This document shows positions 1 to 57,021 of a DNA stretch of 57,021 nucleotides, in pieces. The notes below the pieces were generated by a model. That model saw nothing but the letters and a program-made list of their open reading frames with translations. It searched no databases and had not been told where the DNA came from. Position numbers and translations under genes: made by a program. How positions within the stretch are numbered: position 1 is the first letter of the stretch; every line of letters begins with the position of its first letter. This DNA comes from Ensifer sp. Root278 (lineage in GTDB: Bacteria; Pseudomonadota; Alphaproteobacteria; Rhizobiales; Rhizobiaceae), in assembly GCF_001429285.1 (NCBI RefSeq), contig NZ_LMJJ01000017.1:1-57021 (forward strand). The letters run 5' to 3'.

Positions 1-36
1 CTTCACCCGCACAAGGCTCTTCACCCGCACAAGGCT
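1..36. repeat. 18-bp tandem direct repeat, two copies
   Basis: The window opens with two perfect, abutting copies of an 18-bp unit starting CTTCACCCGCACAAGG (1-18 and 19-36). The array may continue to the left of the window. No coding or structural role is apparent. Confidence 0.8.
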
Positions 37-122
37 TTGGGATATCGATCACCGCGCGAGTTCTTAAACCGTCAAACAGAAACCTGATCCTGTCCGGTTT
101 TTATGGGGCAACTCCAGGAACG

Positions 123-136
123 TTGATCGGGATCAA
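123..136. promoter_or_regulatory. FNR/FixK-type anaerobox
   Basis: TTGATCGGGATCAA is a perfect match to the FNR/FixK consensus TTGAT-N4-ATCAA. It lies 55 bp upstream of the stress-protein ATG at 192, a distance that suits a class II activator site near -41 of the promoter. Universal stress proteins are frequent members of rhizobial FixK regulons, so oxygen-limited induction is the likely reading. Confidence 0.75.
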
Positions 137-191
137 GGAATAAGCCCCTGATGGCGGTAGGCTTGAATGAAACTTGGAGAAGGAGGATCCC

Positions 192-637
192 ATGTTTCGC
201 AATATTCTTATACCCACCGACGGTTCGCCGTTGGCAAAATCGCGGTCGATGCAGGCATAGCCTTCGCGAAGGAGGCCAGCGCAAAAGTGACCATCCTTGC
301 CGTTACCGAACCATTCCATCTCTTTTCGGTCAATCCCGAGCAGGTGTCGGGCACGCGCGACGAATACGAAGCGCTGGCCAGCAAGCATGCCGCGGAAATG
401 CTCGCGGCTTTGGCGCGCAAGGCAGAGGCGGAAGGCGTGGCGTGCCAGACGGAGCAGGTCAGCAGCCACGAGGTCTACCGCGCAATCATCGACCAGGCGA
501 CACACAAAGATGCCGATCTCATCATCATGGCGTCGCATGGTCGCGGTGGTGTCGGAAGCCTGATGCTCGGCAGCGTAGCTGCCAAGGTGCTGGCTCATTC
601 GACGATACCGGTATTGATCTATCGCGCGAAGAAATGA
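192..637 (+). pseudogene. Universal stress protein (UspA family), frameshifted
   Basis: The gene encodes a single-domain UspA-type protein of about 148 residues. A strong ribosome site (AGGAGG, 181-186) precedes ATG 192, which opens with MFRNILIPTDGSPLAK. That frame then hits a stop at 258. The rest of the protein (AVDAGIAFAKEASAKV onward, ending IPVLIYRAKK) is in another frame from about 242. Inserting one base at about 240-242 restores a typical Usp with the nucleotide-binding signature HGRGGVGSLMLGS near the C-terminus. One base is therefore missing, either by real mutation or by sequencing error. An FNR/FixK box lies upstream. Confidence 0.8.
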
Positions 638-740
638 GGCGACTTAGCGCGACGCGTCGTTATGTCCTGCGTACGCCGACAGGTGGGTTGAAGGCGTTCG
701 CTAAGCCTGATGAGGCCGGGACGCGCTTTTCCAACATAGC

Positions 741-773
741 AACGGCTCGGCGATCTACCGATCCCGAGCCGTT
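741..773. terminator. Hairpin between usp and small gene, probably bidirectional
   Basis: AACGGCTCGG (741-750) pairs perfectly with CCGAGCCGTT (764-773). It lies after the convergent usp gene and the minus-strand 55-residue gene. The T-run is weak on both strands. A close copy lies at 1126-1161. Confidence 0.55.
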
Positions 774-816
774 TATCCTTGGGAGGATTGGCGCGCCTTA
801 GGCGCGTTGAAATTCA

Positions 817-984
817 TTAGTCGCGGCGCGTGTCCGGGAAGTTCGCCGGGTCGATGCCGAGGGTGCGCAGGTCGCTTGCCTTGGGGCGGCGGTGCCCTTC
901 GACAGCGGCGGCGGCAGCGCTAGCAGCGCCGAGACCTGCGAACGCACGACCGATGAAACCCGTGTGGTAAGTTGTGGTAGCCAT
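817..984 (-). CDS. Small alanine-rich protein, copy 1 (55 aa)
   Basis: The protein starts MATTTYHTGFIGRAF, continues through an Ala-rich stretch (about residues 16-30) and ends in a charged segment with LRTLGIDPANFPDTR. The inner ATG at 984 is chosen because similarity to the second copy begins there and an AAGAAG sequence precedes it; upstream the reading frame is leader-like. The function is unknown. The conserved C-terminal LGIDP motif and the near-identical neighbour argue that it is really translated. The gene is followed by the hairpin at 741-773. Confidence 0.6.
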   Translation of the reverse strand: MATTTYHTGFIGRAFAGLGAASAAAAAVEGHRRPKASDLRTLGIDPANFPDTRRD

Positions 985-1125
985 CTTCTTGCTCGCTTTC
1001 GCTTTCTCTTTGATGAGAAAAAGATGGGGGCTGGCCGGTCTTGCTGCAATGCACAATTGGGCACGTCAGCCATGCAGGGAAAGCAGTCCGGTTGCTCGCG
1101 TCGAGGCACTACCCCATAAACGCAC

Positions 1126-1161
1126 AACGGCCCGGCGATCTTCCGATCCCGAGCCGTTTTT
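1126..1161. terminator. Hairpin between the two small genes
   Basis: AACGGCCCGG (1126-1135) pairs with CCGAGCCGTT (1149-1158) with one mismatch, followed on the plus strand by five T. It lies just downstream of the second small gene on the minus strand and is a copy of the hairpin at 741-773. Confidence 0.55.
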
Positions 1162-1204
1162 CATCCTTGGGAGGATAAGGCACCCATTGGGCGCCGGAAT
1201 TTTG

Positions 1205-1372
1205 TTAGCCGCGGCGCGTGTCCGGGAAGTTCGCCGGGTCAATGCCGAGGGTGCGCAGGTCGCTTGCCTTCGGGCGGCGGTGACCTTCGACAGCGGCGGC
1301 GGCAGCGCTGGCAGCGCCGAGAACTGCGAACGCACGGCCGATGAAACCCTTGTGGTAAGTTGTGGTAGCCAT
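1205..1372 (-). CDS. Small alanine-rich protein, copy 2 (55 aa)
   Basis: This paralogue of the gene at 817-984 begins MATTTYHKGFIGRAF and ends DPANFPDTRRG. It differs at about three residues over 55 (T/K at 8, G/V at 16, last residue D/G). The ATG at 1372 is chosen by alignment with copy 1. It has its own downstream hairpin (1126-1161), so each copy forms a separate transcription unit. The function is unknown. No membrane segment or known fold is obvious, although the Ala-rich helix could pack against a partner. Confidence 0.6.
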   Translation of the reverse strand: MATTTYHKGFIGRAFAVLGAASAAAAAVEGHRRPKASDLRTLGIDPANFPDTRRG

Positions 1373-1470
1373 CTTCTTGCTCGCTTTCGTTTTCTCTTTG
1401 ATGAGCAAAAGATGGGGTCTGCCTGGTCTTTTTGCAATGCACAATTGGACACTCCAGCCATGCAAACGAA

Positions 1471-1506
1471 GCAGGCCCGGTCGGTAGTGAAATCGACCGG
1501 GCCTGC
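1471..1506. terminator. Strong hairpin downstream of tctA
   Basis: GCAGGCCCGGTCG (1471-1483) and CGACCGGGCCTGC (1494-1506) form a perfect 13-bp GC-rich stem with a 10-base loop. It lies between the tct operon and the upstream end of the small gene at 1372 on the minus strand, so it probably helps stop tct transcription. The T-run is short. Confidence 0.55.
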
Positions 1507-1538
1507 GGATAGGCCTTGGGAGGAGGCGCTAATTCGGA

Positions 1539-1565
1539 CAACTCCGAAAGGGGCTCCCGGAGTTG
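1539..1565. terminator. Hairpin immediately after tctA
   Basis: CAACTCCG (1539-1546) pairs with CGGAGTTG (1558-1565), with TTTT following on the plus strand and AAAAC before it on the minus strand. It lies 15 bp beyond the tctA stop and with the hairpin at 1471-1506 makes a double stop. Confidence 0.5.
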
Positions 1566-1580
1566 TTTTGCGAAGACGAC

Positions 1581-3098
1581 TTAGTCTTCGTTCGCCGCCA
1601 GTTGCGAAAGCACCTCGCCACGACCGCGGGCCCTGAGGATCAGCGGTACGATCAGCGCAGCAGCGGCAATAACCAGAAGTACAGCTGCGATCGGCGAGGT
1701 GAACAGCACGCTGTAGTCGCCCTGGCTGATGGCGAGCGCCCGGCGAAGCTGCTGTTCGGCCAGCGGACCGAGGATCAGGCCGACGACGACGGGAGCGATC
1801 GGATAACCGAAGACACGCATGGCGTATCCGAGAAGGCCGAAAGCGAGCAGCATGCCGAGTTCGTAGACGGATGGGTTGGCGCCGATGGTTCCCAGCGTCG
1901 CGAACAGCAGAATGCCGGCATAGAGCCACGGCTTCGGGATCGTCAGTAGCTTCACCCAAAGACCGATCAGTGGCAGGTTCAGGACCAGCAGCATGAAGTT
2001 GGCGATGAGCAAGCTGGCGATCAGGCCCCAGACGAGCTGCGGGTTGGTCGCAAACAGCAGGGGGCCCGGCTGCAGGCCGTATTGTTGGAAGCCGGCGAGC
2101 ATGATTGCAGCTGTTGCTGTCGTCGGCAGGCCGAGCGTCAGGAGAGGTACGAGCGTTCCGGCGGCGGACGCGTTATTGGCGGCCTCGGGACCTGCAACGC
2201 CCTCGATTGCGCCATTGCCAAACTCTTCCGGATGCTTCGTCAGACGCTTTTCTGCAGCATAGGAGAGGAAGGTGCCGATCTCGGCGCCGCCAGCCGGCAT
2301 GGCGCCGATCGGGAAGCCGATGATGGTGCCACGCAGCCAGGGCTTCCAGGAACGCGCCCAGTCGTTGGCGCTCATCCAGACGGAGCCACGAACTGCCTCG
2401 ACCTTGTCGGGCCCCTTGTCGCCTTGCGCAGCGATGAAGAGCGTTTCGCCGATGGCGAACATAGCAACGGCGAGCGTCGTAACTTCGATGCCGTCAAGCA
2501 GTTCCGGAACGCCGAAGGAGAGGCGCGCCTGACCGGTCAACTGGTCGATGCCGACGACGGAGAGCGCCAGCCCGACAAATAGCGACGTCAGGCCGCGAAG
2601 GGTGGAATCGCCGAAGGCCGAAGAGACGGTGACGAACGCCAGCACCATCAGTGCGAAGTACTCGCGCGGACCAAAGACCAGGGCCAGCTTGACGATATAG
2701 GGCGCGATGAAAGCGAGGCCGAGCGTGGCGATGAGGCCGGCGACGAATGAGCCGATCGCAGCTGTCGCCAGCGCCGGGCCGCCGCGTCCGGCGCGCGCCA
2801 TCTTGTTGCCCTCGAGCGCGGTCACGATCGACGCGCTTTCGCCGGGCGTGTTCAAGAGGATCGACGTGGTCGAGCCGCCATACATGCCGCCATAGTAGAT
2901 GCCGGCGAACATGATCAGCGAACCGCCGGGATCGAGCCGATAAGTAACGGGCAGGAGGAGAGCCACGGTCAGCGCGGGCCCGATGCCGGGCAGAACGCCG
3001 ACGGCGGTTCCGAGCGTGACGCCGATCAGCGCATAGAGCAGGTTCATCGGCTGGGCAGCAACCAGCAATCCCTGCAGCAGGAAATCAAAAGTAGCCAT
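1581..3098 (-). CDS. tctA: Tripartite tricarboxylate transporter, large membrane subunit TctA
   Basis: This is the large permease subunit of a TTT-family secondary transporter that takes up di- or tricarboxylates with a periplasmic binding protein. At 505 residues it has the usual family length, with about ten to twelve hydrophobic segments. Near the N-terminus it shows the glycine-rich family signature [14 protein letters not shown] followed by [20 protein letters not shown]. It is the last gene of tctC-tctB-tctA, starting 14 bp after tctB, and is followed by two hairpins. The family is certain; the substrate (citrate-like or another carboxylate) cannot be read from sequence. Confidence 0.93.
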
Positions 3099-3112
3099 GG
3101 TCGTCGGCCCTC

Positions 3113-3604
3113 TTAGAAGAACAGGCGTTCAAGCGGCCCCGCGGGCAGCGACAGTTGCAGGAGCTTGGCGAAAATCACCCAGACGACGAAACAGAGCACG
3201 ATGCCGACGGGGAGAGAAAACCAAAGCTTGCGTTTGCCGAAACCGCGCGCGGTCAGCGCGAACAGAATGCCGGTGGCGATCGAAAAACCCGCGACTTTCA
3301 GCAGGAGCATCTGGGCAGCCAGGCCGCCAACGATCCAGATGACCGGAGCAACCTCCTGGCGTTCACGCTCCGGAAAATCGCCGCGAAACGCTTCGAAGCC
3401 CGTCCAGATAGCGAGAGCGAGAAGACAGCAGGCGATCGCGTAGGGGACCGTCGTCGGTCCGACCTGGGAGTAGCCGGCAGCGCCTGCCAGGCGCGACACA
3501 TCCCAAAAAATGAGGCCAGCGATAGCGCCGAGAACCACCGCGATGAAGAGCGCCGCCCGATCCGGGCGACGCGTTGCGGTTGAAGGGTGATGCCCCTTGG
3601 TCAT
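3113..3604 (-). CDS. tctB: Tripartite tricarboxylate transporter, small membrane subunit TctB
   Basis: TctB is the poorly conserved small integral-membrane subunit of TTT transporters. This protein has 163 residues and four hydrophobic segments (about residues 18-36, 52-68, 85-105 and 125-150), the expected topology. Its ATG (3602-3604) overlaps the tctC stop in an ATGA junction, so the two are translationally coupled, and tctA follows after 14 bp. Identity rests mainly on position between tctC and tctA plus size and topology. Confidence 0.9.
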
Positions 3605-4545
3605 TTCACCAGTCCAATGTCCTTGAGAACACCTTCGGTTGCCGCAACGTCCTTTTCGAGTTGGGCGTTGAAGGCATCACCGGCGAGATAGCTGTCCTGC
3701 CAGCCCTTGGTCTTCAGAACTTCCTGCCAGCCGGCGGACTTCGCAAGCTTCTCGATATCGGCCGAGACGGCAGCCTTCTGCTCATCCGACAGTCCCGGAG
3801 CGGCTGCGACCATCCGCCAGTTTTCGACGACTACGTCGAGGCCCGATTCCTTGAGTGTCGGAGCGTCGACGCCCGCAATGCGCTCGGGGCCCGATACGGC
3901 GAGCAGACGGAGCGTGCCGGCCTTGACCTGAGATTCGAATTCGCCGTAGCCGGAAACGCCGGCGGTCACCTGGCTGCCGAGGATGGCAGCGAGGGCCTCG
4001 CCACCGCCAGAGTAAGCGATGTAGTTGATCTTGGTCGGATCGACACCGGCAGCCTTGGCGATCAGGCCAACGGCGATATGGTCGGTGCCGCCGGCCGAGC
4101 CGCCTGCCCAGGAGACTGCGCCCGGATCTTTCTTCAGGGCTTCGACGAGGTCGGCCATCGTCTTGATGTCCGATGCAGCCGGCACGACGACCGCTTCATA
4201 TTCGCCGGTGAGGCGAGCGATCGGCGTCACGTCCTTAAGGGTGACCGGGGATTTGTTGGTGAGGATCGCGCCGACCATGACGTAGCCGCCGACGATCAGG
4301 GCGTTCGCATTGCCCTTCTGCTGGCTTGCGAACTGGGCGAGGCCGATGGTGCCGCCGGCACCCGGAACGTTCTGAACTTGAACGTTGCTGGAGATGCCTT
4401 CCTGCTGCATGACGGTCTGCAGCGAGCGTGCCGTCTGGTCCCAGCCACCGCCCGGGTTTGCCGGCGCGATGATGGTGTAATCAGCGGCGAAGGCCGGCAG
4501 CGACATGGCGCCGGCGAGAATCGTTGCGAGGAAAAAGTGTTTCAA
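3601..4545 (-). CDS. tctC: Tricarboxylate-binding periplasmic protein TctC
   Basis: This is the periplasmic solute receptor of the TTT system (Bug/TctC family), 314 residues. A TTG start at 4545 is preferred because GGAGG lies about 7 bases upstream and the product then begins directly with a signal peptide (residues 1-20, cut after AFA). The ATG at 4581 would add 12 odd residues before it. The mature protein begins ADYTIIAPANPGGGWD, the typical Bug-family first strand and glycine loop. It is the first gene of the operon. A direct repeat about 175 bp upstream may be the binding site of the TctD-like regulator. Confidence 0.92.
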   Translation of the reverse strand: MKHFFLATILAGAMSLPAFAADYTIIAPANPGGGWDQTARSLQTVMQQEGISSNVQVQNVPGAGGTIGLAQFASQQKGNANALIVGGYVMVGAILTNKSPVTLKDVTPIARLTGEYEAVVVPAASDIKTMADLVEALKKDPGAVSWAGGSAGGTDHIAVGLIAKAAGVDPTKINYIAYSGGGEALAAILGSQVTAGVSGYGEFESQVKAGTLRLLAVSGPERIAGVDAPTLKESGLDVVVENWRMVAAAPGLSDEQKAAVSADIEKLAKSAGWQEVLKTKGWQDSYLAGDAFNAQLEKDVAATEGVLKDIGLVK

Positions 4546-5006
4546 GGTCAGTCCTCCGTGAGGCGCGTTTTCACCGCGCACGTTGTTGCTCAGTGCGAAC
4601 GGGAAGACGGCGACGGGTTCTTTCGACCCTTGTCGCTTGACCGGATTGGTGGCTTCCTCCCAGTGCGCAACCGGCGACCCGCCTCCACGGGTGCCAGTGA
4701 CCCTAAGGCAACATAGAAAGCTGACATTTAGCTGACATCAAGCCCCTAATGCGCTTTTCGGTGCGTGACGTTTACGAAATCTTAGATTCTTGGCCGCGCC
4801 AACGAGGGAGATAGGCTCTGTCAGCCTCGGTGGCCGAGTTCGGAGAGGTTGATCCACCGGGAAATGGGCGAATCGAAACCTCGGAGCCGAGGTGCCGGTT
4901 CCACGTATGATGGCAGCGATATCGCGAGGACGGCAAGCTGTGGTAGTGTCGCGCCGGCCACCCCGAAGACCTGTTCGCCCCGAGACCTGATCGAAAGGAT
5001 GGAGCA
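4546..5006. other. Divergent intergenic region, tctC leader and DUF1801 promoter
   Basis: This 460-bp stretch has no convincing gene. It contains the tctC upstream direct repeat (4720-4738) and a candidate -10 (4710-4715), leaving a rather long tctC leader of about 160 bases. The remainder must hold the promoter of the gene at 5007, but I cannot point to it. Confidence 0.5.
4710..4738 (-). promoter_or_regulatory. Candidate TctD-binding direct repeat with -10 box upstream of tctC
   Basis: GCTGACAT occurs at 4720-4727 and again at 4731-4738, an exact 11-bp period. On the transcribed (minus) strand this reads ATGTCAGC-TAA-ATGTCAGC and is followed 4 bases later by TATGTT (complement of 4710-4715), a plausible -10. 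Tandem half-sites one helical turn apart, just upstream of a -10, are how OmpR/PhoB-family regulators bind. The tctD-like regulator at 7248 is of that family, so it is the obvious candidate; a PhoB box is the main alternative. Confidence 0.55.
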
Positions 5007-5540
5007 ATGACCAAGACAGCCAACTCCAAGATCGCCAATGTGACATCGAAGCGACCAACAATGGGAAAAGCCACGCGGACGCGAGTGTCAGTCAAGAAGG
5101 AAGGCGAAAAAGAGGAGAAGGGACAGACGGTTGCAGATCAGCCGAAATTGCTTTCAGGCGGCAATCCCCAGATCGCCAAGGGCTATGGCGATGCGCCAGT
5201 GCAGGCCTATATCGCTGCCATGCCGGGCTGGAAGAGTGCGGTCGGGCGCCATCTCGACCAGCTTATCATGCGCGCCGTCCCGAAGGCGCAAAAGGCCGTG
5301 AAGTGGAATTCGCCGCTTTATGGCATGGAGGGCGACGGATGGTTCCTCGGCGTTCACTGCTTTGCGAAATACATCAAGGTCGCGTTCTTCAATGGCGCGG
5401 CCCTCAGCCCGCCGCCACCTGTCGAATCCAAGATGGCAAATGCGCGCTATTTCCATATCCACGAAAAAGACGAGATAGATGAGGCGCAATTCAGCGATTG
5501 GGTAAAACAAGCGAGCGAATTGCCCGGCGAAAGTATGTGA
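5007..5540 (+). CDS. DUF1801 domain protein (177 aa)
   Basis: The N-terminal 45 residues are Lys/Thr-rich and probably disordered. The DUF1801 fold (YdhG/YjbR-like) occupies roughly residues 55-170, with the characteristic VKWNSPLYGM and GWFLGVHCFAKYIKVAFF segments. The family has no established biochemical role. GGATGGAGCA precedes the ATG. A second DUF1801 gene follows 69 bp downstream in the same direction, so the two may be co-transcribed. The basic tail could bind nucleic acid, but this is a guess. Confidence 0.75.
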   Translation: MTKTANSKIANVTSKRPTMGKATRTRVSVKKEGEKEEKGQTVADQPKLLSGGNPQIAKGYGDAPVQAYIAAMPGWKSAVGRHLDQLIMRAVPKAQKAVKWNSPLYGMEGDGWFLGVHCFAKYIKVAFFNGAALSPPPPVESKMANARYFHIHEKDEIDEAQFSDWVKQASELPGESM

Positions 5541-5609
5541 GCGGAATGTCAGTGACGTCGTGCAGAGCGCACCCCGCGTGATGTGTGATACCTGCGTGGA
5601 GATGATCGG

Positions 5610-6059
5610 ATGAAGAAAGCGACGGGAAAGATGACGAAGACTGATGCGATGGAGGGAGAAGCGCCTGCCTCCGAACAGATCGATGCCAGGATAGCTGAAC
5701 TGGGCGACTGGCGGGGAGAGATGCTTGGGCGGGTTAGGAAGCTCATCAAGGAGGTCGATCCCGAGGTCGTCGAGGAATGGAAATGGAGAGGCGTTCCGGT
5801 TTGGGAACATGCGGGGATCATCTGTACCGGCGAGACCTACAAGGCGGTGGTGAAGATGACCTTCGCCAAGGGCGCATCACTGGAAGATCCCTCGGGTCTC
5901 TTCAATTCAAGCCTCGACGGCAATACCCGGCGGGCGATCGATATCCACGAGGACCAACGGATCGATGAGGACGCTTTGAAGGCCCTCATTCGAGCTGCCG
6001 TGGATCTGAACCTGTCGGTACAAGCCGAACGCAGCGGCCGCTCCAGGAAGAAAGCCTGA
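5610..6059 (+). CDS. DUF1801 domain protein (149 aa)
   Basis: This is a second DUF1801 member, divergent from the one upstream. A short basic N-terminus (about 20 residues) precedes the domain, which shows EEWKWRGVPVWEHAGIICTG, then YKAVVKMTFAKGA and the DPSGLFNSSLDG loop typical of the family, ending in a basic tail. The ATG at 5610 has GGAG upstream. The function is unknown. It converges on the minus-strand binding-protein gene ending at 6103, with only 43 bp between. Confidence 0.75.
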   Translation: MKKATGKMTKTDAMEGEAPASEQIDARIAELGDWRGEMLGRVRKLIKEVDPEVVEEWKWRGVPVWEHAGIICTGETYKAVVKMTFAKGASLEDPSGLFNSSLDGNTRRAIDIHEDQRIDEDALKALIRAAVDLNLSVQAERSGRSRKKA

Positions 6060-6102
6060 CGTTCCCATTCAGGGCGCCGCCGAATTGACGCGCGCCCTGA
6101 TT

Positions 6103-7170
6103 TCAGTGGAGCCGCAGGACTTCGTTCCATTTGGCGATCAGACGCGAGCGCTTTACCTGGTCGAGATAGACCATCAGTCCGGGGCTAACGGGAACCGGGC
6201 GCAATTGAGCGCCGAGCATTTCCTGCATGGTGTTTGCGGTATTTTCTCCGGCGACCTCTGGGCTGACGGCGGCGATCTGCAGTTCTCGCGCCATAATCGT
6301 CTGTCCTTCCTTGGACATGAAGAATTCGAGGTAGCGGCGTCCAAGGTCCGGAGAGGCCGAAGCCTGGGGAACGAGGCCAATTCGCGACATCACCACCGTG
6401 TAGTCCTTGGGCAGAACGATCCCGACATCCGGATGTCGCGCTGCCCAGTCCGCCGCGTAGGAGCCAAGGATATTATAGCCGAGCACGAAACGCCCGTCGG
6501 CAACACGCTCGAGGATGGCTTCGCTGGTGGAATAGAGCTTGACGCCAGCGGCACCCATGGCCTGGATCACATCCCAGATATCGCCGAACTGCTCCTGGTC
6601 ACGTGCCATGAAGAGGAAACCGACGCCGGAGCGCTCGATGTCGTAGGTTCCGATGCGGCCGAAGACGCTGGCGCCCTGGCGCTTGAGGTAATCGACGAAT
6701 TCGGAACGCGTGGACGGTGGTTTTTCCGTCGTGAAACTCGGCTTGTGATAGACGAAGACGGCCGGTTCGAAGGTCAGCGCATAAGCCGTGTTGCGCCAAT
6801 TCGCCCAGGCGGGCCAGCGGTCGCTCATCGGCAGGTCGCTGCGCTGGGCATAGCCATCGTTGCTGAGCTTGACTTGCAGGTCCATGGCGGAAGAAAACGC
6901 GAAGTCCGCCGTCTTCATGCCGGCATCCGTCTCCTTGATGATGCGGTCATAGATCTCGCCGGTCAGCATGTCTTCGTAGCGCACAGTGACATCCGGATTG
7001 GCCCTCTGGAAGCCGATGATCATCGGCCGGGCGAGAGGCTCATCGAGCGAGGAATAAACCACCAGCGTGCGCGCGTCGGAGTTGCCGGAAAGGGCTGGAA
7101 ATATGATCGGCGCCGCAAGGAGCAGTCGGGGGCAAAGGGCAAAAAAAAGAAGAGAAATCAAGAACCGCAT
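6103..7170 (-). CDS. Periplasmic solute-binding protein beside TctDE
   Basis: This is an extracellular solute-binding protein of the ABC iron(III)/spermidine-like fold (355 residues from the inner ATG at 7170). That start places a hydrophobic signal peptide first (residues 1-20); the upstream ATG at 7209 would add 13 polar residues before it. Residues 30-60 read LVVYSSLDEPLARPMI, the usual first strand of type II binding proteins. No permease or ATPase gene is adjacent. It is divergent from the tctDE genes across a 77-bp gap, so it may present a ligand to the TctE sensor instead of feeding a transporter; that role is inferred. Confidence 0.8.
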   Translation of the reverse strand: MRFLISLLFFALCPRLLLAAPIIFPALSGNSDARTLVVYSSLDEPLARPMIIGFQRANPDVTVRYEDMLTGEIYDRIIKETDAGMKTADFAFSSAMDLQVKLSNDGYAQRSDLPMSDRWPAWANWRNTAYALTFEPAVFVYHKPSFTTEKPPSTRSEFVDYLKRQGASVFGRIGTYDIERSGVGFLFMARDQEQFGDIWDVIQAMGAAGVKLYSTSEAILERVADGRFVLGYNILGSYAADWAARHPDVGIVLPKDYTVVMSRIGLVPQASASPDLGRRYLEFFMSKEGQTIMARELQIAAVSPEVAGENTANTMQEMLGAQLRPVPVSPGLMVYLDQVKRSRLIAKWNEVLRLH

Positions 7171-7247
7171 GAATCCACAATGCCTCAGCGTGTCACCGTT
7201 CACAAGCAAGGCGTCGCCGGATAAGGTGGATCGGGGAGTGACGATAT

Positions 7248-7925
7248 TTGCGTATCTTGCTTGTTGAGGACAACCAGGACCTGGCCGAGGGCCTGTCTGC
7301 CATTTTGCGTGGTAGCGGCTATGCCGTCGACGTTGTCAGTGATGGTGCCTCGGCGCATGCTGTTGCGGCAACTGAAACCTTCGATCTGGTCATTCTCGAT
7401 CTCAACCTGCCGGAGATGGACGGGCTCGACGTTTTGCGGGCAATGCGCGCCCGTCAGAACCGCGCGGCGGTGCTGATCCTCACAGCACGGGGGGCGCCCG
7501 AGGAGCGGATCAAGGGGCTCGATCTCGGCGCCGACGATTACATGATCAAGCCGTTCGACGTCGGTGAACTCGAAGCGCGGGTGCGCGTGTTGCTGCGCCG
7601 GCAGGCCGGGCTCAGAGCATCCACTGTGAGCTATGGCAATGTTTCGCTCGATCTCAATACGCGCAGCTTCTCCTCAGGCGGCGTGCCGATCGAGATCCCG
7701 GCGCGCGAACTCGGGCTTCTCGAACTCCTGTTCATGCGGGCCGGAAAGGTGGTTGCCAAGGACGCGATCATGCAGTCGCTGACCGGCTTCGACGATGATT
7801 TGAGCTCCAACGCGATCGAGCAATATGTCAGTCGGCTGCGCAAGCGGCTGGCGCCGCATGGCCTCACAGTTCGCACGGCCCGCGGCATCGGCTACTACCT
7901 CGACAAGATGGCCGGGCCGGAATGA
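7248..7925 (+). CDS. tctD: OmpR-family response regulator, TctD-like
   Basis: The receiver domain (residues 1-115) has the acidic pocket E7-D8, phospho-acceptor D51, T79 and K101. An OmpR/PhoB winged helix occupies residues 125-220 (SNAIEQYVSRLRKRL recognition region). The length of 225 residues fits the family. It begins with TTG at 7248, with GGGGAG about 9 bases upstream; no ATG fits. It overlaps the sensor gene by an ATGA junction. With tctCBA 2.7 kb away on the same replicon, control of that transporter is the natural assignment. Confidence 0.88.
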   Translation: MRILLVEDNQDLAEGLSAILRGSGYAVDVVSDGASAHAVAATETFDLVILDLNLPEMDGLDVLRAMRARQNRAAVLILTARGAPEERIKGLDLGADDYMIKPFDVGELEARVRVLLRRQAGLRASTVSYGNVSLDLNTRSFSSGGVPIEIPARELGLLELLFMRAGKVVAKDAIMQSLTGFDDDLSSNAIEQYVSRLRKRLAPHGLTVRTARGIGYYLDKMAGPE

Positions 7926-9301
7926 AGGCGACGGTCTACTCCCTCCGCCGGCGCCTGCTTGGCTGGCTGCTGATTTCGACGGTCGTCATCGGCGTCATAG
8001 CGCTCACGGACACCTACCGCGAGGCTGTGACGACCGCCAACGTTGTCTCCGACCGCGTGCTCGCCGGCTCCGCGTTGGCGATCGCGGAACGCGTGGTCGT
8101 CGCGGAGGATGGCTCGCTCGAGGTCGATATTCCCTATGTTGCCCTGGAGATGTTGACCTCCGCGGCGCAGGACCGCGTTTTCTACAGGGTCGACGGACCG
8201 CCCGGCCAGTTCATCACGGGTTACCAGACGTTGCCGTCGCTTGCGGAAGAGCCGGGGACATCCACGACCTTTGCGGATTCTACCTTCCGCGGCGAACCGA
8301 TCCGCATCGCGGCGCTCCGCCGATCCGCCTCGACCGGGATCAATTCGGTACCCTTTGTCGTGACCGTTGCCGAAACGACGATCGCGCGGCGGCAACTTGC
8401 GCAGACCATCCTTTTCCGCTCGGCGCTGCGCCTCGGCATGATGATCGCAGGTGCTGCAGTCATCGTCTGGATCGCAGTCACGTTTTCGCTGCGCCCGCTC
8501 TACCGGCTCGGAGATGCGATTTCGGAGCGTAATCCGGATGATCTGCACCCTATCGGAGAACGCGTACCGAACGAAGTCCAGGGGCTCGTCGATACCGTCA
8601 ATTCCTTCATGGGACGCCTGCAGTCGGCCCTCGATGCGCTACGCAATTTCACCGGCAACGCCAGCCATCAACTCCGCACGCCGCTGGCGATTATTCGAAC
8701 CCAGCTCGCCCTGGCGCAGCGCGCAGGGTCGATCGAGGAAACGCATGGCGCGGTGAAAAAGGCCGATGAAGCGGTCGCCAATGCCGAACGCATCCTGGGG
8801 CAATTGCTGCTGATGGCGAAAATCGACGCGGCCGGGAAGAACGAGGCGCGGATGCTGGGGCGCGTCGATCTCGTCGATCTCGTGCGGGAGATCACGGCAG
8901 AACATGTACCCGCTGCAGGCGAAGCGGATATCGATCTCGGCTTTGACGGCGAGGGCGAAGCCTTCGTTCGCGCCGAGCCGCTGCTGGTGGCTGAGATGCT
9001 GAAGAACCTGATCGGCAACGCGCTGCTTTATGCCGGCCGGGGTGCGGAGGTGACAACGCGCGTACTCGCCGAAGGCGGTTCGGTGTCGCTCGACGTGGAG
9101 GATAACGGGCCGGGAATTCGGCCGGAAATGCGCGAATCGGTGCTCCGCCGCTTCGAGCGCGGTGGCAGCGAAGCGCCGGGCTCGGGGCTTGGTCTGCCGA
9201 TCGTCGAGGAGATTGCCGAACTCTACGGCGCGACGACCCGTCTCAGCGAGGGGGCCGATGGCCGGGGCCTCAAGGTGACCATCCTCTTTCCAGCGGGCTA
9301 G
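7922..9301 (+). CDS. tctE: Sensor histidine kinase, TctE-like
   Basis: This membrane-bound kinase of 459 residues is the partner of the regulator just upstream (4-bp overlap). Membrane segments lie at about residues 12-30 and 170-190, flanking a periplasmic sensor domain of the TctE type. A linker follows, then the dimerisation helix with phospho-acceptor H249 in the ASHQLRTPL box. The ATPase domain shows NLIGNALLYAG (N box), DNGPGI and GSGLGLPIVEEIAELYG (G boxes). All catalytic motifs are present. The signal is probably a carboxylate, perhaps via the neighbouring binding protein. Confidence 0.9.
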   Translation: MKATVYSLRRRLLGWLLISTVVIGVIALTDTYREAVTTANVVSDRVLAGSALAIAERVVVAEDGSLEVDIPYVALEMLTSAAQDRVFYRVDGPPGQFITGYQTLPSLAEEPGTSTTFADSTFRGEPIRIAALRRSASTGINSVPFVVTVAETTIARRQLAQTILFRSALRLGMMIAGAAVIVWIAVTFSLRPLYRLGDAISERNPDDLHPIGERVPNEVQGLVDTVNSFMGRLQSALDALRNFTGNASHQLRTPLAIIRTQLALAQRAGSIEETHGAVKKADEAVANAERILGQLLLMAKIDAAGKNEARMLGRVDLVDLVREITAEHVPAAGEADIDLGFDGEGEAFVRAEPLLVAEMLKNLIGNALLYAGRGAEVTTRVLAEGGSVSLDVEDNGPGIRPEMRESVLRRFERGGSEAPGSGLGLPIVEEIAELYGATTRLSEGADGRGLKVTILFPAG

Positions 9302-9426
9302 TCACAGATCGGCTCTGTCGGGCCGGCTCTGTCCGGCGCCGCGATTGCGGGCCGGATGAGCAAAAACCATCTGCAGGCCGTCAGGTCGACACGCCCAAAA
9401 TGGTTGCGGCATTTTCGATTGTTTGC

Positions 9427-9549
9427 TTAGCGGCCGCGGTGGCCGAAGAGGGAAGCTGTCTCGCGGGTCTGTACCCGCAGCATCGCGTTCCAAAGCTGTA
9501 GAACGAAACGCGGCTGAAACTGGCTCGCAAGCTTGCGCTGCGACAACAT
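9427..9549 (-). CDS. Small basic protein (40 aa), hypothetical
   Basis: A 40-codon reading frame begins MLSQRKLASQFQPRF and ends FGHRGR. The ATG at 9549 has CGGAGA placed 6-8 bases upstream, which is why I prefer it to the longer frame. The product is basic with an amphipathic middle (VLQLWNAML). It resembles no family I can name. It lies in the 460-bp gap between tctE and the sugar transporter terminator. Confidence 0.4.
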   Translation of the reverse strand: MLSQRKLASQFQPRFVLQLWNAMLRVQTRETASLFGHRGR

Positions 9550-9697
9550 GATAAGTCTCCGATAGTTTTGGACGCTTGCCGTATAGTGCATTGGCGGGGA
9601 TTTTGCCAGAGCGCTCGCGCCGGGGCAGCTCTGCGCGCCAAGCATATGTGGAAAACGGCATAAGGCGGACGAAATACCTGCCGGCGAAAAAGAAAAT

Positions 9698-9723
9698 GCC
9701 GGGATGATTTTCATCATCCCGGC
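9698..9723 (-). terminator. Rho-independent terminator of the sugar-uptake operon
   Basis: GCCGGGATGA (9698-9707) and TCATCCCGGC (9714-9723) form a perfect 10-bp stem. On the minus strand it is followed by ATTTTCTTTTTC, a good U-tract. It lies 40 bp beyond the permease stop. Confidence 0.9.
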
Positions 9724-9762
9724 CAGTTGGCTTCACTGGGAGGAGGGTTATTCTTTTGAGCG

Positions 9763-10794
9763 TCAAGCCTTCTTGCGGTTTTTCTGTCGGTAGACGTCGA
9801 TGACGACGGCTGCGACGATGATCAGGCCCTTGACGATTTCCTGGTAGTAAGCGTCGACGCGCAAGAAGGTGAATCCAGAAGTCATGACGCCGAGGATAAT
9901 CGTGCCGATCACCGTGCCGGTGATGCGGCCGACGCCGCCGGTGAGCGACGTGCCGCCGATGACGGTCGCGGCGATCGCATCCAGTTCGTACATGACACCC
10001 ATGCCTGCCTGTGCGGTCTGGGCGCGGGCAGCGGTGACGACGCCGGCGAGGCCCGCCAGCATGCCGGCAATGGCATAGACCTTGATGAGGTGTGCTTCGA
10101 CATTGATACCCGAGACGCGTGCCGCCTGAACGTTGGCGCCGATCGCATAGGTAAACTTGCCATAGCGGGTATAGCGCAGGGCGATGTGGAAGATGATCGC
10201 GACGACGAGGAAGACGATGACGGGCCAGATGCCGGTGCCGATGAAGTTGAACTGTTCGGTGAGGCCCGAGACCGGCTGGCCCTTGGTATACCACTTGGAG
10301 ATGCCGCGTGCCGACACCATCATGCCGAGCGTGGCGATGAAGGGCGGGATCTTGGTGCGGGCGATGAGCTGGCCGTTGATGAAACCGGCGAGGAGGCCGA
10401 TACCAACGCCAAGCCCGATCGGAACGATCGCCGGCATGTCGGTCAGCGACGGATAGATCGCGCGGGGCCAGGTGGAGGCCTGAGCGACGCTTGCGGAGAT
10501 CATCGCCGTCATGCCGACGACGGAGCCCGAGGAAAGGTCGATGCCACCTGTGATGATGACCTGCGTGACGCCGACGGCGATGATGCCGATCACCGAGACC
10601 TGCAGGATCATGATTGTCAGGCGCTGTGGATTCATCAGGAAGCTCTGGCCGACGAAGATCCAGCCAAGAACCTCATAAACCAGCGCAATGCCGATCAATA
10701 CGAGGAAGATGTTGAATTCGGGGGGCAGGCGGCGCTTTGCGCCGGTAAGCGGTGTGCTCGCGCCCTGTGCGGCGACATTGGTATCCATTTTCAT
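9763..10794 (-). CDS. Sugar ABC transporter permease (CUT2/RbsC family)
   Basis: This inner-membrane permease of a carbohydrate uptake type 2 importer has 343 residues and about nine or ten hydrophobic segments. The family signatures GGIDLSSGSVVGM and YTRYGKFTYAIGAN-QAARVSGI are present, the latter being the cytoplasmic coupling region. Last gene of its operon, it follows the ATPase gene by 28 bp and precedes a strong terminator. With the binding protein at 12533 it resembles the rhizobial myo-inositol importer (IbpA-IatA-IatP); the substrate is inferred from that resemblance only. Confidence 0.9.
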   Translation of the reverse strand: MKMDTNVAAQGASTPLTGAKRRLPPEFNIFLVLIGIALVYEVLGWIFVGQSFLMNPQRLTIMILQVSVIGIIAVGVTQVIITGGIDLSSGSVVGMTAMISASVAQASTWPRAIYPSLTDMPAIVPIGLGVGIGLLAGFINGQLIARTKIPPFIATLGMMVSARGISKWYTKGQPVSGLTEQFNFIGTGIWPVIVFLVVAIIFHIALRYTRYGKFTYAIGANVQAARVSGINVEAHLIKVYAIAGMLAGLAGVVTAARAQTAQAGMGVMYELDAIAATVIGGTSLTGGVGRITGTVIGTIILGVMTSGFTFLRVDAYYQEIVKGLIIVAAVVIDVYRQKNRKKA

Positions 10795-10822
10795 TCCTCC
10801 CTTTCGTCGGGTCGCTTCCCGC

Positions 10823-12364
<1,542 letters not shown>

Positions 12365-12492
12365 GTTCCTTGCCTCCCCCGTCGTTTCCGGCTGTCGCGG
12401 AAAAGTCCTCATCGCTGGCGGGTCACCAGCCCATTTAATCGCAGGTCGCATCCAAAAGGACGCAGACATCCGCAGCGGGACTTGCATATTTG

Positions 12493-12524
12493 AGCGGGAG
12501 CGCAGGTGATCCTGCGCTCCCGCT
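12493..12524 (-). promoter_or_regulatory. Intercistronic stem-loop, likely mRNA stabiliser
   Basis: A 14-bp perfect stem (12493-12506 with 12511-12524) closed by a 4-base loop lies 8 bp after the binding-protein stop. There is no U-tract on the minus strand, so it is more likely a 3' stabiliser or partial attenuator that raises binding-protein output over ATPase and permease. Confidence 0.65.
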
Positions 12525-12532
12525 GCAGGCGA

Positions 12533-13462
12533 TCAGTTCTTGGCCTGATACTTGTCGAGGGTTTCCTTGGTCACCAGCTCGAAGGGAATGTAGACCTTCT
12601 TGTCGACCGCCTCGCCCTTGGCGAGTTTCAAGGCGGCGTCGACCGAACCCTTGCCCTGGCCGGCGGCGTTCTGGAACACCGTCACGTCGAGATCGCCCGC
12701 AGCCATGGCGGCAAGCGCATCCTGCGTTGCGTCGATGCCGCCGATGACGACGGAGTCCATCGAACGGCCGGCGGCCTTCAACGCCTGGATCGCGCCGATC
12801 GCCATTTCGTCGTTGTTCGCGATGACCGCATCGAACTCAAGTCCGGCGGAGAGCCAGTTCGTCAGAAGGTCCGACCCTTGCGTACGCGACCAGTTGGCCG
12901 TCTGCTCCTCGACGATCTCGATACCCTTGCATTGGTCGGTCGCGAGCACGTCGTGAATGTCCTTCGTGCGCATCCGGGCGGCCTGGTTGGACAGTTCGCC
13001 CATCATGACGACGGCCTTGCCCTTGCCGCCAAGCATCTTGCAGATTTCCTGCGTCTGCAGCGTGCCGGATTCCTGTTCGTTCGACGCGACGAAAGCCTGC
13101 TTTTCCGGCAGAGTGTCGACGTTGACCGGCTCGCGGTTGACGTAGACGAGCGGAATGCCGGCGTCGGCGGCAATCTTCGACATGGCTGCCGTCGCATCGG
13201 TATCGACCGGGTTGACGATGATGGCGGTCACGCCGGCTGCGATGAAGTTCTGGATCTGGCTCTGCTGCTTCGAAACGTCGTTCTGCGCGTCTTCGATCTG
13301 CAGTTCGACGCCGTCGAGCGTCTTGGCGTAATCGGACATGCCGTTGCGCAAGACCGTTAGGAAGTTGTCATCGAAAAGGGCCATCGACACGCCGATGGTC
13401 TCGGCATGCGCAGCCGTCGACATCATCACGGCCAGCGCTGTACCCAGCACGAATTTCTTCAT
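12533..13462 (-). CDS. Sugar ABC transporter periplasmic binding protein, inositol/rhizopine-like
   Basis: This type I periplasmic binding protein of the RbsB cluster has 309 residues. The ATG at 13462, with GGAGGA upstream, gives a classical signal peptide (residues 1-20, cut after AHA). The mature protein starts ETIGVSMALFDDNFL, and the fold motifs AIIVNPVDTDA, VYVNREP, ANNDEMAIGA and GGIDATQDAL are evident. The YVNREP/NPVDTDA combination resembles rhizobial myo-inositol (IbpA) or rhizopine-binding proteins. First of the three transporter genes, it is probably driven from 13463-13695, where a GGAAT-N4-ATTCC palindrome lies. Confidence 0.88.
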   Translation of the reverse strand: MKKFVLGTALAVMMSTAAHAETIGVSMALFDDNFLTVLRNGMSDYAKTLDGVELQIEDAQNDVSKQQSQIQNFIAAGVTAIIVNPVDTDATAAMSKIAADAGIPLVYVNREPVNVDTLPEKQAFVASNEQESGTLQTQEICKMLGGKGKAVVMMGELSNQAARMRTKDIHDVLATDQCKGIEIVEEQTANWSRTQGSDLLTNWLSAGLEFDAVIANNDEMAIGAIQALKAAGRSMDSVVIGGIDATQDALAAMAAGDLDVTVFQNAAGQGKGSVDAALKLAKGEAVDKKVYIPFELVTKETLDKYQAKN

Positions 13463-13610
13463 TGTCTCTCTCCTCCACAATGGTGCCCGGCGACACCTTC
13501 TCCTGCCGGGAGCGCAATCCTTGTCGGATTGCGCTCATTCACATCGAAAGCGTCACTCCCGTTACGCCTTCGGATAAAACGGAATAAACGAACCAGTAAA
13601 TTGCGATTAC

Positions 13611-13624
13611 GGAATATGTATTCC
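13611..13624. promoter_or_regulatory. Palindrome GGAAT-ATGT-ATTCC upstream of binding-protein gene
   Basis: GGAATATGTATTCC is a perfect 5-4-5 palindrome about 150 bp upstream of the binding-protein ATG, in a short AT-rich stretch. It may be a site for the LacI-type regulator encoded at 14684, or part of the promoter. Confidence 0.4.
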
Positions 13625-13695
13625 ATTTTATGGGGGCGTCGTCAAGACCTGATGCGGCGCCCCGCATCGTTTTCCCGCAGCCAGGCCGCGGCGGA

Positions 13696-14508
13696 TCAGA
13701 TCCGGGTTTGAATGTGGTCCACACTCTGCCTGATCGCAGCCGCCGGATCGGCGACCGCGTGGACTTCGGCGGCAAACGCTTCAAAGGAAAGCGGCCCTCT
13801 ATAGCCCTCGGCACGCAGGCGCCGTATCTGGCCGACATTGTCGAGAACGTCATCCTGATCGACCAGAACGCGATGCGAGTCGCGCAGATCGGAAACGGCG
13901 ACCCGACCGTCGGTTACGCCGGAAATATGCACGAGCCCTGTCATCTCAGGATAGGTTGCGGGTTCGCCGGCGAGGTGGTGATGGAACGTATCGTGCACCA
14001 GTCGGAAGGTACTTTCTCCTCCGACCGCCTTGATCCCCTCGACAGCCTCCGTCTTCGAGCGCAGCGAGCAGATTTCGAAGCCCAGCGGCTCGACAAGGCC
14101 GATAATTCCGGCCGATTCGAGCATCGGTTTCAGTGCGGCAAGCGCTTCACGAAGGTTTGCCTGTCGCTCGCCGTCCGCCTGGCCGGAGCCGTCGTTGACG
14201 GGCACGAGCACGAGGGCCTTGGCGCCGCAGTCGCGCGCATAGGCTATCAGCTCTCCGGCTTCTTTCTGACGATCCGAATTCCACTCGTTGAAGCGCTGCA
14301 ACGCGTTGATCGAGATAATCGTAATGCCATTGCGACTGGCGAGCGCAGCCACATCCTTGGCCGGCGTGCCGTCAATGATGGCATTGCCGGAAAGGTCGTT
14401 GCGGATCTCGACGGAGGAGATCCCGAGGGATTTGGCAAGTTCGAAGAAGGCGCCGAGCGGAAGACCGGGCGTAGTCATATGATTGAGGGCGAAGGGCAGG
14501 GTTGTCAC
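13696..14508 (-). CDS. Sugar phosphate isomerase/epimerase-like TIM barrel (AP endonuclease 2 family)
   Basis: This 270-residue xylose-isomerase-like TIM barrel has putative metal ligands in LVEPLGFE, VHDTFHHHL, LVHISG and LSFEAF, the same order as in IolI/IolE-type inosose isomerases and dehydratases. The GTG at 14508 is preferred: GGAGGAG lies about 9 bases upstream and the barrel's first strand follows at once; the ATG at 14547 would add 13 residues. It lies between lacI and the transporter genes, so it probably acts on the imported polyol or its keto derivative. The exact reaction is not known. Confidence 0.78.
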   Translation of the reverse strand: MTTLPFALNHMTTPGLPLGAFFELAKSLGISSVEIRNDLSGNAIIDGTPAKDVAALASRNGITIISINALQRFNEWNSDRQKEAGELIAYARDCGAKALVLVPVNDGSGQADGERQANLREALAALKPMLESAGIIGLVEPLGFEICSLRSKTEAVEGIKAVGGESTFRLVHDTFHHHLAGEPATYPEMTGLVHISGVTDGRVAVSDLRDSHRVLVDQDDVLDNVGQIRRLRAEGYRGPLSFEAFAAEVHAVADPAAAIRQSVDHIQTRI

Positions 14509-14550
14509 GGGAATGTCTCCTCCAGTGGGACGGGTCACGCTTTGCAAATA

Positions 14551-14676
14551 GAACGTTCATTCCATTTACAGCGTCGCAGACATTTCACCAACTGCTGGAG
14601 GACAGTCAAAGAGCGAGTGGCTCAAAGGACTTGCATTGCCGCAACATTGTCTTTCGTCAATGATGGAATTCTATCA
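14551..14676. promoter_or_regulatory. Candidate LacI-type operators upstream of the isomerase gene
   Basis: TGATGGAATTCTATCA (14661-14676) is a near-perfect 16-bp palindrome between lacI and the isomerase gene. A second palindromic core, GAACGTTC (14551-14558), lies closer to the isomerase start and is followed by ATTCCAT. The first site resembles TGATAGAATATATCA upstream of lacI. Confidence 0.5.
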
Positions 14677-14683
14677 TATCCCG

Positions 14684-15715
14684 CTAGATATTCTCTGGCG
14701 TGAAGAGATCAAAGGGAAGGAAGGTTTGCCCAGGGGCGCCCGTCGGACCTTTGTCGATCGCCTGGATCATCAGATTGATCGTTTCGCGCGCAAGCGTCGC
14801 TGTTGGGGTTGAGATCGCCAGCGTGACGACATCATCTCCGAGGGCCGCCCGGGACTCCGGCGTCAATTCGTTGACGACGGCAATAAGCTTGCCTTCCAGC
14901 CTTTCCTCGCGGATCGCAGAGATGGCACCTTCCATGCCCCCGCCGCAGACGTAGAAGCCGATCAGATCCGGATGGCGTTGCAAAAGGTTCAGTGTTGCCT
15001 CGTGCGTGATCTCGGCCGTATCGAGATTGACCATGGTATCAAGCACTTCGAAGTCCGGTGCATGTTCACGAAAATAGGTGCGGAACCCGATCTCTCGAAG
15101 TTCGTGGCCGAGGAAGCGATGGCTGCCGACGAAGGCCGCGACCTTGCCGGGGCGTTTGGCCGCCTTGGCGATCATCCATGCCGCGGTGCGACCGACCTTG
15201 TGGTTGTTGAGCCCGACATATCCCTCACGCACGCCGGCCGCGAAGTCCGAAAGCAGCGAGAAGACGGGAATGCCGCGTTCCTTCAGTTCCTCGATCGCGG
15301 CCGTCACCGCCGGATAATCAGGAGCGACGAGCGCTACCGCCTGGTTTCGCGCCGCAGCCGCACGAAGCTTTTCCGTAATCGCCGTCGGTGTCGAATTTGC
15401 AACGAAGTCGACCTGGGCGAAAACACGTGCGTTTGACAGCGAAAGCGCCGCGTTTTCGATCTCCTTTGCAACCGCCTTGTAGAAGGACTGCTCCGGCTTC
15501 TGCAGAACGAAGGCAATTCTGTACTGCGGCAGGTCCTCGAAGACGCGCTGCCGGATGAGGCCAACCGCGTGGTAGCCGATAGACTTGGCTGCCTCGTAGA
15601 CACGGCGTGCCGTCTCCTCCCGCACGGGATGGCGTCCGTTCAGGACGCGATCGACGGTCGCGACGCTGACACCGGCGGTCCGTGCGAGGTCGGCAATGGT
15701 CGGACGGTTGCTCAT
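14684..15715 (-). CDS. LacI-family transcriptional regulator
   Basis: This 343-residue repressor has an N-terminal LacI helix-turn-helix (TIADLARTAGVSVATVDRVLNG, residues 6-27) and hinge region, then a periplasmic-binding-like effector domain with FYVCGGGMEGA and TLAISTPTATLAR. It is transcribed with the downstream sugar cluster and divergently from the desaturase gene. Palindromes on both sides (14661-14676, 15743-15785) suggest it controls its own promoter, the isomerase/transporter operon and possibly the oxidative cluster. The effector is probably the transported polyol or a derivative; this is inferred. Confidence 0.9.
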   Translation of the reverse strand: MSNRPTIADLARTAGVSVATVDRVLNGRHPVREETARRVYEAAKSIGYHAVGLIRQRVFEDLPQYRIAFVLQKPEQSFYKAVAKEIENAALSLSNARVFAQVDFVANSTPTAITEKLRAAAARNQAVALVAPDYPAVTAAIEELKERGIPVFSLLSDFAAGVREGYVGLNNHKVGRTAAWMIAKAAKRPGKVAAFVGSHRFLGHELREIGFRTYFREHAPDFEVLDTMVNLDTAEITHEATLNLLQRHPDLIGFYVCGGGMEGAISAIREERLEGKLIAVVNELTPESRAALGDDVVTLAISTPTATLARETINLMIQAIDKGPTGAPGQTFLPFDLFTPENI

Positions 15716-15742
15716 CGCTTCTCCTGATAGGTTTGCATCACG

Positions 15743-15785
15743 AATGATATGCGGTGAATGACATCATTTGATAGAATATATCATT
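15743..15785. promoter_or_regulatory. Nested operator-like palindromes between lacI and the desaturase gene
   Basis: Three overlapping inverted repeats lie here: AATGATAT (15743-15750) with ATATCATT (15778-15785); AATGACATCATT (15757-15768); and TGATAGAATATATCA (15769-15783). The last resembles TGATGGAATTCTATCA at 14661. The block is 28 bp upstream of the lacI start and 94 bp upstream of the desaturase start, so it could govern both directions. Confidence 0.6.
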
Positions 15786-15878
15786 GCTGCATTGAGACCT
15801 AGCAAAAGTCAACCTATCGTCATTGCACGACATCGGACGCTCCTGGCCAAACTGGCCGGATCGCAGGGAGGAGAGCAA

Positions 15879-16970
15879 ATGGCGATGGTTCCAACGAAGC
15901 GAGACTACAGTCTCCTCGGGCGCGATACCCGGGCGGCCGTCGCCAATGGCCTCTCGGCCGCGGAGTGGTATCACACGGAGATCCCGCGCAAGCAGATGAA
16001 GGAACTGATGAAGCGTGAGGACGGACCCGCCATCCGCGATACCGCGATCTGGCTCGGTTGCCTCGTTCTTTTTGGTGGGCTCGGCATCACCTTCTGGGGC
16101 ACCTGGTGGGCTGTTCCGTTCTTCCTCGCCTATGGCGTTCTCTACGGCTCGGCCTCCGATAGTCGCTGGCACGAATGCGGGCACGGCACCGCGTTCAAGA
16201 CGATGTGGATGAACAACGCGGTCTACCAGATCGCCTGCTTCATGATCATGCGCAATCCCGTCACCTGGCGTTGGAGCCACACCCGTCACCACACAGACAC
16301 GGTCATTGTCGGCCGCGATCCCGAGATTGCCGTCATGCGGCCGCCGGATCTCCTGCGCCTCGTCCTGAACTTCTTCGGCATTCTCGATGTCTGGCACGCG
16401 ATGGTCGACATGGTTCGCAACACGCTTGGCATTATCAGTGCTGAGGAAGCGACGTTCATCCCTGAAATGGAGCAGCCGAAGGCAATCCTCGTTGCCCGCA
16501 TCTGGTTTGCCATCTACGCCGCAACGATCGCGCTCTCGTTCTATCTCGGTTCGATCCTGCCGCTGATGTTGATCGGTCTGCCGCGGCTCTACGGTGCCTG
16601 GCACCATGTGCTGACCGGGCTGCTGCAACATGGCGGTCTTGCCGACAACGTCACGGATCATCGGCTGAACAGCCGCACCGTCTACATGAACCCGCTCAGC
16701 CGCTTCGTCTATTGGAACATGAACTACCATGTGGAGCACCACATGTTCCCGATGGTGCCCTATCACGCCCTTCCGAAGCTGCACGCCATGATCAAGCACG
16801 ACCTGCCGGAGCCGAACCCCTCGATACTGCATGGCTATCGCGAGATGATCCCGGCCTTCCTGCGGCAGTTGCGCAACGAGGACTATTTCTTGAAGCGCGA
16901 ACTGCCGGCGACGGCGAAGCCCTACCGGGAAGAATTTCACAGCGACGCGATCGTGCATGCAGCCGAATAG
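15879..16970 (+). CDS. Membrane fatty-acid-desaturase-family di-iron oxygenase
   Basis: This 363-residue integral membrane protein has three histidine clusters that bind a di-iron centre: HECGH (about residue 98), HTRHH (about 132) and HVEHH (about 287), with paired hydrophobic segments between. Members desaturate or hydroxylate lipid-like or small hydrophobic substrates using electrons from a ferredoxin. ATG 15879 is chosen because GGGAGGAGAG precedes it; the longer frame would add 37 residues overlapping the operator region. A Rieske ferredoxin and a ferredoxin reductase follow directly, giving a complete electron supply. The substrate is unknown. Confidence 0.85.
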   Translation: MAMVPTKRDYSLLGRDTRAAVANGLSAAEWYHTEIPRKQMKELMKREDGPAIRDTAIWLGCLVLFGGLGITFWGTWWAVPFFLAYGVLYGSASDSRWHECGHGTAFKTMWMNNAVYQIACFMIMRNPVTWRWSHTRHHTDTVIVGRDPEIAVMRPPDLLRLVLNFFGILDVWHAMVDMVRNTLGIISAEEATFIPEMEQPKAILVARIWFAIYAATIALSFYLGSILPLMLIGLPRLYGAWHHVLTGLLQHGGLADNVTDHRLNSRTVYMNPLSRFVYWNMNYHVEHHMFPMVPYHALPKLHAMIKHDLPEPNPSILHGYREMIPAFLRQLRNEDYFLKRELPATAKPYREEFHSDAIVHAAE

Positions 16971-16998
16971 CCAACGAAATTAGGAATGGGAGAAAGTC

Positions 16999-17316
16999 AT
17001 GAGCGGGAGCTGGGTCGAAGTCTGCGCGGCGAACGAAATCGATGAGGAAGACGTCATCCGATTTGATCACGAAGGGCGCACCTTCGCGGTCTACCGGAGT
17101 CCTGACAACGAATTCTTCGCAACCGACGGGCTTTGCACGCACGAGCACATCCATCTGGCGGACGGCCTCGTTATGGACGACATCATCGAATGTCCGAAGC
17201 ACAACGGTCGCTTCAACTACAAGACCGGCCAGGCCAAGGGCGCCCCGGTCTGCGTCAACCTGAAGACCTATCCAGTGAAGGTCGAGTCAGGAAGCGTGTT
17301 CATCGCGATCGCTTGA
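16999..17316 (+). CDS. Rieske-type [2Fe-2S] ferredoxin
   Basis: This 105-residue single-domain Rieske protein carries C-x-H (LCTHEHIHL, about residues 44-46) and C-x2-H (IECPKHNGRF, about residues 64-67), the complete cluster ligand set. It resembles MocE- or NirD-like small Rieske ferredoxins that shuttle electrons to oxygenases. It starts 28 bp after the membrane oxygenase stop, with GGGAG upstream of ATG 16999, and is followed by its probable reductase. The most likely role is electron carrier between the FAD reductase and the di-iron oxygenase. Confidence 0.9.
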   Translation: MSGSWVEVCAANEIDEEDVIRFDHEGRTFAVYRSPDNEFFATDGLCTHEHIHLADGLVMDDIIECPKHNGRFNYKTGQAKGAPVCVNLKTYPVKVESGSVFIAIA

Positions 17317-17365
17317 TCGCGGCTTCAACGCGAAGAACTCAGCAAGAGCGGGCAGGGAGGTTGAG

Positions 17366-18592
17366 ATGGGTGGAATTGTCATTGTTGGTGCCGGTGAATG
17401 TGGCGCAAGAGCCGCCTTTGCCCTGAGGGAGCGGGGCTACGACGGCTCAATCACGTTGATCGGCGCCGAGCCGCATCTTCCCTATGAACGACCGCCGCTT
17501 TCGAAGGAGGGCCTTAAGGATCAGCTTCAACCGAAATATGTCGCCGATGCCGAGCGCTACGCTGCTTCAGGGATCGACGTACTGACCGATACCCCAGTCA
17601 AGGCCATCGACCGGTTCGCCAAGCGCGTGGAACTCGTCGACGGCGGCAGTATTGCCTATGATCGGCTCTTGCTGACGACCGGCGCCCGCGCGCGGACGAT
17701 ATCCGGAACCGATGATGTGTCTCGGCGCGTTCGCACGCTCAGAACGCATGCCGACGCCGAGGAGATCCGTCGCGAACTTCTGCCCGGGCGAAAGCTTGCC
17801 ATCATCGGTGGCGGATTTATCGGCTTGGAGCTCGCGGCAACGGCGCGCTGCCTCGGTGCAGACGTCGTCCTGATCGAAGGGCTGCCACGCATCCTTTCAC
17901 GCGGCGTGCCGGCTGAGATCGCGACCGTCGTCGCAGAACGGCACCGCACGGAAGGCGTCGACATACGTTGCGACACGAAAATCGATCGCATCGATACTGA
18001 TGAGAACGGCGTGCGTATCCTGCTTGCGAACGGACAATCGGTCGATGCAGATTTCCTGGTCGTTGGCATCGGTGCATCGCCGAACACGGAACTGGCAGAA
18101 GCCGCTGGCCTCATGCTCGACAATGGCATTGCCGTCGACGCGACGCTCAGGACTTCGGATCCCGACATATTCGCGGCCGGCGATTGCTGCTCCTATCCGC
18201 TCTGTCACTATGGCGACCGCCGCGTGCGTCTTGAGGCTTGGCGCAATGCGCAGGACCAAGGAACACTCGTCGCCGGCAATCTGCTGGGTGCGAGTGAGAC
18301 GGTCACCAGCGTGCCGTGGTTCTGGTCCGACCAATTTGACCTGACGCTGCAGATTGCCGGACTTGCAGACGGCGCGACTGTGACCGTGCGCCGTGATCTC
18401 GCAGACGGCGCCTTCATTCTTTTCCATCTCGACGACACCGGGCGCTTGCTTGCCGCCTCCGGTATCGGCCCAGGCAATGCCGTCGCGCGCGATATTCGTC
18501 TTGCGGAAATGTTGATCGCGGCCGGAAAGCGGCCCGACCCTCAGGCGCTCATCTCGCCGGAAACCAAACTCAAGGCCCTGCTAGCCGCCTAG
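17366..18592 (+). CDS. FAD/NAD(P)-dependent ferredoxin reductase
   Basis: This 408-residue flavoprotein is of the rubredoxin/ferredoxin reductase class found with Rieske oxygenases. The FAD-binding fold begins at residue 3 (IVIVGAGECGARAAFALRE), the NAD(P) fold at about residue 145 (LAIIGGGFIGLELAATAR), and the second FAD motif is TSDPDIFAAGDC. A C-terminal reductase dimerisation domain follows. GGGAGG precedes ATG 17366. Lying directly after the Rieske gene, it should pass electrons from NAD(P)H to that ferredoxin. Confidence 0.92.
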   Translation: MGGIVIVGAGECGARAAFALRERGYDGSITLIGAEPHLPYERPPLSKEGLKDQLQPKYVADAERYAASGIDVLTDTPVKAIDRFAKRVELVDGGSIAYDRLLLTTGARARTISGTDDVSRRVRTLRTHADAEEIRRELLPGRKLAIIGGGFIGLELAATARCLGADVVLIEGLPRILSRGVPAEIATVVAERHRTEGVDIRCDTKIDRIDTDENGVRILLANGQSVDADFLVVGIGASPNTELAEAAGLMLDNGIAVDATLRTSDPDIFAAGDCCSYPLCHYGDRRVRLEAWRNAQDQGTLVAGNLLGASETVTSVPWFWSDQFDLTLQIAGLADGATVTVRRDLADGAFILFHLDDTGRLLAASGIGPGNAVARDIRLAEMLIAAGKRPDPQALISPETKLKALLAA

Positions 18593-18632
18593 GGCGAGAG
18601 CCTGTATTGCTCACTGATATCGGAGACTTCTC

Positions 18633-19430
18633 ATGAAAAGCCGCCGCCCGACCGTTGCCGACCTCCTTTCGATGAAGGGCAAGCGCCAACTCACCATGTT
18701 GCGTGTGGAAACGCTTGACGAAGCCGAAGCGGCGGAAGCCGCCGGCATTGACCTCGTCTCCGTACCGCCGGCACTTCTCGGGCCGCAGTTTCGGGAAGTG
18801 GCGCCGACCTGTTTTGCCTTTCCTGGACTTGAGTATGGCGACTACGTTTCGGCGGAAGAATACATCCGTGCAGCATTCAAGGCGCTGAGGGCCGGCGGCG
18901 ATGCGGTCTATTGCGCCGCCGGTCTTTCGACCGTTCGACGCATGCGGGAGGAGGGCATTCCGGTCTGCGGTCATGTCGGGCTCATCCCCTCCAAGGCCAC
19001 CTGGACCGGTGGGTTCCGCGCGGTCGGCAAGACGGCGGCAAGCGCGCTCGAGATCTGGCGACAGGTGAGGGCGCTGGAGGAAGCTGGAGCCTTTGCTGCC
19101 GAAATCGAGGTCGTCCCTGGCGACGTTGCATCGGCGATCAGCGCGCGAACCTCGATGCTGATGCTGTCGATGGGGGCGGGGGCGGGTTGCGACGCCCAGT
19201 ATCTGTTCGCCGATGACGTGCTCGGCAGCAATCGTGGCCACGTGCCGCGCCATGCCAAGACTTATCGAAACTTCGCGGTGGAATATGATCGCCTGCAGCG
19301 GGAGCGCATTGCCGCCTTTTCGGAGTTTGCCGAAGACGTCCGGTCCGGGGTCTATCCGCAGCAGCGGCATCTCATCGGCATCGAGGAGGCGGAACTGCGC
19401 GCGTTTCTGACAGAGCTCGAGCGCGGCTAG
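18633..19430 (+). CDS. PanB-fold protein with an altered active site
   Basis: This 265-residue protein matches ketopantoate hydroxymethyltransferase (PanB) along its length: PVCGHVGLIPSKATWTGGFR, then EAGAFAAEIEVVP, MGAGAGCDAQYLFADD, and the C-terminal RSGVYPQQRH. The residues that bind magnesium and substrate in PanB are replaced. The family VGDSLG loop is VSVPPAL, the ADLPF aspartate is gone (FPGLEY), the VKIEGG lysine region is VYCAAG, and the VPVELA glutamate is Asp. It is therefore unlikely to make ketopantoate; another aldol or retro-aldol step on the product of the neighbouring oxygenase is possible. Confidence 0.75.
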   Translation: MKSRRPTVADLLSMKGKRQLTMLRVETLDEAEAAEAAGIDLVSVPPALLGPQFREVAPTCFAFPGLEYGDYVSAEEYIRAAFKALRAGGDAVYCAAGLSTVRRMREEGIPVCGHVGLIPSKATWTGGFRAVGKTAASALEIWRQVRALEEAGAFAAEIEVVPGDVASAISARTSMLMLSMGAGAGCDAQYLFADDVLGSNRGHVPRHAKTYRNFAVEYDRLQRERIAAFSEFAEDVRSGVYPQQRHLIGIEEAELRAFLTELERG

Positions 19431-19510
19431 GACCGAACGACTTGCGCTGGAGAGGGTGGTTGGTATAGTCCACGCACCAATTCAACTTAATCTCCGCGAC
19501 GGATCCCGAT

Positions 19511-20323
19511 TTGAGCGCCCTTATCCAGGACAGTCTCACCTTTGTTGCCTTGCTTGCCGCGATCTATGCGGCGACCGTGCTGTTGTATTTCATCTTGGGC
19601 TACGGCATCACCTGGCTCAACGACCGCAACCCCGAACGCCGCATCCAGAAGGGGCGGCGCGGCGAGAAGCGCAAGGCCATCGAGATCCGCCAGAGCATGG
19701 CATCGATCCTTGTCACCTGCACGTCCGTGGCGATTGGTCTCTTTGCCCAGTATCAGGGCTGGACCTTGTTCTCGCCCTGGTCCTTCAGCTGGTGGACGGC
19801 GGTTCCGCTCTTCGTACTCTGCATGGTGCTCTTCGACGCCTGGTTCTATTTCGCTCATCGCCTGCTGCACACCAAGCTTTTCTACAAATACCACGTGCTC
19901 CACCACCGCAGCGTCGCGCCCACGGCCTGGAGCAACGATTCGATCGGCCTTGTGGATACGGCGATGTGCCAGGGCTACTACGCCGTCATCGTCTTCTTCG
20001 TGCCGGTCCCGCCGATCATTCTCCTGGCACACCGGCTGTTCGACCAGATCAACGGCACCTTCGGCCACGCCGGCTTCGAATACTTCGCCTCGCGAACGGC
20101 GCGGTATCCCTCACCGATGCTTTGCACCACCTATCACGATCAGCACCACGCCGAGTTCAAATACAACTATGCGAACTATTTTTCGTTCTGGGACCGCGTG
20201 ATGGGAACTGTCGCGCCGAATTATGATCGGCGTGTGGAGACGTTTGAAGGGGAGGCACCGGCGCTCAATCTGCGGAAGGCGTCCACGGTGACGGGAGCGG
20301 CTGAGACCTCTGCTGCCGACTGA
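19511..20323 (+). CDS. Sterol desaturase/fatty acid hydroxylase superfamily protein
   Basis: This 270-residue membrane protein has the three histidine boxes of the superfamily: HRLLH (about residue 116), HVLHH (about 128) and HDQHH (about 214). Four hydrophobic segments lie before and between them. The likely start is TTG at 19511, but ribosome-site support is weak, so the N-terminus is uncertain. Members hydroxylate or desaturate lipids, carotenoids or sterol-like compounds. It is the last gene of the oxidative cluster and could use the same Rieske ferredoxin; the substrate is unknown. Confidence 0.8.
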   Translation: MSALIQDSLTFVALLAAIYAATVLLYFILGYGITWLNDRNPERRIQKGRRGEKRKAIEIRQSMASILVTCTSVAIGLFAQYQGWTLFSPWSFSWWTAVPLFVLCMVLFDAWFYFAHRLLHTKLFYKYHVLHHRSVAPTAWSNDSIGLVDTAMCQGYYAVIVFFVPVPPIILLAHRLFDQINGTFGHAGFEYFASRTARYPSPMLCTTYHDQHHAEFKYNYANYFSFWDRVMGTVAPNYDRRVETFEGEAPALNLRKASTVTGAAETSAAD

Positions 20324-20354
20324 GGCGGCTTGCGTTCCAATCCATTTTTCTGCG

Positions 20355-22346
20355 ATGGCAATGGCTCGACTGAGAATTGAATACCCGTCAGGCGGTGATG
20401 GATTGGAGCAGATGGTCGAGCCATCGCAGGATGAAATTGAGGTCGCGTTAAGGCGTGGCCCGGCGCATTACGCGGATCGACCGATTACGCTTTCGGTCTG
20501 CGATCCCGACAACCGCCTTGGCCGCCGGCCACAGCTTGCCTTCAAACGCCGCGACCGGACGCCCCATAAGGTCTTCCGTTCGTTCCTGATGGACGGGCGG
20601 GGGCGGGGGCGCTTCTACGGGTGGACACCCGTGCAGCTTGATGCAGTGGCCTTGGTGCCCGACGTCGCGACGGCAAACGACACAGCAAGCACTGAGCCGC
20701 AGATCAAGATCCGCCGCCTGTCCCTCCCCGAGGCGGTACTCCTGATCGCATTCCGGAGAACCCTGGCGTTCCTGCAGATTATCAGACTGTTCCTCGCGGG
20801 TAACAGAAAGGGAGCCGAGTTTCGGTTCGTTCGGCAATGCGATGCCCTTTCCGCCCCAGACTATCGCGCTTGGGTCGAAGCCCAAGCGCTGGCGGAGGCG
20901 AGCGAGACGGGAGACGATGCGCGTGCGTGGCCGCGAAGGCCGCGGATCCTCGTTTCGATCGAAGGTATCGATGCGACCGCGGTCGCGGAGACCAGGCAGT
21001 CGCTCGAAACCCAGACATGGCGAGACTTTCAGGAAGCGTCCGCGGCAGAGATCGACCAGTTGCTGGAGCAAGGCGAGGCGACTGACGATCTCTTGTGGCT
21101 GCGGGTTCCGGCAGGAATGCGCGTCGCCCCAAAGGCCTTGGAGCGATTGGCGCGTCCGTTTGCGTTCTCTACGGATGTCGCGGTCGTTTACTGCGACGAA
21201 GATCATATCGATGCCCGCGGCGCGCGTGTTGCCCCCTTCTTCAAGCCAGCCTGGAATGAGCCACTCGCTCGCTCCGGATGGCTTCCCCTGGAAGGCGCCC
21301 TTCTTAGCTTGGCCTGCGTCCCCGATGGCGTTTCTCTGCAAAGAGCATCCACCGCCGAAATCGTCCTCGCGATGGCTCAGGTACCGTCCGGAACGATTGT
21401 GCATCTGCCGAGAGTTCTGCTGCATCGAGGACCGTCGTGCCGTCGGCGCGACCATCGCGAGACGATTGTTCAGCCCAAACGCGAACGCCCGGCAGTCAGC
21501 GTCATCATTCCGACGCGAGACAGGGCCGATTTGCTTGAGGCCTGTCTGAAAGGTCTTTTCGAGAAGACGGTGCCGGCGGATCTTGACGTCATCGTCATCG
21601 ACAATGATAGCGCCGAACCAGCCACGCTGGCCTTGTTCTCGCGGTATGAGCAGTCAGGACGAATCCGTCGGATACCTCTTCCGGGAGCTTTCAACTTCTC
21701 CCGCGCCTGCAATGTCGGCGTAGATGCCGCCCGGCACGACCTCATCCTCTTGTTGAACAATGATGTTGAACCACTTGATAGCCAGTGGCTCGAGTGCTTG
21801 GCAGGCGAGCTTGATGATCCAGTGGTCGGCGCCGCCGGTAACCTGTTGCTCTTTCCCGATGGCTTCGTTCAACACGGGGGCGTAACGCTTGGTGCGGGGA
21901 CAGTCGCACGACACAGCTTTCACTTTCTTGACCCAAAGGATGGCGGCGACAGGGGGCTTTTGAGCCAGCGGCGCGATATGTCGGCTGTCACTGCGGCCTG
22001 CCTGCTGACGCGAAAGGACTTGTGGCGCCGCCTCGGCGGCATGGATGAGCAAAAGCTGACCGTCGCGTTCAACGATGTGGACTACTGCCTGAAGCTACGG
22101 GAAGCGGGCTTCCGTATTGTCTGGACGCCGGAGGCGGCGATGTTGCATAGAGAGAGCGTCTCGCGTGGCGCCGACGACACGCCGCAGAAGCTTCAGCGCT
22201 TTGCGGAGGAGGAGCGAGCCATGTATGAGCGCTGGAGCGATATGTTGAAAGCCGATCCATACTACAATCCGAACCTCTCGCTTATCGCCGAAGAATTCGT
22301 TCTCGAAGCCCATCCGAGAACTCTTGCTGCGAGGTCGAGCGCTTGA
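20355..22346 (+). CDS. Large GT2 glycosyltransferase (O-antigen/rhamnan type)
   Basis: This 663-residue protein has a unique N-terminal region (1-185), then a degenerate GT2-like segment (about 190-375, with VVYCDEDHIDARG and FFKPAWNEP). A canonical GT2 domain follows (about 383-640) starting SVIIPTRDRADLLEACLKGL, with NNDVEPLDSQW as the DxD-type nucleotide-sugar site and AFNDVDYCLKLREAGFRIVW as the acceptor loop. This two-part layout is typical of large O-antigen and capsule transferases, probably rhamnosyl or galactosyl. It couples to the next gene by a TTGA overlap and opens the polysaccharide locus. Confidence 0.82.
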   Translation: MAMARLRIEYPSGGDGLEQMVEPSQDEIEVALRRGPAHYADRPITLSVCDPDNRLGRRPQLAFKRRDRTPHKVFRSFLMDGRGRGRFYGWTPVQLDAVALVPDVATANDTASTEPQIKIRRLSLPEAVLLIAFRRTLAFLQIIRLFLAGNRKGAEFRFVRQCDALSAPDYRAWVEAQALAEASETGDDARAWPRRPRILVSIEGIDATAVAETRQSLETQTWRDFQEASAAEIDQLLEQGEATDDLLWLRVPAGMRVAPKALERLARPFAFSTDVAVVYCDEDHIDARGARVAPFFKPAWNEPLARSGWLPLEGALLSLACVPDGVSLQRASTAEIVLAMAQVPSGTIVHLPRVLLHRGPSCRRRDHRETIVQPKRERPAVSVIIPTRDRADLLEACLKGLFEKTVPADLDVIVIDNDSAEPATLALFSRYEQSGRIRRIPLPGAFNFSRACNVGVDAARHDLILLLNNDVEPLDSQWLECLAGELDDPVVGAAGNLLLFPDGFVQHGGVTLGAGTVARHSFHFLDPKDGGDRGLLSQRRDMSAVTAACLLTRKDLWRRLGGMDEQKLTVAFNDVDYCLKLREAGFRIVWTPEAAMLHRESVSRGADDTPQKLQRFAEEERAMYERWSDMLKADPYYNPNLSLIAEEFVLEAHPRTLAARSSA

Positions 22347-23440
22347 GCAGCGCGCGCGAACGGCTGGCCCGCTGGATCGAGCGACGGCTGCCTCAGCCGC
22401 GGCTGCGGGAGGGTGCCACCGGTCGTCTAAGGCGGCCGGTGAAGCGGATCATCGTGTTTGGGCGGATACCGAACCCCACCTTCGATTACTACCTCGCCGC
22501 GCGTCTTGAAGCGCCGGACATGCCATCGTATCAGGTGGCGGATATCCGCGGTCGCGAAACGCCGCCCGTGGATGCCGACGGAGCCTTCGTCATTATATGT
22601 CGCTACGCATCTCCGTCCGTCCTGCGCTGGATCGAGAGCCATGCGGAGCGTCTCTCCGGAGTGGGGCTGTTCCTCGACGACGACATACCTGCTGTCGTGA
22701 CGGGGAAGGATGCGGATTTTTTCTATCGGTTGTTCCTTTGGTACCGGGCTCTTTGGCCACTCCGCCGCCTGAACAGGCATCTGGATATCGTCTGGGCCTC
22801 TACGCCTCATCTTGCGTCTCGGTTGAGGCAAGCGAAGGCGGTGGTCTTGCCGCCGGCTCCGCCGAAGGCGCTTTGGTCGGACGCTGATGACTACATCGAC
22901 GCCCAGAACGCTGTGAAGAGTGAGGTCTTGATTGGTTATCACGCGACGGGGGTTCATCTCGAGGAGCATCGATTTCTCCGTCCGATTATTGCTGAGGTTC
23001 TACGTGAACGCCCGCAAGCCCGATTTGAGGTATTCGCAGATCGGCGTGCACGAGCAATCTGGCAGGGCCTCGATCGCGTGCAAATCCGTGAGCCGATGCC
23101 GTGGATGGAGTATCTAGCCGACGCGAAAGCCCGGCGCATTGACATCATGCTCGTCCCGTTGGCGCCATCGCATGTAAACGACAGCCGCGCCCCGACGAAA
23201 CGCATTGACGTGGCGCGCTACAGGGCGGCGGGGGTATTCTCCGCGGGCGCGGCGTATGGCCACACTTCGTGTGGCGCCGAACTGCGGCCCTCCTATGACC
23301 CAACCAGTTGGCGCGAAGTCATCTTTCAGCTCGTCGATGATCTTGAAGGGCGCGGCAATGTTGCAAATGCGACGCGCATGGCCGTCTTGCAAATGACCTT
23401 GGCAGCCGATACGGGATTTGAGGCCCTTAGGGCCCGATAA
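22343..23440 (+). CDS. Putative GT-B-type glycosyltransferase
   Basis: This 365-residue protein has no membrane segment. It begins at TTG 22343, overlapping the preceding stop (TTGA), so translation is probably coupled. It shows FGRIPNPTFDYYLAARLE near the start, GVGLFLDDDIPAVV mid-way, and NDSRAPTKRIDVARYRAAG toward the C-terminus; the last part resembles the donor-site region of GT4-like transferases. The fold call rests on this and on context only. The sugar and acceptor are unknown. Confidence 0.6.
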   Translation: MSSARERLARWIERRLPQPRLREGATGRLRRPVKRIIVFGRIPNPTFDYYLAARLEAPDMPSYQVADIRGRETPPVDADGAFVIICRYASPSVLRWIESHAERLSGVGLFLDDDIPAVVTGKDADFFYRLFLWYRALWPLRRLNRHLDIVWASTPHLASRLRQAKAVVLPPAPPKALWSDADDYIDAQNAVKSEVLIGYHATGVHLEEHRFLRPIIAEVLRERPQARFEVFADRRARAIWQGLDRVQIREPMPWMEYLADAKARRIDIMLVPLAPSHVNDSRAPTKRIDVARYRAAGVFSAGAAYGHTSCGAELRPSYDPTSWREVIFQLVDDLEGRGNVANATRMAVLQMTLAADTGFEALRAR

Positions 23441-23447
23441 GAAACCG

Positions 23448-23468
23448 GGTCAACCATTCGGGTTGACC
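23448..23468. repeat. Inverted repeat before rfbC
   Basis: GGTCAACC (23448-23455) pairs with GGTTGACC (23461-23468) around a 5-base loop, starting 8 bp after the glycosyltransferase stop. There is no T-run, so it may be a weak attenuator or a protein site. Confidence 0.35.
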
Positions 23469-23504
23469 GCAGCTCCGAAAATTAGAACAGCGGATCTTTT
23501 CCGA

Positions 23505-24077
23505 ATGACTTCAAAGGTATTGTTGCTTCGACCCAAACGTTTTGGGGACGGCCGCGGATGGTTTTCGGAAGTTTACAATGAGAAAACCTTCTCCACATAC
23601 GGCATCAGTGACCGGTTCGTTCAGGACAATCATTCGCTTTCGGTTCCTGCTGGAACGTTGAGGGGGTTGCATTTCCAGACCGCGCCTTACGAGCAAGCCA
23701 AGCTCGTTCGCTGCATCCGTGGGAAGATCTTCGATGTCGCTGTCGACATTCGCCGTGGTTCACCGAGTTTCGGGCAGTGGGTGGGCGTTGAATTATCTGC
23801 GGAGAACGGTCACCAACTTTATGTCCCCGTTGGCTTTGCCCATGGCTTCGTGACGCTCGAACCCTCGACCGAAGTGACCTACAAGGTGTCCAATCTTTAC
23901 TCTCCAGAGAATGATGGCGGCATCCTCTGGAATGATCCACAAATAGGGATCGATTGGCCTCTACCTGGTGGAATTGAGCCCATTTTGAGCCTCAAGGATG
24001 GGCTTCAGCCGTTGTTGGGTGACTTTGACAGCCCTTTCGCCTACGACGGGGTGCCGCTCGAACTGGTCGAAGTGTAG
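23505..24077 (+). CDS. rfbC: dTDP-4-dehydrorhamnose 3,5-epimerase
   Basis: RmlC cupin epimerase, third enzyme of dTDP-L-rhamnose synthesis, 190 residues. The inner ATG at 23505 is chosen because the family begins there; the longer frame would start in the previous gene. Catalytic and substrate motifs are present: RGLHFQ with the active-site histidine, IRGKIFDVAVDIRRGSPSFG, VPVGFAHGF and VTYKVSNLYSPENDGGILWND. It is followed by rfbB, rfbD and rfbA, completing the pathway. Confidence 0.95.
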   Translation: MTSKVLLLRPKRFGDGRGWFSEVYNEKTFSTYGISDRFVQDNHSLSVPAGTLRGLHFQTAPYEQAKLVRCIRGKIFDVAVDIRRGSPSFGQWVGVELSAENGHQLYVPVGFAHGFVTLEPSTEVTYKVSNLYSPENDGGILWNDPQIGIDWPLPGGIEPILSLKDGLQPLLGDFDSPFAYDGVPLELVEV

Positions 24078-24095
24078 GTTTCGAAAGGAATAGCC

Positions 24096-25151
24096 ATGCG
24101 AATTCTCGTTACCGGCGGTGCCGGCTTCATTGGCTCGGCTCTGGTTCGGCACCTCGTCAACAACACCGACCATGAGGTGTTGAATTTCGACAAATTGACC
24201 TATGCCGGGACGTTAACTTCGCTGGCTTCCATCGCCGCTTCACCGAATTACCGTTTCAAACAAGGCGATGTCTGCGACGAAGGCGCGGTGGTTGCGGCTA
24301 TCGCTGATTTTCAGCCAGATGTGATTACCCACCTGGCCGCAGAATCGCATGTCGATCGGTCGATCGATGGTCCGAGTGCTTTCATACAGACGAATGTGGT
24401 CGGTACCTATACAATGCTGGCGGCGGCACTGGACTACTGGCGCAAGCTTCCGGCAGATCGCGCGCAGAATTTCCGCTTCCATCATATCTCGACGGATGAG
24501 GTTTTCGGTTCGCTCGGCGAGACCGGCTATTTCACTGAAACGACACCTTACGATCCCCGTTCCCCATATTCGGCTTCGAAGGCGGGCTCGGATCACCTGG
24601 TCTCCGCCTGGGGGCACACATTTGGCCTGCCGATCCTGATCACCAATTGCTCGAATAACTATGGGCCTTATCATTTCCCTGAAAAGCTCATCCCGCTGAT
24701 GATTGTGAAGGCCGTCGCCGGCGACCCGCTTCCTGTGTATGGCAACGGTACGAACGTTCGTGATTGGCTTTATGTGGAAGACCATGTGCGCGCTCTGCAA
24801 TGCGTGTTTGAAAAAGGCGCCCCTGGCCAGACTTACAATGTCGGCGGAAACTCGGAACGACGGAACATCGATGTGGTGAACACCGTCTGCCAGATCCTGG
24901 ATCGTCTACAGCCGCGCGCGGATGGGAAAAATTACGCCAGGCAGATTACCTACGTGGCCGATCGCCCCGGTCACGACCAAAGATATGCAATCGATGCAGC
25001 AAAGATAGGCAACCAGCTTGGCTGGAGGCCGGTTGAAACTTTCGAAAGCGGGATTGAGAAGACCGTCGCCTGGTACTTGAGCAACCGAGAATGGTGGTCA
25101 GAAATTGTTGAGCGAAACCACGCTGCCCAACGGCGAGGTTTGGGGGTATGA
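24096..25151 (+). CDS. rfbB: dTDP-glucose 4,6-dehydratase
   Basis: RmlB, second enzyme of dTDP-L-rhamnose synthesis; it converts dTDP-glucose to the 4-keto-6-deoxy sugar with bound NAD. At 351 residues it is the family length. Motifs: [14 protein letters not shown] (Rossmann glycine loop, residue 7), [27 protein letters not shown], active-site [12 protein letters not shown] and the substrate strand [24 protein letters not shown] precedes the ATG, and the stop overlaps rfbD by ATGA. Confidence 0.97.
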
Positions 25152-26032
25152 AATTGCGGCGCATTCTGATTACGGGGGGCACTGGGCAGGTTGGGACCGA
25201 GCTGCTCCGGTGTCAATGGCCTAGCGATATTGAACTCGTAGCTCCAAACCGGCGAGAGCTCGATCTGTGTAATTGCGATCAAATTGAGCAATACATCGCG
25301 GACGGCGACTTTTCCGCCGTTGTTAATTCAGGCGCCTACACTGCCGTGGATCGAGCCGAAAACGAGATACTCGCCGCCTGGAGAACCAACGCATTAGCGC
25401 CCGCAGCCATTGCTGCGGCGACCAAGGCGTGCGGCATTCCCATTGTTCACGTATCGACCGACTACGTGTTTGATGGGGCAAAAGGGGCGCCTTATGCTGA
25501 AGAAGATTGTGTTGCCCCTCTCGGAGTCTACGGTGCCTCCAAGGAAGCGGGCGAGCAGGCGGTTCGGACCGCGAATCCGCGTCACGTTATCCTTCGCACG
25601 GCATGGGTCTTTAGTCCGCACGGATCCAATTTCGTCAAGACGATGCTGCGACTGGGCAAGGAAAGGCCGTTAATTCGAGTTGTCAATGATCAGCGGGGTT
25701 GCCCAACAGCAGCGGTCGACATCGCGGAAGCTTTGTCCACGATCGCTCTCCGCTTGATCGAGGACAAGGGTTCACCGGTCGGCACCTACAATTTTGTCAA
25801 TGCTGGCGATGCAACTTGGTATGAGTTCGCGTGCGAAATATTTGAGCAACGAAGAAGTGCGCGCTATCCAATCCCGACAATAGAGTCGATTGAGACGCAC
25901 GAATATCCAACACTCGCGCAGCGCCCGGCGAATTCCTTGCTTGCAACTGACAAGTGGAGCCGGGACTTTGGTTGGAAACCTCGTCACTGGCGCATGGCGT
26001 TGCATGAGATGCTCGCCTTAATGCAGGATTGA
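25148..26032 (+). CDS. rfbD: dTDP-4-dehydrorhamnose reductase
   Basis: RmlD, last enzyme of dTDP-L-rhamnose synthesis, 294 residues. It shows the short-chain reductase loop [14 protein letters not shown], the [17 protein letters not shown] block, the catalytic [12 protein letters not shown] (Y-x3-K) and [18 protein letters not shown]. It is translationally coupled to rfbB by a 4-base overlap and followed 24 bp later by rfbA. Confidence 0.95.
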
Positions 26033-26056
26033 TTCCAAAGAAGAGGTGTATTTTAT

Positions 26057-26926
26057 ATGAAGGGTATTATTCTCGCGGGCGGATCAGGTACACGTCTGCA
26101 CCCAGCGACCCTGGCGATCAATAAACAGCTAATTCCTGTTTACGACAAGCCTATGATATACTATCCTCTGTCTGTATTAATGCAGGCAGGAATTAGAGAT
26201 ATACTAATTATTTCGTCGTCTGACCATCTAGGCAGTTACGAGCGCCTTTTCGGCGACGGGTCTGGCCTTGGGTTGCGAATGAGTTACGCAGTTCAGCCTA
26301 AGCCTGAAGGTCTCGCACAGGCATTCACGATCGGCGAAGAGTTTATCGGGACGGACAATGTAGCTCTGGTATTAGGTGACAATATATTCTTCGGGGCAGG
26401 ACTAGCTGAGTTGCTCGATAAGGCTTCAAGCAGAGCTTCCGGCGCAACAGTGTTTGCCTACGAGGTCGAGGATCCTGAGCGCTACGGGGTTGTTGAGTTG
26501 GGAGCGGAGGGGCAAGCGCTCAGTTTAGAGGAAAAGCCAGCGAAGCCGCGGTCTCGATTTGCTGTAACAGGCTTATATTTTTACGACAATCAGGTCGTCT
26601 CCCACGCAAAATCTTTGCGGCCGTCCGCCCGTGGAGAGTATGAAATCACCGATTTAAATCGCATTTATATGGAACAAGGCAATCTCTTCGTAGAGAAAAT
26701 GGCGCGAGGTTATGCATGGCTCGACACCGGGACCCACGACAGTCTACTGGAGGCCGCTGAGTTCGTCCGAGTTATTCAGCATCGGCAAGGCACCAACATC
26801 GCCTGCATTGAAGAAGTCGCCTATTTGAGCGGCTTTATCACCAAGGAAGAACTGATACAGTTTGGCAAGCAGTACTCAAGTACCTCGTACGGGAGATATC
26901 TCTTACGGATTGCGGGAGAGGCGTGA
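26057..26926 (+). CDS. rfbA: Glucose-1-phosphate thymidylyltransferase
   Basis: RmlA, first enzyme of dTDP-L-rhamnose synthesis, makes dTDP-glucose from glucose-1-phosphate and dTTP. At 289 residues it is the standard length. It shows the nucleotide signature [36 protein letters not shown], the EEKP site, and [14 protein letters not shown] near the end. The DNA is clearly AT-richer here than in rfbCBD, although the four genes form one transcription unit. The next gene is on the opposite strand. Confidence 0.96.
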
Positions 26927-27070
26927 GGTTGGCCAAATGCCTCGTCATACATCGCCGTGCGTGCGCGCGCCGCCTAGACAAATGCGTGGGCTGCTTGTTA
27001 AGGCTTGGGCATTCCTAGTTTTCCAATGGACCGAGTGCACCTTCCGGGCCGGACGAAAAGCCGCCCGCTC

Positions 27071-27667
27071 TCAGGCTGGCGGTGATAGGTTGTTCGAGGT
27101 GGCAAGGCGTTCCAACATAAGATGCTGCAGCAATACTATCGTCTTCATATCTACAATCTCACCGGAGGAGATCATTTGAAACGCCACTTGAAACGGCAGT
27201 TCCAACACTTCGATATCTTCTCCTTCATCAGGTAGTCCGCCGCCTTCCTGTATCTCTGTGCCGTCGTAAGTTCCAATAAATAGACTAAGTACCTCAGTCA
27301 CTGCGGCTGGTAACCCGTACGCTGATGTAATCAATCGAATGTCCTTCACCACAACGCCGGCTTCTTCGAGAGCCTCTTTCCTCGCGCAAGTTGCCGGATC
27401 GTCCCCATCTAGCACACCGGCGCATACCTCCACGAGAAACGGATTGCCGCCATTCACCATGGCTGGCGGCCGAAACTGTCGCACGAGGATGACCATGTCC
27501 CTCAGTGGATCATGCAGCAATATTGCGGCAGCGTGCCCGCGGTCGTAAACTTCTCGCGTTATCTCCGTGAGTTCGCCGGAGAGCTTTGAAAATTGGAACG
27601 TATATTGGGTTAACGTTCCCCAAGCTTTCGCCACTACCTCGGAGGACAGTATTCTCGTAGTTCGCAT
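27071..27667 (-). CDS. nudK: GDP-mannose pyrophosphatase, NudK-like Nudix hydrolase
   Basis: This 198-residue Nudix hydrolase resembles E. coli NudK (GDP-mannose to mannose-1-phosphate plus GMP) throughout: REVYDRGHAAAILL, VRQFRPPAMVNGG, the Nudix box beginning CAGVLDGDDPATCARKEA and continuing LEEAG, and EDIEVLELPFQVAFQMI. The box has one residue fewer between its first acidic position and the REUXEE core than the textbook pattern, as NudK does. It is divergent from the GDP-mannose-forming fusion gene across 310 bp, which suits a role in limiting or recycling GDP-mannose. Confidence 0.85.
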   Translation of the reverse strand: MRTTRILSSEVVAKAWGTLTQYTFQFSKLSGELTEITREVYDRGHAAAILLHDPLRDMVILVRQFRPPAMVNGGNPFLVEVCAGVLDGDDPATCARKEALEEAGVVVKDIRLITSAYGLPAAVTEVLSLFIGTYDGTEIQEGGGLPDEGEDIEVLELPFQVAFQMISSGEIVDMKTIVLLQHLMLERLATSNNLSPPA

Positions 27668-27977
27668 GCAACTCTCCCATACCGGAACACTTGTGAATTA
27701 TTGATGCCAGCAGATCGGAACGAAAACCCGCGTCGCGCACTGACAAAAAAATGCACACATTCCGCAGTCGAATGTTGGATTGCGTCAGCTGGTGCATGCT
27801 GCAATGCGGAGCATTCATGGGCGAGTCAAGTCCTCACAGGTCATTAAGGGTGGTGGTGCGCTTGGCCGTTGACCCGGTGCCAGATAGTCGACGCGTGCGG
27901 TGTCTTGCGAAGGGCCACCGTTTCTCCTAAATGGCTCGATATTTAATGGCCAAAACTAATTTTAATTGGGGCGAAGA
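27668..27977. other. Divergent promoter region nudK / manBC
   Basis: This 310-bp intergenic stretch has no credible gene. It should hold the promoters for nudK (minus) and the phosphomannomutase-ManC gene (plus). The last 60 bases before 27978 are AT-rich. I see no clear operator or structured RNA. Confidence 0.45.
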
Positions 27978-30896
27978 ATGAAATTTGGAACTAGTGGTTT
28001 GCGCGGTCTGGTTGCGGACCTGATGGGGCGAACTACCTCGATTTACGCCGAAGCCTTTGCCAGACACCTTCTCGAAATCGGTGCCGCGAGACCTGGCGAC
28101 CGCGTTCTCGTAGGGCGTGATTTCCGTGCCTCAAGCCCTGAGATTGCTGCCTCTGCAATGGGCGCGTTAGAACGTACCGGCTTGAATCCCGTGGATTGCG
28201 GGGCGATACCAACACCGGCACTGGCCCTTTACGGTTTGAAGCTAGGATGTGCTTCGTTGATGGTAACCGGATCGCACATCCCTGATGATCGTAATGGAAT
28301 AAAATTCTATCGACCAGACGGCGAGATCGACAAGCGGGACGAAATGAGGATCAGTGCAATCGCTGCTGATATCGACCGCTATCCCGTAAACTTAGCGCCT
28401 GGCGTTGGACCGAACAATTCGGGAGAGGCGGAGACGTTGTTTCTTGCCCGGAACCAGCATCTCTTGCCCCCCTCAGCCTTGTCTGGCCTTAGAATCGGCG
28501 TCTACCAGCACTCGACTGTCGCACGCGACCTCCTGGTCGAGGTTCTGAAACACTATGGAGCCGAGGTTGTGGCACTTGGGCGCTCCACGCATTTCATACC
28601 TGTCGATACCGAAGCCGTTTCTGAGGAAACTGTTGCCTTGCTTAAGGAATGGGCCAAGGAGCACAGCCTCAACGCAATAGTTTCGGCGGACGGCGATGGT
28701 GATCGCCCTCTCGTGGCCACAGAAACCGGGGAGCCAGTGCGGGGCGATTTGCTTGGAATAGTCACCGCGGAATTCCTTGGTGCGAAGACCGTTGTAACTC
28801 CGGTAACTTCAAACTCAGGAATCGAGGAGGCTGGCGACTATCGCGTCATTCGGACCAAAGTTGGTTCGCCCTTTGTGATCGCTGGAATGCTCGAAGCTCT
28901 GCAAAACGGCAAGGCCGGAGTTATGGGTTTTGAGGCGAATGGGGGACTGCTGGTCGGCTCCAGGTTTGAGCTTGGTGGGAGAGTGATTGACGCGCTACCG
29001 ACGCGGGACAGTTTCCTGCCTATTCTCGCAATTCTCTTCCTTTCGGCCGCGAAGAACGTTTCGCTATCAAACATTACCAAGAGTTTTGGACTGCCATTTG
29101 CTGCTTCGGGGCGACTTGAGGGCTTCCCAGTTGAGGCGAGCGCAGCGCTGATGACGCAACTTCGTCTTTCGAGCGACAACCTTAGCGTTTTTCTCAGGTC
29201 GGTAGGTGATGTCAGCTGCACGAGTGATGTCGATGGGCTGAGGGTCACATTCCGCGATGATCGCGTCGTACACTTTCGTCCGTCTGGGAATGCGCCAGAG
29301 ATGCGATGCTACGTTGAAGCTAATTGCGAACATTCAGCGGCGGAACTCCTTAATCAAAGCCTAGCGCTCATCCGCGAGTGGGCTCGCGGAACGGAAACTA
29401 GTCACAGTCCGGAGAGTGCCGAACCAGTTCGTAGTGTAGACCCCGCGAAGGAGAGAAAAGAATTGAATTCGGCCGGCAAAATTATTCCAGTGATCATGGC
29501 GGGCGGCAAAGGTACTCGCCTTTGGCCGTTGTCGCGCGCAAGTGCGCCGAAGCAGTTCATTCAGTTCGTGGGCGATCGGACGCTATTTCAGGCAACTCTT
29601 GCGCGTGTAGCTGATCAGGAAATCTATGGGCCACCGCTTGTAATCACGAACGAGGATTTCCGGTTCCTCGCTGCTGAACAAGCCCGTGAACTTGGCATCA
29701 AACTTGGTGGGATTTTGCTGGAGCCGATAGCACGCAACACAGCTGCCGCTGTTGCTGTTGCGTCTGCCTTGGTTTCAGACCGTTACGGAGAAGATACCGT
29801 CCTCCAGGTCTTGGCCTCCGACCATGACATCGTTGCCGATCAAGGTTATTTCGATGCCATCCAGATAGCGCATCAAACTGCGCTTTCTGGCAAACTCGTC
29901 ACGTTCGGAATCAAGCCTACGGAGCCGGCGACGGGTTACGGCTATATCGAGATCGGCGAACGGCTTGCAACGAACGCTTGTAATGTGAAACGGTTCGTCG
30001 AGAAACCGGCGCGAGACGATGCGCAGAAGATGCTCGATCAAGGCGGCTTCGTTTGGAATTCCGGTATTTTCGTGTTTAAGGCAAGCCAGATGCTCAATGA
30101 GATGGCAAGGTTTGCGCCAGACGTCGAAAACGCTGCTCGCGCCGCACTTTCATTAGCCACAAGTGATCTTGACTTTATCCGCCTCGACGAAGAGGCGTTC
30201 GCAGCGAGCCCGGATATTTCGGTAGACTATGCCATTATGGAGAAAACCTCTAATGCTGCGGTAGTGGTTTCCACGATTGCGTGGAGCGATTTAGGTAGTT
30301 GGGATGCCGTCTGGAAGCTTGGCGATCGCGATGAGTCAGGTAACGTGGTTTTAGGCAATGCGACGGTAATGAACACAGCGAATTCTCTTGTTATGTCCAA
30401 CAACTGCCATTTGGCAGTACTTGGCCTTGAGGGTGTTGCGGTGATCGCAAGTGAGGACGCCGTATACGTTGGCCGATTAGATGACAGCCAGCACGTCGGA
30501 AAAATTGTCAAGCATCTCGCTTCGACGAAAGCGACGGCAATGTTAACGGAAACGCATCCGACGTCGTACCGCCCGTGGGGCGGGTATACTTCGGTGCTCA
30601 ACGGCGATCGCTTCCAGGTGAAACGCCTTTTCGTTAGTCCCGGTAAACAGCTTTCGCTGCAAAAACACCACCACCGTTCAGAGCATTGGGTGTGTGTAAA
30701 AGGAACAGCGGAAGTGACCGTAGGGGATATGGTGAAGATGGTATCGGAGAATGAGTCCGTTTACATTCCGCAGGGCGAAGTTCACCGCCTAACAAATCCG
30801 GGCAAGATAATGTTGGAGATGATTGAGGTGCAGACAGGTTCTTATCTCGGTGAGGATGACATTGTTCGCATCGCTGATGAGTTTGGTCGGGGATGA
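27978..30896 (+). CDS. Phosphomannomutase / ManC fusion (mannose-6-P isomerase, mannose-1-P guanylyltransferase)
   Basis: One 972-residue protein carries the enzymes for fructose-6-P to GDP-mannose. Residues 1-475: phosphohexomutase, with KFGTSGLRGLV, the phosphoserine loop VTGSHIPDD (S99), metal loop DGDGDRP, sugar loop GFEANGG and phosphate loop RPSGNAPEMR. A linker (about 476-500) follows. Residues 502-850: ManC nucleotidyltransferase with MAGGKGTRLWPLSRASAPKQ and FVEKPARDDAQK. Residues 860-972: type II phosphomannose isomerase cupin (YRPWGGY, SLQKHHHRSEHW, VYIPQGEVHRL). ATG 27978 is chosen over TTG 27966. Such enzymes are normally two proteins. The frame is open throughout with no stop or internal ribosome site. 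Confidence 0.9.
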   Translation: MKFGTSGLRGLVADLMGRTTSIYAEAFARHLLEIGAARPGDRVLVGRDFRASSPEIAASAMGALERTGLNPVDCGAIPTPALALYGLKLGCASLMVTGSHIPDDRNGIKFYRPDGEIDKRDEMRISAIAADIDRYPVNLAPGVGPNNSGEAETLFLARNQHLLPPSALSGLRIGVYQHSTVARDLLVEVLKHYGAEVVALGRSTHFIPVDTEAVSEETVALLKEWAKEHSLNAIVSADGDGDRPLVATETGEPVRGDLLGIVTAEFLGAKTVVTPVTSNSGIEEAGDYRVIRTKVGSPFVIAGMLEALQNGKAGVMGFEANGGLLVGSRFELGGRVIDALPTRDSFLPILAILFLSAAKNVSLSNITKSFGLPFAASGRLEGFPVEASAALMTQLRLSSDNLSVFLRSVGDVSCTSDVDGLRVTFRDDRVVHFRPSGNAPEMRCYVEANCEHSAAELLNQSLALIREWARGTETSHSPESAEPVRSVDPAKERKELNSAGKIIPVIMAGGKGTRLWPLSRASAPKQFIQFVGDRTLFQATLARVADQEIYGPPLVITNEDFRFLAAEQARELGIKLGGILLEPIARNTAAAVAVASALVSDRYGEDTVLQVLASDHDIVADQGYFDAIQIAHQTALSGKLVTFGIKPTEPATGYGYIEIGERLATNACNVKRFVEKPARDDAQKMLDQGGFVWNSGIFVFKASQMLNEMARFAPDVENAARAALSLATSDLDFIRLDEEAFAASPDISVDYAIMEKTSNAAVVVSTIAWSDLGSWDAVWKLGDRDESGNVVLGNATVMNTANSLVMSNNCHLAVLGLEGVAVIASEDAVYVGRLDDSQHVGKIVKHLASTKATAMLTETHPTSYRPWGGYTSVLNGDRFQVKRLFVSPGKQLSLQKHHHRSEHWVCVKGTAEVTVGDMVKMVSENESVYIPQGEVHRLTNPGKIMLEMIEVQTGSYLGEDDIVRIADEFGRG

Positions 30897-30947
30897 TGCT
30901 AGGCGTCGGATGCCCTTCTCCCGTAGCAGGGCGTCCACGATTTTTGT

Positions 30948-33230
30948 ATGTTCATCCGAATGGCAAAATCACTGGTACAAAAGCGCACCAGATTTCGCGG
31001 TCACGTCGATACTATTTCCGACGGGTACATGTTTGGTTGGCTTTTTGATGCTATGCACCCGACATGTAGCGTAGTTTTTGAGCTATTTGTTAATGGCGCT
31101 TACCGTGGGCAGTGGACATGTGCCTATTTTCGGCCCGACCTAATGGCGGGAAACCTTGGCAACGGCGTGCACGGGTTCAAGGTGCCTTTAGGAAGAGTTA
31201 CTGCGGACAGCATCTATAGTTTAGAACTATTTCTTCCCGCCGCGGGAGGCGCGTGGTTCGCCGCCCGTGACGGTCAACTGCGTCCTTTGAAGGGGGCGGG
31301 CGCTACCCGCGCGCTACGCCTGAAGCGATTTCGAGATAGGTTGATACGAAGTGCGGCGGATACGCCGTCTACGACTGATCGGCCAGACGCCTCATGGGCT
31401 GTCGGGGTGTTGTCACAATGTGACGTCTACCGCGCTGAACGCCGAAGTGACTTGCAGTCGTCCGATTTCGCAGAGTTCCTGAGAAGGCTAAAGGGCCTGC
31501 GTGGAAGCGATGTCGAGTTCTATAGTTGGTATGTCAACGACTATATATACAAACTCGATCCGCGGTATATTCCACTATCCGAAGAGGAGAAGAAGTTTGT
31601 CAAGGCTTTGATCGAAAGCACCCGGTCGGAGTTCGACTCCCCTCCGTTCTCAATATACCTCAGGCTTCTTCGTTGGAAATCCTATCGGGGGCTTAGAGAA
31701 GCTTACAAACATTACTGGTGGAGTGCGGAAGGCGGTCGCCAACTGAACCTGGACCTCTCGATTCCGCGGCCGAACGAAAGCCAAGTGCTGCAGGAATTTG
31801 TTCGCTACGGCGTCGGAAGATCGTTTCCACTGACCTACTTCATGGCGATATTTGCGTTCCGCAACCGTTTGGTAAACCCAATTGCGATGCTCTTTCCATT
31901 CGGTCGACGGCAAGTCTACGAGTGGTGCTACCACTACGGGTACCAGAATTCCCACATTCGGCGGCACATCGAACATGTATTAGCAACATGTCCCTCTGAG
32001 GCTCGATCGCGACTTGAAGCTAAGTCGTTCCCATACCACCGTGCGGCTGGCAACCAACGCCAGGAGATTGAAAAATCCATCGCTCCTCCGGTTTCCAGTT
32101 CGCAGGGACTGTTGGCGAATAAGTCAGACGTCAGCCTCCAGTTCATCGGTCCGTTTGATAAACTGCTAGGCCTCGGCGAGAGTAGTCGTCGACTTATGGA
32201 AGCTATTCGCATTTTAGATAGAAACTGCACTTTTGTTTGCTATAACGATGGAATTCAAAGCGCTTCAGTGGAAGGCGAATATAATTATGCTTTGCGCAAG
32301 TCAGATATAAACATAATTCACTTGAATATTGAGCAGATACCTGAGTTCTTTTTGAAGAATGGTAATTTTCTTAAGGACTCGTATAATATTGTGTTCCCAT
32401 ATTGGGAGTTAAGCAAAATTTCTAGCCTGCACCTGCTTGGGCTGAGGCTGGTCGATGAAGTATGGTCAGCATCCACTTTTATCAATTCAGTCGTCCAAGG
32501 CAAAGATCTGCCAGTAACAACAATTGGGGTGCCGGCGTCAATTCTAGGCGACGTATGCGTAGATTCCGGCACACGATCGGACAAATTTACATTTCTCACC
32601 ACATTCGACGCGTATTCGTGGCCTCAGCGCAAGAATGCCCTAGGAGTTGTAGAAGCCTTCCTGGCTGCTTTTAGTAGCGACATTGCGGTTCGTCTAATTG
32701 TGAAGACGCAGAATGCCAACGACGTTCATAGCATTCACCAAAAACGAGCATGGGAATCTCTGAAAGCGCGGTGCGGTGAGGACGACCGGATTGAGGTTAT
32801 AAACGAGACCTACAGCCCTTCTCAGCAGCGTGATTTGATTCGCTCTAGCGATTGTCTGGTTTCTCTCCATCGAGCGGAGGGATTGGGTATCGATATACTC
32901 GATGCGTTGGCAAGTGGGATTCCAGTCATTGCTACTGCGTATTCAGGCAACATGGACCTTTGTGCGCCGAACAATACCTGGCTGGTAGACTATGATCTGA
33001 TCCCTGTCAGAGAAGACGAGTATGTTTTCGTAGAAGACAATCAACTATGGGCAGACCCTAAAAGTGACTCTGCCATCCAGGCGATGAGGGGTGTGTTCTA
33101 TGGGCGTCAGGAACGATACGAAAAGAGTTGGGCTGGCATTGCAGATGCTCACCGATTGCGGTCGCGAGACGCTATTGCGGAAAAAATTAGGCAGCGGCTG
33201 GCAATCATCAGCGGCTCGAAAAGCAGCTAG
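30948..33230 (+). CDS. GT4-type glycosyltransferase with N-terminal beta-rich module (760 aa)
   Basis: The C-terminal half (about residues 395-740) is a GT-B/GT4 transferase: LLGLGESSRRLMEA at its start, TTFDAYSWPQRKNALGVVEAF, and the donor-site loop SLHRAEGLGIDILDALASG followed by VIATAYSGNMDLC. Residues 15-85 form a beta-rich module (GYMFGWLFDAMHPTCSVVFE, then DLMAGNLGNGVHGFKVPL) of a kind seen on polysaccharide proteins, possibly carbohydrate-binding. The middle (about 150-390) is uncharacterised. It follows the ManC fusion by 51 bp. The donor may be GDP-mannose or a derivative, by context only. Confidence 0.75.
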   Translation: MFIRMAKSLVQKRTRFRGHVDTISDGYMFGWLFDAMHPTCSVVFELFVNGAYRGQWTCAYFRPDLMAGNLGNGVHGFKVPLGRVTADSIYSLELFLPAAGGAWFAARDGQLRPLKGAGATRALRLKRFRDRLIRSAADTPSTTDRPDASWAVGVLSQCDVYRAERRSDLQSSDFAEFLRRLKGLRGSDVEFYSWYVNDYIYKLDPRYIPLSEEEKKFVKALIESTRSEFDSPPFSIYLRLLRWKSYRGLREAYKHYWWSAEGGRQLNLDLSIPRPNESQVLQEFVRYGVGRSFPLTYFMAIFAFRNRLVNPIAMLFPFGRRQVYEWCYHYGYQNSHIRRHIEHVLATCPSEARSRLEAKSFPYHRAAGNQRQEIEKSIAPPVSSSQGLLANKSDVSLQFIGPFDKLLGLGESSRRLMEAIRILDRNCTFVCYNDGIQSASVEGEYNYALRKSDINIIHLNIEQIPEFFLKNGNFLKDSYNIVFPYWELSKISSLHLLGLRLVDEVWSASTFINSVVQGKDLPVTTIGVPASILGDVCVDSGTRSDKFTFLTTFDAYSWPQRKNALGVVEAFLAAFSSDIAVRLIVKTQNANDVHSIHQKRAWESLKARCGEDDRIEVINETYSPSQQRDLIRSSDCLVSLHRAEGLGIDILDALASGIPVIATAYSGNMDLCAPNNTWLVDYDLIPVREDEYVFVEDNQLWADPKSDSAIQAMRGVFYGRQERYEKSWAGIADAHRLRSRDAIAEKIRQRLAIISGSKSS

Positions 33231-33360
33231 TGTGTGCATGCGAATTTGCCGGGAGATATTGGTGCATTGAACGACTTCTCGACTTCTCAGCTATTTGGCC
33301 ATTTGCCTGCGATATATTTGGAAACAGATACGGCAAGAACCGTGTAGCGAACCGCCCCAC

Positions 33361-36300
33361 TCACCGCCTCTCATCATGAATTTCTAAAATGCGATTGACT
33401 AGCTTTCGACCAACTTCAACGGGCGAGTACGCTTCGCGGATGGTTGTTTGGCCTGCACTTGCAATCGAGGCCCGGTATGTCTCATCTTCGAAAACACGCC
33501 GCATATGTCGGGCAGCGTCTTCTACATCGGGTTCGGCCCACTTGCTTTGTTCTGGGTAGCCGCACGTGCCTATGTCGGTGAGGTCAAATCCAACCAAACA
33601 GGAATTCGACTCGTTCATAAAATCGAGGTTGCCGGAATAGCCGGTCGCGATAGTCGGTTTGCCGTAGCCCATTGCTTCTGCAATACTAAGGCCAAAACCT
33701 TCGGCGCGATGCAATGAAACATATGCGTCGCAATTAATGTATAGAGAAGCGTTTTCGTCGCGCCCTAATGTTTCCTCAATCAAAACCACGCGGGAGTCAC
33801 GGTGTGCAGCGGCTCTAAAGACGTCGTATCTAGCTATTTCGGTTAGAGAGGCTCGCCCAAGTGTGGTCTTGATGACAAGAGAGACGGGTTCAGACCCGCG
33901 CGGAAATGCGACTGCGAAAGCTTGAAGCACCGCTTCTGGATTCTTGCGGGCCATTGAGGAATCAATCTCAAAACAAAACAGGAAAGCGAAAGTGTGTTCC
34001 GGAATGCGAAAATGCCCTCGCGGATTCACGGTAGGTGGAACATAGACGTTGACTGGCATAGCGACTGAATGCACTGGAACATCCAGCTGCGCTCTGGCAG
34101 AGCTCTCGGTAAATGACGACGCTGCCCAGTATTCATCGAAGTATCGCGTATTGGTAAGGTGCGTAGGCATTCTTTCAAGTTCAAACGCCCCGTACACAAT
34201 ATTATATCGCTTGGTCAAGAAATCATTCCCGTGGCGGGAAAGTAAATTGTCTATTATAGTGGCCTTGCCGACGAAGATATTTACGTTGGACCCGCCAGTT
34301 TGCTTCGGGTCAAATGCCGTGTCCAATACCGTCCGCGAGGAGCCGCCGAAATCTACCGCTTGAAATCCGGCCGCTGGCAGATGCTCGGCATTGGGCTGGA
34401 TTTCATCGAACGCTGCTTGAACCGCGTCAAAGACATTTCGCGACATCGCTCCAGCGCACGCCGGGCTACTAAAGGGGCCAATAAGGTTCGCAATGTGAGT
34501 AAAAGGATGTGTGGCCACCGCACGTATCTGCGAGTCAAGGCGCAAACGTGTGAATTTCAAACCCAAATCACGGTCATCAGGAGAACTACCGGCAAGCGCA
34601 GGTGAATGGCTGGCCAGTAGGTCGAGATCCACATGGACCGAAAGTTGGCCATCGGCGAGTAGCCGCTTTGGTAGTGGAATTCTGATGTCGGTTGGACTTG
34701 GGGCGTGCTGATCAAATTTGTGAATCACGCTTCTGACGCCGTTTACAGACACAAGTAACGTGTTTTGTGGTAGCAAGTCGGTTAAAAAAGCCTCGACGCC
34801 AACCAGCACAATTTCGAGATTTTCATCGGGCGTATCAGCTAATTTGATCGAAATCTGTGATTTCCGCCCGGCGGACCACGTTCCGCCAGGCTCGGGAAGA
34901 TGCCATCCGTATGAGAACAGTGGAGAGTGTTCCGGAAGACAGGCGATATCTATTTCCTGTCCAATCGTAATCACCTCGCCGCTTTCAAACGGGGTCACTC
35001 TCATTGAATGAAGTGCAACCGACAGAGAGCGAGTATCTTCGATCCCCGCTATGATTTTTGGCGAATTGGCGCAGTCGCACTGGATGTCGAGGACCACTTC
35101 GCCGATTGAGGAGCACATATCGGAAGCGATCGCGAACGATACTGGTTCGCAATCTTGCCGTACAAAGACACGGGTCGCAAGGATCACTGATCCAGTTGAG
35201 ATCGTACAGCGTAGCGGAGCTTCGGATGATGCCATGGCGGCCAAGGATAGATCGACGCGGTAGCTAGCCTCGACGCCGGCAAAAACCTTAAACGACAGCA
35301 AGCCACTCGTTCCCGACATCCAACGGTGGTCGGGCGCGGGGGATGTCCATGATGGTCCAAAGGAAACGACATCTGCTTCGTCACCTGCTCCACACACAAT
35401 GGTTTTGTTCATCGGAATCGTTGAGCAATTGGTGTGGATGCCGCTGCTTCCAAATGTCTCCCAAGAAATGTTTAGGAGTTTCTTGAGGGACGTGTCGCCT
35501 AGTAGTTGAACGGGAGAACTCGCAATTGATTTATCATCGAAGAGTATATGCCGCCAAAAATGCGGAGACAGGGCAGCCAAGTTGTAGGCAGGTTGGCGCG
35601 AACCGTCCTTCCAAGTTGTGGACAACGCGATAGCCGGTTTCTGAAAGACGTCCGCCTCCGACAATACGCTTGAGGTCAACGCGGAAACTTGAACAATTTC
35701 GGGCGCGGCCAGTAACATATATGCATTACAATTTAGATAGGCGATGTTCGAGAATTGCTGCAGGAAACGCACCTGTGCGCGAGCTGCGTTCTTGTCTTGG
35801 TACGGATGGGGCTTAAAGTACACGGTTTCAAATTTCGAAACCAGCGATCGTAGTTCATTTGGATGGTCCTGCAGTGCAATGAAGCCGCCATTCTGATGTA
35901 GGAGAGCGGCGTCCCCGTCGACCTGGCCAAAAAGGACGGCGGAGTCTCGCTCCAACTTAGGGCGCGATGACAAATTTGCCAACTCGGCGGCCTTCATTTG
36001 TGCAGCAAATGCAATATCGTCAGGATTCAATTGAAACGGGCGAAGCCGCTCCAAGGAGGCGAAATTGCTCTCGATCATGAAGGCGTAGTCCTTCATAAAA
36101 CGAAAAGGATGTATTGCATACGAGATGTATGGAACATCAAGGATGGCGCAAAGATCCTTTTGATACGGTGAGAGTTCAAATCCGACAACGAGCTTTCGGT
36201 CGAGGAAAGGGCGTAGTAGGTCTACGACAGCCGCACATGGCTGGCGGTTATAAAGCCGTCCCCACCCAGCAGTAGACGGATCAAGGCCTTCCAGTTCATA

Positions 36301-36549
36301 CACGCGGCGTGTTGGTAGGCTGACTTGCTCGTTCTCGCTCCAAAGCCCTAGCGTGCTTGGGCGTCCCAAAACCCGCTGAAGCCCTGCTGCAGTCCAGCTA
36401 TGGAGTTGCTGTGCAATTGCGTTCTGTACACCGGAAAGGGCCAGCCGCGTATTCGGTGGAGGACGCAAAAAGTCAGCCACGACGAGCGCTTGACGATCAG
36501 AAAAATCGTATGCGCGAGCGGGCATTAGGAGATTTACCACATCAGCCAC
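33361..36549 (-). CDS. Multi-domain glycosyltransferase, KpsC-like N-terminus plus GT4 (1062 aa)
   Basis: The N-terminal third resembles capsule KpsC/LipB-type proteins, with VYFKPHPYQDKNAAR near residue 244 and an NCNAYMLLAAPEIVQVSALTSS segment after it. Residues about 400-700 are beta-rich and may form jelly-roll binding modules. A GT4 transferase fills about 735-1062: IVYGAFELERMP, FDEYWAASSFT, then SLHRAEGFGLSIAEAMGYGK and ATGYSGNLDFM. This module is clearly related to the one at 31-33 kb. It is the only large minus-strand gene in this part of the locus and converges with the 760-residue transferase. Confidence 0.75.
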   Translation of the reverse strand: MADVVNLLMPARAYDFSDRQALVVADFLRPPPNTRLALSGVQNAIAQQLHSWTAAGLQRVLGRPSTLGLWSENEQVSLPTRRVYELEGLDPSTAGWGRLYNRQPCAAVVDLLRPFLDRKLVVGFELSPYQKDLCAILDVPYISYAIHPFRFMKDYAFMIESNFASLERLRPFQLNPDDIAFAAQMKAAELANLSSRPKLERDSAVLFGQVDGDAALLHQNGGFIALQDHPNELRSLVSKFETVYFKPHPYQDKNAARAQVRFLQQFSNIAYLNCNAYMLLAAPEIVQVSALTSSVLSEADVFQKPAIALSTTWKDGSRQPAYNLAALSPHFWRHILFDDKSIASSPVQLLGDTSLKKLLNISWETFGSSGIHTNCSTIPMNKTIVCGAGDEADVVSFGPSWTSPAPDHRWMSGTSGLLSFKVFAGVEASYRVDLSLAAMASSEAPLRCTISTGSVILATRVFVRQDCEPVSFAIASDMCSSIGEVVLDIQCDCANSPKIIAGIEDTRSLSVALHSMRVTPFESGEVITIGQEIDIACLPEHSPLFSYGWHLPEPGGTWSAGRKSQISIKLADTPDENLEIVLVGVEAFLTDLLPQNTLLVSVNGVRSVIHKFDQHAPSPTDIRIPLPKRLLADGQLSVHVDLDLLASHSPALAGSSPDDRDLGLKFTRLRLDSQIRAVATHPFTHIANLIGPFSSPACAGAMSRNVFDAVQAAFDEIQPNAEHLPAAGFQAVDFGGSSRTVLDTAFDPKQTGGSNVNIFVGKATIIDNLLSRHGNDFLTKRYNIVYGAFELERMPTHLTNTRYFDEYWAASSFTESSARAQLDVPVHSVAMPVNVYVPPTVNPRGHFRIPEHTFAFLFCFEIDSSMARKNPEAVLQAFAVAFPRGSEPVSLVIKTTLGRASLTEIARYDVFRAAAHRDSRVVLIEETLGRDENASLYINCDAYVSLHRAEGFGLSIAEAMGYGKPTIATGYSGNLDFMNESNSCLVGFDLTDIGTCGYPEQSKWAEPDVEDAARHMRRVFEDETYRASIASAGQTTIREAYSPVEVGRKLVNRILEIHDERR

Positions 36550-36892
36550 CGAGGGTCCTCACCATAAAAACCTCATGCGAAGAGAGCGACAACGAACCGG
36601 TCATATCAGCTTGTGCTTTATCGCCGATTCTTCTTAAATAGAGACTTTCTGAAGCGCGGCCAATCCTAAGTTTTGGCCGGTGTTCTTCAGGCTTAAACGG
36701 AACCGATTGCCGACACCATTCGTTCACGAAGGGCGCGTTCACTCGAATGCTTTCAGCTATATCGTTGGTTGTAGGATTGCGCCTCGGGGGCCAAAACACT
36801 CGCGTGGATAAGCGCTCTGCGCTTGCAAAATTGAGAGACTTTGCATAACACGGGCCTCGAAACGCTTCGTTAAACAAATTTGAGTTGAGCGG
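36550..36892. other. Divergent region between large glycosyltransferase and fcl
   Basis: This 343-bp gap contains a minus-strand 127-codon frame (36542-36925) that overlaps the first codons of fcl and resembles nothing I know. I do not call it a gene. The region presumably carries divergent promoters; no operator was recognised. Confidence 0.4.
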
Positions 36893-37831
36893 ATGACAGA
36901 TAGCAGGATATGGATTGCCGGTCACAACGGAATGGTAGGTTCAGCAATAAGGCGGCTGCTTCAGCAGCAAGGCCAGGAAGTACTGACCGTAGACAGAGCA
37001 CAGTTGGACCTGCGCGATCAGGGAGCCGTTACGACTTGGCTGAAAGCAAATAAGCCGACATCCATCATATTCGCGGCCGCTAAGGTGGGCGGCATATATG
37101 CAAACGATCGTTACCCGGCTGATTTCATTTATGACAACTTAGCGATCGAAACCAATATTATCCACGCGGCTCATCTGGCGGATGTAGAGCGATTGGTTTT
37201 TCTGGGGTCGTCTTGTATCTATCCGAAGTTCGCACCTCAGCCCATTCCGGAAAGCGCGCTGCTGACGGGACCTCTCGAGCCGACGAATGAATGGTATGCG
37301 ATCGCTAAGATCGCGGGTATAAAGCTCTGCCAAGCATATCGTAAGCAATATAGTCGCCGTTATATTTCGGTTATGCCGTGTAACCTTTATGGCCCGCGTG
37401 ATAACTATGACCTGCAGACCAGCCATGTTATCCCCGCGCTGATCAGGAAATTTCACGAAGCAATGCATTCGGGTGCGGAGCAGGTCGTAGTGTGGGGGAG
37501 CGGGCGCCCGCTCCGTGAGTTCCTCCACGTTGATGACTTGGCGAAGGGCGTTGTATATTGCCACGAGCACTACGACGCATATGAGCACATCAACTGCGGA
37601 GCGGGTTGCGAAGTCAGCATCCGAGAGCTTGCTGAGCTTGTAAAAGAGGTTGTCGGATACCGGGGCGAGCTTACATTCGATGTCACCAAGCCTGACGGTA
37701 CTCCTAGAAAGTTGATGGATTCGTCAAAGATCACTGCTCTGGGTTGGAGACCGGAAATTGATCTTCGCGCCGGACTTCTTGATTCGTACAACTGGTATAC
37801 CGAGCACGCTGCGGACAATACTGCGCGGTAA
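36893..37831 (+). CDS. fcl: GDP-L-fucose synthase
   Basis: This bifunctional 3,5-epimerase/4-reductase converts GDP-4-keto-6-deoxymannose to GDP-L-fucose. At 312 residues it is the family length. Motifs: [14 protein letters not shown] (NADP loop), [38 protein letters not shown] with the catalytic serine region, [19 protein letters not shown] (Y-x3-K) and [13 protein letters not shown]. Gmd, which makes its substrate, is encoded directly downstream, in the reverse of the usual gmd-fcl order. Confidence 0.96.
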
Positions 37832-37863
37832 GGGTTATTCACCGCGCTTCGCTCATCAAATAA

Positions 37864-38874
<1,011 letters not shown>

Positions 38875-38900
38875 ACTCAAAACTAGCGGACCCGGGCAGC

Positions 38901-39863
38901 ATGACTAATAGCTCTAATCCCACCATACTCATGACGGGAGGCGCGGGATTTGTTGGGCGCGTATTGTGCGGAAAACTTACTGAGGCGTTTCCGCTGTCTC
39001 ATCGCGTGCTACTGTGTCGGAATGGCCCAGGTATAAGCAACGGCTGGGAAACAGCCGTTGCTGATGTCACTGATTTTGACGCTGTAGGAATGCTCGTTGC
39101 GAGCATAAAGCCCGACATCGTGTTGCATCTCGCGGCTCAGGCGTCAGTGGCGAATGCGCAGAATTACGCAGAGCAAACTTGGCGCACCAACGTAATTGGG
39201 ACGATGTCTATCGGCTCGGCAGTGGCGCGTTTTGCGCCGAGTGCTACTGTTTTGTTTGTTTCCTCGGGCGAAGTTTATGGCGCGAACTTAACTGAAGCCC
39301 CCACGACTGAGGCGATTCAGCCGCTACCGCAGAACCCCTATTCCTGGTCAAAATTTGCTGCGGAGCGAGTTCTCTACGATGTACTAACGACTGACAACAA
39401 GCTCATTGTAGCAAGACCCTTTAATCATTCGGGGGCGGGCCAAGATCGTAGATTTGTGTTGCCGAGCTTCGCCGCGCAGATTGTGGAGGCAGAGTTAGGC
39501 TTGCGGGAGCCCCAACTTCAGGTCGGGAACCTGGAAGCGAAGAGAGATTTTCTTCATGTAGATGACGTGGTTTCTGCCTACGTTGGGTTGCTACGGGCTT
39601 CGCCGAGGTTATCGCGCTCAACAGTGGTAAATATCAGCTCCGGAGAAGCTCATCCCGTGAGCTATTATCTTGCTGAGATGACGAAGCTTTCAAGTGTACG
39701 CGTAGAGATCATTGTCGACAAGGAGAAGATGAGGCCTTCTGACGTTTCATGTTCTTGTGGGGACAATTCTCTACTCCGTTCTTTGATCGGATGGTCGCCG
39801 AAGATCTCCAAAGCTGCGTTATTGCAAGAATTGCTTACAAGTTGGCGAAATAGATATGGCTAA
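38901..39863 (+). CDS. NAD-dependent epimerase/reductase, Rmd-like
   Basis: This 320-residue extended short-chain dehydrogenase is probably a GDP-6-deoxy-lyxo-4-hexulose reductase (Rmd) making GDP-D-rhamnose, or a reductase making GDP-6-deoxytalose. Motifs: MTGGAGFVGRVLCGKL, LHLAAQASVANAQ, VSSGEVYGANLTEAPTTE, NPYSWSKFAAERVLYD (Y-x3-K), VARPFNHSGAGQDRRFVLPS and RDFLHVDDVVSAY. The HSGAGQ-FVLPSFA block is what points to Rmd-type enzymes. Lying right after gmd, it should compete with Fcl for the same intermediate. Its stop overlaps the next gene by 8 bp. Confidence 0.8.
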   Translation: MTNSSNPTILMTGGAGFVGRVLCGKLTEAFPLSHRVLLCRNGPGISNGWETAVADVTDFDAVGMLVASIKPDIVLHLAAQASVANAQNYAEQTWRTNVIGTMSIGSAVARFAPSATVLFVSSGEVYGANLTEAPTTEAIQPLPQNPYSWSKFAAERVLYDVLTTDNKLIVARPFNHSGAGQDRRFVLPSFAAQIVEAELGLREPQLQVGNLEAKRDFLHVDDVVSAYVGLLRASPRLSRSTVVNISSGEAHPVSYYLAEMTKLSSVRVEIIVDKEKMRPSDVSCSCGDNSLLRSLIGWSPKISKAALLQELLTSWRNRYG

Positions 39864-42084
39864 GATTATAAGTATTCCTAAATTTGGGATTAGAGATAGA
39901 CGGATTTTACTCGGGCTTAAGCCGCGAAGGGGCCTGAGGAAGATCGATCGCCAGAAAAATATTTGGGCCGTTACGGACGATGACCCGCAATTCACACTGA
40001 AATCTCGTTTTGGACTGAAGATTCCGGCTGGTCACTACCGGTTAAGCGTGGTGGGTGGTCGCCACATTGGCCGGCTGACTAACGCGTCTCTCTATTTTAA
40101 TAGCGGTCGTGGACTTAATGAGCGCGACCGAGTAAGTGTGCCTTTTAAAGAGGAAACGGGCGGCGAATATGCTGCATACATAAAATTAGAGCTAGATGTA
40201 CGCAACCTTCGGTTTGATCCAACCGAAAACGGGAGGATTACATTCTCAGCCCAAGGCGTTCTACTTGAACGAATGAGTGAGAGTGCATGGCAATTAGCAA
40301 TGAACCGCCCAATCGCAGAGCGGGCGCTGAGATTGAAAAATGACGGTAAGTTGAGATTGCTTGTCAATCTCTTTCGTCTTCTGCCAGCGCATAAAGGAGC
40401 CGGCGGTGCAGGGCGACTGGCGCTGGCTTTCTTACGATATCTCCCGGAGTTCTCAAATGTACGTGTGCTCGTGGCAAGCCACAATCAAAGCTTAGTTTTG
40501 GAATTTCCGGATGTAGACTTTGTCATAGCCGGCACTGAAAGTTATTCCGAGCTTGAAGATCATTTTCAGTGGTGCGATTGCTATTTTGATTTTCTAAATG
40601 CGCTACGACCTACTTACATACCAAGGCACGTCGTTGTTTTGAGTTGCCTCTTGGACTTGCAACACATGCGTCTGCCGAAGCTGTTCTCTAGCAGCGAGCT
40701 ATCGGCACGAATGCGCGAATATGGATATGCGGTAGACCGAGCTGATCGGTTAGTGGCGATTTCGAACTATGAGCGGGAGAATCTTGAGTTTTTCTACGGC
40801 AAGACCAACGTGAGCGTAGTGCCGCTTAGTGGTTTTGCGGCCGAGGACTTCATAGAAGAACAGGGTAAGGCGTTTGGCCGCCAGAATCCCAACCGACAAA
40901 CCTATCTGCTCTATCCCGCTGTGCCCTGGGCGCACAAAAACCATGAAACTCTAATTCAAGCTGCCGCCGTTCTAAAGCACACAGGTAGGATTGTTCAGTT
41001 GGTGCTGACCAACACCGATTCCCATCCAGAAAACAAACGTAAGTTGCAGAAGCTATGTGAGAGACTTGACGTTAGTGATTGTGTGGAATTCAAAGGATAT
41101 GTGTCTGAACCCGAACTAATCGAGTTGATGCGGAATAGCTCCGGGTTGGTATTTCCTTCCCTGTACGAAGGATTTGGAATTCCACTAGCAGATGCAATGA
41201 AGCTTGGGGTTCCTGTACTTGCCAGCAAGATACCTGCGATCGTTGAAATCTGCGCGTCTGCGGCAGTCTATCTAGAAAATCATAGAAATTCGATCTCGAT
41301 GGCAGAAGATATATGGAGTTTCTGGACAGATGAGCAGGGGAAGAGGGAACTTGTAACTGAGGGCTGGGGCCGGGGTCAGCTTTTTTCAAGCCGGCGCATG
41401 GCAAAGGAGATTGTTGAGGCTGCAAAATTGGCAGTAGCATCGCGAAGCGAGCGATCGAATTCCTATTGTTCTCCGCCTGTACGTGAACCGCAAAAGAACC
41501 TTCTTTCTCTCCTACTTCTAGTCGAAAAGCGGGACGTTACTCGGGTGGAAGACGTGCAAGCTATGGTGGAGACAATGTCCTCCTTGGGGGAAACAGTTGA
41601 CCTTACTATAGCCCTAGACGCTGCGTTGCTGGAAAATACAAATGTTAGGCGCGCTTTTACCTCTGTCGCGAAGCTAATTATTTTCGACTCTAAGACAACG
41701 ACATCTCGGCAAGCTGCAGTTGAGGAATTTGCGAGGAGGCATGATAGCAGTGATTTTCACATGGTTGTCGATTGGGGAAATCATGAGGCGATCTCTGCGG
41801 CTCAGATAGCGGCGTTGCTGCAAAGCCTTCGCCACAATCCTGAAGCGAGATATGCTACTTCAGAGCAAGGTCTGAAGGACGTCGTCATTGGCGGCGCTCC
41901 TTCAGAACTAGAGATAATTGACCGCTTTGAGAAGATGCGCGGAAACGGGAATGTTATCCCGGGAGTTGTATTTAGGGCTGAGGGTAAATTCCGTGACGCG
42001 CACCACGGCACGACGCAGTTTTTGAGCGCCTATTGTTCTGAAAATGCATTCGTGCGCGTTCCGACTGCGAGGGCCGACTTTTGA
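39856..42084 (+). CDS. GT4 glycosyltransferase with flanking unknown domains (742 aa)
   Basis: Residues 1-150 are beta-rich and could form a small binding module. Residues about 170-520 are a GT4 transferase: LPAHKGAGGAGRLALAFLR, a GT-B linker with RLVAISNYERENLEFFYG, YLLYPAVPWAHKNHETLIQA, and the donor loop FPSLYEGFGIPLADAMKLGV. Residues 540-742 are an unassigned region possibly related to degenerate GT2 folds. It overlaps the preceding gene by 8 bp and touches the next (TGATG), so the three are translationally coupled. The sugar is unknown; mannose, fucose or rhamnose are in supply locally. Confidence 0.78.
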   Translation: MAKIISIPKFGIRDRRILLGLKPRRGLRKIDRQKNIWAVTDDDPQFTLKSRFGLKIPAGHYRLSVVGGRHIGRLTNASLYFNSGRGLNERDRVSVPFKEETGGEYAAYIKLELDVRNLRFDPTENGRITFSAQGVLLERMSESAWQLAMNRPIAERALRLKNDGKLRLLVNLFRLLPAHKGAGGAGRLALAFLRYLPEFSNVRVLVASHNQSLVLEFPDVDFVIAGTESYSELEDHFQWCDCYFDFLNALRPTYIPRHVVVLSCLLDLQHMRLPKLFSSSELSARMREYGYAVDRADRLVAISNYERENLEFFYGKTNVSVVPLSGFAAEDFIEEQGKAFGRQNPNRQTYLLYPAVPWAHKNHETLIQAAAVLKHTGRIVQLVLTNTDSHPENKRKLQKLCERLDVSDCVEFKGYVSEPELIELMRNSSGLVFPSLYEGFGIPLADAMKLGVPVLASKIPAIVEICASAAVYLENHRNSISMAEDIWSFWTDEQGKRELVTEGWGRGQLFSSRRMAKEIVEAAKLAVASRSERSNSYCSPPVREPQKNLLSLLLLVEKRDVTRVEDVQAMVETMSSLGETVDLTIALDAALLENTNVRRAFTSVAKLIIFDSKTTTSRQAAVEEFARRHDSSDFHMVVDWGNHEAISAAQIAALLQSLRHNPEARYATSEQGLKDVVIGGAPSELEIIDRFEKMRGNGNVIPGVVFRAEGKFRDAHHGTTQFLSAYCSENAFVRVPTARADF

Positions 42085-44741
42085 TGCATACGAAAGCTAT
42101 TGACCGGTTCGCTCGGTTCGTTCGGGAAAGTAAAGTGAATTTGGGGCGGGCGAAACCCAAAGTTTCAACTGGAGACTTCGCAGACGTTGTTCTGACAGAA
42201 GGGCTTCCGCCAATTTTGCAGCGGGGGCCGCTTCCCGTGGTTGGGGTCGTCACGCCCGTGCGTAACAGACTACAGTGGAGCGTTTCGTTCGTTCGACAAA
42301 TGTTGGCGCAAACATACCCGTTTCTACGCATATACATAGTCGATGCAGCGTCAACGGACGGCACTGCATCCGCCATCGCTGCGCTTGGGCATTCTGCAGT
42401 CGAAGTACTCTCAGTGGACTCAAGCAATTTTTGGACAGGAGGCACCAACGCTGGAGTACGGCGGGCAGTAGAAGACGGTTGCGACTACATCCTAACCATA
42501 AATGACGATGCAGTTGTACCGCCCGAATTCCTAGAGCGGTTGGTAGCCGTCGCGGCGACAAAGAAGTTGAGGATTGTTGGCAGTATGATCTCCTATGCAG
42601 CCGAACCTGGCCGCATTTGGGGCGCTGGAGCATACAACGATTGGTCAAGTGGAAATTTCCTTCAGACAAGACATGCCAACCTTTGGGCTGACGCTGTTGA
42701 TGAGCTGAGGAATGACCTTATTGAAGCGGAATGCTTGTGCGGGAACGGAACCCTGATTGAGGCGTCGGTCTTCGATCAAATAGGGTTGTACGATGAGAAG
42801 TTTACACCGCACTACCACGCAGATACTGAGTTCACTTTGCGGGCGAGGCGGCAAGGGATAAGCTCTTACGTCGCGACGGGCGCTTGGATCTATAATCGTT
42901 TTTATGAGGCGACGGATGGAGCCATGACGGCTCGCAATCGGCGTTACTTCTCGCTTCGCTCAGCAAATTATCTTAAGCCTATAGTTTATATCTTGGCGAA
43001 CTATTGCCCCAGTGAACTACGTCTGGCTGCCTTTTGCCGGTACATAGAAAGATATTTGTTCGACGCAAGCCAGCGGGCGCTTTCCATATTTGCTAGGACT
43101 GCATTTTTTCTTTCAGAAAAGCTGCCGAAAGAGTACTTTGGGTCGCGGGGCTTTTATACATCGGGATGCGATGAATTAGATTTCTGCAGGGACATTAACG
43201 TTGCTCTCAAACTAGAGGGGCGAGAGTTTCTGATGGTGGCGTCGATGTTATTTCTTCGCCGCGTCCTGAACAAACTAGAGGAAGACCACTATCTTCAGTA
43301 TGTCGGAACAGAAGAATCGCGTAGAGTAGTATTACTCGATCTGATGAAGCGACCCGAGTTTGTTGCGTTCAGGACTAAGACTCCCGAAATATCGCTTTTG
43401 TTGAAAGAGTGGACGCAGGAGGTTCCGCATCAGCTTCTTCGAATGTGTTCGGATTCATCTTTTGTGATTAGCGTTTTTCTGATTACGGAGAATAGACTTC
43501 CGAGTACGCAACGTTTCAGGCAGAACCTTTCAACGACGAAAGCACGATCGAGAGCGGAAGTATATCCCAGCCTCGATTTGGGCGATCCTACAAGCGATAG
43601 TCAGGGGCGTCTCCCTTGCATATCAATCAGTAAAGAAAAGCCGGTTGTGTATGTAAATACTGATGTCTTGTGCATGGCCCAACTCGATAACCGTGCCAAG
43701 ACAGGTGTATTTCGATACGTGCAATCGTTCGTGGAGCGCATCCGCAACGACGGTAGCGTTCAAGCCCGACTATTCCATTCACCCAATTTGAACAGCGGTT
43801 GGGAGAGGGTAGCGCAAAAACATCCGGAGCTTGTACAGTTGCATGTCGAGGGACCGGCACCCGACGCTGGCCTAATGAGTAATCACGTCGCGTTCTATCC
43901 ATACTTTCCGTTCGACCCATTTGATGCGCGCTTCCTAAAGCTAAAAAGCGTCTTTACACTCTGTGATCTATTCCCGGTCACGAATCCTGAATGGTTTACG
44001 GAGGAGGCGACAACGAATTTCCGCCGTCAGATACGGCACCTAACGTCTGCAACGCACATATTCTGTATCTCGGCTGAAACGGAACAGAAGCTGAAGACTT
44101 ATGCGCCGACGCTGCGTGGGACGACGTCTGTCGCGCATCTAGGCGTCTCGGTTCCGCCGTTGAGCTCGGTTCGGGCGGCTGGAGAAATTGCAAAACTGCT
44201 TCCATCACAGAGATACATGCTTTGTATCGGAACGCTGGAACCGCGCAAAAATCTGGCGACAGTTGTCAGGGCCATGCGGCGGCTTAGGGGCACTGAGTTT
44301 GACGATGTTCAACTGGTTGTTGTCGGTGCGTCTGGTTGGAATGTCGATTTCGCAGAAGAAGCCAGCATGCTCGGTGACCGTGTGCGTTTCCTTGGCCACG
44401 TCGATGACGGAGAACTCTGGACTCTCTACGGGTCGGCCGTTTGTACGGTATTTCCTTCACTCGCTGAAGGTTTTGGCTTTCCCATTGTGGAGTCCTTCGC
44501 CAGTGGGACGCCAGTGATCACATCAAATCGTTCAAGCATGCGAGAAATAGCGGGCGAAAATGCGCTGCTAGTCGATCCGCTAGATGAACGAGCCATTCTC
44601 GACGCAATGGTCCGTATCTTGCGCTCTCCCGACCTTCGAGAAAAGCTGACGAAAGGAGGCTTAGATCGAGCGAAGACGTTTACGTGGGAACGATGTGTTT
44701 CACTTCACGTGCAAGAGTTTCTTCGCATTCAGCAAGCTTGA
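42084..44741 (+). CDS. Bifunctional GT2-GT4 glycosyltransferase (885 aa)
   Basis: Two transferases lie in one chain. GT2 (about residues 50-320): GVVTPVRNRLQWSVSFVRQM, VDAASTDGTASAI, LTINDDAVVPPEF (DxD-like site), HYHADTEFTLRARRQG. A linker (320-510) follows. GT4 (about 515-880): TGVFRYVQSFVERI, LCIGTLEPRKNLATVVRA, VVVGASGWNVDF, FPSLAEGFGFPIVESFASG and NALLVDPLDERAI. ATG 42084 is used; it shares one base with the previous stop. Such fusions add two sugars in sequence during antigen repeat assembly. It is the last of the coupled glycosyltransferase set. Confidence 0.85.
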   Translation: MHTKAIDRFARFVRESKVNLGRAKPKVSTGDFADVVLTEGLPPILQRGPLPVVGVVTPVRNRLQWSVSFVRQMLAQTYPFLRIYIVDAASTDGTASAIAALGHSAVEVLSVDSSNFWTGGTNAGVRRAVEDGCDYILTINDDAVVPPEFLERLVAVAATKKLRIVGSMISYAAEPGRIWGAGAYNDWSSGNFLQTRHANLWADAVDELRNDLIEAECLCGNGTLIEASVFDQIGLYDEKFTPHYHADTEFTLRARRQGISSYVATGAWIYNRFYEATDGAMTARNRRYFSLRSANYLKPIVYILANYCPSELRLAAFCRYIERYLFDASQRALSIFARTAFFLSEKLPKEYFGSRGFYTSGCDELDFCRDINVALKLEGREFLMVASMLFLRRVLNKLEEDHYLQYVGTEESRRVVLLDLMKRPEFVAFRTKTPEISLLLKEWTQEVPHQLLRMCSDSSFVISVFLITENRLPSTQRFRQNLSTTKARSRAEVYPSLDLGDPTSDSQGRLPCISISKEKPVVYVNTDVLCMAQLDNRAKTGVFRYVQSFVERIRNDGSVQARLFHSPNLNSGWERVAQKHPELVQLHVEGPAPDAGLMSNHVAFYPYFPFDPFDARFLKLKSVFTLCDLFPVTNPEWFTEEATTNFRRQIRHLTSATHIFCISAETEQKLKTYAPTLRGTTSVAHLGVSVPPLSSVRAAGEIAKLLPSQRYMLCIGTLEPRKNLATVVRAMRRLRGTEFDDVQLVVVGASGWNVDFAEEASMLGDRVRFLGHVDDGELWTLYGSAVCTVFPSLAEGFGFPIVESFASGTPVITSNRSSMREIAGENALLVDPLDERAILDAMVRILRSPDLREKLTKGGLDRAKTFTWERCVSLHVQEFLRIQQA

Positions 44742-44874
44742 GATGGATGAATTGATCTGACGTGCTTAGGCCGAGCACCAGCGCCAGCATTCAGGTAACT
44801 GTCGTCGATTTGGCAGATGGGCACCATTGATCGCTTGAGCGACGGCGATTGACTGCTGCAACGGGTGCTGGAGC

Positions 44875-45207
44875 TTGGATGTTGTGTATCAGCTTCAGAG
44901 AATTATTGCGGGCGAGAACCCGAGCGCGCCGTCTGACCGGTCTGCGAGCGCATCCCCCTCCAGATCGACAACCACCCGGCTGCCGTTCGGTGACCTTCTA
45001 ACCAACACCGGCACGATAAGCATTTCGACCATCTCAGCCACAACAGAGGGCCGTGTTGTCAGCCTTCTCTTTGCTACTGCTTTGACGACTACCCATGACG
45101 CGAGTCTTGTCTTGAAGGGCGCGGTGAACGCCACGGTTGCGAGCGGCAACATCACGCTGTTCTACAACGGGTCGGGCAATTGGCCCGCAGTTTCGAGGGA
45201 TTTCTAA
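44875..45207 (+). pseudogene. Possible remnant of a tail-fibre/surface-protein C-terminus
   Basis: A 110-codon frame has no clear ribosome site. Its last about 70 residues (LLTNTGTISISTISATTEGR through LFYNGSGNWPAVSRDF) have the repetitive beta-rich character of the C-termini of phage-type tail fibres or polysaccharide-lyase-like proteins; the first 40 residues look non-coding. A terminator (45235-45265) follows directly, as if it marked the 3' end of a formerly larger gene. The call is tentative. Confidence 0.35.
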
Positions 45208-45234
45208 GAAGCGCGGAAAAACATTTGGAAGTAC

Positions 45235-45265
45235 TAGCCACTCCCACGCCAATCGGGAGTGGCTA
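45235..45265 (+). terminator. Hairpin terminator before the 45.3 kb module
   Basis: TAGCCACTCCC (45235-45245) pairs perfectly with GGGAGTGGCTA (45255-45265), an 11-bp stem with a 9-base loop and a short T-rich tail. It separates the glycosyltransferase operon from the following six-gene module. Confidence 0.75.
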
Positions 45266-45331
45266 TTTGTGGTTGCCAAGACCTTTTCGGTCATTTAGAC
45301 CTACGCCGTTCGAAAAGCCTGCGAGACAGCC

Positions 45332-46585
45332 ATGAAATTTTCACTCCTGATCACCGGTCAAGTGCGGAATATGGCGGTTTTTGAGGGGGTCACCAGTTCT
45401 GCCAAAGCAGCAGCAGACTTTTTCGAGAAGATTGTCTATTGCGGCTGGGATGATCAGGTTGCCACGGCGAAGTCTCTTCTGGCTCATAACACGAGCATCG
45501 AGTGCGTGGGCGCCGGGTATCTGCTGCCGCTGGGCTCAGGCGCCGAGTCGTCTCTCGTTAGCTTCTTGGCTCAGCATCAACAGATTTCGTGTGGCCTCAG
45601 AGCGATCGGACCAGGGACGTTCGTTATCCGTATCCGAGCCGACAGTGCTCACATAACAGCCGAAAGGCTTCACTATCTTTGCCAGCTTATGGCCCTGAGT
45701 GGCAGCCGACACGATTTGCAAGGCAAGAGCGTTGTTCTGGGGGCGAGTGACCGGGCTCCGTTCTTTTTCGATGATCGGACGATGTTCTTGAGCCCTTTGC
45801 ACCAGTCTGCAATCTTGGGTATCGATCTCTCGTCGATTTACCGTGTCGATCCAGTCAATTTTTTCCCAGAGTTCCTGTTCTATTCGTCACTGGCGTTTGC
45901 GAACAAATCGCCGGGGCGGCTGACGGAATTCTGCTCATTTGACCACCGGTTCCGGCATTACGAGAACTGCGTGCAATCCGTCATGCACGGAATATCTGTC
46001 TTTGGTGAAAACGGGTACGGCGAGGGCTGTGCCGAGTATCTGGAGTTTGCGAAGGACCACTTCCTCTTCTTAGCGGACTTAGTTGCTGAATTCTCATCAG
46101 ATATCGGCCACCCCCCTGAAGGCATGATGTCGAGCCTGTGTAACAGCTTTCATATCTACAATATGAACGTGTTGTTGTCGTCGTTTGAGAGGAACAGCCA
46201 AGAATATCGGAGCGAATTCGACACGGTCATGTCTGGCGTTTCAGAAAACACTTCGAGTGTTTTCAGAGTTACGGACAAAGAGATCGCCGTCGAAGCTAAG
46301 TCTTACCTGAACACCCTTCGTAGAGCTGTGGCGGCCGGGCAGGATTCGACACAGCCGATGCCTGAGCGACTTTCCTCTGCGTCAATTGCACCAATCATTC
46401 GGTTCTACCAGGCGAAGTCATTAAAGGGCGTTGGTGGCTATGAAGCCGGCAAGGCGCTGATCAGCAAGAATCTTGATCTTGGCTACTCGACACCGCGGCA
46501 AGATGATTTGCTCCAAGAAATCGAACAAGCGCTCAATTCAAAACTTAAGCCCGAATCGCAGGTTGCATCGGGAAGGGGAGAGTAA
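45332..46585 (+). CDS. WavE-like polysaccharide biosynthesis protein
   Basis: This 417-residue protein begins KFSLLITGQVRNMAVF and continues with an arginine/aspartate motif (VIRIRADSAH, about residue 101) and LGASDRAPFFFDDRTMFLSP, matching the pattern of WavE lipopolysaccharide proteins, presumed glycosyltransferases of a GT-A-like fold. No signal peptide or membrane segment is seen. It is the first gene of a tightly packed set; its TAA shares a base with the next ATG (TAATG). The acceptor and donor are unknown. Confidence 0.65.
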   Translation: MKFSLLITGQVRNMAVFEGVTSSAKAAADFFEKIVYCGWDDQVATAKSLLAHNTSIECVGAGYLLPLGSGAESSLVSFLAQHQQISCGLRAIGPGTFVIRIRADSAHITAERLHYLCQLMALSGSRHDLQGKSVVLGASDRAPFFFDDRTMFLSPLHQSAILGIDLSSIYRVDPVNFFPEFLFYSSLAFANKSPGRLTEFCSFDHRFRHYENCVQSVMHGISVFGENGYGEGCAEYLEFAKDHFLFLADLVAEFSSDIGHPPEGMMSSLCNSFHIYNMNVLLSSFERNSQEYRSEFDTVMSGVSENTSSVFRVTDKEIAVEAKSYLNTLRRAVAAGQDSTQPMPERLSSASIAPIIRFYQAKSLKGVGGYEAGKALISKNLDLGYSTPRQDDLLQEIEQALNSKLKPESQVASGRGE

Positions 46586-47334
46586 TGTTGAAAATCGTAG
46601 TCCCCATGGCGGGGAGAGGCAGCCGTTTTACGGATGCTGGCTACCAGGATCCGAAGCCTCTAATTAAGGTCGGCGAACAACGCATGATCGAGGTTGTCAT
46701 CAACAACCTTCGTCCACGATGCGACCATACGTTCGTTTTCATTTGTCAGCAGGACCAGGTCGAGCGGTATGGCTTGCGAGAAAAGCTGGCAGCCTGGGCA
46801 CCGGGTTCAAAGATCGTTTCTCTCGACGGGATTACGGAAGGCGCAGCTTGCACCGTACTCGCTGCGGCGGAGCACATCGATGGCGGTGCATTGATGATCG
46901 CGAACAGCGATCAGTACGTCGACATCGACATCAATGACTATCTGGCTGCATGCAGCGGCGGCCTCGACGGCCTCATAATGACGATGAAGGCGACGGATCC
47001 GAAGTGGTCTTTCGTTGACTACAATGGGGACGGCCACGTCACGAGGGTGGTCGAAAAGGAGGCCATCTCAGACGAGGCTACCGTCGGCATCTACAATTTC
47101 TCCAACGGACTAGATTTCGTCGCAGCCGCCAAGCGCATGATTGCCGACAACGAGCGCGTAAATGGCGAGTTCTACGTTGCTCCGGTCTACAATCAGATGA
47201 TCAAGCGGGGCGCCAAAATCGGGTTCTACAATGTAGGCTCCGTCGACGATGGTATGCATGGACTTGGGACGCCCGCGGACCTTGACGCCTTTCTTGCTTC
47301 AGAAACGATGCTGAAGCTGAAGGCTGCCCAATGA
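46585..47334 (+). CDS. Sugar-phosphate nucleotidyltransferase family protein (249 aa)
   Basis: This is a complete NTP-transferase fold. It shows VVPMAGRGSRFTDAGYQDPK as the nucleotide/phosphate loop, KPLIKVG next, GAACTVLAAAEHIDGGALMI, NSDQYVD as metal site, and EKEAISDEATVGIYNFSNG. It is shorter than RmlA or GalU and resembles small nucleotidyltransferases found in capsule loci that activate a phosphorylated sugar, polyol or amino-alcohol. The nucleotide and substrate cannot be read. It is coupled to its neighbours on both sides (1-bp and 4-bp overlaps). Confidence 0.78.
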   Translation: MLKIVVPMAGRGSRFTDAGYQDPKPLIKVGEQRMIEVVINNLRPRCDHTFVFICQQDQVERYGLREKLAAWAPGSKIVSLDGITEGAACTVLAAAEHIDGGALMIANSDQYVDIDINDYLAACSGGLDGLIMTMKATDPKWSFVDYNGDGHVTRVVEKEAISDEATVGIYNFSNGLDFVAAAKRMIADNERVNGEFYVAPVYNQMIKRGAKIGFYNVGSVDDGMHGLGTPADLDAFLASETMLKLKAAQ

Positions 47335-47948
47335 AGATCATCAGCCACCGAGGTTTCTGGCAAACGCCAGAAGAAAAGAACGCAATATCTGCGTTTGATC
47401 GCACGGTCGCCGATGGGTTTGGTACCGAGACGGATGTCAGAGACTTCCTTGGGGATCTCGTGATTTCTCACGACCCCGCCGTTGGAAACCCGATCCCTTG
47501 GAGTGCTGTCGTCGATAGGTTCGATGGCACAGGACTCGAGTTGGCGGTCAACGTAAAAGCCGACGGGCTCTCGTCAGCCCTTGCCGCGAGCTTTGCCGGC
47601 AGAAACGTGCACTGGTTTGCGTTCGACATGTCTGGCCCTGAGATGTGGCGCTACAAGAACGCTGGATTGCCCTACTACACCCGTCACAGCGACATCGAGC
47701 CGGACCCGATTCTTTACGGGGATGCCGCCGGCGTTTGGCTGGATGCATTCGAAGACACATGGTTCGATGCGGAGGTAATCACCTCGCATCTGGAGAGCGG
47801 AAAATCCGTCTGCGTGGTCTCTTCAGAACTTCATGGCCGCGACCCGCTGTTACTGTGGCAAATGCTCAAGCCTGTTCGCGATCGCAATGGCCTAACCATT
47901 TGCACCGACAAACCATTGGATGTCAGAAGGTTCCTGTTCGATGATTAA
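47331..47948 (+). CDS. Glycerophosphodiester phosphodiesterase-like protein (205 aa)
   Basis: This short TIM-barrel protein has the GDPD signature set: SHRGFWQTPEEKNAISAFDR (HRG and the PEN-like block), GTETDVRDF (E-x-D) and LVISHDPAVGNP (HD). The catalytic residues are thus kept, but at 205 residues it is shorter than usual (about 240 or more). It has no signal peptide, so it acts in the cytoplasm. In a cluster with two nucleotidyltransferases and a phosphatase it may process a phosphodiester intermediate instead of membrane lipid; this is inferred. It overlaps the next gene by 8 bp. Confidence 0.72.
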   Translation: MKIISHRGFWQTPEEKNAISAFDRTVADGFGTETDVRDFLGDLVISHDPAVGNPIPWSAVVDRFDGTGLELAVNVKADGLSSALAASFAGRNVHWFAFDMSGPEMWRYKNAGLPYYTRHSDIEPDPILYGDAAGVWLDAFEDTWFDAEVITSHLESGKSVCVVSSELHGRDPLLLWQMLKPVRDRNGLTICTDKPLDVRRFLFDD

Positions 47949-48570
47949 ATCCGTCGTATTTGATATGGATGGCGTGTTGATTGATGCCAAAGAATGGCAC
48001 TACGACGCGCTGAACAGAGCACTTGCGCTTTTCGGAAGCGGGATCAGCCGCGCGGACCACCTGACCACTTTCGACGGACTTCCGACGCGAAGGAAGCTAG
48101 AGTTGCTGAGCGTTACCGATGGCCTCCCCAAGCGGCTGCACGGCTTCATCAATGATCTGAAACAGAGCTACACGATGGAAATTGTTAGTGTGAGGTGCAA
48201 GCCGACATTCAATCATCAATATGCCTTATCTGAGCTCAAGGCGCGAGGAATGAAACTCGCGGTGGCCTCAAACTCCATTCGCAAGTCGGTTGAAGCCATG
48301 ATGGAGTTCTCACATTTGCGCGAGCACTTGGATTTGCTGATCTCCAACCAGGATGTTTCCAAGGCCAAGCCTGACCCGGAAATGTATCTTAAGGCGATGG
48401 ACAAGTTGGGTACTAATCCAGATGAGACGCTCATTCTGGAGGACAACGAGCACGGCATTATGGCCGCCCGGAGCTCCGGTGCCCACGTCCTGGTTGTTAA
48501 GGACGTGTCCGATGTTAACTTCCCCAACATCGACCGGAAGATCAAAGAGATTGGTGGGTATTCGCAATGA
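47941..48570 (+). CDS. HAD-superfamily phosphatase/phosphomutase-like
   Basis: This 209-residue HAD enzyme of the beta-phosphoglucomutase subgroup has motif I FDMDGVLIDAKEWHY, motif II AVASNSIRK, motif III SKAKPDPEMYL and motif IV ILEDNEHGIMAA, with an alpha-helical cap in between. ATG 47941 is used since family similarity starts there; it lies inside the end of the GDPD-like gene (8-bp overlap). It probably dephosphorylates or isomerises a sugar or polyol phosphate used by the adjacent nucleotidyltransferases. Confidence 0.85.
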   Translation: MIKSVVFDMDGVLIDAKEWHYDALNRALALFGSGISRADHLTTFDGLPTRRKLELLSVTDGLPKRLHGFINDLKQSYTMEIVSVRCKPTFNHQYALSELKARGMKLAVASNSIRKSVEAMMEFSHLREHLDLLISNQDVSKAKPDPEMYLKAMDKLGTNPDETLILEDNEHGIMAARSSGAHVLVVKDVSDVNFPNIDRKIKEIGGYSQ

Positions 48571-49298
48571 ACATCATTATTCTTGCGGCCGGTGAGCGCG
48601 CGACCGAAGACAGTGAACGCATCTATCCGATCTGGTTGGGTGAAGTTGACGGCGAGCTCGTAGTCGAGAGAAAAGTCCGAGCCTTATCGAAGTTGCAAGA
48701 TCCGCAATTCATTTTTGCATTCCGGGCAGCAGACATAGACGCATACTACCTGCGCGATATCGTAGGGCAGATGGCCGGTTCGCCGGTGGTGGTCTCCGTC
48801 AAAAACGAAACTGCCGGCGCGGCTTGCACAGCTTTGTTGTGCTGCGACGCGGTTGATATGGATGACGAACTCATCATTGCTAGCGCAACCGACCAGTTGG
48901 ATGTCGACTACCTGCCACTGGTAGAAGAATTCAAGACGAGGGGAGCCGACGCCGGAGTTCTCACATTTCCGTCCCTACACCCGCGCTACTCATACGTCCG
49001 AGCCGGCGCCGACGGATGGGTGACTGAATGTGCCGAAAAGCGCCCCATCAGTCGATCGGCGAACGCTGGTTTTTACTGGTTTGCCAAGGCATCCGATTTC
49101 TTCGAATCTCTAAAACAGATGATCTTCAAGGATGCGCACGTCCAGGGTAAGTTCTACATATGCCCAGCCTTGAATGAGATGATCCTTAAGCAACGGAAAG
49201 TGCTGTCCATTCCGCTGCGCCCCGAGCAGTATCATCCTTTGAAATCCGCCGATCAGCTAAACGTCTACGGGCTGGCTACGGAGAAAGAAGTTCAATGA
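48567..49298 (+). CDS. Divergent nucleotidyltransferase-like protein (243 aa)
   Basis: The protein has the overall order of an NTP transferase: IIILAAGERATEDSERIYPI at the start, ETAGAACTALLCCDAVDMDD, ATDQLDVDYLP in the metal-site position, and SANAGFYWFAKASDFFESL. The phosphate-binding loop is abnormal: the GxGxR-x(n)-PK pattern of the upstream paralogue (46585) is absent. It could be a non-catalytic partner of that protein or bind a different substrate. It is coupled to both neighbours by ATGA overlaps. Confidence 0.68.
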   Translation: MNIIILAAGERATEDSERIYPIWLGEVDGELVVERKVRALSKLQDPQFIFAFRAADIDAYYLRDIVGQMAGSPVVVSVKNETAGAACTALLCCDAVDMDDELIIASATDQLDVDYLPLVEEFKTRGADAGVLTFPSLHPRYSYVRAGADGWVTECAEKRPISRSANAGFYWFAKASDFFESLKQMIFKDAHVQGKFYICPALNEMILKQRKVLSIPLRPEQYHPLKSADQLNVYGLATEKEVQ

Positions 49299-49630
49299 TC
49301 AAAATCGACAAACTTGAAGACATGGTCCGTGGATGGTTCGTCGGTGATTTCGAGCCTTCTGCCCTAAGGACGAAGGAATTCGAGGTCGGTATTCGCCGTT
49401 ACAACGCCGGAGACGCCGAGGCGGCGCATGTCCATAGACAGACGCTGGAAATAACGGCGATCATGTCTGGGGAGGCCAGAATGGCAGGAAGAACGCTGGT
49501 CCCCGGCGACATCATTACGATCGAGCCTGGTGACGCAACAGCGTTCGAAGCTCTGACGGATTGCGTGACAGTCGTTGTGAAAACGCCGTCGCTCGTAAAC
49601 GACAAGTTCCCCGTGGATCACATTGACTGA
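49295..49630 (+). CDS. Small cupin protein (111 aa)
   Basis: This is a single cupin barrel. The first metal motif is AAHVHRQTLEI (H-x-H, about residues 47-49) and the second is around PGDIITIEPGDATAFEAL. It starts in an ATGA overlap with the preceding gene and ends the six-gene run just before a strong terminator. In sugar-nucleotide clusters such cupins are epimerases, isomerases or ligand sensors; which one applies here is not clear. Confidence 0.75.
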   Translation: MIKIDKLEDMVRGWFVGDFEPSALRTKEFEVGIRRYNAGDAEAAHVHRQTLEITAIMSGEARMAGRTLVPGDIITIEPGDATAFEALTDCVTVVVKTPSLVNDKFPVDHID

Positions 49631-49662
49631 TCACAAAACCGAAATGCCTGTACCTAGACCAG

Positions 49663-49686
49663 CCCCGCCTTATTCGGCGGGGTTTT
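49663..49686. terminator. Bidirectional rho-independent terminator
   Basis: CCCCGCC (49663-49669) pairs with GGCGGGG (49676-49682), followed by TTTT. It lies between the convergent cupin and methyltransferase genes and can serve both. Confidence 0.85.
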
Positions 49687-49706
49687 CGCTTTGCGGGAAG
49701 AGAGCG

Positions 49707-50459
49707 CTACCCGAAGGCCTTGAGGAGCACCTTCTTCAGCCACCCGTCCTGGATCTTTGGCATCGGCTTCCGGCAGGCGAAGATATTGAATTGGCCGGCC
49801 ACACCGTCTCGCAGAGCCATCTCGGCTTCGGTTACCAAGCCTCCTTGTGTCCCTTCCGGTGTCATGTTGTACGTATTCTGGCCCGCGAAACCGATGAATT
49901 CCAATCCTTCAGCAGAAGCCAGATCCTTGGCTTCAGCAGTCGTATAGTGACGATGATGGAAGTGATTGCCAGTTGCCGTCAGAGGAAGCAGGTCCTCATT
50001 CGGGGTCGAGTAAACCAGGACCCCGCCTGGCTTCAGGGCAGCAGCCAGGGCAGCAAAGAAGTTCGAGCCGTCCGGTACGTGCTCGACCGATTCCAGTGAG
50101 ACGATAAAGTCGAAAGCTTCTCGAGGCAGTTCAAACGGCCAGTAAGCGTGGGCAAAATGAACTCGCGCGCCGCTGAAGTGCTCGGTAGCGAAGGCAACCG
50201 CTTCTTTGGAGCCATCTAAAGCCAAAACCTGCCGCTCCTTGCCTAGAAGCCAAGCTCCGTAGCCATTTCCGCAGAATGCATCGATTCCAAATCCGCCAGT
50301 CGGGATCAGCCTCTCTGCCCATTCGTAGCGAAAGCGATGGTCAGCACGGATGTCTTCGTAGCGCCCGGCAATCTGCCGTTCGCCTGAGTTGAAGGAAAGA
50401 TCATGTGCCACCTGAATGCGCTCCCTTTTGATTGACGATGTCGAGTTATCGCGGTTCAT
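49707..50459 (-). CDS. Class I SAM-dependent methyltransferase
   Basis: This 250-residue methyltransferase has motif I GIDAFCGNGYGAWLLG, the acidic residue of motif II in LALDGSKEAV, motif IV FDFIVSLESVEHVPDG and a post-motif PGGVLVYSTPNE. ATG 50459 is preferred; a GGGAGG lies 13 bases upstream, slightly far. It is transcribed against the preceding module. A sugar O-methyltransferase acting on the polysaccharide, perhaps as a chain-terminating cap, is plausible but inferred. Confidence 0.82.
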   Translation of the reverse strand: MNRDNSTSSIKRERIQVAHDLSFNSGERQIAGRYEDIRADHRFRYEWAERLIPTGGFGIDAFCGNGYGAWLLGKERQVLALDGSKEAVAFATEHFSGARVHFAHAYWPFELPREAFDFIVSLESVEHVPDGSNFFAALAAALKPGGVLVYSTPNEDLLPLTATGNHFHHRHYTTAEAKDLASAEGLEFIGFAGQNTYNMTPEGTQGGLVTEAEMALRDGVAGQFNIFACRKPMPKIQDGWLKKVLLKAFG

Positions 50460-50895
50460 GCAAAACAGCAATCCTCCCAGAAAGCGGTGGCTGAACTCAT
50501 CTTGCCCCTTCCAGGCGCCCGTTTCGTGGAAGTGGTCACGCCGAATTTTCCAGCACCCAAAAATTAGGAGAAGTCGAAGAGGGCATCACTGCGTGAAGCG
50601 ACCGTACGGGATTGACCGGAATCGCTGTCCCAACCGAAATCCGCACCCCCACCCTTCGCGAACGACCTGCTTGACGCTTACGATTTGGTACCGCAGTAGC
50701 CCGTATGAACCTGCTTTCCAAGAAATGTCCATTTGTAATGACGGGCGCACTCCGGTATCCGATAGGCCTGGTGCGGGCCATCGAACGCAATTGAAGCCAT
50801 TCGCCGCCCTGTGGTTTGGCTTGGGTCTGGAACTGTCACTTATCTTGCATTTCTGCGAAACCTGAGAAAAACGAAGGTAGAGAGAAGATTGAGCA
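50460..50895. other. Non-coding or decayed region before the export permease
   Basis: This 436-bp stretch contains short overlapping frames without ribosome sites or recognisable similarity. It should include the methyltransferase and permease promoters. It may be a decayed gene; I cannot identify one. Confidence 0.4.
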
Positions 50896-51723
50896 ATGCA
50901 GCGTCACGCAAATAATATGACACGCCAGCCGCCGCTTTCCGGCAAAGTCCCGATCCGTGTCGCTCTGAAGAGGCAATGGCATGTGATGCATGCGGTAATT
51001 CTCCGTGACATTCGAAGCCGATATTTCAACCATGGCCTAGGTTTTTTGGTAGCGCCGCTGTTTCCGGTTGCGCACGTCGGCATCCTACTCGCCATCTATT
51101 CCTTCACTGGGCGTTCAGCAACTTTCGGCGACGACATGATGCTCTTCTTCGCGACTGGCCTAATGCCCGTGTTGACCTTGACATATGTCTCCAGGTTTAT
51201 GTCCTCGTCGATCGTCGCAAACAAGAGTATGCTTTCGTTTCCAGCCGTCCACCTAATGGACATAGTGCTTGCGAGGTCTCTTCTAGAGTTTGTGGCCATT
51301 GTAATATCAGTTATTATCCTTGTAATAATCCTATTAAGTCTTGGGACAAACCCTTTTCCTTACAGGCCTGAGCAAGCGCTCATGTGTATGGCGGTAACTG
51401 CAATGCTGGCGGTGGGCGTTGGGATTATCATCAGCGTGATTTCGGCAATGGTGCCGACCATGTCAATGATCTATGCGCTGTTCACGGTCCTCATTTACTT
51501 GTCGTCTGGAGGCCCGATTTATTTGGACACCTATCCAGAAGAAGTAGTTTACATGCTATCTTTCAATCCAGCATTTCAATGCGTATCTTGGATGCGGCAG
51601 GCATATTATCAAGGATACGCGGCGCCATTTCTAGACAAAACATACCTGTTCTTGTGGAGTACCAGTACGTTATCAGCCGGACTATTGATGGAGCGCACGC
51701 TCAGGAAGTATGTACTACAATAA
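50896..51723 (+). CDS. ABC-2 polysaccharide export permease (Wzm/KpsM family)
   Basis: This inner-membrane subunit of a polysaccharide ABC exporter has 275 residues. A cytoplasmic N-terminus with the amphipathic ILRDIRSRYFNHGLGFL segment (typical of KpsM/Wzm) is followed by six hydrophobic segments, ending near the motif FNPAFQCVSWMRQAYYQG. GAGAGAAG precedes ATG 50896. The ATPase partner (Wzt/KpsT), normally adjacent, is not in the window; the following DNA is insertion-sequence debris starting within tens of bases of the stop. Confidence 0.88.
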   Translation: MQRHANNMTRQPPLSGKVPIRVALKRQWHVMHAVILRDIRSRYFNHGLGFLVAPLFPVAHVGILLAIYSFTGRSATFGDDMMLFFATGLMPVLTLTYVSRFMSSSIVANKSMLSFPAVHLMDIVLARSLLEFVAIVISVIILVIILLSLGTNPFPYRPEQALMCMAVTAMLAVGVGIIISVISAMVPTMSMIYALFTVLIYLSSGGPIYLDTYPEEVVYMLSFNPAFQCVSWMRQAYYQGYAAPFLDKTYLFLWSTSTLSAGLLMERTLRKYVLQ

Positions 51724-51984
51724 ATGCACGCAAGGGCGCTCTAAAGGTGGCACCCATCTGAATCGTGCCATCATGGACGGCCCCCCAAACGTACGTTCCG
51801 CTTTCTAGGCGATTAGTCGTGAGCGCGACGAACGTCCTGCAGGTATCCGATGTTGACAGTCGGGCTTTTTGGTAAGGGGCAAGGGGACCACGTCTGATAG
51901 AGCGGTGAGAGGTCGGATATCGGTGGCGGACACGATGAGCAGGCTCGGCCTTGCAGAAGAAACGGATACGTTCCTGCAATCTGG
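51724..51984. other. Mosaic of mobile-element remnants
   Basis: This 261-bp stretch between the permease and the istA fragment has no intact gene. At 51819-51833 it holds GTGAGCGCGACGAAC, identical to the first 15 bases of the IS66-family terminal repeat at 53564, so an end of a related element was once here. The rest could not be assigned. Confidence 0.55.
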
Positions 51985-52667
51985 TGAAAGCCATAGTGAC
52001 GAGCCAGATCGACGAGGGCACGGTTGTAGACGATACCTTCAGTCTGACCTTCACCGATGACCGCCGTCTTCATTCGATCATAGAGGATCTCCCGCGGTGC
52101 GCCGCCAATCGCTTCGAAAGCGGCCGCATGGCATCGAAGGACTGTCGGCAGGTTCTGGTGCATGACAAAGCGCGCCCAGATGAGCCGGCTGTATCCGAGC
52201 ACCATGGAGAACAGCCAGACGATCCTCGGCGTTGTTGGTTCATCCGTGAAGGTGACATGAAAGCGGGCGAAATCGACCTGCGCCTGATCGCCGGGCGACG
52301 TCTCGAAACGAACCTCATACCCTTGTGTCGTCGCCGGCCGCACATCGCGCAGGAAATCCGTCACAGCCGTATAGCCACCGACATAGCCGCGTTCCTTGAT
52401 CTCACGAAACAGTCGACTGCCCGTGAGACCGGGATAGGTCTTTACCCGATCACGAAGATAGGCGGCAAACGGGTCGATTACCGCCGCTCGTGGCTTTCGT
52501 GGGCCGTAGGACGGAGCCTCCAGACCGCGCTCGATATATTTGCGTACCGTCTTGCGGTCGATGCCAGTCTGCCTGGCGATCGCCGACACCGACAAACCTT
52601 GTCGATGCAAATCAAGGATCATGATCGTCTCCCTCAGTTTGATCACCGAAATCCCCCTTCCGACCAT
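51813..52667 (-). pseudogene. istA: Truncated IS21-family transposase IstA
   Basis: The N-terminal about 228 residues match IstA: a helix-turn-helix (LSVSAIARQTGIDRKTVRKY), then FETSPGDQAQVDFARF with the first catalytic Asp, PREILYDRMKT with the second Asp region, and VDLARHYGFH. After this (near 51984) similarity stops and the frame runs into unrelated DNA to a stop at 51813. The last third of the catalytic core, including the final Glu, and the helper gene istB are missing. It cannot be active. Confidence 0.82.
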
Positions 52668-52694
52668 CGGAAGGAGTATCGATGACGACGCGCC

Positions 52695-52728
52695 GCCGGT
52701 CTTCCGGGGCGCGCCCCGAAAGACCGGC
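52695..52728. repeat. 16-bp inverted repeat upstream of istA
   Basis: Positions 52695-52710 and 52713-52728 are complementary except at one pair, separated by two bases (arm GCCGGTCTTCCGGGGC). It lies just outside the istA start and may be a terminator protecting the element from read-in, or an operator. Confidence 0.55.
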
Positions 52729-52833
52729 TACAGCGCGCAAACTGGGGAAGATTCAAACGGCACTAGTGGGTGACCTGCCCCTGAGAATTCCCTCCAGAAT
52801 GGATTAGAGTCCGGCCTATTAAAGGACGGACGA

Positions 52834-53100
52834 ATGAAGAAGCAGCGATTTACGGAAGAGCAGATTATTGCGGTGCTGAAGGAGCAGGAGGCTGGCGCGA
52901 AGGTGGCCGACCTCTGCCGCAAGCACGGAATTTCAGAAGCAACGTTTTATAACTGGAAAGCCAAGTACGGCGGCATGGAGGTCTCCGAGGCGAAGCGGTT
53001 GAAGGCGCTTGAGGACGAGAATATCAGGCTAAAGAAACTGCTGGCCGAGCAGATGCTGGATGCAGCCGCACTCCGCGAGCTTCTTGCAAAAAAATGGTAG
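52834..53100 (+). CDS. IS3-family transposase OrfA
   Basis: This 88-residue helix-turn-helix protein starts KKQRFTEEQIIAVLKEQEAG, with CRKHGISEATFYNWKAKYGG as recognition helix, then a leucine-zipper-like coiled coil (LKALEDENIRLKKLLAEQML). It is complete and typical of the IS407 group. A run of seven A (53088-53094) just before its stop is the expected -1 slippage site for making the OrfAB fusion; orfB is in the -1 frame. Alone it can bind ends but not transpose. Confidence 0.92.
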   Translation: MKKQRFTEEQIIAVLKEQEAGAKVADLCRKHGISEATFYNWKAKYGGMEVSEAKRLKALEDENIRLKKLLAEQMLDAAALRELLAKKW

Positions 53101-53644
53101 GGCCTGCCGCCAAGCGTGAAGCCGTCACGCATCTGAAGGCCGTCATGGGTCTTTCGGAGCGTCGGGCCTGTCAGATCATATCCGCCGACCGCAAGACGAT
53201 CCGTTATCGGTCCCGTTGACCGCCGGAGGTCGATCTGCGAGCGAAGCTGCGCGACCTGGCCAACCAGCGGCGGCGTTTCGGCTACCGTCGCCTGTTCATC
53301 CTGCTTCGGCGAGATGGAGAGCGGTCGGGCGTCAATCGCATCTACCGTCTTTATCGCGAGGAAGGGCTTTCCGTTCGCAAGCGAACAGCCCGGCGGCGTG
53401 CTGTCGGCATGCGTGCACCGATCCTGGTCGAAGCGAAGGCCAATGCCCGCTGGTCGCTGGATTTCGTCCACGACCAGTTCGCCTGCGGCAGGCGATTCCG
53501 GGTCCTCATGTCGTTGATGACGTGACGCGCGAATGCCTGGCAGCGATCCCGGACACGTCTATCGTGAGCGCGACGAACAGCCCACCTTTTCTTTGCTGAT
53601 TGAGACCGCGAGATAAGCTCCTTCATCGATAGGAGCGGAACAGG

Positions 53645-54115
53645 ATGGTTGGAGATCGCGCTGATGCCATGCTTGAAGTCATGGATGAAGGCATGGATGA
53701 AGCCAGGCATGATGGAGTCTACCGGCGGATCGAGGTGATCACCGGTCGCCGCCAGCGGCGGAATTGGACCGACGAAGAGAAGGCGCGGATCCTTGCCGAA
53801 AGCGCAGAACCCGACGTGAACATCTCGGCCGTCGCCCGGCGCTGGGGCGTCAATCGCGGCCTGCTGAATGTCTGGCGCCGCGAAGCCGGGCTGACCTCTC
53901 GACGATCTGCGCAAGCCGGCGCACAGCAGGCCATGTTCGTGCCGGTGACCGTGGTTGGAGAACGAACGCCTCCCCAGAGCGCGTCGTCGGATATCGCTTC
54001 CGTTGCTTCCGGTCGCATTGAGATCGAGATTGCTGGCGCGCGCATGACCGTGTTCGGCTCGGTGGCGCCCGAGTTGGCGCAGGCGATCGTGGCGGCGTTG
54101 CGAGGGCGCCGGTGA
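53645..54115 (+). CDS. tnpA: IS66 accessory transposition protein TnpA
   Basis: This 156-residue protein has a helix-turn-helix (EEKARILAESAEPDVNISAV, then ARRWGVNRGLLNVWRREAG) and a C-terminal IEIEIAGARMTVFGS segment typical of IS66 TnpA (IS66 Orf1). The N-terminal 25 residues, with MLEVMDEGMDEARHD, may be extra. It overlaps tnpB by four bases. Required with TnpB for transposition in the family. Confidence 0.9.
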   Translation: MVGDRADAMLEVMDEGMDEARHDGVYRRIEVITGRRQRRNWTDEEKARILAESAEPDVNISAVARRWGVNRGLLNVWRREAGLTSRRSAQAGAQQAMFVPVTVVGERTPPQSASSDIASVASGRIEIEIAGARMTVFGSVAPELAQAIVAALRGRR

Positions 54116-54468
54116 TCGGACTTTCGCCGAATGGCGTGAAGATCATGGTGGCGACGCAGCCGGTCGACTTCCGGCGCGGGATGAATGGGCTTGTGGCCTT
54201 GGTGGCGTCAGCGCTTGCGGCCGATCCCTATTGTGGCGATGTGTTCGTGTTCCGCGCCAAGCGTCTCGATCGCCTTCGCTGCATTTATTGGGACGGGTCA
54301 GGCATGATCCTGGCGACGAAATGGCTGGAGGCGGGCAAGTTCGTTTGGCCACCGATCCGCGATGGCGCGATGCAAATGAGTAGCCAAGAGTTCTCGCTTT
54401 TGCTGGCCGGCATTGACTGGACGCGGGTCAAACGAAACGCGGTGAGGAGGCCTTCAAAAGCGGGCTGA
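54112..54468 (+). CDS. tnpB: IS66 accessory transposition protein TnpB
   Basis: This 118-residue TnpB (IS66 Orf2) shows the invariant VKIMVATQPVDFRRGMNGL block, FVFRAKRLDRLRCIYWDGSG and FVWPP. Length and motifs are standard. It starts in an ATGA overlap with tnpA and is followed 49 bp later by tnpC. Confidence 0.94.
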   Translation: MIGLSPNGVKIMVATQPVDFRRGMNGLVALVASALAADPYCGDVFVFRAKRLDRLRCIYWDGSGMILATKWLEAGKFVWPPIRDGAMQMSSQEFSLLLAGIDWTRVKRNAVRRPSKAG

Positions 54469-54516
54469 TCCTATTGGATTTGTTTGCAGATTCAGGCTCA
54501 CGTGGTAGGGTCTGTC

Positions 54517-56091
54517 ATGCCGCTTCGACCCACCCCCTTGCCTCAGGATGCTGCGCAATTGACCCGGATCATTCTCTCGCTCGACGAGGAGAATGCCGAT
54601 CTCAAAGCGCGCGTTGCCTTCCTGGAGCAACAGCTCTTTGGGGCGAAGTCGGAGAAAATGACGATGATCGACCCGACGCAGGCGACGCTCGATCTTGGCG
54701 ATCTCAGCGACATTCCCGAAGCTGCCAATGACGATGTTGCGCCCGTCGCCGAGGGGACACCGCAGGCTCGACAAGCGCCGTCCCGCAATATCGGCCGTTT
54801 ACCCAAGCACCTTCCCCGGTATGAAGAGCTCATCGAGCCAGAGAGCAAGGTTTGCCCGTGCTGCTCGTTCGAGCTTCATTGCATCGGCAAGGATGTCAGC
54901 GAAGCGCTCGACATCGTGCCGGCGGTCGTCCGGGTTAAACGGACGATCCGGCCGCGCTACGCATGCCGAGCCTGCGAAAGCGTCATTGTGCAGGCGCCCG
55001 CGCCGCCGCGCGTAATGGATGGCGGCATGGTGACTATGGCCTTTGCCGCCCATGTCGCCGTCTCAAAGTTTGCCTGGCACCTGCCGCTGCATCGCCAGGC
55101 GCAGATGCTTGCCTCCTGCGGCGTGATCATCGATCGCGGCACGCTCGGCGCCTGGGTGACGCGGGTCGCCTGGTGGCTTGAACTTCTCTATGATGCGCTG
55201 CTTGCCTTCATCCGCTCGCAGCCGAGGGTATTTTGTGATGAGACGCCGCTGCCGCGGCTTGATCCAGGGCGCAAACGCACCAAGCTTTGCCAACTTTGGG
55301 CGCAAGCGATCGACGATCGCCCATGGAATGGTCCGGCGCCGCCGGCGGTTGCCTATATCTTTGCCGAAAGCCGCGGCGCTCGCGAAGTCGAGGGGCAATT
55401 GTCGTCGTTTACCGGCGTGCTTCAAGTTGATGGGTATCAAGCCTATAAAACCATGGCCAAGCGCCGGGGGAAGAGTAATGTCGCGCCCATGCGGCTGGCC
55501 TTCTGCCTTGCCCATGCTCGGCGCAAGTTCGTCGATGTCGTCAAGCTCACCGGCTCCTCGGAGGCTCTGTCGATCCTTGCCAGGATTGCCGAGATCTATC
55601 GGATCGAAGCGAGACTGCGCGGCGAAAGTGCCGATACCCGCCTCGTAGTGAGGCGTCGCGATGCAGCTCCTATCATGAGAGAACTGAAGGTCCATCTCAC
55701 CGAACTGCGTGACGAGGTGTCGGCGAAATCGGCGCTTGGCAAGGCCGTCACCTACACGCTCAACCACTGGAGCGGACTGGCAGCCTTCCTGGAGGATGGC
55801 CGGATCGAAGTGGACTCCAATGTGGTCGAGCGTTCGATGAAATCCGTGGCCCTGACGAGGAAGAATTCGTTGTTCGTGGGCAACGAGCGCGGTGGCAAGA
55901 CCTTCGCGGTGCTCGCATCGCTCGTCAACACCTGTAAACTCAATGGTGTGGACCCCCATGTCTGGTTTGCCGATGTGCTGGGACGCATCATCGCGGGCAA
56001 AGTAAAAGCCAGCGAGATGGAAAGTCTCCTGCCGTGGAACTGGAAGGCTGAGCGCGAGGCGATGACAGAGCAGGAGCGACGGGCGGCATGA
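54517..56091 (+). CDS. tnpC: IS66 transposase TnpC
   Basis: This DDE transposase has 524 residues from ATG 54517. Layout: N-terminal coiled coil (SLDEENADLKARVAFLEQQL), a zinc-binding region with CPCC and CRAC, then the RNase-H-like core with FCDETPLPRL (Asp), LQVDGYQAYKTM (Asp) and IEVDSNVVERSMKSVAL (Glu), and the C-terminal LLPWNWKAERE. All catalytic residues are present. A TTG 33 bases upstream is an alternative start. Its stop overlaps the next gene by ATGA. Confidence 0.94.
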   Translation: MPLRPTPLPQDAAQLTRIILSLDEENADLKARVAFLEQQLFGAKSEKMTMIDPTQATLDLGDLSDIPEAANDDVAPVAEGTPQARQAPSRNIGRLPKHLPRYEELIEPESKVCPCCSFELHCIGKDVSEALDIVPAVVRVKRTIRPRYACRACESVIVQAPAPPRVMDGGMVTMAFAAHVAVSKFAWHLPLHRQAQMLASCGVIIDRGTLGAWVTRVAWWLELLYDALLAFIRSQPRVFCDETPLPRLDPGRKRTKLCQLWAQAIDDRPWNGPAPPAVAYIFAESRGAREVEGQLSSFTGVLQVDGYQAYKTMAKRRGKSNVAPMRLAFCLAHARRKFVDVVKLTGSSEALSILARIAEIYRIEARLRGESADTRLVVRRRDAAPIMRELKVHLTELRDEVSAKSALGKAVTYTLNHWSGLAAFLEDGRIEVDSNVVERSMKSVALTRKNSLFVGNERGGKTFAVLASLVNTCKLNGVDPHVWFADVLGRIIAGKVKASEMESLLPWNWKAEREAMTEQERRAA

Positions 56092-56654
56092 CGCACAACA
56101 GCCAGGGGATGACGACCGCACGACCGAAGCTTGATGATGAGGCGTTCGAGGCGTTTATTAGGGGACGCCGTCCCGCATCGCCAATTTGGTCAATGAGCGG
56201 TCTCGATGGTTATCTTACGGCTCTCATCATCGGCCCGAAGTTCATCGACCCACGCAAATGGATCCCGGAACTGACAGGTCCGGATGCCCTGAACCTGCCG
56301 ATGGAGACAACAGAACATCGGGCCGTGCAGACGATCGTTGCGGAGTATAACCGCATCTCGGCGAGCCTTTCCGAAAGACCGAAAGACCACCGGCCCAGGT
56401 TCACCAGGATAGATGATCAGACCTTTGATCAGTTCGATTGGGACCTCTGCTTTTTGTTGGGAACAGGATACGCGCCGAGGCTTTGGCAGCCGGTTCTTCG
56501 AGGTCATGCCGGGACTGGCGATATCATCGCGCCCATCCGCAAGCTCGGCGAGACAAAACGGAAAGCAACCCGCCAGGATGCTGCTGACGTCGCCGAAGCA
56601 CTCGTCAATATCCGAACCTACTTTATGCCGAAGCGGGCAAAGCAGAAGTTCTGA
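56088..56654 (+). CDS. IS66 passenger: UPF0149/YecA-like protein
   Basis: This 188-residue protein resembles the YecA/UPF0149 family: SMSGLDGYLTALIIGPKFIDP, then a helical body and a DWDLCFLLGTGYAP segment. It lacks the C-terminal metal-binding SEC-C motif seen in many members. It overlaps tnpC by four bases and lies inside the right terminal repeat, so it belongs to the element. Such a fourth gene occurs in a subgroup of IS66 elements; its function is unknown. Confidence 0.75.
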   Translation: MTHNSQGMTTARPKLDDEAFEAFIRGRRPASPIWSMSGLDGYLTALIIGPKFIDPRKWIPELTGPDALNLPMETTEHRAVQTIVAEYNRISASLSERPKDHRPRFTRIDDQTFDQFDWDLCFLLGTGYAPRLWQPVLRGHAGTGDIIAPIRKLGETKRKATRQDAADVAEALVNIRTYFMPKRAKQKF

Positions 56655-56914
56655 AAGAAAGTGCTATTGCGATCCCATCAACGCCGAAAACAGTGGGCTG
56701 TTCGTCGCGCTCACCGTCTATCTCTGGTCGACGTGTCGCCCGAGAACTGACGACGCTGATCGAACGGCGAGGCAAACCCGGAATGATCGTCTCCGACAAT
56801 GGCACCGAACTCACCTCGAATGCCATCTTTGCCTGGTCGAAGGATCACAAGATCGAGTGGCACTACATCGCGCCGGGAAAGCCGATGCAAAACGGCTATG
56901 TCGAGAGTTTCAAC

Positions 56915-57021
56915 GTAAGCGACAAGCCGGGGCCGTTCAGGCGGCGTAGTTCCACGGCATGAGCGCGTCAATATCGCTGCTGGGCCATCCATTTGCGAGG
57001 CGCTCAAGTGTCTGGGTAAGG
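56915..57021 (-). mobile_element. Second IS66-family element, end only (runs off window)
   Basis: IS3 orfB similarity stops exactly at 56914 and the new sequence starts GTAAGCGACAAGCCGGGG, an IS66-type terminus. Just inside it is the C-terminus of an IS66 transposase on the minus strand. The element continues beyond 57021. Its terminal sequence differs from that of the element at 53564, so it is a different family member. Confidence 0.8.
56937..57021 (-). CDS. IS66 transposase TnpC, C-terminal fragment (partial)
   Basis: The last 27 codons on the minus strand read LTQTLERLANGWPSSDIDAL followed by MPWNYAA and stop. This matches the IS66 TnpC C-terminal pattern (compare LLPWNWKAE in the other copy). 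The rest lies outside the window. Confidence 0.75.
   Translation of the reverse strand, partial: LTQTLERLANGWPSSDIDALMPWNYAA

Follow-up and report, generated by a model that had tools for sequence, protein, structure and literature searches.

A recurrent five-gene cassette with two nucleotidyltransferase-fold proteins in a six-gene operon of Ensifer sp. Root278

The six tightly packed genes at 45332-49630 of the window (the whole stretch of 57,021 nucleotides that was analysed, from Ensifer sp. Root278) raise the question of what their products make together; to our knowledge, no activity is known for any of the six proteins.

Operon layout and the conserved cassette

All six genes lie on the + strand, and successive genes overlap by 1, 4, 8, 4 and 4 bp. 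The coupled module with overlaps of 1-8 bp described in an earlier note was thus recovered, with every open reading frame at the coordinates given there. The first gene (gene 1, 45332-46585, 417 aa) encodes a near-orphan putative glycosyl- or phosphotransferase, possibly a distant relative of the WavE superfamily. It is followed by the genes of a presumed active nucleotidyltransferase (NTase1, 46585-47334, 249 aa), a GDPD-like protein (47331-47948, 205 aa), a HAD-superfamily phosphatase or phosphomutase (47941-48570, 209 aa), an NTase1 paralogue presumed to be a non-catalytic partner (NTase2, 48567-49298, 243 aa) and a small cupin (49295-49630, 111 aa). The start of the HAD gene was set at Met 47941 because the conserved MIK..FDMDG start of the family begins there; the open reading frame list begins this frame at 47920. 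A terminator-like hairpin (49661-49684, + strand; 9 pairs, 7 of them G-C, T-rich tail) begins 31 bases past the cupin stop, and such sites were not above shuffles in the whole scan (6 versus a shuffle mean of 7.0). Adjoining the operon, a KpsM-like ABC-2 permease gene (50896-51723, + strand) encodes a possible exporter subunit, which matched PF01061 with 39.1 bits, the NCBIfam KpsM model with 69.8 bits (below the cut-off of 300) and the cassette-associated permease family (E 4.5e-12).

Of 80 related loci that were fetched, 68 encoded NTase1, the GDPD-like protein, the HAD protein, NTase2 and the cupin together, and 58 of the 80 had the genes in this order. This grouping is more than chance and occurs in very different bacteria, so the proposal that the six proteins belong together was borne out for five of them, which recur as a unit. 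The pairwise-distance correlations among the five proteins were 0.70-0.88. They did not single out the cassette, because the ABC, WavE and f7 families correlated equally well (0.69-0.97), and co-inheritance judged by distance correlation was dropped as evidence.

The labels given earlier to the three accessory proteins fared differently. The GDPD-like protein had no Pfam family at E 0.1, and its profile matched two GDPD structures in the PDB (1o1z and 3no3, E about 1.5e-5), with the match almost confined to the N-terminal motif region. H6, R7, E33, D35, H47 and K76 were invariant (81/81); we take H6/R7 to be the catalytic His/Arg, E33-x-D35 the metal pair and H47 the second His. The likeness to glycerophosphodiester phosphodiesterases therefore extends to the HR, E-x-D, H and K positions; unlike those enzymes, the protein has about 205 aa, lacks a Pfam match and carries Asn74 in 81/81 sequences, opposite a Glu of 1o1z in a weak second alignment stretch (2.6 bits). 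As this Glu is presumably the third metal ligand of canonical enzymes, the canonical reaction cannot be assumed. A search for phage copies of the protein gave no match. The HAD assignment was confirmed by a PF13419 score of 119.6 bits, over the cut-off (on the longer frame from 47920), and by the DxD nucleophile: D8, D10, S110, K143, E167 and D168 were each conserved in 79/79 sequences, and the best PDB profile match was 3e58, a putative beta-phosphoglucomutase. The cupin label kept its HxH and Glu (H45, H47 and E52, invariant in 71/71), but not a passing Pfam score (PF07883, Cupin_2, 19.5 bits against a cut-off of 27.2).

The two nucleotidyltransferase-fold proteins

NTase1 exceeded two Pfam cut-offs (PF12804, 36.5 bits against 27; PF00483, 33.6 against 21.2) and its profile matched PDB 4evw at E 8.2e-31. 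Among the 76 locus sequences, the GxG[ST]R loop was present in 74, and R14, PKP and D109 in all 76. The protein is a sister of the 4evw-type nucleotidyltransferase (hhalign 99.9) and matched MurU weakly (E 2.7e-4; 20.9 bits versus a cut-off of 250). From these motifs, NTase1 is presumed to be an active nucleotidyltransferase.

NTase2 shares 31 percent identity with NTase1 over residues 21-212. It had no Pfam family at E 0.1, matched 4evw as a single sequence at E 1.1e-6, and was also backed by a profile match, in which NTase1 itself was one row of the 20-row alignment. The GxG[ST]R loop was absent from all NTase2 sequences examined (0/73 locus sequences and 0/120 database relatives), and of the 73 locus sequences 14 had Asp at the D109 column and 12 had Lys at K24. 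The EK pair is retained (E157 in 68/73, K158 in 66/73) together with other positions, and NTase2 is therefore under constraint. Judged by sequence, NTase2 is probably a non-catalytic partner of NTase1. The two were fused in five loci, with the degenerate half first.

The idea that both proteins are active and supply two different nucleotide donors could draw on the retained EK pair, on a G...R pattern still seen in the loop region of 6/120 NTase2 database relatives and on the fused protein of an E. coli plasmid, a more distant variant with a GxGxR loop in both halves. Set against the loss of the canonical loop in all sequences examined and the rarity of Lys at K24 and Asp at D109, it appears very improbable. 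Thus, of the two nucleotidyltransferases claimed previously, the shared fold stood for both, whereas two working activities are probably not present, because NTase2 lacks GxG[ST]R in every sequence examined. The arrangement of NTase1 and the apparently degenerate NTase2 resembles GMPPA/GMPPB, the regulatory/catalytic pair of the eukaryotic GDP-mannose enzyme, in pairing a catalytic protein with a paralogue that shares its fold but is degenerate, and chains of that pair (PDB 7d72) were among the NTase1 profile matches; unlike the eukaryotic proteins, the operon's NTases are small and bacterial.

WavE-superfamily and exporter genes near the cassette

The earlier WavE-like label of gene 1 survived at most as a distant profile link and not as membership of the Pfam family. 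Gene 1 had no Pfam family at E 0.1, PF07507 (WavE) included, and scored -2.4 bits against the WavE-family profile (f4), which ruled it out as a plain WavE protein. With a gene 1 profile of two sequences only, the hhalign probability was 95.7 to an intermediate family (f29) and 23 to f4 directly; f29 in turn matched f4 at 97.8. Gene 1 is thus at best a distant WavE relative, linked through f29. The WavE family itself occurs near the cassette, yet gene 1 lacks the PF07507 match, and PF07507 had no match in the genome that carries the operon. Among 8000 candidates scored in the protein search, gene 1 had one other relative, P0242 of Methylobacterium sp. C33D, and none was found in the plasmids searched. 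The contig bearing P0242 has the same size (15645) as those bearing a GDPD-like (P0034) and an NTase2 (P0168) relative in Methylobacterium sp. C33D. A gene upstream of the cassette in another locus (L122, DUF7796) had no detectable relation to gene 1.

WavE-superfamily genes, called at no less than 25 bits to either of two profiles, were found near the cassette in 43 of the 80 stretches and went undetected in 37, some of which are cut by contig ends; the PF07507 background was 4/398 genomes of the phylum sample. Conversely, 29 WavE regions (one per genome) had an NTase1-type gene at most 3.2 kb away in 28 cases, less than 500 bp away or overlapping in 19, and these regions do not represent independent events because all come from one order. 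WavE-superfamily genes thus accompany this type of nucleotidyltransferase, and no NTase-WavE fusions were found in the five ORF sets searched. The profiles of the associated ABC ATPase and permease matched in 42 and 31 of the 80 loci, and the ATPase profile may match unrelated ABC proteins. On plasmids of P. alcaligenes and P. aeruginosa, the cassette was accompanied by WavE, ABC genes, a GMC oxidoreductase and hypothetical proteins. In the stretch examined, for which the gene tables are incomplete, the annotation showed no further gene for a sugar nucleotide.

Judged by eye, a few cassette copies (L057, L087) lie away from recognisable polysaccharide genes; the L057 copy adjoins genes resembling ATP-synthase subunits, and a copy in R. 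rosettiformans lies near plasmid recombination and replication genes. The L057 and R. rosettiformans copies would suit a cassette that makes a soluble metabolite or signal, with its placement in polysaccharide loci being secondary. The association with WavE and ABC-exporter genes and the plasmid mini-loci speak against this explanation, which we regard as improbable.

A candidate activation pathway

We favour, with somewhat better than even confidence, a reading in which the operon encodes, on its own, the activation of a single building block X (the phosphate of a sugar or polyol), with a WavE-superfamily protein as the transferase. X-phosphate would come from the HAD protein, acting either as a phosphatase or as a mutase, together with the GDPD-like enzyme and the cupin. 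NTase1, in complex with a catalytically dead NTase2, would convert X-phosphate to NDP-X, and gene 1 may transfer X or X-phosphate onto a polysaccharide that would then leave via the ABC-type exporter. The earlier proposal of an activated phosphate-containing substituent is retained in part: the set fits an activated polysaccharide precursor, given the ABC/WavE context and the plasmid mini-locus, but phosphorus in the product was not supported. A phosphonate pathway, for which PepM is the marker enzyme type, was dropped, as no PepM-type family was reported among the six proteins.

Trimming, an anomeric phosphate and a final NDP-sugar form a logic that the proposed pathway shares with MupP-AmgK-MurU, which consists of a HAD phosphatase, an anomeric kinase and a nucleotidyltransferase; unlike that system, the operon's cassette has no recognised kinase, and neither Pfam nor NCBIfam reported a kinase family among the six proteins. 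A related set was found in one gammaproteobacterial-type order, where the 4evw-type nucleotidyltransferase is grouped with an EcbF-BcbF HAD (TIGR01689; 228.5 bits, cut-off 162) and a kinase-like protein, usually adjoining WavE. Both groupings combine an NTase1-family enzyme, a HAD phosphatase and WavE; the 4evw-type set differs in its APH-like region and in its HAD, which is of the short TIGR01689 type. The C-terminal part of the kinase-like protein has a weak APH/fructosamine-kinase likeness (E 0.0027 and 0.015, below cut-offs). Beside the 4evw-type set, no GDPD-like protein or cupin of the cassette kind was found except in one genome (G346), which carries cassette genes. For the N-terminal stretch of this kinase-like protein, the 528-aa neighbour in the WavE regions, the hhalign probability was 11 with NTase2, 1.6 with NTase1 and 0.6 with the 4evw family (negative controls 0.1-0.8), and its candidacy as an NTase2 relative was faint at best.

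The 4evw-type set brings in a ketose such as fructofuranose as X, in which case NTase1 would make an NDP-ketose and WavE-superfamily proteins would transfer the ketose glycosidically. Besides the fructosamine-kinase likeness, EcbF-BcbF matches occurred in 12/12 WavE genomes versus 9/185 without WavE (197 genomes). Fructose is present in the V. cholerae core and in the H. influenzae type e and P. multocida type B capsules, and HS1.08 and KfoE are reported fructose-transfer enzymes. The operon's cassette, by comparison, has no kinase and a different HAD type, and the link from fructose to these genes draws on polysaccharide structures; we judge a ketose unlikely. Fructose is not mentioned in the accessible part of PMC11666461.

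A polyol, glycerol-like or amino-alcohol phosphate as X is a somewhat better prospect, although still doubtful. The transferase would then form a phosphodiester, as in teichoic-acid-like capsules, and the GDPD-like enzyme would make, trim or recycle the diester. Its conserved HR, E-x-D and H, and the ABC-exporter and WavE-superfamily genes found close by in many loci, are in keeping with such a product, as are the teichoic-acid-like capsules of C. jejuni HS:1, made with CDP-glycerol according to the accessible part of PMC11924219. On the other side, none of the six proteins could be recognised as belonging to a TagF-, LicD- or CDP-glycerol-type family, and the invariant Asn74 replaces the Glu of 1o1z.

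Returning to the activation pathway for X, the earlier statement that no named pathway has this gene set agreed with the open-licence literature, in which none was found; much of what these searches matched was unrelated, and absence from print is weakly supported. A bolder extension, which we regard as less likely than not, is an undescribed pathway common to several bacterial phyla and also borne by plasmids. It would yield a novel nucleotide-activated donor, perhaps an NDP-ketose or a donor for phosphodiesters, and would depend on an active NTase in obligate partnership with a dead one, on a repurposed GDPD barrel and on the WavE superfamily as the matching transferase.

Two public plasmid records list both NTases under glycosyltransferase family 2 and the other proteins under phosphodiesterase, HAD family phosphatase or cupin, so that generic annotation masks a recurring pathway. 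Pfam describes WavE (PF07507) only as LPS synthesis. The conserved gene set, the loop loss in NTase2 and the link between the nucleotidyltransferase and WavE lead to concrete predictions on the function of this family, as well as on a residue of a surface polysaccharide.

Operon organisation, surroundings and distribution

The six ORFs that the earlier note had placed at 45332-49630 were borne out on the forward strand, with overlaps of 1, 4, 8, 4 and 4 bases. They encode gene 1 (45332-46585), a first nucleotidyltransferase (NTase1, 46585-47334), a GDPD-like protein (47331-47948), a HAD protein whose start was set at 47941 (47941-48570), a second nucleotidyltransferase (NTase2, 48567-49298) and a cupin (49295-49630). 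The last gene is followed by a hairpin with a T-rich tail (49661-49684), and the next gene, encoding a methyltransferase, runs in the opposite direction. The surrounding locus encodes what resemble a dTDP-rhamnose set, several glycosyltransferases, a phosphomannomutase fused to a GDP-mannose enzyme, a GDP-mannose dehydratase and an ABC permease of the KpsM kind. A 976-aa protein (27966-30896, forward strand) combining phosphomannomutase, nucleotidyltransferase and mannose-6-phosphate isomerase domains in a single chain is apparently a one-protein GDP-mannose route. No stand-alone partner ATPase for the KpsM-like permease (50896-51723, forward strand) was found in the window; the sole match there to the cassette-associated ATPase profile was a two-domain ABC protein (10826-12532). 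Transposase-like ORFs, judged by eye to be of the IS21, IS3 and IS66 types, directly follow the permease (51813-56949). The G+C content of the operon was 53.8 percent versus 56.7 percent for the entire window, a mild difference that is in keeping with a separate origin but is no proof of one.

Among the candidates scored, 3436 of 3910 were relatives of the GDPD-like protein and 910 of 2127 were relatives of NTase2. Scanning the genome collection with the GDPD-like alignment gave 199 pattern-matching stretches, 159 of them with a relative, from which the best 80 loci were kept; cassette relatives were called by phmmer (E 1e-4 or better) inside the fetched stretch. NTase1, GDPD-like, HAD, NTase2 and cupin genes occurred together in 68 of these best 80 loci, and several of the 12 incomplete ones were short stretches at contig ends. 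The gene order was that of the window in 58 of the 80, with NTase1 last in eight further. The hosts, by record title, included Methylobacterium, Pseudomonas (over-represented among the loci), Paraburkholderia, Acinetobacter, Kosakonia and Vibrio, as well as Bacteroidetes, Verrucomicrobiaceae, Lacunisphaera, Marinimicrobia, Cyanobacteria, Fimbriiglobus and Butyrivibrio; as many records are metagenome bins, individual assignments could be in error. The module is real and widespread. For the five cassette proteins, pairwise distances gave correlations of 0.70-0.88; since the values were just as high for the ABC, WavE and f7 families (0.69-0.97), distance correlation does not set the cassette apart.

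The distribution of the cassette across genomes is sporadic. In a phylum sample of 398 genomes, the GDPD-like profile exceeded 200 bits in two (the studied genome and G346) and reached 73-79 bits in five. Within the Rhizobiaceae, 8 of 247 genomes had a GDPD-like match at E 1e-15, and the three same-genus genomes listed in that search had none. Plasmid matches to the GDPD-like protein were found in 26 of 72,556 records, every one below 60 percent identity, and the phage records searched for the GDPD-like protein gave no match. In one small genome of the same family (G483, one contig of 1,157,064 bases), the five-gene cassette (L122:6844-13283) has a DUF7796 gene on one side and genes for an oxidoreductase and an aminotransferase type of enzyme on the other. 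In many loci, a 591-aa family without a significant Pfam match (L028:12309-14084 and relatives) lies downstream of the cupin gene; its profile matched 27 of the best 80 cassette loci.

Conserved residues of the cassette enzymes

Both nucleotidyltransferases are related to the structure PDB 4evw, and their motif residues presumably have the roles assigned in the RmlA/GlmU family. Motif sets were drawn by phmmer score from the best 80 loci and the window (76 NTase1, 73 NTase2), excluding short or lower-scoring sequences. NTase1 kept GxG[ST]R in 74 of 76 sequences, and R14, PKP and D109 in all 76. NTase2 had GxG[ST]R in 0/73, Lys at the K24 column in 12/73 and Asp at D109 in 14/73, while retaining E157 (68/73) and K158 (66/73). 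Of the 120 database relatives of NTase2 that were listed, six had a G...R pattern; GxG[ST]R was absent from all of them, as was PK from the region of the second motif. The presence of two nucleotidyltransferases, as described previously, was confirmed, but they are probably not two working activities: GxG[ST]R is missing from all 73 locus sequences and all 120 listed relatives of NTase2, which we take to be a partner without catalytic activity. Five loci (L019, L022, L123, L124 and L125) encode an NTase2-NTase1 single polypeptide with the degenerate half N-terminal, each with an additional short NTase-like gene.

In the public annotation of loci L092 and L215, NTase1 and NTase2 are both labelled "glycosyltransferase family 2 protein", which looks like a misannotation. 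An E. coli plasmid (NZ_CP145712.1, L094:6022-14984) carries a variant cluster with a fused double NTase, GtrA, GDPD-like protein, kinase, HAD and class II aldolase; of 5426 E. coli genomes, 2 carried this type, in each case on a plasmid.

The presumed catalytic residues of the HAD protein were kept in 79/79 sequences, and the HxH and Glu of the cupin in 71/71. H6, R7, E33, D35, H47 and K76 were present in 81/81 GDPD-like proteins, as was Asn74, which stands opposite a Glu of 1o1z in a weak second alignment stretch.

Gene 1 and the WavE link

Gene 1 had been called WavE-like. It matched no Pfam family at E 0.1 and scored -2.4 bits against the WavE-family profile, which speaks against membership of Pfam WavE. 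When gene 1 was aligned with the only database relative found, hhalign gave a probability of 95.7 to family f29 and 23 to WavE directly; f29 matched the WavE family at 97.8. The description is therefore plausible only at the level of a superfamily, of which gene 1 may be a distant member. WavE-superfamily genes, called at 25 bits or more to the WavE (f4) or f29 profile, were present in 43 of the best 80 cassette loci, versus PF07507 in 4 of 398 genomes. Two results count against the link: none was detected in the remaining 37 loci, and a PF07507 search of the studied genome gave no match, although the control genomes were also silent while other genomes were matched by the same search.

The link was also evaluated in 29 WavE regions, one per genome, taken from three PF07507 searches with about 8 kb on each side where the contig allowed; they are not independent events, because all the genomes were grouped into one order by the search tool. 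An NTase1-type gene lay no more than 3.2 kb from WavE in 28 of the 29; in 19 the two genes overlapped or were separated by at most 500 bp. The single region without an NTase1-type gene was L174; both genes are fragmentary in L118, and L120 (from G346) has cassette genes of its own. Beside the NTase lay a 126-aa HAD (27/29), of which the one tested matched TIGR01689 (EcbF-BcbF) above cut-off, and a 528-aa protein (26/29) whose C-terminal region gave weak APH and fructosamine-kinase matches.

Across 197 genomes of that order, TIGR01689 (E 1e-15) was found in 12/12 WavE genomes versus 9/185 others (Fisher p 5.8e-14, relatedness of genomes ignored); the matches in G290 (a WavE genome) and G823 (one of the nine) were below the curated cut-off. 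HAD, 528-aa protein and NTase genes lay together in all nine TIGR01689 genomes that had no PF07507 match, with a short HAD in L213 and a weak WavE-like match (26 bits) in L206. The trio of EcbF-BcbF HAD, 4evw-type NTase and 528-aa protein, the last ending in a kinase-like region, is conserved in L117, L158-L182 and L205-L213, often adjoining WavE and elsewhere other genes. In our reading this trio forms an activation cassette for which WavE often serves as the transferase.

Possible products and the role of the operon

The enzymes of the operon resemble those of pathways that trim or shift a phosphate, attach a nucleotide and pass the product to a transferase. We know of no enzymatic activity for any member of the set, and no named pathway with these genes turned up in literature searches that covered open-licence papers and in half of the cases returned mostly noise. 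A phosphodiester-linked product, as proposed in the earlier note, is possible because a GDPD-like enzyme is present. Fructose-containing polysaccharides exist; together with the EcbF-BcbF link, this makes a ketose product such as fructose possible. According to PMC7901785, the HS:1 capsule of C. jejuni depends on HS1.08 (849 aa) for its fructose branch, and PMC11924219 states that a genetic study suggested a requirement of HS1.08 for fructose activation and transfer. Some cassette copies, by eye, lie away from polysaccharide genes (L057, L087), which counts against a polysaccharide product. The earlier interpretation holds in part: the operon is probably a coupled activation pathway, though one with a single working nucleotidyltransferase and a distant WavE-type transferase.
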